Assembly (NCBI GenBank): GCA_021736975.1
Contig: JAIPET010000009.1
Span: 1 to 36,892 of the forward strand
DNA from: Candidatus Woesearchaeota archaeon
GTDB lineage: Archaea > Nanobdellota > Nanobdellia > Woesearchaeales > 21-14-0-10-32-9
Length of the DNA stretch: 36,892 nucleotides
Direction of reading: 5' to 3'
Made by a program: the position numbers and the translations under genes. Shown piece by piece: positions 1-36,892 of the stretch. The first letter of the stretch is position 1, and each line of letters starts with the position of its first letter. The notes beneath the pieces are model-generated. The model did not search any database and was not told where the DNA came from. It worked only from the letters and a program-made list of their open reading frames with translations.

Positions 1-1040
1 TTGTTTGTGTTGTCTATGTATAGTGTTCCTGCGCTTACGTTGTCGCTTGCGGTTACTAGTTGTACTGTTGTTCCTGTGTCGTTCCATCCTGTGTCGCTTG
101 TTGCTTGGTTTGTTAATGAGCTTAGGCATGTTCCATCATCTAAACAAATATCGCCTGTTGCGTTTATTGTTCCGTTTACGTCTAGTTCGCTGTTTGGTGT
201 TGTTGTTAGTATTCCGACTTTTCCGTCGTTGTCAATTATTACTTTTGTTGTTGTTCCTTGTCTGAATTCTACTATTCCTGAGTTTCCGTATTGTCCTACT
301 ACTAGTGCTGGGTAGCTGTTATGGTCTCTGTATATTGTGTTTGCTTCTGTGTTTGTATTTGGTATTTGCATTCCTGAATTTGGATAAAGTATTCCATTGA
401 ATATTCCTGTTCCTGTTGCTCTAAATGTTCCTGAAATATCTAATTTATAACTTGGGCTTCCGCCGATTCCTATGTTGCTTCCTGATTGTTGTATTTGGCT
501 GTTTCCAAGGGTGCTGCCTGATAGCCATATTGGTATGTAGTTTGTGCTTCCGCTTCCTGTTATGTTTCCTGTTTCTGCTGCTCCTGCGGGGCAGTTTGTT
601 CCATCTGCTAGGCATACGTTTTGTCCGTTTGTGCTTAGGTTTCCTGTTACTATTAGTCCTACTGTGTCTGATCCGTCTCCTAGGTATACGTCTGATGTTG
701 TTCCTGATAGTGTATTTATGTATATGTCTCCAGGGCTTTGTATTGAGAGGTATCCTGCGCTTCCTATTATTCTTGCTTTGGTTCCTGTTTGTTCGCCATC
801 TCCTCTTAATACTAAATTGTTTTGTGTTTGTATTCCTTGGATTGTTGTGTTTCCTGTTACGTTAAAATTTCCTGTTAGTTCGCTGTCTCCTGTTTGTTCT
901 ATGTATAGTGTGTCGTGTCCTGGATTATTTTGTGCTAAATTATTTGTTGCTAATAATGATGTGAAGAGTGTTAAAAATAATATTGTGATTATTATTTTTA
1001 TATTGTTTTTCTCGTTCCTCTTTTTTTCTTTGTGTTTCAT
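1..1040 (-). CDS. Secreted tail-fibre-like/beta-repeat surface protein (partial, runs off the window's left edge)
   Basis: Minus-strand frame open from ATG at 1040-1038 to the window edge, so absent from the ORF track. Translation MKHKEKKRNEKNNIKIIITILFLTLFTSLLATNNLAQNN... (signal peptide), then ...KVGILTTTPNSELDVNGTINATGDICLDDGTCLSS..., resembling 'VGIGTTTP..LDVNGT' fibre-type repeats. Confidence 0.8.
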   Translation of the reverse strand, partial: MKHKEKKRNEKNNIKIIITILFLTLFTSLLATNNLAQNNPGHDTLYIEQTGDSELTGNFNVTGNTTIQGIQTQNNLVLRGDGEQTGTKARIIGSAGYLSIQSPGDIYINTLSGTTSDVYLGDGSDTVGLIVTGNLSTNGQNVCLADGTNCPAGAAETGNITGSGSTNYIPIWLSGSTLGNSQIQQSGSNIGIGGSPSYKLDISGTFRATGTGIFNGILYPNSGMQIPNTNTEANTIYRDHNSYPALVVGQYGNSGIVEFRQGTTTKVIIDNDGKVGILTTTPNSELDVNGTINATGDICLDDGTCLSSLTNQATSDTGWNDTGTTVQLVTASDNVSAGTLYIDNTN

Positions 1041-2218
1041 TTTGTTGTTTGTCTTTGTATTATTAGGTTGCTTTTTAGATGTAGGTCTCCTGTTTTTGTA
1101 TCTATGTATGCTAGATTTACTCCTCTTATATTTTGAAATATGTATGCGCCTTTTGTTGGTTGCATGAAGAAGTCTTCTTCGTATAGTTTTCCTTTTATGT
1201 GGAAATTTCCTGTTTGTGTATTTATGTATGCTATTGGTGTTTCTTCATAGAATTGTCCAATGTTTACTATTTTGTAATCGTCTTTTTGTGGGTTTATATT
1301 TGAGTTTTCTATTAATTCGCCTTCTATTATTAGGTTTCCTACTTGTGTTATTCTTCCTACTATTTTTCCTTTTATGTTGTCTATGTTTATTCCTGAGTCG
1401 TCTATGTATTGTTGTGGGTTTTGTGCTATGCATTCAAAGGGTATCATATTTGGATTGCTATTTTGGCATGGGTCTGTTAGGTTTATGTCTGTTGTTTGGC
1501 TAATATTTATGGTGTTGTTTTTTGTTGTGTTGGTTTGGTTTGTTGGTGTTAGATCTATTTGTGTTTCGTTTATTGTTTCGTTTGTTATTGTGTTTGGTTC
1601 TTGTGTTGGTGTTGTTTCTATAGGTTCGTTTGACGTAGTGTTTTCTGTTGTTTGGTTTGTTGCGTTTGTTTGTGTTTCGTTTGTTATTTGTGTTGTTGTA
1701 TTGGTGGTTGTGTTTGTTGTTTGGTTTGTTGTGTTTTTTTGTGTTTCGTTTATTGTTGTATTTTTACTTATGTTAAATTCGTTGCTTGTTATTGTGTTTT
1801 CTTCGTCGCTTGCGTATATTTGTAGTGTTCCTGTGTTTGTGTTTGGTTGGATGGTTAGTGTGCTTTCATTTATTGTTGCGTTTACATTATTTAGATTGTT
1901 TAGGTCGTAGTATAGTGTTTGGTTTTCTGGGTCTTTAAAGTAGTTGTTTAGGTTTATTTCTATTGTTTTATTTTGTATTTTAATATTTTGTATTGTTGTT
2001 GTTTGTGTTGGTGGGTTGTTTGGTATTGTGGTTGTGTTTTCTGTTGTTGTGTTGGTTTGGTTTGTTGGTGTTAAATCTATTTGTGTTTCATTTATTGTTG
2101 TATTTGATGTTACTAAACCAGTTATTCCTAAAGAATTTCCAAATATCAGTAATAGTATTAAAACTATTGTGACTGTTATTATTGTTGCTGCTTCTTTAAA
2201 GTGGTTTGTTTCTTTCAT
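1037..2218 (-). CDS. Secreted/anchored Thr/Asn-rich protein with many N-glycosylation sequons; start reassigned from 2254 to ATG at 2218
   Basis: Hydrophobic N-terminal segment (TIITVTIVLILLLIFGNSL), N-x-T/S-rich middle, C-terminal 'AYIDTKTGDLHLKSNL' repeats. ATG at 2218-2216 overlaps the TGA (2217-2215) of the upstream gene. Confidence 0.75.
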   Translation of the reverse strand: MKETNHFKEAATIITVTIVLILLLIFGNSLGITGLVTSNTTINETQIDLTPTNQTNTTTENTTTIPNNPPTQTTTIQNIKIQNKTIEINLNNYFKDPENQTLYYDLNNLNNVNATINESTLTIQPNTNTGTLQIYASDEENTITSNEFNISKNTTINETQKNTTNQTTNTTTNTTTQITNETQTNATNQTTENTTSNEPIETTPTQEPNTITNETINETQIDLTPTNQTNTTKNNTINISQTTDINLTDPCQNSNPNMIPFECIAQNPQQYIDDSGINIDNIKGKIVGRITQVGNLIIEGELIENSNINPQKDDYKIVNIGQFYEETPIAYINTQTGNFHIKGKLYEEDFFMQPTKGAYIFQNIRGVNLAYIDTKTGDLHLKSNLIIQRQTTK

Positions 2219-2673
2219 TTTATTTTGTTTTTTGTTCTTTGTATTGTTGTCCAAATCGTTTTTGGATTTTTTCCTAGTATTTTTGCAATTTCTACTTGTT
2301 TGTAATCTTCTTTTTGTAAGTGTAAACAGATGGCTTCAAGGATGCTTAGTTCTTTTTTGAATGCGGAAAAGGGTATTTTTGGTGATGTTTCTTGATCTTC
2401 AAATTTTTCTGGTTTTTTTGTTTTGGCTTTTTTGTATGTTGATCCTAAAGAATTTGATTTTCGTTTGAGTAGTTTTGCGATTTCTTTATATTTTAATTTT
2501 TTATTTTCTTTTAGATATTTGACTATTATTTCAAGGCTAGAAATTTTTTTATCATTTAGAATTGTTATGGGAATGCCATCTAGTTCTTCTTCTTCAAGGC
2601 AATCTATTATTTGTTTTGTAGATAGTCCGTATTTATTTTTCAATTCTTGAATTAGGAATCTTTCTTTTAACAT
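2215..2673 (-). CDS. DNA-binding protein with two HTH-like segments
   Basis: 152 aa; segments 'LKYKEIAKLLKRKSNSLGSTYKKAK' and 'YKQVEIAKILGKNPKTIWTTIQRTK' look like helix-turn-helix units; first gene of a coupled operon. Confidence 0.65.
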   Translation of the reverse strand: MLKERFLIQELKNKYGLSTKQIIDCLEEEELDGIPITILNDKKISSLEIIVKYLKENKKLKYKEIAKLLKRKSNSLGSTYKKAKTKKPEKFEDQETSPKIPFSAFKKELSILEAICLHLQKEDYKQVEIAKILGKNPKTIWTTIQRTKNKIK

Positions 2674-2699
2674 TTATTTATTTGTTTTATGTAGGTGTT

Positions 2700-2713
2700 T
2701 ATTTATATACTTT
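2700..2713 (-). promoter_or_regulatory. Probable TATA box for the HTH/surface-protein operon
   Basis: Minus strand reads AAAGTATATAAATAAAC about 30-40 nt upstream of the HTH start at 2673. Confidence 0.5.
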
Positions 2714-2745
2714 TGTATTAATTAAGTCAAGTATATGTTCTTTGT

Positions 2746-2934
2746 AGGGTTTTTTTGGTTCTTATAGGTTTTTTTCTTTGTTTTTGTAGGTTTTTCTTTG
2801 TTTTTATGGGTTTTTTATTTGGTTCTTATAAGTTTTTTTTGGTTCTTGTAGGTTCTTTTTTTTGTTTTTATAAGGTTTTTTTGGTTCTTGTAGGTTTTTT
2901 GTTTGTTTTTTGTAGGTTTTTTGTTTGTTTTATG
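2746..2934. repeat. Imperfect minisatellite of about 21-bp units (alternating 20/22-bp spacing, 42-bp higher-order period)
   Basis: AGG/GGG/AAG anchors at 2746, 2766, 2788, 2808, 2830, 2850, 2872, 2892, 2914; consensus AGGTTTTTTTGGTTCTTGT / AGGTTTTTTGTTTGTTTTTTGT. Confidence 0.85.
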
Positions 2935-3031
2935 TAAGTTTATGTTTTGTTATTGTGTGTTTTATTTATTTTTTTATTCAGAAAGATTTTTTTTATTTTC
3001 TTAAAAATAAGTTTTATTTTTGTAATTTTTT

Positions 3032-3724
3032 TTAGTTTATATTAAGAACGGAGGGTATTGGTAAATAGAAAAAACCATGTTTTTCTTTTAAGTATTGTTC
3101 TGTGTGATTTATTTTTTCTTTATTTTGTAGATTTATTGAGAATATTTTTGATATTGAATGTGTTAGCGCTTCAAATTCTAAGTGTTTGTCTTCTGTGTAT
3201 TTTTTATTTGTTATTATGTCTGTTAGTTCAAGGATGCGATTATTTATTTTTGTTGAGAATTTATTGTTTGTTTCTTCAGGTTCATATATTATTTTAGTTT
3301 GTTCTATTGGTATGAATTTTTCTTCACTATATTCTATTAATGTATTTTCGTCAATTTCTTTAAAATATATTCTGAAGGGTTTTTCTGTTTTGTATGGTTT
3401 TGAGTTTACTATTTTTTTGAAATTTTCTCTTTCTATTGATGCTTCTAATAAGTCAAGGTGTATTATTTCGTGAAATAGGTATAGTGATTGTGCTGTTAAA
3501 TAGTGGGATAGTATTTCTTCTTTTGTTAATATTTCGTTGTTTTCTTTTTTTTGTATTTTTAGATATCCGTTTATTTTTGTTAGTTGTTTTATTATATTTT
3601 TTTTCTTTAGGTTTCCAAAATTTGTTTGAAATTTTGAGAAGTGTTGATTTATTTGTTTCATTGAGTAAAAACCCATATTTAACTCATATCTTTGTCTTAG
3701 TTCAAAGTTTAAAGAATAGTTCAT
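3032..3724 (-). CDS. Hypothetical protein with HExxH motif (possible zincin)
   Basis: 230 aa; 'LYLFHEIIHLDLLEAS' and downstream 'HLEFEALTHSISKIF'. Confidence 0.55.
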   Translation of the reverse strand: MNYSLNFELRQRYELNMGFYSMKQINQHFSKFQTNFGNLKKKNIIKQLTKINGYLKIQKKENNEILTKEEILSHYLTAQSLYLFHEIIHLDLLEASIERENFKKIVNSKPYKTEKPFRIYFKEIDENTLIEYSEEKFIPIEQTKIIYEPEETNNKFSTKINNRILELTDIITNKKYTEDKHLEFEALTHSISKIFSINLQNKEKINHTEQYLKEKHGFFYLPIPSVLNIN

Positions 3725-3769
3725 ATTGTTTTTTTTGCTTTTTTTATTAATTAATTTTATGGAAGTTAT

Positions 3770-4201
3770 TTATTTTATGTTTTTAAATTCTATTGTGTCT
3801 CCTTCTTTCATGTTTTTTTCTGCGGTTATATTTGCATTTATTTCTAATACGTATAGTGCTTGTTTTTCAGGATCATATATTGTGCATGGTTCTTCTTTGC
3901 AGGGTGTTGCGCTCATTATTTTTTCTATTTTTTTATTTTGATTTATCCATATTATGTCTAGCGGTATTAGTGTGTTTTTCATCCAGAATGGATAGTTTCC
4001 TGATTTTTCAAATATGAATAGCATTCCTTCATTTTCTGGTAGGTATTCTCTATTCATTAATCCTATTTGTCTTGTTTCTGGTGTGTTTACTATTTCTATG
4101 TTGAAGCATTTTTCATTTATGCATGCTTTTGGTTTTTGTTCTTGGCATCCTGTTATGAGTATTAAAGAAAGTATTATTGTTGCAAATATTATTTTTTTCA
4201 T
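3770..4201 (-). CDS. DUF192 family lipoprotein
   Basis: Lipobox LILITGC; 'TPETRQIGLMNREYLPENEGMLFIFEKSGNYPFWMKNTLIPLDIIWI' is the DUF192 signature. Confidence 0.9.
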   Translation of the reverse strand: MKKIIFATIILSLILITGCQEQKPKACINEKCFNIEIVNTPETRQIGLMNREYLPENEGMLFIFEKSGNYPFWMKNTLIPLDIIWINQNKKIEKIMSATPCKEEPCTIYDPEKQALYVLEINANITAEKNMKEGDTIEFKNIK

Positions 4202-4275
4202 TTTATTTGTTTTATTTGTTTTAGTTATAAATATTGTTGTAGTTCTTTAGTTTTTGTGCGTAGCTAATGGGGTTT

Positions 4276-4298
4276 AATACAAATAAATGATTTGTATT
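4276..4298. other. Perfect 9-bp hairpin AATACAAAT-AAATG-ATTTGTATT
   Basis: Direct inverted repeat in the Hef/DUF192 intergenic region. Confidence 0.5.
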
Positions 4299-4379
4299 TA
4301 TTGTAGTTGTGCATTAAGAAAACTTTTAGTTTTTTTGTGTCAGAAGCTTTATTTTTGATTTGACTTGGAGTTGTCTTTT

Positions 4380-6620
4380 TTATTCGTATTCTTTGTCCAT
4401 TAGTTCTTTGATTTTTTTTGCTTTAATTTTTCCAATAAGTTCTACTTCTTGTAGTTCTTCTAGTGATGCGTTTGCTATTGCTTTTATTGTTTTAAAGTGT
4501 TTTAGTAGTGCTGGTGCTAGTCTTGGTCCTATGTCTGGTATTGATGATATTATGTATTCTTGTATTTCTTTATCGTTGATTGGTTTTGTTGTGTGCATTT
4601 GCCAGTCTTTTTCGTCTGTTGATTGTTCTCTTTTTGCTATTTGTCTGAGTAGTCCTGCTGTGTCTTTTGCATTTCTTGTTTGTATTAGTGGTATTCTAAG
4701 TCCTATGGTGAGTGCGGCTAGCATTCCTCTTATTGCGTTTGGGTGTATTCTTCTTTGGCTGTATATGTCGTCTGTTCCTTCTATTATTATTAAGGGTTTA
4801 TAGAATTGTTTGAGTTCTTTTGCTTGGCTTAGTAGTCGTCCGTCTATTATCGAATCAACAAAATCTTTTACTGTTTTGTATTCTACTATTACGTGTTCTG
4901 ATAGTTGGTAGTCTCCTAGTTGCATACTTTCTAAGTTAATATTTACTTTTAGATCTAGTAGTTCTTTTATTACTTGGCTTCCTTTTTCTCTGTAGTCTAC
5001 TTTTATTGTGATTTCTTCTTCGCTTAGAAAGTCTGCTAATGGTTTGTTTTGTGTTTTACTTACGGATTCTTGTGATCCTAAAATTGTTTTTTGTTCTTCG
5101 TTATTTTTTTCATGAAGTTTGTTTTTTATGTTTTTTAGTGCTTGATACATTCGTTTTTCTTTATGGTGTGCCGCCCATTTATATCCTTCGTCTCTTGTTC
5201 CTTTTGTTATTAGTGTTATTACTTGTCCTTCTTTTTGTCTTCCTGTTCTTCCTCTTCTTTGTACGGTTCTAATTGCTGATGGTATTGGTTCGTAAAATAT
5301 GACTAGGTCTACTTCGGGAATATCAAGTCCTTCTTCTCCTACGCTTGTTGCAATTAGACAATTAAATGTGTCTTCTGAGAAATTTTCTAGCATTTGTTTT
5401 TGTTGTTTTTGACTTAGTCCGGTATTTTTTTTCTTTGCTTGTCCAACAAATATTTCTGAGCTTATTTTATCTTCTTCTAGTACTTCTTTTATTTTTGATG
5501 CTGTGTCTCTGAATTGTGTGAATATTATTATTTTACATTTTTGATTATGTTTTATGTGTTGGGTTGTTATTTCTTTTATTTTGTCTAGTTTTGGGTGTCT
5601 TATTTTTTGTTCTATTAGTTTTTCTGTTAGTATTTTTGCTGATCTAAAGTTTAAATCTTGAACTAGGTTTTTTACTGATTTTACTTTTCCGCTGCTTGCT
5701 TGTTTTTCTAAATCTGTCATGTATGAGTGTAGTGGGTTGATGTCTTGCGTTTCTATTAGTTCTATTGCGTGTTCTACTTTTAGTGCTTCTGCAACTAAGG
5801 ATATTGATTTTAGCACATCATATTCTTTTTCTCCGCTTGCTATTTTTCCTTGCAGTGCTCCTATGACTTTTAGTAGTGTTGTTTTATTATAGTTATTAAT
5901 TGCGCCATGTAAATATCCTAATTTTATTGCTTCGTCTATTTTTGATTCGTATGCTTTTTTTAGAAATCTGTGTATTCTTAGAAGTTCTTCTGTTAGTTCT
6001 ACGTGTATTGTTTCTTGTTTCATTTCTTGGATGTATTCTTTTACGTCTGGGTCGTCGTGGCTTCGGTATTCTACTTCGTCAATAAATAGGTTTGAACATA
6101 CTTCTAATATTTTTGCTTGATCTGCTCCCGGACTTGCAGTGAGTGCAAGTATTCTTTCATGTTTTGCTTTTTCATGATATTTTTTTGCTAAGAATACGTA
6201 TGCGTAGTCTTTTACTGCTCTGTGCGCTTCGTCAATTATTAATAGGGATATTTCTTCTAATTTTATTCTTCTGCTTATTACGTCATTTTCAAGTCCCTGG
6301 GGCGTGCTTATTATTATTTGGTTTTCATCAAATAGTTCTTGTCTTTTTTCAGGTTTTATTGTTCCTGTAAATAATATTATTTTGTCTTTCATTTTAGGGA
6401 AGAATTTTTTTAGGCTTTTTTCGTGTTGTCCAGCTAATGGTTTTGTTGGTGCTAAGAACATTATTTTTGAATCAGGATAATTATCTAATCTTTGGGTCAT
6501 TAGCATTGCAGCTATGGCTGTTTTTCCAAGACCAGTTGGTAAGACTGCCATTGTATTTGATTTTACTGCGGTATTAAGAATTGTTTCTTGATATAATCTT
6601 GGGGTTATTCCTACTAGCAT
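4380..6620 (-). CDS. hef: Hef-type (FANCM/XPF-like) helicase-nuclease
   Basis: Helicase motifs PTGLGKT, LLIIDEAHRA, TASPG, QRRGRTGRQ; C-terminal ERCC4 nuclease (VDYREKGS, GDY...EYKTVKDFVDSIIDGRL) and HhH region. Confidence 0.95.
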   Translation of the reverse strand: MLVGITPRLYQETILNTAVKSNTMAVLPTGLGKTAIAAMLMTQRLDNYPDSKIMFLAPTKPLAGQHEKSLKKFFPKMKDKIILFTGTIKPEKRQELFDENQIIISTPQGLENDVISRRIKLEEISLLIIDEAHRAVKDYAYVFLAKKYHEKAKHERILALTASPGADQAKILEVCSNLFIDEVEYRSHDDPDVKEYIQEMKQETIHVELTEELLRIHRFLKKAYESKIDEAIKLGYLHGAINNYNKTTLLKVIGALQGKIASGEKEYDVLKSISLVAEALKVEHAIELIETQDINPLHSYMTDLEKQASSGKVKSVKNLVQDLNFRSAKILTEKLIEQKIRHPKLDKIKEITTQHIKHNQKCKIIIFTQFRDTASKIKEVLEEDKISSEIFVGQAKKKNTGLSQKQQKQMLENFSEDTFNCLIATSVGEEGLDIPEVDLVIFYEPIPSAIRTVQRRGRTGRQKEGQVITLITKGTRDEGYKWAAHHKEKRMYQALKNIKNKLHEKNNEEQKTILGSQESVSKTQNKPLADFLSEEEITIKVDYREKGSQVIKELLDLKVNINLESMQLGDYQLSEHVIVEYKTVKDFVDSIIDGRLLSQAKELKQFYKPLIIIEGTDDIYSQRRIHPNAIRGMLAALTIGLRIPLIQTRNAKDTAGLLRQIAKREQSTDEKDWQMHTTKPINDKEIQEYIISSIPDIGPRLAPALLKHFKTIKAIANASLEELQEVELIGKIKAKKIKELMDKEYE

Positions 6621-6672
6621 GTTTGTATAGAAGCATTTTTCTTTTTAAATGATTTGTGTAGTTGTCCAGTGT

Positions 6673-7608
6673 TTATTCGCTCATATCTTTTTCTAGGAAT
6701 ATGTCATAGTTTCTTCCTATTTTTTCTCTTCTTATTATTTTTTTGTATTCTAGATTCGTTATTATTGCGCTGACTTTTGATTTTGACCAGTTTAGTTGTT
6801 TTCCTAGTTCTTTTTGTTTTATTTGATTATTATTTTCTTTTATTTTGTTGATTATTATTTTTTCATCTGGGTTAAATAGTGATGAGGGTATTTCTGTTAT
6901 TTCTGTTTTTTTTGTTATTTGTTTTTTTCTATTTGTGTGTATTATTTGTCCATGCCATCCAGCTATTAGTCCTAGTATTAGTGCTATTAATATTATTATT
7001 AAAACGGATGTTTCTTTTAATTCGTTTACATATTCAGGTATTATTTCTTCTGAGTTTTCGTGTCCACTATATTTTACTTGGTATATTTTTGGAAGATCTG
7101 GGTTTTGTTCTTCCCAATTTACTATTATTCCTTCGCCATCCGTACTTATATGTGAATTTTTGGGAATTATGTTTGTATTGTCGTTTAAATTTATTTTTTT
7201 TCCTATTGGGATTTTTATTGAGTAAATTAGATTTGCGGGTTGTTTTGGTAAATACATTGTTCTTGAAAATATATCTGTGTCGGCACCTATGTTTTTTACA
7301 ATATTTTTTAGTTCGTAGCTTAATGTTATTTTACAATCAACACATGCTGTTTTTAGATTTAGTGTATTGTTTTCTGTTTTGGTTTCTTTTCCGCTTATTT
7401 TTATGTTGTATGCATCTTTTGGTAAGTGTAAGTTTAGGATGTCATTAGTATTATTTGTCATTATTAATGTCATTTCTTCTAGTAGTTTTCCTGTTTCTGT
7501 TAGTGAGTCTTTTATTTGTACTGATTCAAGATTATATGCTGTGCTATTTTGTGAAAAAATAGTTATGAACAATATAATCATAATTATTATTGTGGTTTTT
7601 TTCGTCAT
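6673..7608 (-). CDS. Membrane-anchored winged-HTH transcriptional regulator
   Basis: Signal/TM at N-terminus, TM 'TSVLIIILIALILGLIAGW', C-terminal wHTH 'IKQKELGKQLNWSKSKVSAIITNLEYKKIIRREKIGRNYDIFL'. Confidence 0.85.
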   Translation of the reverse strand: MTKKTTIIIMIILFITIFSQNSTAYNLESVQIKDSLTETGKLLEEMTLIMTNNTNDILNLHLPKDAYNIKISGKETKTENNTLNLKTACVDCKITLSYELKNIVKNIGADTDIFSRTMYLPKQPANLIYSIKIPIGKKINLNDNTNIIPKNSHISTDGEGIIVNWEEQNPDLPKIYQVKYSGHENSEEIIPEYVNELKETSVLIIILIALILGLIAGWHGQIIHTNRKKQITKKTEITEIPSSLFNPDEKIIINKIKENNNQIKQKELGKQLNWSKSKVSAIITNLEYKKIIRREKIGRNYDIFLEKDMSE

Positions 7609-7645
7609 TTTTTATCTTTTTTTATTTTTGTTTATTCAGAAAACA

Positions 7646-7654
7646 GTTCTGAAC
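7646..7654. promoter_or_regulatory. Palindromic box GTTCTGAAC, copy 1
   Basis: Dyad in the divergent promoter region, part of TTCAGAA-N5-TTCTGAA; identical copy exactly 50 bp away. Confidence 0.4.
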
Positions 7655-7695
7655 TATTTAAATTTTACTTGTTTTGTTGCATTTTGAGTTTTATT

Positions 7696-7704
7696 GTTCT
7701 GAAC
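7696..7704. promoter_or_regulatory. Palindromic box GTTCTGAAC, copy 2
   Basis: Identical to 7646-7654; followed by CTTTAAACAT. Confidence 0.4.
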
Positions 7705-7841
7705 CTTTAAACATCAAAATTTGACTATTAGACGCTTTTTAAACAATATATAATTTGTTTTGTTTCGTTGGTTTACAAAGATGTATTATATATTTCTAGA
7801 TGTATTCTTATTTCATGAAACATAAATTCGAGGTGATAAGA

Positions 7842-8459
7842 TTGAATAAAAAATTTGGTGTTTTGTTATTAATAGGGTTGGTTATGATCTCTGCCTTAAG
7901 TTTTAGTGTACTAGCAGATGATGACGATGATGATCATGATGATCGTGAGAGTGATAATGATCGTAGATCTAGCCATGATGATGACAATGATTGGGATTTT
8001 AGTGATGATTTTGATGACGATGATGATCATGAAAGTGATAATGATGATGATTATTATGAGGAAGTAATTTATGAAGAGGTTCCTGTTGAGGAAATTGTTT
8101 ATGAAGAGGTTCCTGTCATTGAAGAAGTTATTGTTCAAGATGTTTTATCTAATAATTCAAATTTTAGTGAGTTAATGGATTTGAATGAGTCGTTAAATTC
8201 ATCATTTAATGAATCAGATTATTTAGATGATGATGGAGATGGTGTTTTAAACATGAATGATTTGTATCCTGGAGAAAATGATTACATGTTTTTGGATTCA
8301 GATAATGATGGGGTTGTTGATGCTCTTGATTTGTATCCTGGTCTTGACGATTTATTTATGAATCAAACTCCAAATTCTGAAGTTATTCAAGAAGATTTTG
8401 TAGTTGAACAAAAGGAAACTTGGTTTAGAACTTTTTTACATTGGTTAGGAATATTATAA
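7842..8459 (+). CDS. Secreted Asp-rich protein with thrombospondin-3/EF-like calcium repeats; start reassigned to TTG at 7842
   Basis: GAGGTGAT upstream of TTG; LNKKFGVLLLIGLVMISALSFSVLA signal peptide, D/H-rich segment, then DDDGDGVLNMNDLYPGEND and LDSDNDGVVDALDLYPGLDD. Confidence 0.8.
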   Translation: MNKKFGVLLLIGLVMISALSFSVLADDDDDDHDDRESDNDRRSSHDDDNDWDFSDDFDDDDDHESDNDDDYYEEVIYEEVPVEEIVYEEVPVIEEVIVQDVLSNNSNFSELMDLNESLNSSFNESDYLDDDGDGVLNMNDLYPGENDYMFLDSDNDGVVDALDLYPGLDDLFMNQTPNSEVIQEDFVVEQKETWFRTFLHWLGIL

Positions 8460-8476
8460 AATTTAGGAGGTAAAAA

Positions 8477-8716
8477 ATGGCGTATAAAATAATTTATGAC
8501 AAAGATTCTTGCATTGGTGCAGGAGAGTGTGAGGCGATTTCAAAGAAATTTTGGAAAGTAGATCGTGATGGAAGAGCGATTCTTAATGGAGCTAAGCTTA
8601 ATGAGGAGACGGGAAATTACGAGCTTATTATTGGTGATGGAGATTTAAAAGAACAAGAGGTTGTTGTTGGTAGTTGTCCTATTGCTTGTATCAAGCTTGA
8701 AAAAATGAAGGAGTAG
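8477..8716 (+). CDS. Ferredoxin (single-cluster, Fer4_13/15-like)
   Basis: DSCIGAGECEAISKKFWKV ... GSCPIACIKLE; strong SD TAGGAGGT. Confidence 0.85.
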   Translation: MAYKIIYDKDSCIGAGECEAISKKFWKVDRDGRAILNGAKLNEETGNYELIIGDGDLKEQEVVVGSCPIACIKLEKMKE

Positions 8717-8730
8717 ACTCGTTACGAGTT
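8716..8730 (+). other. Hairpin GACTCG-TTA-CGAGTT between ferredoxin and FNR genes
   Basis: Inverted repeat just after the ferredoxin stop. Confidence 0.5.
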
Positions 8731-8750
8731 ATAACAATAGAGGTATTAAT

Positions 8751-9410
8751 ATGAATTTATCAAAAAAATATGAAGCGAAGTTGATTTCAAACTCCGTAAA
8801 AACCCCGACGGTAAAAACTTTTGTATTTAGTGTTGATCAGGAATTTAATTTTATTCCTGGTCAGTACATTTTTTTAGAAATTCCTGGGTTTGAAATTAAG
8901 AGACCGTTTTCAATTCTTGACTTTAATAAGCAAGAAAAAACATTGAGTTTGGGAATTAAAAGAAATGGTGAGTTTACAGGCAAACTTTGGGATTTAGAAA
9001 TTGGTTCTAAACTTTTTTTTACAGGTCCTTTTGGTAGGTTTTGTTGTAATTCTGAAAAAACAGTTTTTATTGCTGGAGGTATTGGTATAACACCTATTTA
9101 CAATATGATTATTAATAGGGATTCAAAAAATGATTTTTTATTTTATAGTTCTAAATCAGAAACTGAAATGCCTTATTTAGATGAAGTTTTAAATTTAAAG
9201 AATGTTAATAAAACATTATTTTTTACAAGAGAAAAATGTGATAAGGGTTTAAATTGTAGAGTTTCTGCTAGTTATATTTTAAAGAATTTAGATGATTGGA
9301 AATATTATGACTTTTTTATTTGCGGTCCAAAAATTATGATTGATTCTTTAAAAGTTGATTTTTTAAATTTGGGTGTTAGTAAAGAAAAAATAAGAAGTGA
9401 GGTGTTTTAA
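8751..9410 (+). CDS. FAD/NAD(P)-binding ferredoxin reductase-like protein
   Basis: PGQYIFLEIPG, RPFSI, AGGIGITP, FFICGPKIMI: FNR superfamily motifs. Confidence 0.92.
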   Translation: MNLSKKYEAKLISNSVKTPTVKTFVFSVDQEFNFIPGQYIFLEIPGFEIKRPFSILDFNKQEKTLSLGIKRNGEFTGKLWDLEIGSKLFFTGPFGRFCCNSEKTVFIAGGIGITPIYNMIINRDSKNDFLFYSSKSETEMPYLDEVLNLKNVNKTLFFTREKCDKGLNCRVSASYILKNLDDWKYYDFFICGPKIMIDSLKVDFLNLGVSKEKIRSEVF

Positions 9411-9411
9411 T

Positions 9412-10248
9412 ATGTTAACAGAGATTAGTTTTCCTATGTTTGGAAAGGAGATAGTTATTGGTTTTGAAGATGTTGATGATGGTATTTTAGAATTTAATAA
9501 AGAGGATATTGTTAGTGAAGCTTTAAGGCTTCAGAAAGTTTTTAATTTTTATGATGGAGATAGCGAGCTTTCTAAATTAAATAAAAATAGAAAAATTCGT
9601 GCAAGTGATGATTTTTTATTTGTTTTAAATTCCGCTTTGAAATATTGTGAATTATCAGATGGTAAATATGATATTTCTAAAGGTTTTTTATTTATTGCAA
9701 GAAAAAATAAAGTTCCTATTTCAAATATTGGTTGTTCTTATAACGATATTGTTGTTAAAGAAAATTTGGTTACTTTAGTTAATGATGATGTTTTAGTTGA
9801 TTTAGGAAGTATTGCTAAGGGGTTTATTGTTGATTCGTTAAATAAATATATTTCTGATTTGGGTTTTATTGATTTTTTTATTGATGCTCGTGGAGATATG
9901 GTTTTTAATAATTATTATTCTGAAATCGGAATTCAAGATTCTAGGTCTAAAGGTGTTGTTCATGAGTTTGTTTTAGAATCTGGAAGTGTTGCAACTTCAG
10001 GTGATTATTTGCAGTATTTTGATTCTTTTGAAAATAATCATTTATTGAACAATTCTTTTTATTCTTCAGTTACTGTTGTTCATGATTCTTTGATGATTGC
10101 AGATGTTTTAGCTACAGTCATTAGTGTTTCAGGTAAAGATTTCATAAATGATCATAAGGATTTATTTGAAAATATTCCTATTTTTGTTTTGGATAAATTT
10201 GGAAAAATTGTTTATGATTCATTAAATATTGTTGAGGTGGGAAATTGA
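9412..10248 (+). CDS. apbE: FAD:protein FMN transferase (ApbE family); start reassigned to ATG at 9412
   Basis: YDISKGF, VDLGSIAKGFIVDSLNKY, SGSVATSGDYLQYF: ApbE motifs. Confidence 0.9.
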   Translation: MLTEISFPMFGKEIVIGFEDVDDGILEFNKEDIVSEALRLQKVFNFYDGDSELSKLNKNRKIRASDDFLFVLNSALKYCELSDGKYDISKGFLFIARKNKVPISNIGCSYNDIVVKENLVTLVNDDVLVDLGSIAKGFIVDSLNKYISDLGFIDFFIDARGDMVFNNYYSEIGIQDSRSKGVVHEFVLESGSVATSGDYLQYFDSFENNHLLNNSFYSSVTVVHDSLMIADVLATVISVSGKDFINDHKDLFENIPIFVLDKFGKIVYDSLNIVEVGN

Positions 10249-11117
10249 ATAATATGCTTAAATATTCTTTAATTGGTATTCCTTTTCTTGCTTTGTATAT
10301 TTTTATTTCAAGTTTGATTAGTTCAACTGAATGGATTTGGTATTTGACTAGAATGTTTGGTTTAATATCTTTTTTCTTTTTATTTGCAACTATTGTGTTG
10401 GGAGAATTAAGATTGTTGTCTTTTGTTAAGGCGGATTTTAAATTGTTTAAGTATCATGTACCTATTAGTGTTTTCACTTTATTCCTCGTTTTACTTCATT
10501 TTATTTCTGCAGTTTTTGACAAGTTTAAATGGGGTACTAATTTAGCGTTCACTGATTTTTTAGGTTTTAGTTTTTCAGATAAGTGGCTTACTTTGTTAAG
10601 TTTAGGAACTTTGGCGTTTTATTTGTTAATTATTGTTGGCATGACGTCTATGAAAAAATCTATTAGGATGCTCGGTTTTAAGAAATGGAAGTTAGTTCAT
10701 TTTTTAAGTTATGCAACTTTTGCAACTGCTTATTTTCATACAGTTAATTTAGGTACTGATATTAAATATTCAGTTTTAAGTGTTTTCCTTAAACCTGCTG
10801 TGATGTTTTGCTTTTGGTTTGTTGTCGCATTATTGATTGTTAGGGCTTTAAAGTCTTTTGATTTGTTTACTGATCAAGCTGAAATAACTTTGACAAGTGC
10901 TTTTTTTGTTATTTTAATTGTCGGCGGTATTTTTGTATCTTCAGTTATTTTTTCAGTAGCACTTGATGTTCCAAGTGATGATGTGAATTTAGTTAATGAT
11001 GTTTCTGCGGATATTGCATATTATGAGAATGCAAATAGTTTGATTATTCAGCAAAATAATGCGTTGTTTAATCAATTAATTAATCAAGGAGGTGGTTATA
11101 TTGCGAACAATAGTTAA
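10245..11117 (+). CDS. Ferric reductase-like heme-b transmembrane protein
   Basis: Multi-TM with paired histidines KYHVPIS/LLHFISAV and KLVHFLSYATFATAYFHTVN. Confidence 0.82.
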   Translation: MNNMLKYSLIGIPFLALYIFISSLISSTEWIWYLTRMFGLISFFFLFATIVLGELRLLSFVKADFKLFKYHVPISVFTLFLVLLHFISAVFDKFKWGTNLAFTDFLGFSFSDKWLTLLSLGTLAFYLLIIVGMTSMKKSIRMLGFKKWKLVHFLSYATFATAYFHTVNLGTDIKYSVLSVFLKPAVMFCFWFVVALLIVRALKSFDLFTDQAEITLTSAFFVILIVGGIFVSSVIFSVALDVPSDDVNLVNDVSADIAYYENANSLIIQQNNALFNQLINQGGGYIANNS

Positions 11118-11574
11118 GACATTTTTATTTTTGGGAATTATGTTTGTTGTTTTGTCTTACTCTTTGTTAATAGCTTATGCTTTGACGGTTCAACAAGACA
11201 ATATGCACAGTTTTGAATCTAAAATAGATGTTTTGCTTGCTAGGCGTGATGAATTATCCGCGCTTAATCAGGAATTAGCATTTAAAAAAGCGAATCTTTC
11301 TTCAGAACTTATTTTGCAAAATGAAAAGAAAAAATTAGTTGAAGCTAGTGCTACTATTGATGCTGCTCAAGCGGATATGCAGGCTTTTTTGAAAGCTCAA
11401 GAAGCGTTAAAATTACAGCAACAAATCCAGCAACAAAAAATTCAACAGCAACAATTGCAAGCTCAACAAGTTTCGCAAACTAATTCCGTAGTTCAAACTG
11501 TTAAAAAAGTTCCTGTAACTACAACTAAAACTGTTGCTAAAACTGTTAAAAAACCTAAAACCAGAGCGTCATAA
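11101..11574 (+). CDS. Membrane-anchored coiled-coil, Gln-rich protein with Lys/Thr tail; TTG start at 11101
   Basis: GGAGGTGG SD just before TTG; N-terminal TM, heptad-like region, QQQIQQQKIQQQQLQAQQ, KTVAKTVKKPK tail. Confidence 0.7.
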   Translation: MRTIVKTFLFLGIMFVVLSYSLLIAYALTVQQDNMHSFESKIDVLLARRDELSALNQELAFKKANLSSELILQNEKKKLVEASATIDAAQADMQAFLKAQEALKLQQQIQQQKIQQQQLQAQQVSQTNSVVQTVKKVPVTTTKTVAKTVKKPKTRAS

Positions 11575-11635
11575 TTTTTTTGTTTTTAACTTTTTTTGTT
11601 TTTTTGTTTTCTTGTTTTTTTCTTTTATCATATTT
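11572..11635 (+). terminator. Poly-T terminator region
   Basis: Several consecutive T6-T9 tracts directly after the last gene of the redox cluster. Confidence 0.6.
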
Positions 11636-11702
11636 TATTTTTTCAAAACAAATATTTATTTTCTATATTGCAAATAAGTGTGTTGTTTTTTTCAAGTTCG
11701 AA

Positions 11703-11716
11703 AATAATATATAATC
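11703..11716 (+). promoter_or_regulatory. TATA box of the primase gene
   Basis: AATAATATATAATC about 20-30 nt upstream of ATG 11735; likely leaderless or very short leader. Confidence 0.5.
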
Positions 11717-11734
11717 ATTCAATATCTGTTATTT

Positions 11735-13663
11735 ATGCTTTTATCAAAGACTCTTAAATTCTATAAGCGAAAAGAAGTTCAAAGTCTATTAGTTCATTAT
11801 GCTAAAGATAAGGAAATTGCTGTAAGATTTAAGGATTATTTTGGTAAACGACCTGATACTTTAATGTATGATGCGGATATTATTGAGTTAGCAAAAAAGA
11901 AAGCGACTAGTTTTCATTGTTCTGAAGAACTTTGGATTAATCCGTTGCAAATTAGTAGTGATTTGAAAAAACAAGAGCTTGATAATTTAAGAAAAGGTTG
12001 GGATTTAATTTTAGATATTGATTGTCATCATTTTGTTTATAGTAAAATTGCAACTCATATTCTTATAAAAATATTAAAAGATCAAGGCATAGAAAGTATT
12101 TCGTGTAAATTTTCTGGTAATAAAGGTTTTCATATAGCTGTTCCTTTTGAAGCATTTCCAGAAGATGTTAATGGAACTTTAGTCAAGGATTTATTTCCAG
12201 AGGCTCCTAGGAAAATTGCTTTTTATTTAAGAGATAAATTAAGACCTTTATTTGAAAGAGCGATTTTAAAATATGAAAAAAATGATATTAACAACATTAT
12301 GAAAAGAACAGGTATGGCGCATAAAGATTTAGTGATGCAAAAAGATGTTAAAGCAATCATTGATGAAAATACAACTAGTGATAAATTAAATGTTGATTCG
12401 TTTTTAGAAATTGATACTATATTGATCGCGTCAAGACATTTGTATAGGATGCCTTATTCTTTACATGAAAAATCTGAATTAGTTTCAGTTCCTGTGGATA
12501 TTAATAAAATTTTGAAATTTTCAAAAAAAGAAGCGGAACCTGAAAATGTGAAATTTGATATTCCTTTTATTCAAAGAGAAAAAGCTAAATCTGGTGAAGC
12601 AAATCAACTTTTCATAAATGCATATGATTTTAATTTTGATGAATCTAAATCATCAGAAACAAAAGAACGTAAGGAGTTTAAACTTCCCGAAACAGCTATT
12701 AGAGAAGAACTTTTTCCGCCTTGTATAAAATTCGCTTTAAACGGAATGAAAGATGGTAAGAAAAGAATGCTTTTTACATTAACTAATTTTATGAGAGGAG
12801 CTGGTTGGGGTTTTGATGCGATTGAATTAAGATTAAATGATTGGAATAAAAAAAATCCTGAACCTTTAAGACAAGTTTTACTTAATGGTCAATTAAGACA
12901 ATTAAAAAAGAATAAAGATGTTGTAGCACCTCATAATTGTCCTCAAGGAGGAACTAGGTATTTTCAAGATTTACAATTATGTCATCCTGATTCTTTTTGT
13001 AGTAAAATAAAAAATCCTTTGCAATATTCTAAATTAAAATATGAGACTGAAAAAAATACTAAAGGAAAATCTGAATTAACAAACGAACAAGTTACTGCAA
13101 GAAATTTTGATAAAGTTTTAACAGAAAATATTATTGAAAAAATTAAACCTTTTGCAAAACTTTCATCTGCTAATGTTTTAGATGTTGGTTGCGGAGATGG
13201 TAAAAAAGGCAGATATTTGGCTCAGAAAAGTTTTTCATATACAGGTATTGATTTAGATGAACAAAGAATTAGAATTGCATCTAATCTTGTTAAATCAAAA
13301 AAGATTACTTTTTTTAATGATTCGTTTGAAAATTTTCAAACAGAAAAATTGTTTGATGTTGTTTATTTTATTTTTTCTTGGCGTTATATGAAAAATTTTA
13401 ATTCTATTTTAAAAAAATTAAAATCTCTTTTATCTGATAAAGGGGTTATTGTAATTGTAGAACCTTCTGAAAAAACTGAAAATTGGAAAAGTCCTTATTT
13501 AAGAAAATCAAGTAAAGATTTTGATGAAAATATTTTTAATGAAACTATTGAAAAAATAAATTTAGCAATAAATATTTTAAAAAATTCAGAAAAAATAGAG
13601 ATTATTAATAAGTCTCAAATTAATATTGATTATCATTCACTATATATATTAAGGTTAAAATAA
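11735..13663 (+). CDS. priS: Fused archaeal DNA primase (PriS catalytic + PriL-like Fe-S domain) with C-terminal SAM methyltransferase domain
   Basis: LILDIDCHHF, CKFSGNKGFHIAVPFE (AEP motifs); Cys set PPCIKFAL / HNCPQGG / QLCHPDSFC (PriL-like); NVLDVGCGDGKKGRYL...YTGIDLDEQRI (class I methyltransferase). Confidence 0.85.
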   Translation: MLLSKTLKFYKRKEVQSLLVHYAKDKEIAVRFKDYFGKRPDTLMYDADIIELAKKKATSFHCSEELWINPLQISSDLKKQELDNLRKGWDLILDIDCHHFVYSKIATHILIKILKDQGIESISCKFSGNKGFHIAVPFEAFPEDVNGTLVKDLFPEAPRKIAFYLRDKLRPLFERAILKYEKNDINNIMKRTGMAHKDLVMQKDVKAIIDENTTSDKLNVDSFLEIDTILIASRHLYRMPYSLHEKSELVSVPVDINKILKFSKKEAEPENVKFDIPFIQREKAKSGEANQLFINAYDFNFDESKSSETKERKEFKLPETAIREELFPPCIKFALNGMKDGKKRMLFTLTNFMRGAGWGFDAIELRLNDWNKKNPEPLRQVLLNGQLRQLKKNKDVVAPHNCPQGGTRYFQDLQLCHPDSFCSKIKNPLQYSKLKYETEKNTKGKSELTNEQVTARNFDKVLTENIIEKIKPFAKLSSANVLDVGCGDGKKGRYLAQKSFSYTGIDLDEQRIRIASNLVKSKKITFFNDSFENFQTEKLFDVVYFIFSWRYMKNFNSILKKLKSLLSDKGVIVIVEPSEKTENWKSPYLRKSSKDFDENIFNETIEKINLAINILKNSEKIEIINKSQINIDYHSLYILRLK

Positions 13664-13689
13664 ACTCTTCTTGGCAGTGATTAATCATA

Positions 13690-13812
13690 GGCTCTAGCCG
13701 GAATAACACTTTTGTGTATACTGGCGCCCATCGAGGCACATGCAGTCTCGAAGAGAATGCATAGGTTGTGCCGTGTTCCAGTATACAAATTTATTATTTT
13801 CCGGCCAGAGCC
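13690..13812 (+). mobile_element. 123-bp MITE-like palindromic element, copy 1
   Basis: TIRs GGCTCTAGCCGGAA / TTCCGGCCAGAGCC (13/14 paired), flanked by perfect 8-bp direct repeat TAATCATA (13682-13689, 13813-13820). Confidence 0.9.
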
Positions 13813-13826
13813 TAATCATACAAAGC

Positions 13827-13835
13827 TTTTTAAAT
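13827..13835 (+). promoter_or_regulatory. TATA box of the ribosomal protein operon
   Basis: CAAAGC-TTTTTAAAT (BRE+TATA like). Confidence 0.5.
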
Positions 13836-13883
13836 GGTTGTGCTTTCCCATAATACATAACTCGTGTTAAACAATTAAGTTTA

Positions 13884-13959
13884 GCGACGAATCATCGCCT
13901 GAAAAGGGGTTTTTCAAGAAATTGAAAAACATCTGGATGAAAACTCCAATAATAGGCGA
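13884..13959 (+). ncRNA. Candidate structured 5' leader RNA of the L3 operon
   Basis: TCGCCT (13895-13900)/AGGCGA (13954-13959) closing stem, 9-bp stem GTTTTTCAA-GAAA-TTGAAAAAC (13909-13930), TGGA/TCCA stem; competing GCGA (13884-13887)/TCGC pairing. Confidence 0.5.
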
Positions 13960-14002
13960 ATAAAGCAAAAACCAATATATCAAGTTAGAGATAAAGATAA
14001 AA

Positions 14003-15001
14003 ATGGGAAAAACAGGAAAACCAAGAAGCGGAAGTATGGGTGTTTGGCCTAGAAAAAGATCTGTAAGACCTTATGCTAAAGTAAGAGCTAAAGCATCTGT
14101 AAAAGAAGCAAAATTATTATCTTTTCCAGCATACAAAGCAGGTATGACTCACGTTATGGCTGTTGGTTCAGATAAAAATAAAAGAACCGCAAAATTAAAC
14201 ACTGCTGTTTCTGTAACAATTCTTGAATGTCCACCTATTAGATTAGCATCATTAAGATTATATAAAGAAACATCAAATGGATCAGTTGTTGTTTCACAAT
14301 TAAATTTCAAAACAGAAAAGGAGTTAACAAGAAAGCTTCCAGTTGTAAAAAAAGGGAAATTATCAACTACTGATGATTTAGCAAAATTAAATTCAGATGA
14401 TTATTCAGATGTAACTGTTCAAGTTTATACTCAACCTAAACAAACAAGCATTAAAAAAACACCAGAATTATTTGAAATAAGTCTAGGTGGAAAAGTTGCA
14501 GATAAAATTGAATGGGTAAAAGCACATCTTGATTCCCAAATACCAATCACTGAGGTTTTCAAAGAAGGACAATTTGTAGATTCACATTCAATAACTAAAG
14601 GAAAAGGATTTCAAGGACCTGTTAAAAGATTTGGTATTGGTTTAACAAGTCACAAAGCAGAAAAAGCAAGAAGAAACCCAGGATCTTTAGGTGGATGGAA
14701 AGGTCAAGCACACGTAATGTATAGGGTGCCACATGCAGGACAAACAGGATATCATCAAAGAACACAATTTAATAACTCTATTCTAAAAATTTCAGAAAAA
14801 CCAGAAGAAGTTAATCCAAAAGGGGGATTAGTAAATTTTGGAAATGTTAAATCATCATACTTATTAATAAGGGGAACTATACCAGGACCTAAAAAAAGAT
14901 TAATTACATTAACAGAGCCAGTAAGATTAAATGGTAAAAAACCAGAATTTACGCCTGACTCAATTAAACAAATAATTACAGATAGTAAACAGGGAAGATA
15001 A
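14003..15001 (+). CDS. rpl3: Ribosomal protein L3
   Basis: MGKTGKPRSGSMGVWPRKRS..., GKGFQGPVKRFG, NPGSLGGWKGQAHVMYRVPHAGQTGYHQRT. Confidence 0.97.
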   Translation: MGKTGKPRSGSMGVWPRKRSVRPYAKVRAKASVKEAKLLSFPAYKAGMTHVMAVGSDKNKRTAKLNTAVSVTILECPPIRLASLRLYKETSNGSVVVSQLNFKTEKELTRKLPVVKKGKLSTTDDLAKLNSDDYSDVTVQVYTQPKQTSIKKTPELFEISLGGKVADKIEWVKAHLDSQIPITEVFKEGQFVDSHSITKGKGFQGPVKRFGIGLTSHKAEKARRNPGSLGGWKGQAHVMYRVPHAGQTGYHQRTQFNNSILKISEKPEEVNPKGGLVNFGNVKSSYLLIRGTIPGPKKRLITLTEPVRLNGKKPEFTPDSIKQIITDSKQGR

Positions 15002-15913
15002 ATGAAAATACCAATATTATCAACAAACGCTGCACAAAAAGGAGAAATTGAATTACCAAGTCAATTCAAAGAACCTGTTAGAGAAGATTTAATTTTAAGA
15101 GCAGTAATTGCTTTAAGAGCAAATATTAGACAAGCGTATGGATCAAATCCGGAAGCTGGAAAAAATGTTTCTGCAATGCTTAGTAAAAGAAGAAGAAAAT
15201 ACAGAGGAACATATGGTATTGGTCAATCAAGAACTCCAAGAAAAGTGATGAGTAGATCAGGAACAAGATTTAATTATACTGGCGCATTCGCACCTCAAAC
15301 AGTAGGTGGAAGAAGAGCACATCCTCCTAAAGCTGAAAAAATATGGAGTCAAAAAGTAAACAAATTAGAAAATAGAAAAGCAATCAGATCCGCATTATCC
15401 GCAACAGTATCTAAAGATATTGTAGCATCAAGAGGACATAAAGTTCCAGCAAATTATCCATTCGCAATCACAGATGATTTTCAATCAACTAAAAAAACAA
15501 AAGATGTTAAAGAAATTTTAGCAAAACTTGGCTTAAAAGATGAGCTTGATAGAACAAGTCAAAGAAAAATAAGAGCTGGTAAAGGAAAAACAAGAGGAAG
15601 AAAATACAAAACAAAAACAGGTTTATTAATTGTTACTTCGGAAGAAGGAGCAATATCAAAATCAGCAAAAAACATTCCTGGTGTTCATATTACAACAGTT
15701 GAAAAATTAAATACAGAAAGTTTGGCTCCGGGTGCAGTACCTGGAAGAATAACTTTATTCACAGAATCCGCAATTAAAAAAATATCAGAATCAAAAATAT
15801 TCACAAGCGCTTTTAAAGCAGAAACTACTAAAGAAGAAAAACCAAAAAAAGAAACAAAAAAGAAAATTGTGAAAAAAGTTGTAAAGAAAGTAGCAAAAGA
15901 GGCTGAACAATGA
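15002..15913 (+). CDS. rpl4: Ribosomal protein L4
   Basis: YGSNPEAGKNVSAMLSKRRRKYRGTYGIGQSRTPRK...GGRRAHPPKAEK; Lys-rich tail. Confidence 0.96.
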   Translation: MKIPILSTNAAQKGEIELPSQFKEPVREDLILRAVIALRANIRQAYGSNPEAGKNVSAMLSKRRRKYRGTYGIGQSRTPRKVMSRSGTRFNYTGAFAPQTVGGRRAHPPKAEKIWSQKVNKLENRKAIRSALSATVSKDIVASRGHKVPANYPFAITDDFQSTKKTKDVKEILAKLGLKDELDRTSQRKIRAGKGKTRGRKYKTKTGLLIVTSEEGAISKSAKNIPGVHITTVEKLNTESLAPGAVPGRITLFTESAIKKISESKIFTSAFKAETTKEEKPKKETKKKIVKKVVKKVAKEAEQ

Positions 15914-16161
15914 AAACATTACTATATCCATTAGCGACAGAAAAAAGTATTAAATTAATGGAATCAGAAAATAAATTAGTTTTTGTTGTAAATTTAAAAT
16001 CAACAAAACCAGAAATTAAAAAAGCAATCGAAGAAGAGTTTGATGTTAAAGTTACAGATGTAAAAACTTTAGTAGATACAAAAGGAAGAAAAAAAGCATA
16101 TGTCAGATTTGCAATGGATACACCAGCAATTGATATTGCAACAAAATTAGGATTAATGTAG
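15910..16161 (+). CDS. rpl23: Ribosomal protein L23
   Basis: LLYPLATEKSIKLMESENKLVFVVNLKSTKPEIKKAIEEEFDVKVTDVKTL. Confidence 0.96.
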   Translation: MKTLLYPLATEKSIKLMESENKLVFVVNLKSTKPEIKKAIEEEFDVKVTDVKTLVDTKGRKKAYVRFAMDTPAIDIATKLGLM

Positions 16162-16171
16162 GCACATAAAA

Positions 16172-16870
16172 ATGGGAAAAAATCTAATACAACAAAGGAG
16201 AGGAAAAGGATCAGGAAGATTCAGAAAACCTACTTTTAGATTCAAAGGAGATATAAAAATGCTTCATAAAGAATCTTATATAGTAAAAGATCTAGTTAGA
16301 TGTGCAGGTCATTCAGCACCATTAATAGAAGCAAAATACGATGATGGTTCAACATCATTATTAATCGCGGCAGAAGGAATATCTGTTGGAGATACATTCA
16401 AAATTAACAATGGAGAAGTAAAAATAGGAAATATTATGTCTCTAAAAAATATACCTGAAGGAACTAGTGTTTTTTGTATAGAAGGAAGACCTGGTGATGG
16501 CGGAAAATTTGTAAGAGGATCTGGTACAAGTGCAAAAGTTGTAGCAAAAAATAAAGACGCAATAACAATATTATTACCTTCAAAAAAACAAAAAATATTC
16601 CATCCTGAATGTAGAGCAATGATTGGAGTTGCATCAGGAGCAGGAAGACCTGATAAACCATTACTTAAAGCAGGAAAAAAACATCATATTGCAAAATCAA
16701 AAAACCAATATTATCCAATAGTTTCTGGTTCAGCAATGAACGCAGTAGCACATCCATTTGGTAATAAAAGAAGTTTAAGAAAATCAAAAGCAAAACCAAC
16801 TAGTAGAAATGCGCCTCCTGGAAGAAAGGTAGGTATGATTGCTGCAAGAAGAACTGGAAGAAGAAAATAA
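16172..16870 (+). CDS. rpl2: Ribosomal protein L2
   Basis: MGKNLIQQRRGKGSGRFRKPTFRFKGD...PIVSGSAMNAVAHPFG...RNAPPGRKVGMIAARRTGRRK. Confidence 0.97.
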   Translation: MGKNLIQQRRGKGSGRFRKPTFRFKGDIKMLHKESYIVKDLVRCAGHSAPLIEAKYDDGSTSLLIAAEGISVGDTFKINNGEVKIGNIMSLKNIPEGTSVFCIEGRPGDGGKFVRGSGTSAKVVAKNKDAITILLPSKKQKIFHPECRAMIGVASGAGRPDKPLLKAGKKHHIAKSKNQYYPIVSGSAMNAVAHPFGNKRSLRKSKAKPTSRNAPPGRKVGMIAARRTGRRK

Positions 16871-16881
16871 GGTAAATCAAA

Positions 16882-17262
16882 ATGGCAAAAAAAATATTCA
16901 CATACAAAGGAAAAAAACTTGAAGAATTACAAACTCTTTCAATAAAGGAGTTAGCAGATTTATTTCCTGCAAGACAAAGAAGGAAAATTAAAAGAGGATT
17001 TTCAGATCAAGAAAAATTATTCATTGAAAAAGTTTCAAAGAAAGATAATGTAAAAACACAATTAAGAGATATGATTGTGCTTCCAAATATGGTTGGAAAA
17101 ACAATTAAAGTTCATACAGGTAAAGAATTTTCACCAGTAGAAATTCAACCAGAAATGATTGGACATTATTTAGGAGAATTGATCCTTACAAGAAGAAAAG
17201 TAGGACATAGTTCACCAGGAGTTGGAGCAACAAAATCATCAGGTAGTGTATCCGTAAGATAA
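16882..17262 (+). CDS. rps19: Ribosomal protein S19
   Basis: RDMIVLPNMVGKTIKVHTGKEFSPVEIQPEMIGHYLGEL. Confidence 0.96.
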   Translation: MAKKIFTYKGKKLEELQTLSIKELADLFPARQRRKIKRGFSDQEKLFIEKVSKKDNVKTQLRDMIVLPNMVGKTIKVHTGKEFSPVEIQPEMIGHYLGELILTRRKVGHSSPGVGATKSSGSVSVR

Positions 17263-17264
17263 AA

Positions 17265-17891
17265 ATGAAAAATAAATACGCGTTTAAGGAACTTGAAGAA
17301 AACATGGCTAGGGCTATGGTTAAAGATGCTACTATTAGTACAAAAACATCAATAGAAATTGCATCTTTCCTTAGAGGAAAAACAACAAAAAAAGCTTTAG
17401 CAATCCTTAATAGAGTATTGAAGAAAACAACTGCAATACCATTCAAAAGATTTACAGATGGTGTAGGTCATAGAGCAGGAGTAGGTATCGGTGCAGGTAG
17501 ATTTCCTCAAAAAGGTTCAGAAGAATTTATCGCTTTAATAAAAAATGTGGAAGCAAATGCTCAAACAAAAGGATTATCAGACAATTTAAAAATAATACAT
17601 TTAGTTGTTCAAAGAGGATCAAACCAATATCATATGGGTAGACAAAGAAGAAGAAGATATAAAAGAACACATTTAGAAATTGTTGTTCAAGAAATGGAAG
17701 AAGTTAAAGAAGAAGTTAAAAAAGCACAATCAAAGAAAAAAGAATCACAATCAAAAAAACAAGAAACAAAACAAGAAGTAAAAAAGGAAGAAAAAAAACA
17801 ACCTGAAGAAAAAACTAAAGAATCAGAATCAAAAAACAGTGTCGTGGACGCAAAGTCACAGACTACTGAAAAAGTAGAGGATAAAAAATGA
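17265..17891 (+). CDS. rpl22: Ribosomal protein L22 with about 60-aa charged tail
   Basis: RFPQKGSEEFIALIKNVEANAQTKGL...RRRRYKRTHLEIVV, then K/E/Q-rich tail. Confidence 0.95.
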   Translation: MKNKYAFKELEENMARAMVKDATISTKTSIEIASFLRGKTTKKALAILNRVLKKTTAIPFKRFTDGVGHRAGVGIGAGRFPQKGSEEFIALIKNVEANAQTKGLSDNLKIIHLVVQRGSNQYHMGRQRRRRYKRTHLEIVVQEMEEVKEEVKKAQSKKKESQSKKQETKQEVKKEEKKQPEEKTKESESKNSVVDAKSQTTEKVEDKK

Positions 17892-18712
17892 TTGAAAGAA
17901 AATTCGTCGCACAAAACATAAAAGAATTTGAAATTAAAAAATACTTATTCAACGAGTTAAGTAGAGTAGGTTTAAGCGATGTAAAATTACAAAGAACACC
18001 ACTTGGTGAAAAAATATTAGTTAGCGCTTCAAGACCAGGATTAGTAGTTGGTAAAGGAGGAAGCAATATTACAAGATTAACAAAAGAATTAAAAGAAAAA
18101 TTTAAACTTGAAAATCCGCAAATAGAAATAGAAGAAGTTTTGGATGCAAGAGGAGATGCTTCAATAACAGCAGAAATGATTGCAAATTTCCTAGAAAGAT
18201 ATGGACCTCAAAGATTCAAAGGAGTAGGACATAAAGCAATGAGCACAGTAATGAGTTCAGGAGCTTTAGGTGTAGAAATATTAATTTCAGGAAAAATACC
18301 AAGTAGTAGAGCAAAAACATGGAGATTCTACATGGGATACTTAAAAAAATGTGGAGACATAAGTGTTTCAGGTGTTTACAAATCACAACAAATAGCAAGA
18401 TTAAAATCAGGAGTAATAGGAATTCAAGTTACAATTATGCCAGGTACTACTGTACTTCCAGATAAAATAGAAGTACTTACTGAACCAATTCAAATAGTTG
18501 AAGAAGTTGAAACAGAAACAAAATCAGAAAAAGAAGATAAACCAAAAAAGAAAGTTAAGAAAAAAACTCCTAAGAAAAAAACAGCAAAAAAAGAAGAAAC
18601 TAAAGAAGATTCAGTAAAAGAAGATGTGAAAGAAGAAACTGAAGAATCTTTAGAACCAGCAAAAGAAGAATCAAAAGACTCAGAATCAGAAAAACCGGAA
18701 GTTGAAAAATGA
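17888..18712 (+). CDS. rps3: Ribosomal protein S3 with long K/E tail
   Basis: RPGLVVGKGGSNITRLTKEL (KH), YGPQRFKGVGHKAM, then charged tail. Confidence 0.96.
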   Translation: MIERKFVAQNIKEFEIKKYLFNELSRVGLSDVKLQRTPLGEKILVSASRPGLVVGKGGSNITRLTKELKEKFKLENPQIEIEEVLDARGDASITAEMIANFLERYGPQRFKGVGHKAMSTVMSSGALGVEILISGKIPSSRAKTWRFYMGYLKKCGDISVSGVYKSQQIARLKSGVIGIQVTIMPGTTVLPDKIEVLTEPIQIVEEVETETKSEKEDKPKKKVKKKTPKKKTAKKEETKEDSVKEDVKEETEESLEPAKEESKDSESEKPEVEK

Positions 18713-18960
18713 AATCAAAAGAAATCAGACAACAAAAACCTGAAGATACTCAAAAGAAAATGAAAGAGTTAAATTCAGAATTAATTCAACTACATGGACA
18801 ATCAGCAACAGGAACTCCACCAAAAAATCCTGGTAGAATAAAACAAATTAAAAGAATAATTGCAAGAGTAAAAACAATACAACACGAAGAAGAATTAAAA
18901 GAATTAGTAAAAAAAGCAAAATTACAAAATGAAAAAAACAAAAGGAGGATAAGTAAGTAA
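18709..18960 (+). CDS. rpl29: Ribosomal protein L29
   Basis: MKSKEIRQQKPEDTQKKMKELNSELIQLHGQ; position after S3. Confidence 0.93.
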   Translation: MKSKEIRQQKPEDTQKKMKELNSELIQLHGQSATGTPPKNPGRIKQIKRIIARVKTIQHEEELKELVKKAKLQNEKNKRRISK

Positions 18961-19266
18961 ATGCCAGAAATAGACCCTATCACAGGCTTGCCAAAAGAAC
19001 TTGGTGCTTGGGACAACATTGCCAAAGAAAATCAAAAGATAACAATTAAAATCATAAAGAAAAAATTTGGTAAAAAATACACAACAATATCAGGCATAAA
19101 CAAACACGAAGTTGACCTCAAAGACATTGCCAAAAAATTGAAATCAAAATTCGCATGCGGCGGAACTGCCAAAGACGGATTGGTAGAACTTCAAGGCGAT
19201 CACATGAAAGATATGAGAAAAGAACTAATAAACATCGGTTTTAGTCCAGATCAAATCGAAAGATGA
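18961..19266 (+). CDS. sui1: Translation initiation factor eIF1/SUI1 family
   Basis: KKYTTISGINKHEVDLKDIAKKLKSKFACGGTAKDGLVELQGDH. Confidence 0.96.
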   Translation: MPEIDPITGLPKELGAWDNIAKENQKITIKIIKKKFGKKYTTISGINKHEVDLKDIAKKLKSKFACGGTAKDGLVELQGDHMKDMRKELINIGFSPDQIER

Positions 19267-19288
19267 TGAAAATTAAAGAGATTTTCAG

Positions 19289-19318
19289 CATGCCAAAAAC
19301 CAGAGGTTTTTAAGCATG
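19289..19318 (+). promoter_or_regulatory. 12-bp hairpin covering the rnp1 start codon
   Basis: CATGC-C-AAAAACC-AGA-GGTTTTT-AA-GCATG; the 3' arm contains the rnp1 ATG (19316-19318). Confidence 0.55.
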
Positions 19319-19564
19319 AAACAAAACAAATATCAAAAAAATTACATTGGAAAAACAATTGAAATAACAAAAACAAAAAACATGGAGCAACAAGGAATCA
19401 AAGGAATAATAACAAATGAAACAAAAAACACGTTCCAAATTCAAACAATAAAAAAATCAATCAAAATACTAAAAAACAATAAAGAATTCAAAATACAAAA
19501 CGAAACAATTCAAGGAAACAAAATAGCAAAAAAACCAGAAGAAAGAATTAAAATCAAAGGATGA
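19316..19564 (+). CDS. rnp1: RNase P protein component 1 (Rpp29/Pop4-like)
   Basis: [35 protein letters not shown]; canonical position between SUI1 and S17. Confidence 0.88.
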
Positions 19565-19854
19565 AAAAAATGAACGAAAAACCACTAAGCATCAGAGGAA
19601 GAAAATTTACAGGAACTGTAGTTAGCGACAAAATGTCAAAGACAGTAACAGTTGAATGGGAAAGAAGAAAATATATTCCAAAATATGAAAGATATGAAAA
19701 AAGAAGAACTAAAGTAAAAGCTCACAATCCAGAAGAAATAGACGCAAAAGTAGGAGATAAAGTAATAATCGCAGAAACAAGACCTATAAGCAAAACAAAA
19801 AATTTTGTAGTAATCAAAATTATAACAAACGAAGAAAAGGAAAAAACTGAATAA
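19561..19854 (+). CDS. rps17: Ribosomal protein S17
   Basis: [49 protein letters not shown]. Confidence 0.96.
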
Positions 19855-19856
19855 AA

Positions 19857-20258
19857 ATGAAAAGCATTAAAGCAACAGTAACAAACGCATTGCCACATGG
19901 AGCAGTTATCGATACCTGTGACAATTCAGGAGCAAAAACATTGAAAGTATTTTCAGTAAAAGGCTCTAAAACAGTTAAAGGTAAAATGCCAGCAGCTGGA
20001 GTAGGCGATTTAGTACATGCATCAGTAGTTAAAGGAAAACCAGACATGAGAAAAACAGTGGTTTTAGCTGTAATAGTTAGACAAAAAAAAGAATACAGAA
20101 GACTTGATGGAACAAGAATAGAATTTGAAGACAACGCAGCAGTTGTAGTAAAAGATGATAAAGGAAATCCAAAAGGAACAATATTCAAAGGACCAATCGC
20201 AAAAGAAGCATGTGAAAGATGGCCAGGAATAGCAAAAATAGCAAACATAATCATATAA
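19857..20258 (+). CDS. rpl14: Ribosomal protein L14
   Basis: VIDTCDNSGAKTLKVFSVKG...VVKGKPDMRKTVVLAVIVRQKKEYRRLDGTRIEFEDNAAVVV. Confidence 0.97.
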   Translation: MKSIKATVTNALPHGAVIDTCDNSGAKTLKVFSVKGSKTVKGKMPAAGVGDLVHASVVKGKPDMRKTVVLAVIVRQKKEYRRLDGTRIEFEDNAAVVVKDDKGNPKGTIFKGPIAKEACERWPGIAKIANIII

Positions 20259-20268
20259 GAGGAAAAAA

Positions 20269-20715
20269 ATGAAAACAAAATTTTCAAAAACATGGAATAA
20301 AAGCGTTCAACCTAGAAAGCAAAGGAAATATAATTATAATGCTCCATTACATGTTAAACAAAAATCACTATCCGTAAACTTAAGTAAAGAATTAAGACAA
20401 AAATATGGTTTAAGAAATATACCTGTAAGAACTGGAGATAAAGTACTTATTCAAAGAGGAAGTTTCAAAGGCAAAGACGGTAAAGTAGAAGAATTAAATT
20501 TAAAGACTTCAAAAATATACATAACTAAAATAGAAAGAACAAAAAAAGATGGATCAAAAACAAGAGTTCCAATGTTACCTTCAAACCTTCAAATAGTAGA
20601 ATTAAACCTTGAAGATAAAAAAAGAAAAGCAAAGATAAATCAAAAAACTGCAAGTAAATCTCAAAAAGCAGAAAAAACCCAAACAGCACAGAAAACAGAT
20701 AAGGGGGCACAATAA
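20269..20715 (+). CDS. rpl24: Ribosomal protein L24
   Basis: PRKQRKYNYNAPLHVKQKSLSVNLSKELRQKYGLRNIPVRTGDKVLIQRGSFKGKDGKV (KOW). Confidence 0.96.
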   Translation: MKTKFSKTWNKSVQPRKQRKYNYNAPLHVKQKSLSVNLSKELRQKYGLRNIPVRTGDKVLIQRGSFKGKDGKVEELNLKTSKIYITKIERTKKDGSKTRVPMLPSNLQIVELNLEDKKRKAKINQKTASKSQKAEKTQTAQKTDKGAQ

Positions 20716-20717
20716 AA

Positions 20718-21416
20718 ATGGTTAAAAATCACATGAAACGACTAACTACTCCAAAAACATGGAGAGTAGCAAGAAAAACTATCAAATTCATAACAAAACC
20801 TCAAGCAGGGGGATACAAACAAAGTATGGGTATAAGTATAAACACATTCCTAAAAGAATTAACAAATGTAACAAACACTACAAAAGAAACAAATTACTTA
20901 ATGACTAAACAAGAAGTTCTAATTAATGGAACAAGAAAAAGAAGTAGAAAACATTTAGTAGGTTTTTTAGAATCTGTAATTGTACCGAGCATTAACAAAT
21001 CATTCAGATTAATAATGGATGATAAAGGAAAGTTAAAAGCCACAGAAATAAAAGAAGATGAAGCAAAAAAAACAATTGTTCAAATAATTGGAAAAACAAA
21101 ATTAAAAGGTACAAAAATCCAATTAAATACATTATCAGGAAATAATATATTAGTAGAAGAAAAAGATGCAAAAGAATACAAAACAGGAGATTCATTATTA
21201 ATAAGTCTTCCAGACAAAAAAATACAGGGACACATAAAAAGAGAAAAAGGAAACTTAGCATTTATTTACACAGGAAAACACGCAGGTAAAATAGGTTCTG
21301 TGGAAAATATTCATGCAGGAGATGTATTAATAAAAACTGACAAAGAATCTTTAGAAACTAAAACTTCATATATTATAATAGTAGGAACAAAAAAAGCTGA
21401 AATAATAATTGAATAA
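20718..21416 (+). CDS. rps4e: Ribosomal protein S4e
   Basis: MKRLTTPKTWRVARKTIKFITKPQAGGYKQSMGISINTFLKE. Confidence 0.95.
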   Translation: MVKNHMKRLTTPKTWRVARKTIKFITKPQAGGYKQSMGISINTFLKELTNVTNTTKETNYLMTKQEVLINGTRKRSRKHLVGFLESVIVPSINKSFRLIMDDKGKLKATEIKEDEAKKTIVQIIGKTKLKGTKIQLNTLSGNNILVEEKDAKEYKTGDSLLISLPDKKIQGHIKREKGNLAFIYTGKHAGKIGSVENIHAGDVLIKTDKESLETKTSYIIIVGTKKAEIIIE

Positions 21417-21418
21417 AA

Positions 21419-21937
21419 ATGACAAACCCAATGAAAGAAATAAGGATAGAGAAAGTAACCTTGAACATAGGTGCAGGTAAGGATCAAAAAGTACTTGAAA
21501 AAGGAATAAAATTAATTAAAAACATAACTGGAAAAAGTCCTATTAAAACAATAACAAACAAAAGAATTCAAGGATGGGGATTAAGAGCAGGTCTTGCTAT
21601 AGGAACAAAACTAACTTTAAGAAATGAAGAAGCAGTAAATATAATTCCTAGATTATTAGTTGCTAAAGATAATACTTTGAAAAAATCAAGTTTTGATAAC
21701 AATGGGAATGTAAGTTTTGGAATACCAGAATACATTGATATTGAAGGCGCAAAATATGATACAGAAATAGGTATGATGGGATTACAAGCAACTATAACAC
21801 TTAAACGACCAGGATTCAGAATTAAAAATAGAAGATTAAATACTAAAAAAATTCCTTCAAAACATAGAATAAATCAAGAAGACGCGATGAATTTCATGAA
21901 AGAAAAATTTCAAACAAAAGTAGGTGACGAAGAATGA
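21419..21937 (+). CDS. rpl5: Ribosomal protein L5
   Basis: RIEKVTLNIGAGKDQKVLEKGIKLIKNITGKSPIKTITNKRIQGWGLRAGLAIGTKLTLR. Confidence 0.96.
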   Translation: MTNPMKEIRIEKVTLNIGAGKDQKVLEKGIKLIKNITGKSPIKTITNKRIQGWGLRAGLAIGTKLTLRNEEAVNIIPRLLVAKDNTLKKSSFDNNGNVSFGIPEYIDIEGAKYDTEIGMMGLQATITLKRPGFRIKNRRLNTKKIPSKHRINQEDAMNFMKEKFQTKVGDEE

Positions 21938-22164
21938 CTCAATCACAACATGACAAATCATTAAAACAAATAGGAAAAAAACCTGGAAAATACAAAAAAT
22001 ATCAAAAGTATAACACTCCTAAAGAAAGAAAATTCGGAAAAGCAGCAAAAAAATGCAAAATGACGGGAGCAACAAGAGGCGTAATTCACAAATATGGAAT
22101 TAACCTTTGTAGAAAAACATTTAGACAATTTGCAACGAAATTAGGATTCAAAAAATATTCATGA
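21934..22164 (+). CDS. rps14: Ribosomal protein S14, zinc ligands partly lost
   Basis: CKMTGATRGVIHKYGINLCRKTFRQFATKLGFKKYS: S14 signature, but both CxxC read CxxT. Confidence 0.93.
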   Translation: MTQSQHDKSLKQIGKKPGKYKKYQKYNTPKERKFGKAAKKCKMTGATRGVIHKYGINLCRKTFRQFATKLGFKKYS

Positions 22165-22176
22165 GGAAAAATAAAA

Positions 22177-22569
22177 ATGTCATTAAACGACCCATTAGCA
22201 AACGTATTATCAAGCATATATAACTACGAAAAATTAGGAAAAAAAGAATTAACAACAAAAAATAATTCTAAACTAATTAGAGGAGTACTTACAATAATGC
22301 AAGAAGAAGGATTAGTTGGATCTCAAGAAATAACTGAAGATGGAAAAGGAAACATCTTAAAAATAAATTTATTAGGATCATTAAATAAAACAGGCGTTAT
22401 AAAACCAAGATTTAAAGTAAAAAATACAGAATTTGAAAAATATGAAAAAAGATTTTTACCAGCAAAAGATTTTGGAATATTAATTGTGAGTACAAGTAAA
22501 GGATTAATGTCTCATAAAAACGCAAAAGAACAAAACATTGGTGGAACACTAATAAGTTTCGCTTACTAA
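22177..22569 (+). CDS. rps8: Ribosomal protein S8
   Basis: NDPLANVLSSIYNYEKLGKKELTTKNNSKLIRGVLTIMQEEGLVG...FGILIVSTSKGLMSHKNAKEQNIGGTLISFAY. Confidence 0.96.
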   Translation: MSLNDPLANVLSSIYNYEKLGKKELTTKNNSKLIRGVLTIMQEEGLVGSQEITEDGKGNILKINLLGSLNKTGVIKPRFKVKNTEFEKYEKRFLPAKDFGILIVSTSKGLMSHKNAKEQNIGGTLISFAY

Positions 22570-22577
22570 GGATAAAA

Positions 22578-23126
22578 ATGGCAGAAAATAAAGAACTAAA
22601 AGTTGAAATTGAAATTCCTCAAGATGTGGAAATAAAACATGAAGGAAGAAATATTCATGTAAAAGGACCTAAAGGGGAAGTTCACAGAAAACTAGCAGAT
22701 ATACATATGACTGTAGAAGTGCAAAAAGACAAAATGTTCATTTCATATCAAAATAACGGAAAAAAACAAAAAGCACAATTATTCACAACGAGAGCGCACA
22801 TAAAAAATATGATTGATGGTGTTCATAAAAGTTTTAATTATAAACTTAAAATATGTTCAGGACACTTTCCAATGAATGTAAGTCTAAAAGGAGACATAAT
22901 CGAAATTAAAAATTTCATAGGAGAAAAAGTTCCAAGAACAGTAAAAATCAAAGAAGGAGCAAAAGTTACAATTAAAGGAGAAATAATTGAAGTTGATGGT
23001 ATTAACAAAGAAATTGTTGGTCAAACAGCAGCAGACATTGAAAAATTAACTAAAAGACCTGGCTTTGATAAAAGAATATTCCAAGATGGAATATACATAA
23101 TAGAAAAAAACGGAAAGAAAATATAA
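22578..23126 (+). CDS. rpl6: Ribosomal protein L6
   Basis: IEIPQDVEIKHEGRNIHVKGPKGEV...TKRPGFDKRIFQDGIYIIEKNGKKI. Confidence 0.96.
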   Translation: MAENKELKVEIEIPQDVEIKHEGRNIHVKGPKGEVHRKLADIHMTVEVQKDKMFISYQNNGKKQKAQLFTTRAHIKNMIDGVHKSFNYKLKICSGHFPMNVSLKGDIIEIKNFIGEKVPRTVKIKEGAKVTIKGEIIEVDGINKEIVGQTAADIEKLTKRPGFDKRIFQDGIYIIEKNGKKI

Positions 23127-23140
23127 CTAAGTGAATAAAC

Positions 23141-23698
23141 ATGGCCCCAAAAAAATTCCTAAGAAAAGACACTCACAAAAAAGCTAGAATTGGCAAAAAG
23201 TGGAAAAATCCTAAAGGACATCAAAACAAAAAAAGACTTCATGTAAAAGGACATTCAGCAACAGTTAAAGCTGGGTATGGAAGAAAACTTGAAGAAAAGA
23301 ATACTAATAAAGAAGGATTACAAATAGTTATTATAACTTCAATTGAAGAACTAAAAAGAATAGATCCTAAAACTCAAACAGCAAGCATTGAAGGTTTAGG
23401 AAGAAAGAAAAAAATAGAACTTTTAGATGAAGCAAAAAAATTAAACATAACAATACAAAATTTAAACATAAAAAGATATGAAGAAACTGCAAATGCAAAA
23501 CAAAAAGAAAGACAAAAAGCAGCTAAAATAAGAAAAGAAAAAATATTAGAAAAAGAAAATGCAGCTAAAAAAGCAGAAGAAAAAGCTGAAAAAAAAGCAA
23601 CTAAAAAAACAGATGAAAAACCTGAAGAATTAGTAATTGAAGAAAAAAAGAAACAAGAAAAAGAAGAAAAAGATAAAATCCTAACAAAAGCAAAGTGA
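23141..23698 (+). CDS. rpl32e: Ribosomal protein L32e with long K/E tail
   Basis: FLRKDTHKKARIGKKWKNPKGHQNKKRLHVKGHSATVKAGYG; syntenic. Confidence 0.93.
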   Translation: MAPKKFLRKDTHKKARIGKKWKNPKGHQNKKRLHVKGHSATVKAGYGRKLEEKNTNKEGLQIVIITSIEELKRIDPKTQTASIEGLGRKKKIELLDEAKKLNITIQNLNIKRYEETANAKQKERQKAAKIRKEKILEKENAAKKAEEKAEKKATKKTDEKPEELVIEEKKKQEKEEKDKILTKAK

Positions 23699-23702
23699 TA
23701 AT

Positions 23703-24245
23703 ATGAAAATACAAAAAAGACTCGCAGGCCAATTATTGAAATCATCCACTAAAAGGATAAAATTTGATAAAGATAGACTTGCAGATATAAAAGAAGCTAT
23801 AACCAAAACAGATATTAGACAACTAATAGATGAAAAAGCAATTAAAAAAATTGATGAAAAAGGCGTTAGCAGAAGTAGAGCAAACAAAATAAAATCACAA
23901 AAAAGTAAAGGAAAACAAAAAGGTCCTGGAAGCAGAAAAGGAAAAAGAACTGCAAGACTTCCAAGAAAAGAAGAATGGATGATAAAAATAAGATCACAAA
24001 GAGAATTAATTAAAGAATTAAAAGATAATTCAGTAATCACTCAAGAAACTTACAGAATGGTATATAAAAAATGCAAAGGTGGATTTTTTAGAAATAAAAG
24101 ACATATAAAATTATTCCTAGGAGATCATAACTTATTTCAAAAAGCAGAACCAGGTGTTAAGAGAATAGTAAAAACAAAGAAAAAAACAGTTAAAGTTACA
24201 AAAAAAGCACCAGCAAAAAAACAAGAAGCTGAAAAGAAAGACTAA
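23703..24245 (+). CDS. rpl19e: Ribosomal protein L19e
   Basis: IQKRLAGQLLKSSTKRIKFDKDRLADIKEAITKTDIRQLI...KGPGSRKGKRTARLPRKEEWMIKIRSQR. Confidence 0.96.
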   Translation: MKIQKRLAGQLLKSSTKRIKFDKDRLADIKEAITKTDIRQLIDEKAIKKIDEKGVSRSRANKIKSQKSKGKQKGPGSRKGKRTARLPRKEEWMIKIRSQRELIKELKDNSVITQETYRMVYKKCKGGFFRNKRHIKLFLGDHNLFQKAEPGVKRIVKTKKKTVKVTKKAPAKKQEAEKKD

Positions 24246-24255
24246 GTGAACTAAA

Positions 24256-24768
24256 ATGCCAAATACAATAAGAACAATAAAATTTAGAAGAAAAAGAGAC
24301 GGAAAGACTAATTACAAAAAAAGACTTTCCTTACTTAAATCAAGAGAAAACAGATTAGCAATAAGAAAAACAAACACTCAAATAATATTACAAATAATTA
24401 AGTATGAAACAGATGGGGATAAACCAATTGTAACTGTTCAGAGCAGTCAATTAAAGAAATTAGGTTGGAAATATTCATTTAAAAATTTACCAGCAGCATA
24501 CTTAGCAGGATTATTGCTTGCAAAAAAAGCAAAAGAAAAAGGAATAAAAAAAGCAATCTTAGATATGGGTTTGCAATCTCCTAAAAAAGGAAATAAAATA
24601 TATTCAGCACTAAAAGGTGTAATTGACGGAGACATAAATGTTCCAGCAAATGAAGATATATTTCCACCAGAAGACAGATTAAAAGGAGAACACGTAGGAA
24701 AATATTTAGAACAATCAAAAAATATAACGCAAGATTTTGAAAAAATCAAAACAGAACTAACAAAATAA
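24256..24768 (+). CDS. rpl18: Ribosomal protein L18
   Basis: FRRKRDGKTNYKKRLSLLKSRENRLAIRKTNTQIILQIIKYETDGDKPIVTVQSSQLKKLGWK. Confidence 0.96.
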   Translation: MPNTIRTIKFRRKRDGKTNYKKRLSLLKSRENRLAIRKTNTQIILQIIKYETDGDKPIVTVQSSQLKKLGWKYSFKNLPAAYLAGLLLAKKAKEKGIKKAILDMGLQSPKKGNKIYSALKGVIDGDINVPANEDIFPPEDRLKGEHVGKYLEQSKNITQDFEKIKTELTK

Positions 24769-24778
24769 AATTAACCGA

Positions 24779-25594
24779 GTGAAAAAAATGCCTAAAAAGA
24801 AAATTACTAAAAAAGAAGAACCAGAGGAACTAGTAGTCTTAGAACCTACGGACGAAGAATCAACAAAACCAATACCTGAAGAAACATCAATACCAGAGAA
24901 TTGGCAACCAAAAACAGAACTCGGAAAAAAAGTAAAATCAGGAGAAATTACTAATATGGATCAAATACTAGATAATGGCATGACTATTTTAGAACCAGAA
25001 ATTGTAGATTCTTTATTAGCAGAACTTGATTCAGAATTATTATTAATTGGTCAAGCTAAAGGAAAATTTGGTGGCGGTCAAAGAAGAATCTTTAGACAAA
25101 CTCAGAAAAAAACAAGAGAAGGAAATAAACCAAAATTCACAACTCTTGCTGTTGTAGGTAATAAAAATGGATACATAGGAATAGGTATTGGAAAAAGCAA
25201 AGAAACAGTACCTGCAAGAGAAAAAGCAATAAAAAATGCAAAATTAAATATTTTTAAAATCACAAGAGGCGCAGGAAGCTGGGCTTCAAATAGTAAAGAA
25301 CCAACAAGCATACCTTATGCAGTAGAAGGAAAAGTAGGTTCTGTAAAAATTAAATTAATGCCTGCACCAAAAGGTAAAGGATTATGTGTTGAAAAAGAAT
25401 GTGGAAAAATTTTGGCTTTAGCAGGAATAAAAGATGTGTGGGCTAAAACAGAAGGTCAAACAAAAAATAAGATTAACTTAATCACTGCTTGTGAAAAAGC
25501 ATTAAGAAATTTGATAAGTACAAAAACAAGACCACAAGACATAGAAACATTAAGTATACAAGAAGGAAGATTGAGGTTGCCAGAAAATGAGTGA
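24779..25594 (+). CDS. rps5: Ribosomal protein S5
   Basis: RIFRQTQKKTREGNKPKFTTLAVVGNKNGYIGIGIGKSKETVPAREKAIKNAKLN; charged N-terminal extension. Confidence 0.96.
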   Translation: MKKMPKKKITKKEEPEELVVLEPTDEESTKPIPEETSIPENWQPKTELGKKVKSGEITNMDQILDNGMTILEPEIVDSLLAELDSELLLIGQAKGKFGGGQRRIFRQTQKKTREGNKPKFTTLAVVGNKNGYIGIGIGKSKETVPAREKAIKNAKLNIFKITRGAGSWASNSKEPTSIPYAVEGKVGSVKIKLMPAPKGKGLCVEKECGKILALAGIKDVWAKTEGQTKNKINLITACEKALRNLISTKTRPQDIETLSIQEGRLRLPENE

Positions 25595-26021
25595 AGAAAA
25601 AACAATCGCAAAAGAAAACATTCAAACTACAGAAAAGAAAGTAGTAAAAGATACTGAAAAATCAAGTTCTGAATTCTTCGCAGTACTTCAAGTAAGAGGT
25701 TTAATTAATGTTACTGGTCAAGTAAAAGACACTCTTAGAATGTTAAATTTACAAAATTCAAATCAATTAACAATAATTCCAAAAAATAAACAAACACTTG
25801 GAATGTTACAAAAATGTAAAGATTACATAACTTGGGGAGAAATAAATGAAGAAACTAAAAAACTCCTTGATGAAAAAAGAAAAACAACAAAAAAATATTA
25901 TGCTTTACATCCACCAAGAGGCGGTTTTGAAAGAAAAGGAATAAAACAACCATTTAATAAAGGCGGAGTATTAGGTTATAGAAAAGAAAAAATCAATGAA
26001 TTAATAAAAAAGATGTTATAA
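25587..26021 (+). CDS. rpl30: Ribosomal protein L30 with N-terminal extension
   Basis: FFAVLQVRGLINVTGQVKDTLRMLNLQNSNQLTIIPKNKQTLGMLQKCKDYITWGEI. Confidence 0.94.
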   Translation: MSEEKTIAKENIQTTEKKVVKDTEKSSSEFFAVLQVRGLINVTGQVKDTLRMLNLQNSNQLTIIPKNKQTLGMLQKCKDYITWGEINEETKKLLDEKRKTTKKYYALHPPRGGFERKGIKQPFNKGGVLGYRKEKINELIKKML

Positions 26022-26038
26022 CTGCGTTCAGATCGCAG
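26022..26038 (+). other. Hairpin CTGCG-N7-CGCAG between L30 and L15
   Basis: Inverted repeat directly after the L30 stop. Confidence 0.45.
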
Positions 26039-26058
26039 AACACATATGGCTGATAAAA

Positions 26059-26559
26059 ATGACTCATAACAAAAGAAAAAAAGTAAGTAGACAAAGAGGC
26101 AGTTGGACTCATGGCGGCGGAGAAAAGAAAAAGAGAAGAGGCGCTGGTCATAGAGGAGGACGAGGAAACGCAGGATCTGGTAAAAAAGGAGATGCTAAAA
26201 AAACAATGTTTTGGAAAGACACAGAATACTTTGGTAAACATGGTTTTGTAAATGTAACTGCTGATACTGACATCGCAATTAATATATCAAAATTAGAAGA
26301 ACAAATAGAGAACTTCTTAAAAACAAAACACGCAAGTAAATCTGGTGATATAATAAAAATAAATCTACACGCATTAGGTTTCACAAAATTACTAGGTGCG
26401 GGTACTTCAAAAACTAAATTTGACATTGCTGTTAACAAAGCTTCAGAATCTGCAGTAAAAAAAATTGAAGCGCTTGGTGGAAAAGTTAATATAGGAAGTA
26501 ATAAACCAAAAACTGAACAAAAAGTTCAAAAAGAAACAAAGTCAATTTCAAAAAAATAA
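26059..26559 (+). CDS. rpl15: Ribosomal protein L15
   Basis: SRQRGSWTHGGGEKKKRRGAGHRGGRGNAGSGKKGD. Confidence 0.96.
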   Translation: MTHNKRKKVSRQRGSWTHGGGEKKKRRGAGHRGGRGNAGSGKKGDAKKTMFWKDTEYFGKHGFVNVTADTDIAINISKLEEQIENFLKTKHASKSGDIIKINLHALGFTKLLGAGTSKTKFDIAVNKASESAVKKIEALGGKVNIGSNKPKTEQKVQKETKSISKK

Positions 26560-26616
26560 ATTTTGGCGTTTAATTAACAATCGTCAAATTAAAAATAAAC
26601 ATTTTAAGAGGGAAAA

Positions 26617-27951
26617 ATGGGGTTCTTAGACAACCTAATATCAGTACTACCGGAAGTAAAGCCACCAACACAGAAGAAACTGTCATTCTCAGAAAAACTT
26701 AGATGGACATCAATAGTTTTATTATTATATTTTGTATTAAGTCACGTACCTGTTTTTGGTCTTGGACAAAATACATTAGCACAATTCGAATTCTTATCAA
26801 CAATCTTAGGAGCAAGTTTTGGTTCATTAGTAAGCTTAGGAATTGGACCTATAGTGACTGCGAGTATTGTTTTGCAATTACTTCAAGGATCAGGTTTAGT
26901 TCGTTTTGATTTAAGTAGTGAACAAGGAAAAAGAAGATTTCAAGGATTACAAAAAATTTTAAGTGTATTTTTTATTTTACTTGAAGCAACTATATTTGTA
27001 ATAACTGGCGCTTTAGGCGCAGATCCGGGAATGACTGGAATAGTTATATTTCAAATCGCACTAGGAGGTTTATTCGTATTATTTATGGATGAAATCGTTA
27101 GCAAATATGGTTTTGGTTCAGGAATAAGTTTATTTATTGCAGCAGGAGTTAGTCAACAAATATTTTTACAATTATTCAATCCATTAGTTGGAGATGGAGC
27201 TTCACTTCCAGCAGGTCACGTTATAGCAATTTTATCAGCTTTGTTTACACAAACTGGAACAGATATAATTGCAACAAGTTTCGCAATAATACTAGCAACT
27301 GTATTAATATATTTATTAGTAGTATATGTTCAAGCAATGAAAGTAGAAATTCCTTTAAGTTTTGGAAGAGTGTCAGGACATGGAATAAGATGGCCATTAA
27401 ACTTTTTATACGCAAATGTAATACCTATAATTTTAGTTTCGGCATTAATTGCTAATTTTCAATTATTAAGTCAAATGTGGCCTTCACTTCAACCAATATT
27501 TAATTGGATAAATGCACCTAATATTCTTCAAGCAGCATTTAACGGTCAATTATTTGCAGTGGGAGCATGGACTATTATTGCTCAAGCATTAATATATTTA
27601 TTAATTTATATTGTTGGCGCGACAGTATTTAGTTTATTTTGGGTTCAAACATCAGGTCTTGATGCAAGTTCACAAGCACAACAAATGATTAATTCAGGTT
27701 TACAAATTCCAGGTTTTAGAAGAGATAAAAGAGTCTTGGAAAGAATGCTTAAAAGATATATAACTCCTTTAACTGTTATGGGTGGAATAAGTATTGGTAT
27801 CTTAGCAACACTTGCAGATCTTACAGGTGCTATAGGAACAGGTACTGGACTTTTATTAACTGTAATAATTATCTATAAATTATACGAAGACATAGCAAAA
27901 CAACATATGTATGATATGAATCCAATGATGAAAAAATTCATGAAGTTCTAG
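26617..27951 (+). CDS. secY: Protein translocase subunit SecY
   Basis: 444-aa polytopic; LGIGPIVTASIVLQLLQGSG, LSEQGKRRFQGLQK-like, YGFGSGISLFIAAGV. Confidence 0.97.
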   Translation: MGFLDNLISVLPEVKPPTQKKLSFSEKLRWTSIVLLLYFVLSHVPVFGLGQNTLAQFEFLSTILGASFGSLVSLGIGPIVTASIVLQLLQGSGLVRFDLSSEQGKRRFQGLQKILSVFFILLEATIFVITGALGADPGMTGIVIFQIALGGLFVLFMDEIVSKYGFGSGISLFIAAGVSQQIFLQLFNPLVGDGASLPAGHVIAILSALFTQTGTDIIATSFAIILATVLIYLLVVYVQAMKVEIPLSFGRVSGHGIRWPLNFLYANVIPIILVSALIANFQLLSQMWPSLQPIFNWINAPNILQAAFNGQLFAVGAWTIIAQALIYLLIYIVGATVFSLFWVQTSGLDASSQAQQMINSGLQIPGFRRDKRVLERMLKRYITPLTVMGGISIGILATLADLTGAIGTGTGLLLTVIIIYKLYEDIAKQHMYDMNPMMKKFMKF

Positions 27952-27956
27952 AAATA

Positions 27957-28007
27957 TTTTTTTGTAATTAATATTATTGTATTTTTTTCTCATTTTTTTT
28001 GTGATAG
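27957..28007 (+). terminator. Poly-T terminator tract downstream of secY
   Basis: T7-T8 runs after the secY stop. Confidence 0.55.
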
Positions 28008-28065
28008 ATAACGTGTTTCGCTCAATTTAAATCCTTCTACGTATGTTTATTAATAACTCAAAACA

Positions 28066-28075
28066 CTTATAAATA
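28066..28075 (+). promoter_or_regulatory. TATA box (CTTATAAATA) of the DUF106 gene
   Basis: Canonical archaeal TATA about 37 nt upstream of ATG 28112; GAGGGG SD near the start. Confidence 0.65.
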
Positions 28076-28111
28076 AGTAAATATTCTATTAGAATATTGA
28101 GGGGTTAAAAA

Positions 28112-28843
28112 ATGGTTTTAGATGCAATTTTAAGTTTAGATTATTGGATTCTTATATTTTTATTATCTTTGATAGTGACTTTAATTTCTACTATTACTTA
28201 CAAATATACTACTGATCAAAAGAAGATTAAACAATATAGGAAAGAAGTAAAAGATATGCAGGCTGAGATGAAAAAGCATAAAGATGATCAGAAAAAAATG
28301 CTTAAAATTCAAAGAGAAATGATGTCTAAAAATGGTGAATTGATGAAACAAAGTTTCAAACCTATGCTTTATACATTTATTCCTTTATTATTGATTTTAA
28401 GTTGGATGTCTTCAACTCTTGCTTATGAACCTTTACAACCTAATATTCCTTTCTCTGTAACTGCTCAATTAGATGAACTGTATATGGCGAATTTATCTGA
28501 TATAACTATTAAAAGTGATAAGCCTATTAAAATGAAAGAAGATATTGAGTTTCAAGCTGAGGGAAAACAAAAAAGATGGATTTTGCAAGCAAATGAATCA
28601 GGCACTTATACTTTATTATTTGAAGGAGATTCGTTTAAAGAAACAAAAGAAATTTTAGTTACAACTGAAAAAAAATTCAAACAACCAATTCAAACTTATA
28701 AAGGACAATTAAAAAGTGTTACGACAAGTAATAAAGAAGTTACAATGGATTTTGGAATATTCAAACTTAATTGGTTATGGAGTTATATTTTATTATCAGT
28801 TATAATGAGTATTGGTTTAAGAAAAGTAATGGGTGTTGCATAA
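28112..28843 (+). CDS. DUF106/EMC3-TMCO1-like (Oxa1 superfamily) membrane insertase
   Basis: TM + coiled coil 'QYRKEVKDMQAEMKKHKDDQKKMLKIQREMM' + TM 'FIPLLLILSWM'; conserved location after SecY. Confidence 0.85.
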   Translation: MVLDAILSLDYWILIFLLSLIVTLISTITYKYTTDQKKIKQYRKEVKDMQAEMKKHKDDQKKMLKIQREMMSKNGELMKQSFKPMLYTFIPLLLILSWMSSTLAYEPLQPNIPFSVTAQLDELYMANLSDITIKSDKPIKMKEDIEFQAEGKQKRWILQANESGTYTLLFEGDSFKETKEILVTTEKKFKQPIQTYKGQLKSVTTSNKEVTMDFGIFKLNWLWSYILLSVIMSIGLRKVMGVA

Positions 28844-28852
28844 ATTCTTTTT

Positions 28853-29179
28853 TTATAATTTTTCTAATATGTGGTACTGCTCCTCGTAGCTTCTTGCAAT
28901 ATCATTATCTTTTATAATTACAGTTTTTACGTTCTTTTTCCAATTTGTTATCAAAGTTGTATCTCCGCAAACAATTGTTGAAGCAAGAGAATGACGTTTT
29001 TGTTTGTTTTGTATTGCGTAGGTTAATTTCATTTTTTTAAGGAATTTTATTCTGTCTTTTGCATCATAATCATATATGTGGTGCATTTTTACGCCTTGTT
29101 TTATTCTTTCCTTATGAAACTTCATAATGTAGTATTTGACAATATCAGGAACATAAGCAGGAATATCAAATTCTTTATC
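28853..29179 (-). pseudogene. Remnant of a TrmB-like regulator (C-terminal effector fragment)
   Basis: Minus frame ...FDIPAYVPDIVKYYIMKFHKERIKQGVKMHHIYDYDAKDRIKFLKKM...GDTTLITNWKKNVKTVIIKDNDIARSYEEQYHILEKL resembles TrmB C-termini; in-frame TGA at 29182-29180 and more stops upstream, no HTH portion. Confidence 0.6.
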
Positions 29180-29222
29180 TCATGCTTCTGTTTTTGTTGA
29201 TTATCTTTATGAAAAAATAAAT

Positions 29223-29579
29223 ATGGTGAGAAAAACAACAGAGTTTGTTTCTGATTTTGATGTTTTTGATGGTGTTGATGAAGATTCTGTTTATAAAATT
29301 CAAGAATTATAAAGTGCTTCTTTTTTGCCTCCTAGTCCTCTTATTTTTTCTACGAATTTATATTTCTTGTTAAAAGAAAATCATAATATTTCTGAAGATG
29401 TGAGAGAAGAAACATTGAAACATTTATCTGAACATTATGTGAATAAATTTAATTATACTTTTAAAAATCCGTACAAGGTTGATTCTTATCTTTCTTTTAA
29501 TTCATTTTTGCCAGAATGGTCATATAAAAAAGTGAAAAAAGAAATAAATAATGTTCTTTACATCAAAGAAATTCAATAA
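29223..29579 (+). pseudogene. Possible interrupted small protein gene (in-frame TAA at 29310-29312)
   Basis: MVRKTTEFVSDFDVFDGVDEDSVYKIQEL*SASFLPPSPLIFSTNLYFLLKENHNISEDVREETLKHLSEHYVNKF... one frame, one stop. Confidence 0.4.
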
Positions 29580-29594
29580 ATTCTCACAATAAGC

Positions 29595-29604
29595 TTTATA
29601 AATA
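29595..29604 (+). promoter_or_regulatory. TATA box TTTATAAATA of L34e, probably leaderless transcript
   Basis: 24 nt from TATA end to ATG 29628. Confidence 0.65.
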
Positions 29605-29627
29605 GGTGTTCTTTCCCAAATAGTATT

Positions 29628-29897
29628 ATGGCTCAACACAAAACAAAATCAAGAACTTTTGCAAGAGTAAAAGTTAGAACAGTTTCAGGTACTAAAACAA
29701 GATTTGATAGAAGAAAACCTTCGCTTGGTGTATGTCCTGTTACGGGTGAAACTCTTAAAGGTGTTCCAAGAGTTAATGCTGGTGAAATGAAGAAAATTGC
29801 TAAAAGTTCAAGAAGACCAGAAAGACCTTTTGGTGGTGTTTTATCAAGTAAGGCGACTAGAGCTATAATGAAAGATAAAGCAAGAAAAGAACAGTAG
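29628..29897 (+). CDS. rpl34e: Ribosomal protein L34e, zinc ligands lost
   Basis: VCPVTGETLKGVPRVNAGEMKKIAKSSRRPERPFGGVLSSKATRAIMKDKARKE. Confidence 0.94.
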   Translation: MAQHKTKSRTFARVKVRTVSGTKTRFDRRKPSLGVCPVTGETLKGVPRVNAGEMKKIAKSSRRPERPFGGVLSSKATRAIMKDKARKEQ

Positions 29898-29940
29898 ACT
29901 TAGCTTTCCTGGCGACGGGAAGGGCTTCTAATAAGGTCTA
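29896..29940 (+). promoter_or_regulatory. Structured spacer (nested hairpin) with SD before L14e
   Basis: AGACTTA ... TAAGGTCT outer pairing around CTTTCC-TGGCGACG-GGAAGG; followed by AGGAGG (29940-29945). Confidence 0.45.
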
Positions 29941-29951
29941 GGAGGATTAAA

Positions 29952-30398
29952 ATGTATGAAATAGGAAGATTATGTGTAAAAATAGCTGGAAGAGATGCAG
30001 GTAATTACTGTGTTATTCTTGAAGAACAAAAAGATGGTTTAGTTCTTGTTGATGGAGAGACAAGAAGAAGATCTGTTAATGTTAAACATTTAGAACCGAC
30101 AAATAAAGTTCTTAAAATAAATAAAGGTGGCTCAAGATCTGATGTTGTTGCTTTATTTAAATCAGAATTGAATATAGAATTAAAAGATTCAAAACCTAAA
30201 AAAGCAGCTGCTAAGCCTGTTAAACAAAAAGTTAAGAAAGAAAAAGTTTCAAAACAAGCTAAATCAACAAAATCAGCTAAAAAAGTTTCTAAAAAAGAAG
30301 AAACAGTAAAAAAAACTCCTGAATCTGCAAAAAAAGTAGAAAATGAATCAGATGTAGAATCAGAAGTTAAAAATGAGCTTTCAGGTAACAAAAAGTAA
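29952..30398 (+). CDS. rpl14e: Ribosomal protein L14e with Lys-rich tail
   Basis: MYEIGRLCVKIAGRDAGNYCVILEEQKDGLVLVDGETRRRSVNVKHLEPT. Confidence 0.95.
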   Translation: MYEIGRLCVKIAGRDAGNYCVILEEQKDGLVLVDGETRRRSVNVKHLEPTNKVLKINKGGSRSDVVALFKSELNIELKDSKPKKAAAKPVKQKVKKEKVSKQAKSTKSAKKVSKKEETVKKTPESAKKVENESDVESEVKNELSGNKK

Positions 30399-30450
30399 TA
30401 ATTTATTTTTATTTTATTTCTTCACTTTTAAATAGTAACACATACAAACA

Positions 30451-30460
30451 TTTATAAATA
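30451..30460 (+). promoter_or_regulatory. TATA box TTTATAAATA of the TrmB gene
   Basis: Canonical TATA 50 nt before ATG 30511. Confidence 0.6.
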
Positions 30461-30510
30461 TCTGCGTATTTCTCTTCATATGATGACAAATAATCAAAGG
30501 TGGTATTAAT

Positions 30511-31311
30511 ATGCTAGTAAAAAAAGATTTTCTTGATAAATTAAAAGATTTTGGAATAAACAGTTATGAAGCAAAAATATGGACAGCACTTCTAAGCCGA
30601 GGCGTAAGTACAGCAGGAGAACTTTCTGATATTGCAAATGTGCCAAGATCAAGATCTTATGATGTTTTAGAATCCTTAGAAAAAAAAGGATTTGTTGTTA
30701 TGAAAATAGGTAAGCCAATAAAATATATTGCGATACCGCCTGAAGAAGTTTTAGAAAGAGTAAAAAAGAATGTTAAAGAAGAATCAGAAAGAGCAGTAAA
30801 ACAAATTGATGAAATAAAAAATACAGAAATTCTAAATGATTTAATGAATTTACATCAAAATGGTGTTGATATGATTGATCCAACAGATTTATCAGGAAGT
30901 ATAAAAGGAAGAGATTCGCTTCATGATCAGTTAAACATGATGATAAAAGAAGCAGAAAAATCTATAGTTCTAGTAACAAGTCAAGAAGGCTTAATAAGAA
31001 AAGCAGAATCACTTTTAAAAAATCTTAAAAAAGCACATGCAAGAGGAGTAACAATAAGAATTGCAGCTCCGATAGAAAAAGAAACTGAAGATATAAAAGA
31101 ACTTAAGAAAATTGCAGAAATTAAAAATATAAAATTAAAAGCAAGATTTTGTATTACAGATTCAAGTGCAGTGATGTTTATGCTTTCAGATGATGCAGAA
31201 GTTCATCCTACATATGATATAGGGGTTTGGGTAAATACGCCTCTTTTTGCTTCAGCACTGCAACAATTATTTGAGACAACTTGGGAAAAAACAGAAAAAA
31301 TAAAAGCATAA
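30511..31311 (+). CDS. TrmB family transcriptional regulator
   Basis: LKDFGINSYEAKIWTALLSRGVSTAGELSDIANVPRSRSYDVLESLEKKGFVVMKIGKPIKYIAIPPEEVL. Confidence 0.94.
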   Translation: MLVKKDFLDKLKDFGINSYEAKIWTALLSRGVSTAGELSDIANVPRSRSYDVLESLEKKGFVVMKIGKPIKYIAIPPEEVLERVKKNVKEESERAVKQIDEIKNTEILNDLMNLHQNGVDMIDPTDLSGSIKGRDSLHDQLNMMIKEAEKSIVLVTSQEGLIRKAESLLKNLKKAHARGVTIRIAAPIEKETEDIKELKKIAEIKNIKLKARFCITDSSAVMFMLSDDAEVHPTYDIGVWVNTPLFASALQQLFETTWEKTEKIKA

Positions 31312-31417
31312 AAATATGTTGAACAATTACAATAAATCCCAAAATACTTAAATGAATCTAAAAAAAAATTAGAAACTGAAATTCTATTTAAAATTTTCAG
31401 AGTGTAGGTTGGTATAA

Positions 31418-31888
31418 ATGGAAAAAAATTACGTGAGTCAAACAAAAGAGGACGCATTCAAAAATTTAGTTGATGTTGACAAAGAAAATAGTCACCTTAA
31501 AAAAATAGGTGTTTATGAAGCGAAAATGTTACACTTAGTTCAAAAATATGAATTAAATCAAGAAAATAATTTAATAACAGATTCTTTTAATGATTTACGA
31601 AAACTATTTGTCAAAAATAAAGATTATAAAATTAAAAGTCTAGAAAATTTTTGTGCTGAATTAAACAATTTTTGTGAAGATCTTTCTTTTTGGAAAAATC
31701 AAGAAAATAATTTGATTGATTATTCTGCAGGTGAATTAGTTATTAATTCTTTCATAGATTATTTTGCAGAAAATGTGAATAAAAATAGTTTAGTTAAAAA
31801 AAGAATAAAAAATGTTATTATTGATAATGATAATTTAAATAAATTATATTGTGCAGTAACTAAAGAAAAATATTCATCAAATTTATAA
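31418..31888 (+). CDS. Hypothetical protein
   Basis: 156-aa ORF with consistent codon usage and plausible start; no family recognised. Confidence 0.6.
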   Translation: MEKNYVSQTKEDAFKNLVDVDKENSHLKKIGVYEAKMLHLVQKYELNQENNLITDSFNDLRKLFVKNKDYKIKSLENFCAELNNFCEDLSFWKNQENNLIDYSAGELVINSFIDYFAENVNKNSLVKKRIKNVIIDNDNLNKLYCAVTKEKYSSNL

Positions 31889-31911
31889 CTTAAAAGACAT
31901 TTCTACAATGT

Positions 31912-32595
31912 ATGAATACAAACAGAATAATGATTATTGGGACAAGTCATGTTGCAAAAGAATCTAAAGATAAAATTAAAAAAGCTTTTGCAGAATTTAT
32001 GCCTGATATTATTGGTGTTGAACTTGATAGGCAAAGATATTATGCATTGATGAATAATGTTAAATCTAATTTATCTATTATGGATATTAAGACTTTAGGT
32101 GTGACTGGTTTTTTATTTGCGGTTATAGGAAAATTTGTTCAGAAGAAAATAGGGGATGTTGTTGGTATGAATCCTGGTGAGGAAATGCTTTTAGGTGCAA
32201 ATTTAGCAAAAAATAATAAGTTGTTGCTTGCTTTAATAGATCAAGACGTTAGAGTTACTTTAAAGAATCTTAGTAAAAAAGTTAAATTTTCTGAAAAATT
32301 AAAAATGGTGGGAGATTTGTTTTTAGCGCCTTTTCAAAAACAAGAAAAAATGAGTTTTGATTTGAATAAAGTTCCTAAAAAAGAATTAATAAATAAATTA
32401 ATGGGTTTAATGAAAAATAGATATCCTGGTTTTTATAATGCTTTAGTTGAAGATAGGAATAAATATATGGCGAAGAAATTGTTTGTTCTTTTAAGAGATA
32501 ATCCTGATAAGAAAATTATGGCTATTGTTGGCGCAGGTCACGAAGAAGGTATGTATAAACATCTTGATATGTTGATTGCAAGTAATCCGATTTAG
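31912..32595 (+). CDS. TraB/PrgY family protein (short form)
   Basis: IMIIGTSHVAKES, DIIGVELDRQRYYALM, RNKYMAKKL, IVGAGHEEGM. Confidence 0.88.
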   Translation: MNTNRIMIIGTSHVAKESKDKIKKAFAEFMPDIIGVELDRQRYYALMNNVKSNLSIMDIKTLGVTGFLFAVIGKFVQKKIGDVVGMNPGEEMLLGANLAKNNKLLLALIDQDVRVTLKNLSKKVKFSEKLKMVGDLFLAPFQKQEKMSFDLNKVPKKELINKLMGLMKNRYPGFYNALVEDRNKYMAKKLFVLLRDNPDKKIMAIVGAGHEEGMYKHLDMLIASNPI

Positions 32596-32674
32596 GTTCT
32601 TATTACTGTTTTTTAGATCTTTTTTAGCATTTTTTCCATTAATTTTTTAAATTCGTACTATTAATATTATTTTT

Positions 32675-33436
32675 ATGTTAAAATTAGGTTATGGTTGGAA
32701 AAAAATTTTGCATTATAAAAATCAAGAAATCAGGGATTTTTTTATTACTGTTTTTGTTGCAGGTTTTGTTCTTTCTATTAGAAGTTTTATTTATTCTATA
32801 CAAACAGGTATTTTTAATTTTATTATGTTTACAATTTTATTTGGAATAGCATATTTTTTATTTGTTTCAACACAAAAATGGATTGCTTATAGTAGGGGTT
32901 ATGAAGGGACATATTCTAATTGGAAATTTGGTCCTTTTTTGGGTTTTTTATTAAGTATGTATTTGATTATGTTTTTTCCAGATGAAAAATTATTTTATTT
33001 AGTTCTTTTGTATTTAGGTAATGTTTCAATTAAGGATATTCCTCATTTAAGGTTGGGTGAACACAGAAAATCAATTAATATGAAAGATATGATGATAGTT
33101 GGTCTTGCAGGGCCTATTATGATGTTAATTCTTACTGTTATTTTAATGCCTCTTTATTCGGCTACAGGGGCAGATAGTTTCAAATACATGTTGATATTCT
33201 CTTCTTTGATTTTGTTCTTTTCTGCGCTTCCATTGCCTTCTATGAATGGTATTAATATTTTAATAAAGAGTCGTATGGGTTGGGTGTTTTATTTTTTCTT
33301 TTGTTTGGTTTTTATGATTCTTGTTGCTGTTGTTCTTGCTAGTTGGAACATTTGGATTTATTTTGTTGCTTTAGTTATTGCAGCTTTGCTTGCTTATATT
33401 TTTAAGAAGTATTTTGTTCCAAAGCTTCATTCATAA
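32675..33436 (+). CDS. Site-2-protease/M50-like membrane protein lacking catalytic residues
   Basis: Multi-TM; 'STQKWIAYSRGYEGTYSNWKFGPFLG' at the HExxH position, 'GLAGPIMMLIL', 'ALPLPSMNGINIL' at the NPDG position. Confidence 0.65.
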   Translation: MLKLGYGWKKILHYKNQEIRDFFITVFVAGFVLSIRSFIYSIQTGIFNFIMFTILFGIAYFLFVSTQKWIAYSRGYEGTYSNWKFGPFLGFLLSMYLIMFFPDEKLFYLVLLYLGNVSIKDIPHLRLGEHRKSINMKDMMIVGLAGPIMMLILTVILMPLYSATGADSFKYMLIFSSLILFFSALPLPSMNGINILIKSRMGWVFYFFFCLVFMILVAVVLASWNIWIYFVALVIAALLAYIFKKYFVPKLHS

Positions 33437-33709
33437 TAATGAAATTGCACCTTTTTGAAACATCCAAACTGTTGTTATGAGGCTTAAAACAGTCAATAGG
33501 CTTGTATGTGGAGAAAATATCATAAGAATCATAAATATTGCTATGCCAAGATCTGTAAAGCTCGCAGTATCTCCTCTAAATGCGAGTCCTTTTATGAGTA
33601 AGTATAGTATTGCTGAGATAAATAGTTTTATTCCTAGTAATTCAAAATTGTATAATAATATGAATAGTCCTGTTAGTAAATCTAGTAATCCTAGTAATTT
33701 TATTATCAT
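33431..33709 (-). CDS. Small hydrophobic membrane protein
   Basis: 92 aa, about 3 TMs; convergent with the preceding gene, 6-bp 3' overlap. Confidence 0.6.
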   Translation of the reverse strand: MIIKLLGLLDLLTGLFILLYNFELLGIKLFISAILYLLIKGLAFRGDTASFTDLGIAIFMILMIFSPHTSLLTVLSLITTVWMFQKGAISLL

Positions 33710-33820
33710 TTTTAATTAGAAATTGGGTTTCTTTAATATTATTTTCTAAGATTTTGTTTTTTTTACATTTTTTTCTGATATGTTCAAAATAAGTAGTTAT
33801 TAGCTTGTTTTGAGGAAACA

Positions 33821-33828
33821 TTTAAATA
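33821..33828 (+). promoter_or_regulatory. TATA box TTTAAATA
   Basis: Upstream of the small duplicated protein. Confidence 0.55.
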
Positions 33829-33876
33829 CTCATTTTTTCAGAGTAACACTATAACTTTATTCGGAGGGTGTTTTTT

Positions 33877-34110
33877 ATGGCTAAAAAGGTTGTCAAAGTT
33901 GGTGTTAAAAAAGAATCGGGATATTTATACTTTGTTGATAAAAATGGAAATGTTGCTCGTGCTGTTATGAGTAGAGGTAATAAAAAAGGTAAAAAAGGTA
34001 AACCTGAAGTTGTTGCTAAACCTGGTATTGAGAAAGAATCGGGATATTTGTATTTTGTTGATAAAGATGGTGATGTTTCTAAAGCTAAAATGGCTCGTGG
34101 TAGAAAATAA
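33877..34110 (+). CDS. Small basic protein with duplicated GYLYFVDK motif
   Basis: MAKKVVKVGVKKESGYLYFVDKNGNVARAVMSRG...KESGYLYFVDKDGDVSKAKMARGRK; CGGAGGGTG SD supports ATG at 33877. Confidence 0.8.
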   Translation: MAKKVVKVGVKKESGYLYFVDKNGNVARAVMSRGNKKGKKGKPEVVAKPGIEKESGYLYFVDKDGDVSKAKMARGRK

Positions 34111-34225
34111 TTTGTTTGGTTTTAATACAAATAAATTTTATTAATTATTTGATTTAATATATTTTTGTACTAGTAAAAACAACGAGTTTATTATTTTTGT
34201 TGACTTTAAATATTTTTTTAATATT

Positions 34226-34348
34226 GGCTCTAGCCGGAATAACACTTTTGTGTATACTGGCGCCCATCGAGGCACATGCAGTCTAAAAGAGAATGCATAG
34301 GTTGTGCCGTGTTCCAGTATACAAATTTATTCTTTTCCGGCCAGAGCC
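34226..34348 (+). mobile_element. 123-bp MITE-like palindromic element, copy 2
   Basis: 3 substitutions relative to copy 1; flanked by perfect 8-bp direct repeat TTAATATT (34218-34225, 34349-34356). Confidence 0.9.
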
Positions 34349-34370
34349 TTAATATTTACTTTCAATATTA

Positions 34371-34380
34371 TTTATATATA
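34371..34380 (+). promoter_or_regulatory. TATA box TTTATATATA of the histidine kinase gene
   Basis: About 20 nt before ATG 34400; probably leaderless. Confidence 0.5.
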
Positions 34381-34399
34381 TGCATGTTTTTAATTAATT

Positions 34400-36748
34400 A
34401 TGACTAAGCTTGAAGAGCTTTTATCTGATGAAGAATTTAATAAACTTGATACTAATTTAAAAAATAAATTAATTAGTAAGTTTAATGAAATGGAAGATGA
34501 ACTTGGCAGATTTAATTTAATTAAAAATAATTCTTTGACAGGATATGCACGTCATAAAATGATTTTTGATGAGAATGGCAAATCTTTAGATTATGTTTTT
34601 TTGGAAGTTAATGAAAAATTTGAAGAGATGACTAATTTAAAATCAACAAATATTCTTAATAAAGGACTTAAAGAAACTTTAAAAGGTTCTGAGTTTGATT
34701 CTGAAAATTGGATTTCTAGGTATGGATTTGTTGTTAAAAAGAAGGGGTTTGAAGTGTTTGAGGATTTTTCTTCTTTTTTTAATAAATGGTACAAAGTATC
34801 TGTTTTTTATAGTGCTGATGATGAGTTTATTACTTTATTTGATGATGTTACTGATATAAAAAATAAAGAAAGGGATTTGAATCTTAGAGTTAAGCAGCTT
34901 AATGCGTTTCATGAACTTGGAAAATTAACTTCTGAAACAAATTCTCTTGAAGATATTTTTGATGTTTTTGTAAATGATATCCTTCCTAATAGTTTACAGT
35001 ATCCGGATATTGCTTTTGGAGTACTAGACTTTGATGGCAAAAGGTATTTGTCTTCTAAAGTTGTTGAGGATTTAGAAAATTTTTCTATTTCGTCTGATGT
35101 AATTATTAATGGTAAGATGAGGGGAAATTTAAAAGTTGGTTATTTAGAAGATAAATTGTTTTTGCCAGAGGAGAAAGAAAATGTTGATGATTTAGTTGAG
35201 CGAATTTGCAATGTTGTTGATAGGCTTTCAACTCATAAAATTTTGAAATTAAGCGAGACTAGATATAAGGCCGTTGTTGATAATTCTCCAATTTCTATGT
35301 TTATTGCTGATGAAAATGGAAATTATTTGTATGTTAATCCTGAAGCGATAAATTTATTGGGGTTCTCAGAAGAGGAACTTTTAAATTTAAGTATTCCTGA
35401 ATTACTCACCCAGGAGTATTTAGAAAAAGGTATTGCTGTTTTTAAAGAATTAAAAGAAAATAAAATTGTTTATGACTCTGAATTGCAATTAAAATCTAAG
35501 AATGGCCCTCCTGTTGACATTCTTTTGAATGCGAGTTTTGTTGAGAATGTGGGTTATATTGGTCAAGCTATTGATATTTCTTTTCAGAACAAAATTTCTG
35601 GACAATTAGAAGAATCTTTAACTAAATATAAGTCTCTTTTTGATAATGCTCCTAGTGGTGTAGTTAATTTGTCTAAAAATTTAAAAGTTTTAGATGTTAA
35701 TAATTATGTTTGTGAGATTTCAGGGTATTCAAAAGATTATTATGTTGGTAAACACATTAAAGATATCGCAAATATTAGTGCAAAAGACATTCCTAAATTA
35801 TTGAATATTTCTAAGGATTTATTTTTGGGAAAAAATATTAAACCATTTAATTATGATTGGTTCGATATTGATGGCAATAAAAGAACTTCTTTTGCAAATG
35901 TTGTTCCTTTAAAACTTAATGGTAAAAAGGAGAGTTATCAAATTTCTTTGGTTGATGTTACTGAGATGGTTTCTCTTGAAAATAATTTAAATATTTTAAC
36001 AAATGAGTTAAAAGAAGCTTATGAAGTTTTAGAAAAAAAGAATGTTGAATTAATTATTGCTAATAATATTAAAGATGATTTTCTTAATAATTTATCTCAT
36101 GAAATTAGAACTCCTCTTACAGGGATTTCTTCAGGGGTTGATTATTTTTATGAACTTTCTTTAGAGCAAGTTATGGATGATGAACAAATGATGTTTCTTG
36201 ATTTGATAAAAGGAGCAAAAGACAGGTTGTTAAGAACTATTACAAATCTTCAATCTTATGTGGATTTGTATGTTCAAGATTGTAATTTAATGCCTGAAAG
36301 AATAAATGTGTCTGATTATGTAAATAAAATTATTTCAAAATATGATTCTAATAAAAATATTAAAATTTCTAATGAGAATGTTATGGATTCTCTTTTTGTT
36401 GATGTTGATGTTGATGCTTTGAAAATTTCTCTTGATAATATTATTCATAATTCTATTAATTATTCAAAAAATAATAATTCTTCTTTTGTAAAGGTTGATT
36501 TATATGAAGAAAATGAATTCGTTGTTTTTAGAGTTGAAGATAATGGTGTTGGAATGTCTTCAGAATATTTGAAGAATGATGTTTTTAAACCTTTTAATCA
36601 GGAAAGCGGAGGCTTTGCAAAAAAGTATCAAGGTACTGGTTCTGGTTTGGCTGTTACTAAAAAATTTTTAGAAAAATCTGGCGCAATATTAAACGTTGTT
36701 AGTGAAAAAGAAAAGGGGACTGTTGTTGAAGTTAAATTTAAAAAGTGA
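34400..36748 (+). CDS. Soluble multi-PAS sensor histidine kinase
   Basis: PAS-like segments, FLNNLSHEIRTPLTGI (H box), SLDNIIHNSINYSK (N), VEDNGVGMSSEYL, GTGSGLAVTKKFLEKSG (G boxes). Confidence 0.93.
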   Translation: MTKLEELLSDEEFNKLDTNLKNKLISKFNEMEDELGRFNLIKNNSLTGYARHKMIFDENGKSLDYVFLEVNEKFEEMTNLKSTNILNKGLKETLKGSEFDSENWISRYGFVVKKKGFEVFEDFSSFFNKWYKVSVFYSADDEFITLFDDVTDIKNKERDLNLRVKQLNAFHELGKLTSETNSLEDIFDVFVNDILPNSLQYPDIAFGVLDFDGKRYLSSKVVEDLENFSISSDVIINGKMRGNLKVGYLEDKLFLPEEKENVDDLVERICNVVDRLSTHKILKLSETRYKAVVDNSPISMFIADENGNYLYVNPEAINLLGFSEEELLNLSIPELLTQEYLEKGIAVFKELKENKIVYDSELQLKSKNGPPVDILLNASFVENVGYIGQAIDISFQNKISGQLEESLTKYKSLFDNAPSGVVNLSKNLKVLDVNNYVCEISGYSKDYYVGKHIKDIANISAKDIPKLLNISKDLFLGKNIKPFNYDWFDIDGNKRTSFANVVPLKLNGKKESYQISLVDVTEMVSLENNLNILTNELKEAYEVLEKKNVELIIANNIKDDFLNNLSHEIRTPLTGISSGVDYFYELSLEQVMDDEQMMFLDLIKGAKDRLLRTITNLQSYVDLYVQDCNLMPERINVSDYVNKIISKYDSNKNIKISNENVMDSLFVDVDVDALKISLDNIIHNSINYSKNNNSSFVKVDLYEENEFVVFRVEDNGVGMSSEYLKNDVFKPFNQESGGFAKKYQGTGSGLAVTKKFLEKSGAILNVVSEKEKGTVVEVKFKK

Positions 36749-36754
36749 TGTATT

Positions 36755-36892
36755 ATGAAAAAAATATTATTTGTTGAAGATGATAAAAGTCATGTTTTAA
36801 TTTATAGTCGTATTTTATCACGTATGTATGATGTTGTGTCTGTTTCTAGTGTTAAAGAAGCTATTGATGTTGTTAATAAAGATAGTATTGAT
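36755..36892 (+). CDS. Response regulator receiver domain protein (partial)
   Basis: MKKILFVEDDKSHVLIYSRILSRMYDVVSVSSVKEAIDVVNKDSID runs off the window; follows the kinase. Confidence 0.85.
   Translation, partial: MKKILFVEDDKSHVLIYSRILSRMYDVVSVSSVKEAIDVVNKDSID

Follow-up and report, generated by a model that had tools for sequence, protein, structure and literature searches.

Insertion of woesearchaeal MITEs in a fixed register upstream of the archaeal core promoter

In the genome of a Candidatus Woesearchaeota archaeon the new copies of short MITEs land in one fixed register relative to the core promoter, leaving the BRE, the TATA box, and the gene intact. The reading that we prefer, with a probability of about 0.65, is that these MITEs are moved in trans by IS5-type transposases for which the core promoter is the target, probably through docking on TFB/TBP. 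The window, that is, the whole analysed stretch of 36,892 nucleotides, is contig C12 of the 1.31-Mb host genome assembled in 47 contigs, and the promoter-specific landing site was absent from the first-pass annotation of this DNA.

The Element in the Window

Two copies of the element, with their duplications and the adjoining promoter sequences, are located as follows.

13682 to 13689, no strand: left 8-bp target-site duplication (TSD) of copy 1, TAATCATA
13690 to 13812, plus strand: 123-bp MITE (group A), copy 1, with terminal inverted repeats (TIRs) GGCTCTAGCCGGAA (13690-13703) and TTCCGGCCAGAGCC (13799-13812)
13813 to 13820, no strand: right 8-bp target-site duplication of copy 1, TAATCATA
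13821 to 13826, plus strand: BRE-like hexamer CAAAGC, abutting the copy 1 duplication and part of the target, assigned by the logo register and the genome's own BRE consensus
13827 to 13834, plus strand: TATA box TTTTTAAA of the promoter hit by copy 1, ahead of the L3 operon
14003 to 15001, plus strand: archaeal ribosomal protein L3 gene downstream of copy 1 (TIGR03626, over the cut-off)
34204 to 34217, minus strand: BRE/TATA-like AAAAATATTTAAAG to the left of copy 2, in the usual register, from which no gene reads away
34218 to 34225, no strand: left 8-bp duplication of copy 2, TTAATATT
34226 to 34348, plus strand: 123-bp MITE (group A), copy 2, with 3 differences from copy 1
34349 to 34356, no strand: right 8-bp duplication of copy 2, TTAATATT

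The 123-bp element with TIRs and a perfect 8-bp duplication, recognized earlier from the sequence of the window, is real: the interval 13682-13820 annotated at that time consists of the element and both TAATCATA octamers. The second copy of equal length, with three differing positions and another perfect 8-bp flank, was found as described, and no transposase is seen in the window, in agreement with the same annotation. The L3 gene downstream of copy 1 marks the host as an archaeon, and the genome size suggests a DPANN-like lineage. The TIRs of copy 1 are 14 bp long, and its interior gives a long imperfect hairpin on folding. Copy 2 is the least clear case, as it fits the register only on the side without a gene reading away; the gene at 34400 has its likely real promoter, TTTATATA, at about 34371, on the other side and 14 nt from the duplication.

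Copies, Families, and Spread in the Genome

The 16-nt TIR pattern (at most one mismatch) occurs 40 times in the genome against 0 occurrences of the reversed control, so neither window copy is due to chance. The genome search with the 123-bp element, which the first-pass annotation had proposed together with the listing of flanks, returned 31 matches; the 14 full-length 123-bp copies of group A show 93–100% identity over the query, and each has its own, different perfect 8-bp duplication. Pairwise these copies have 0–8 differences with a mean of 3.2 (mean divergence 2.6%), and three are identical. Seven divergent copies of the 123-bp type comprise group B (TIR GGTCTTGTCC, interior as in group A) and singletons, and a perfect 8-bp TSD is present in 19 of the 21 A/B copies. 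Group D includes seven elements of ~164 bp with the TIR of the 123-bp family and a different interior, while group C is a ~150-bp family of about 40 copies with TIR GGCTAATATGAAACCC and duplications of 8–10 bp as scored. The 123-bp element has no ORF, and both orientations are found among the 28 well-bounded A/B/D insertions (16 versus 12).

No group A copy was detected in the same-genus genome (G001) or in nine other family members, and the core pattern matched only 4 stretches in 85,488 GTDB genomes, all in unrelated bacteria and at chance level. The same pattern had no match in IMG/VR, no plasmid match was found, and TIR matches in viral contigs were without a partner and within unrelated sequence. 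Taken together, the near-identity of the copies, the lack of A copies in the relatives, and the chance-level GTDB matches indicate that group A represents a recent, lineage-restricted burst. The 123-bp elements are MITEs: they are short, multicopy, and without a transposase gene, and they possess TIRs, TSDs of fixed length that differ from site to site, and presence/absence at orthologous sites. The earlier idea of a non-autonomous element mobilised in trans is well supported by copy number, TIRs, differing perfect 8-bp duplications, and empty promoters in the same genus.

Several further observations were made on these families. Between A and B copies (L001, L017) the interior columns 26–98 are better conserved than the TIRs, which vary in paired fashion (GGCTCTAGCC versus GGTCTTGTCC), and the pattern gives the impression of a single interior combined with TIRs suited to different transposases. 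MITEs of different groups often adjoin at one promoter (host contigs C2, C5, C7, C16, C20, C41, C42, and C45), for example, 6307-6470 beside 6480-6600 in C45 and 3652-3799 beside 3808-3930 in C42, and copies of the ~150-bp family form the ends of several contigs. One copy (L022; host contig C15, 16265-16314) is truncated or hybrid: it retains only the right 46–50 bp of a group A element, its left side joins unrelated sequence, and the right flank is present without a matching left duplication.

The Fixed Register at the Core Promoter

In the 28 well-bounded A/B/D insertions, which correspond to 26 promoters, the duplicated 8 bp have no consensus. When the sites were aligned without gaps on the duplication edge, the TSD was directly followed by RWAANWTTTAWAAA, the next 14 bases being R W A A N W T T T A W A A A. 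The logo counts were A at +2 in 27/28, A at +3 in 25/28, T at +8 in 28/28, and A at +11 in 27/28, where the side of each site was picked by its TATA, so that the logo is partly conditioned on TATA and the BRE positions are not. The same BRE and TATA motif is found 25–35 nt upstream of the start codon in MITE-free promoters of the host genome, with the BRE being [AC][AG]NAAN; therefore, the duplication abuts the BRE.

A TATA hexamer is located 5–8 nt outside the TSD in 26 of 28 insertions, and in all 28 after the stacked inserts are unstacked. The background, based on rough ORF calling over about 402 kb of host-genome stretches, is 6.3% of intergenic positions (P 1.8e-29) and 8.5% of positions at most 120 nt upstream of ORFs (P 4.4e-26), and TATA at other offsets (0–5, 9 or more) is near background. 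The information is one-sided: it is contained downstream of the TSD and is lacking at the mirrored upstream positions, and TATA is present on both sides at only 1 of 26 sites. Of the 28 sites, 24 have an ORF of 70 aa or more that reads away from the TATA, and the identified target genes include those for L3, aIF5A, a proteasome subunit, RIO kinase, HerA, cytidylate kinase, and a subtilase.

The two exceptions to the register, in contigs C25 and C31, are the older inserts of stacked pairs with the younger 123-bp copy on the TATA side. The order is TACAAATA-[164]-TACAAATA-[123]-TACAAATA-GCAAGTTTTAAAT in C25 and, after the TATA on the left, GGATTTTT-[123]-GGATTTTT-[164]-GAATTTTT in C31. In both pairs the 123-bp copy, which is the better preserved, is placed between the TATA and the older insert and repeats the identical octamer, as would follow from a position measured from the promoter.

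Empty-site orthologues, whose search had also been proposed, were found in G001, where the orthologous promoters are empty, intact, and align through BRE and TATA. The occupied and empty sites read AAAAATCC/ATAACATTTATAAATCAGAATATT versus GCAATTCC/ACAACATTTAAATATCAGAATATT for C31, AATAATTC/AAATCATTTATAAATG versus CAAGTTC/AAATCATTTTTAAATA for C45, and ATCAATTA/GAAACCTTTAAATAGTAAA versus CAAGTA/GAAACCTTTAAATACTAAA for C7, and the intergenic region of the C22 insertion is also empty in G001. These alignments indicate that the promoters predate the insertions.

The Register in Group C and in Autonomous Elements of Relatives

The register is common to unrelated TIR groups and to autonomous relatives. 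The TATA motif had been defined on A copies after the sites were seen, and group C and the ISs, on which it was afterwards used, are independent of that choice; 16 of 37 group C copies were in register (P 2e-10). Autonomous elements were located through PF01609 in related genomes. The element L198, from a genome of another family of the same order (G018), is 1019 bp long and has a perfect TIR GGCTAATATGAAACCCTC, identical to the 18-bp TIR of group C, and a perfect 9-bp duplication AAATAGAAG, which is followed by GCAAGATTTTTAAATA and shortly after by a start codon. The 909-bp element L196, from the host's family (G004), has the TIR GGCTCTGTTCAAAA and a perfect 9-bp duplication, with ATAAACTTTATATA on one duplication side ahead of a gene reading away. 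The TATA offset is 8 in the G018 element and 6 in the G004 element, where the background is 2–4%. In a third element (L197 in G008; TIR GGCTCTGTCCTAAAT) TATA is in register on the left without an intact duplication, and a fourth (L200 in G010; TIR GGCTGATATGCACCCCT), whose transposase is 62% identical to that of L198, stops at the contig end without a right flank.

Which Transposase

The transposases of L198 and L196 scored 145 and 151 bits against the IS5-family model NF033579 (cut-off 140) and also match PF01609, and D115, D190, and E248 are invariant in the transposase alignment. Haloarchaeal relatives annotated as IS5/ISHla2-type also begin with GGCTCTGTTGAAATCC, and those on haloarchaeal plasmids (ISHla2 type) have GGCTCTGTT left ends in common. 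The TIR of the 123-bp family (GGCTCTAGCCGGAA) is only similar to the known IS ends (GGCTCTGTCCTAAAT, GGCTCTGTTCAAAA), and the GGCTCTGTCC..AAA pattern is common to the IS ends and the 123-bp family only in the divergent copies of the latter. The duplications are 8 bp in groups A, B, and D, 8–10 bp as scored in the ~150-bp family, and 9 bp in L196 and L198.

No transposase of the ISL3 (PF01610), IS1595 (PF12762), IS6 (PF13610), IS1 (PF03400), or PF01609 type was found in the host genome, TIR-pair searches for an autonomous copy there gave only MITE-sized pairs and single ends, and no transposase relatives were found in viral contigs. Loss of the gene, or omission of a repeated element from the 47-contig assembly, would both fit its absence from the assembly.

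The first-pass annotation suggested that the element may derive from the ISL3 family. The ends of ISL3 begin with GGCTCT and ISL3 makes 8-bp duplications, and from these two features a derivation from an ISL3-family insertion sequence could be proposed; it is nevertheless very improbable, since the suggested search for an ISL3-type transposase gave PF01610 matches in none of the 21 genomes (the host and 20 relatives) while control genomes do match, and since the relatives carry IS5-family (NF033579, PF01609) elements with GGCTCTGTCC/GGCTCTGTTC ends and 9-bp duplications where intact.

Proposed Mechanism and Rival Explanations

According to the preferred reading, an IS5-type DDE transposase would recognise the GG-starting terminal repeats and move the 123-bp MITE in trans; the enzyme that moved the host copies would have been of the IS5 type and has presumably since been lost or is absent from the assembly. 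The transposition complex would dock on the upstream face of the TFB-TBP-promoter complex, and this complex, or its bend, may set the one-sided target, after which a cut with an 8-bp stagger (about 9-bp for the ~150-bp family) would be made. The possible benefit for the element is a safe site in a compact genome.

We infer the involvement of TFB/TBP from the register and the asymmetry, together with the Ty3 precedent; more precisely, the one-sided pattern and the inclusion of BRE besides TATA point to it. In its broader form the proposal states that a group of archaeal IS5-type transposons and the MITEs derived from them dock on core promoters occupied by TFB/TBP and insert immediately upstream of the BRE, as a prokaryotic counterpart of Ty3/TFIIIB, in at least two TIR groups and in full-length elements of other genera of the order. 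The odds for this general form are about even.

The main rival, to which we give distinctly lower odds and which we consider unlikely, retains the same MITE and IS5-type transposase and supposes that the BRE/TATA sequence or its intrinsic bend is read directly, without TFB/TBP. This would suit a signal that is a sequence motif in fixed register, as well as the two insertions (C12, 34226, and C22, 20209) whose TATA-like sequence has no evident gene reading away from it. For a symmetric transposase dimer reading sequence alone, however, a pattern symmetric about the TSD is usually expected, while the observed pattern is strictly one-sided and includes BRE as well as TATA, that is, the footprint of TFB and TBP. 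Also, the random orientation of the insertions (16 versus 12) means that the asymmetry does not come from unequal element ends.

Docking on the promoter complex must also be weighed against survivorship, in which insertion is random and only the copies just upstream of promoters survive selection in the compact genome. The high coding density, and the fact that almost all sites spare genes and core promoters, agree with it; such selection, though, would tolerate copies anywhere upstream of BRE and in the intergenic space of convergent genes, whereas the register of all sites varies by no more than about 2 nt, offsets 0–5 or 9 and above show no excess, the identical 8 bp are re-used by stacked inserts, and the register is common to unrelated TIR groups and to ISs of other genera. 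This explanation is strongly disfavoured.

Least probable of all is a role of the 123-bp unit as a regulatory or RNA element retained on account of its hairpin, and not mainly as a transposon, because, although a hairpin can be folded from the whole unit and the subfamilies differ less in its interior than in the TIRs, TSDs are present at nearly every site, both orientations occur, no Rfam family matches at the gathering threshold, covariation lies mostly in the TIR helix and is weak in the interior, and the same-genus genome has none, so that the fixed RNA gene at orthologous positions envisaged by the first-pass annotation as a contrary outcome was not observed. One sub-threshold match to a plant miRNA hairpin is attributed to chance.

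Comparison with Known Systems

Promoter-complex-guided integration is a textbook eukaryotic strategy, with Ty3 acting on TFIIIB, and archaea have homologues of TBP and Brf1 in their own TBP and TFB. Brf1 and TBP form the minimal set of targeting factors for Ty3 (PMC8632968). Like the MITEs, Ty3, via TFIIIB, integrates a small fixed distance away from a promoter to which TBP and a TFB homologue (Brf1) are bound and leaves the gene intact, but it is a retrotransposon with an integrase that inserts at Pol III genes just upstream of the start site (PMC8632968), whereas the MITEs belong to DNA transposons, insert upstream of the BRE of ordinary archaeal promoters, and have a putative contact with the proteins.

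The IS5-family ISs (NF033579; PF01609; including the haloarchaeal ISHla2-type) are about 0.9–1.0 kb long with one DDE transposase, and they resemble the MITEs in the GGCT... terminal repeats (GGCTAATATGAAACCCTC, GGCTCTGTTCAAAA, GGCTCTGTCCTAAAT; ISHla2-type left end GGCTCTGTTGAAATCC) and in having duplications, of 9 bp in two intact copies from relatives, while the 123-bp MITE lacks an ORF and has an 8-bp duplication. No description of a fixed register to archaeal BRE/TATA was found for the IS5 family. The IS1202-family ISs (ISAjo2 group), which target pdif/dif 5 bp from the XerC site, similarly insert a fixed number of bases away from the site of a DNA-binding protein of the host; they differ in being bacterial, in belonging to another IS family, and in relying on XerC/dif rather than the general transcription machinery (PMC10132070). 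The known archaeal MITEs (Sulfolobus SM1-SM4, Haloquadratum) are likewise short, multicopy, bounded by TIRs, and mobilised in trans, with other TIRs and hosts, and the available part of the source describes no promoter-register targeting for them (PMC10969869).

In the open-access literature no report of archaeal transposons targeting BRE/TATA was found, nor any paper combining DPANN, miniature inverted-repeat elements, and transposase, and on this open-access basis the novelty of BRE/TATA targeting is provisional. If the preferred reading is true, the same outcome as that of Ty3 is reached in archaea by a simple IS5-type DDE transposase, which would offer a minimal system for the study of how a transposase reads the transcription pre-initiation complex. 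It would also account for the tolerance of roughly 70 insertions by a compact 1.3-Mb genome, among them those at the L3, proteasome, aIF5A, and RIO kinase promoters. Through the register, dozens of core promoters are marked in an uncultured archaeon, the insertions being natural markers of likely TFB/TBP-bound sites.

Other Features in the Window

The leader between the promoter and the L3 gene (13880-13970) holds CATCGCCTGAAAAGGGG...CTCCAATAATAGGCGA, and G001 keeps CATCGCCTGAAAAGGG...TTCCAATAATAGGTGA upstream of its own L3 gene (L174, about 1540), where the loop differs and the outer stem has a G-C to G-U-type change. This may be a structured RNA leader of the ribosomal operon; it has no Rfam match. 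One 642-aa ORF (11735-13663) matches the DNA primase small subunit and, weakly, the primase large subunit, has a C-terminal methyltransferase domain match, and is apparently a PriS-PriL fusion with an added methyltransferase. An 80-aa ORF (33868-34110), with no family match, consists of two tandem copies, 74% identical at the DNA level, of a ~33-residue unit (KKESGYLYFVDKNGNVARAVMSRGNKK-like). Finally, a short low-complexity array at 2710-2965 contains GGTTTTT/TTGTAGG-like units spaced about 20–22 nt apart.
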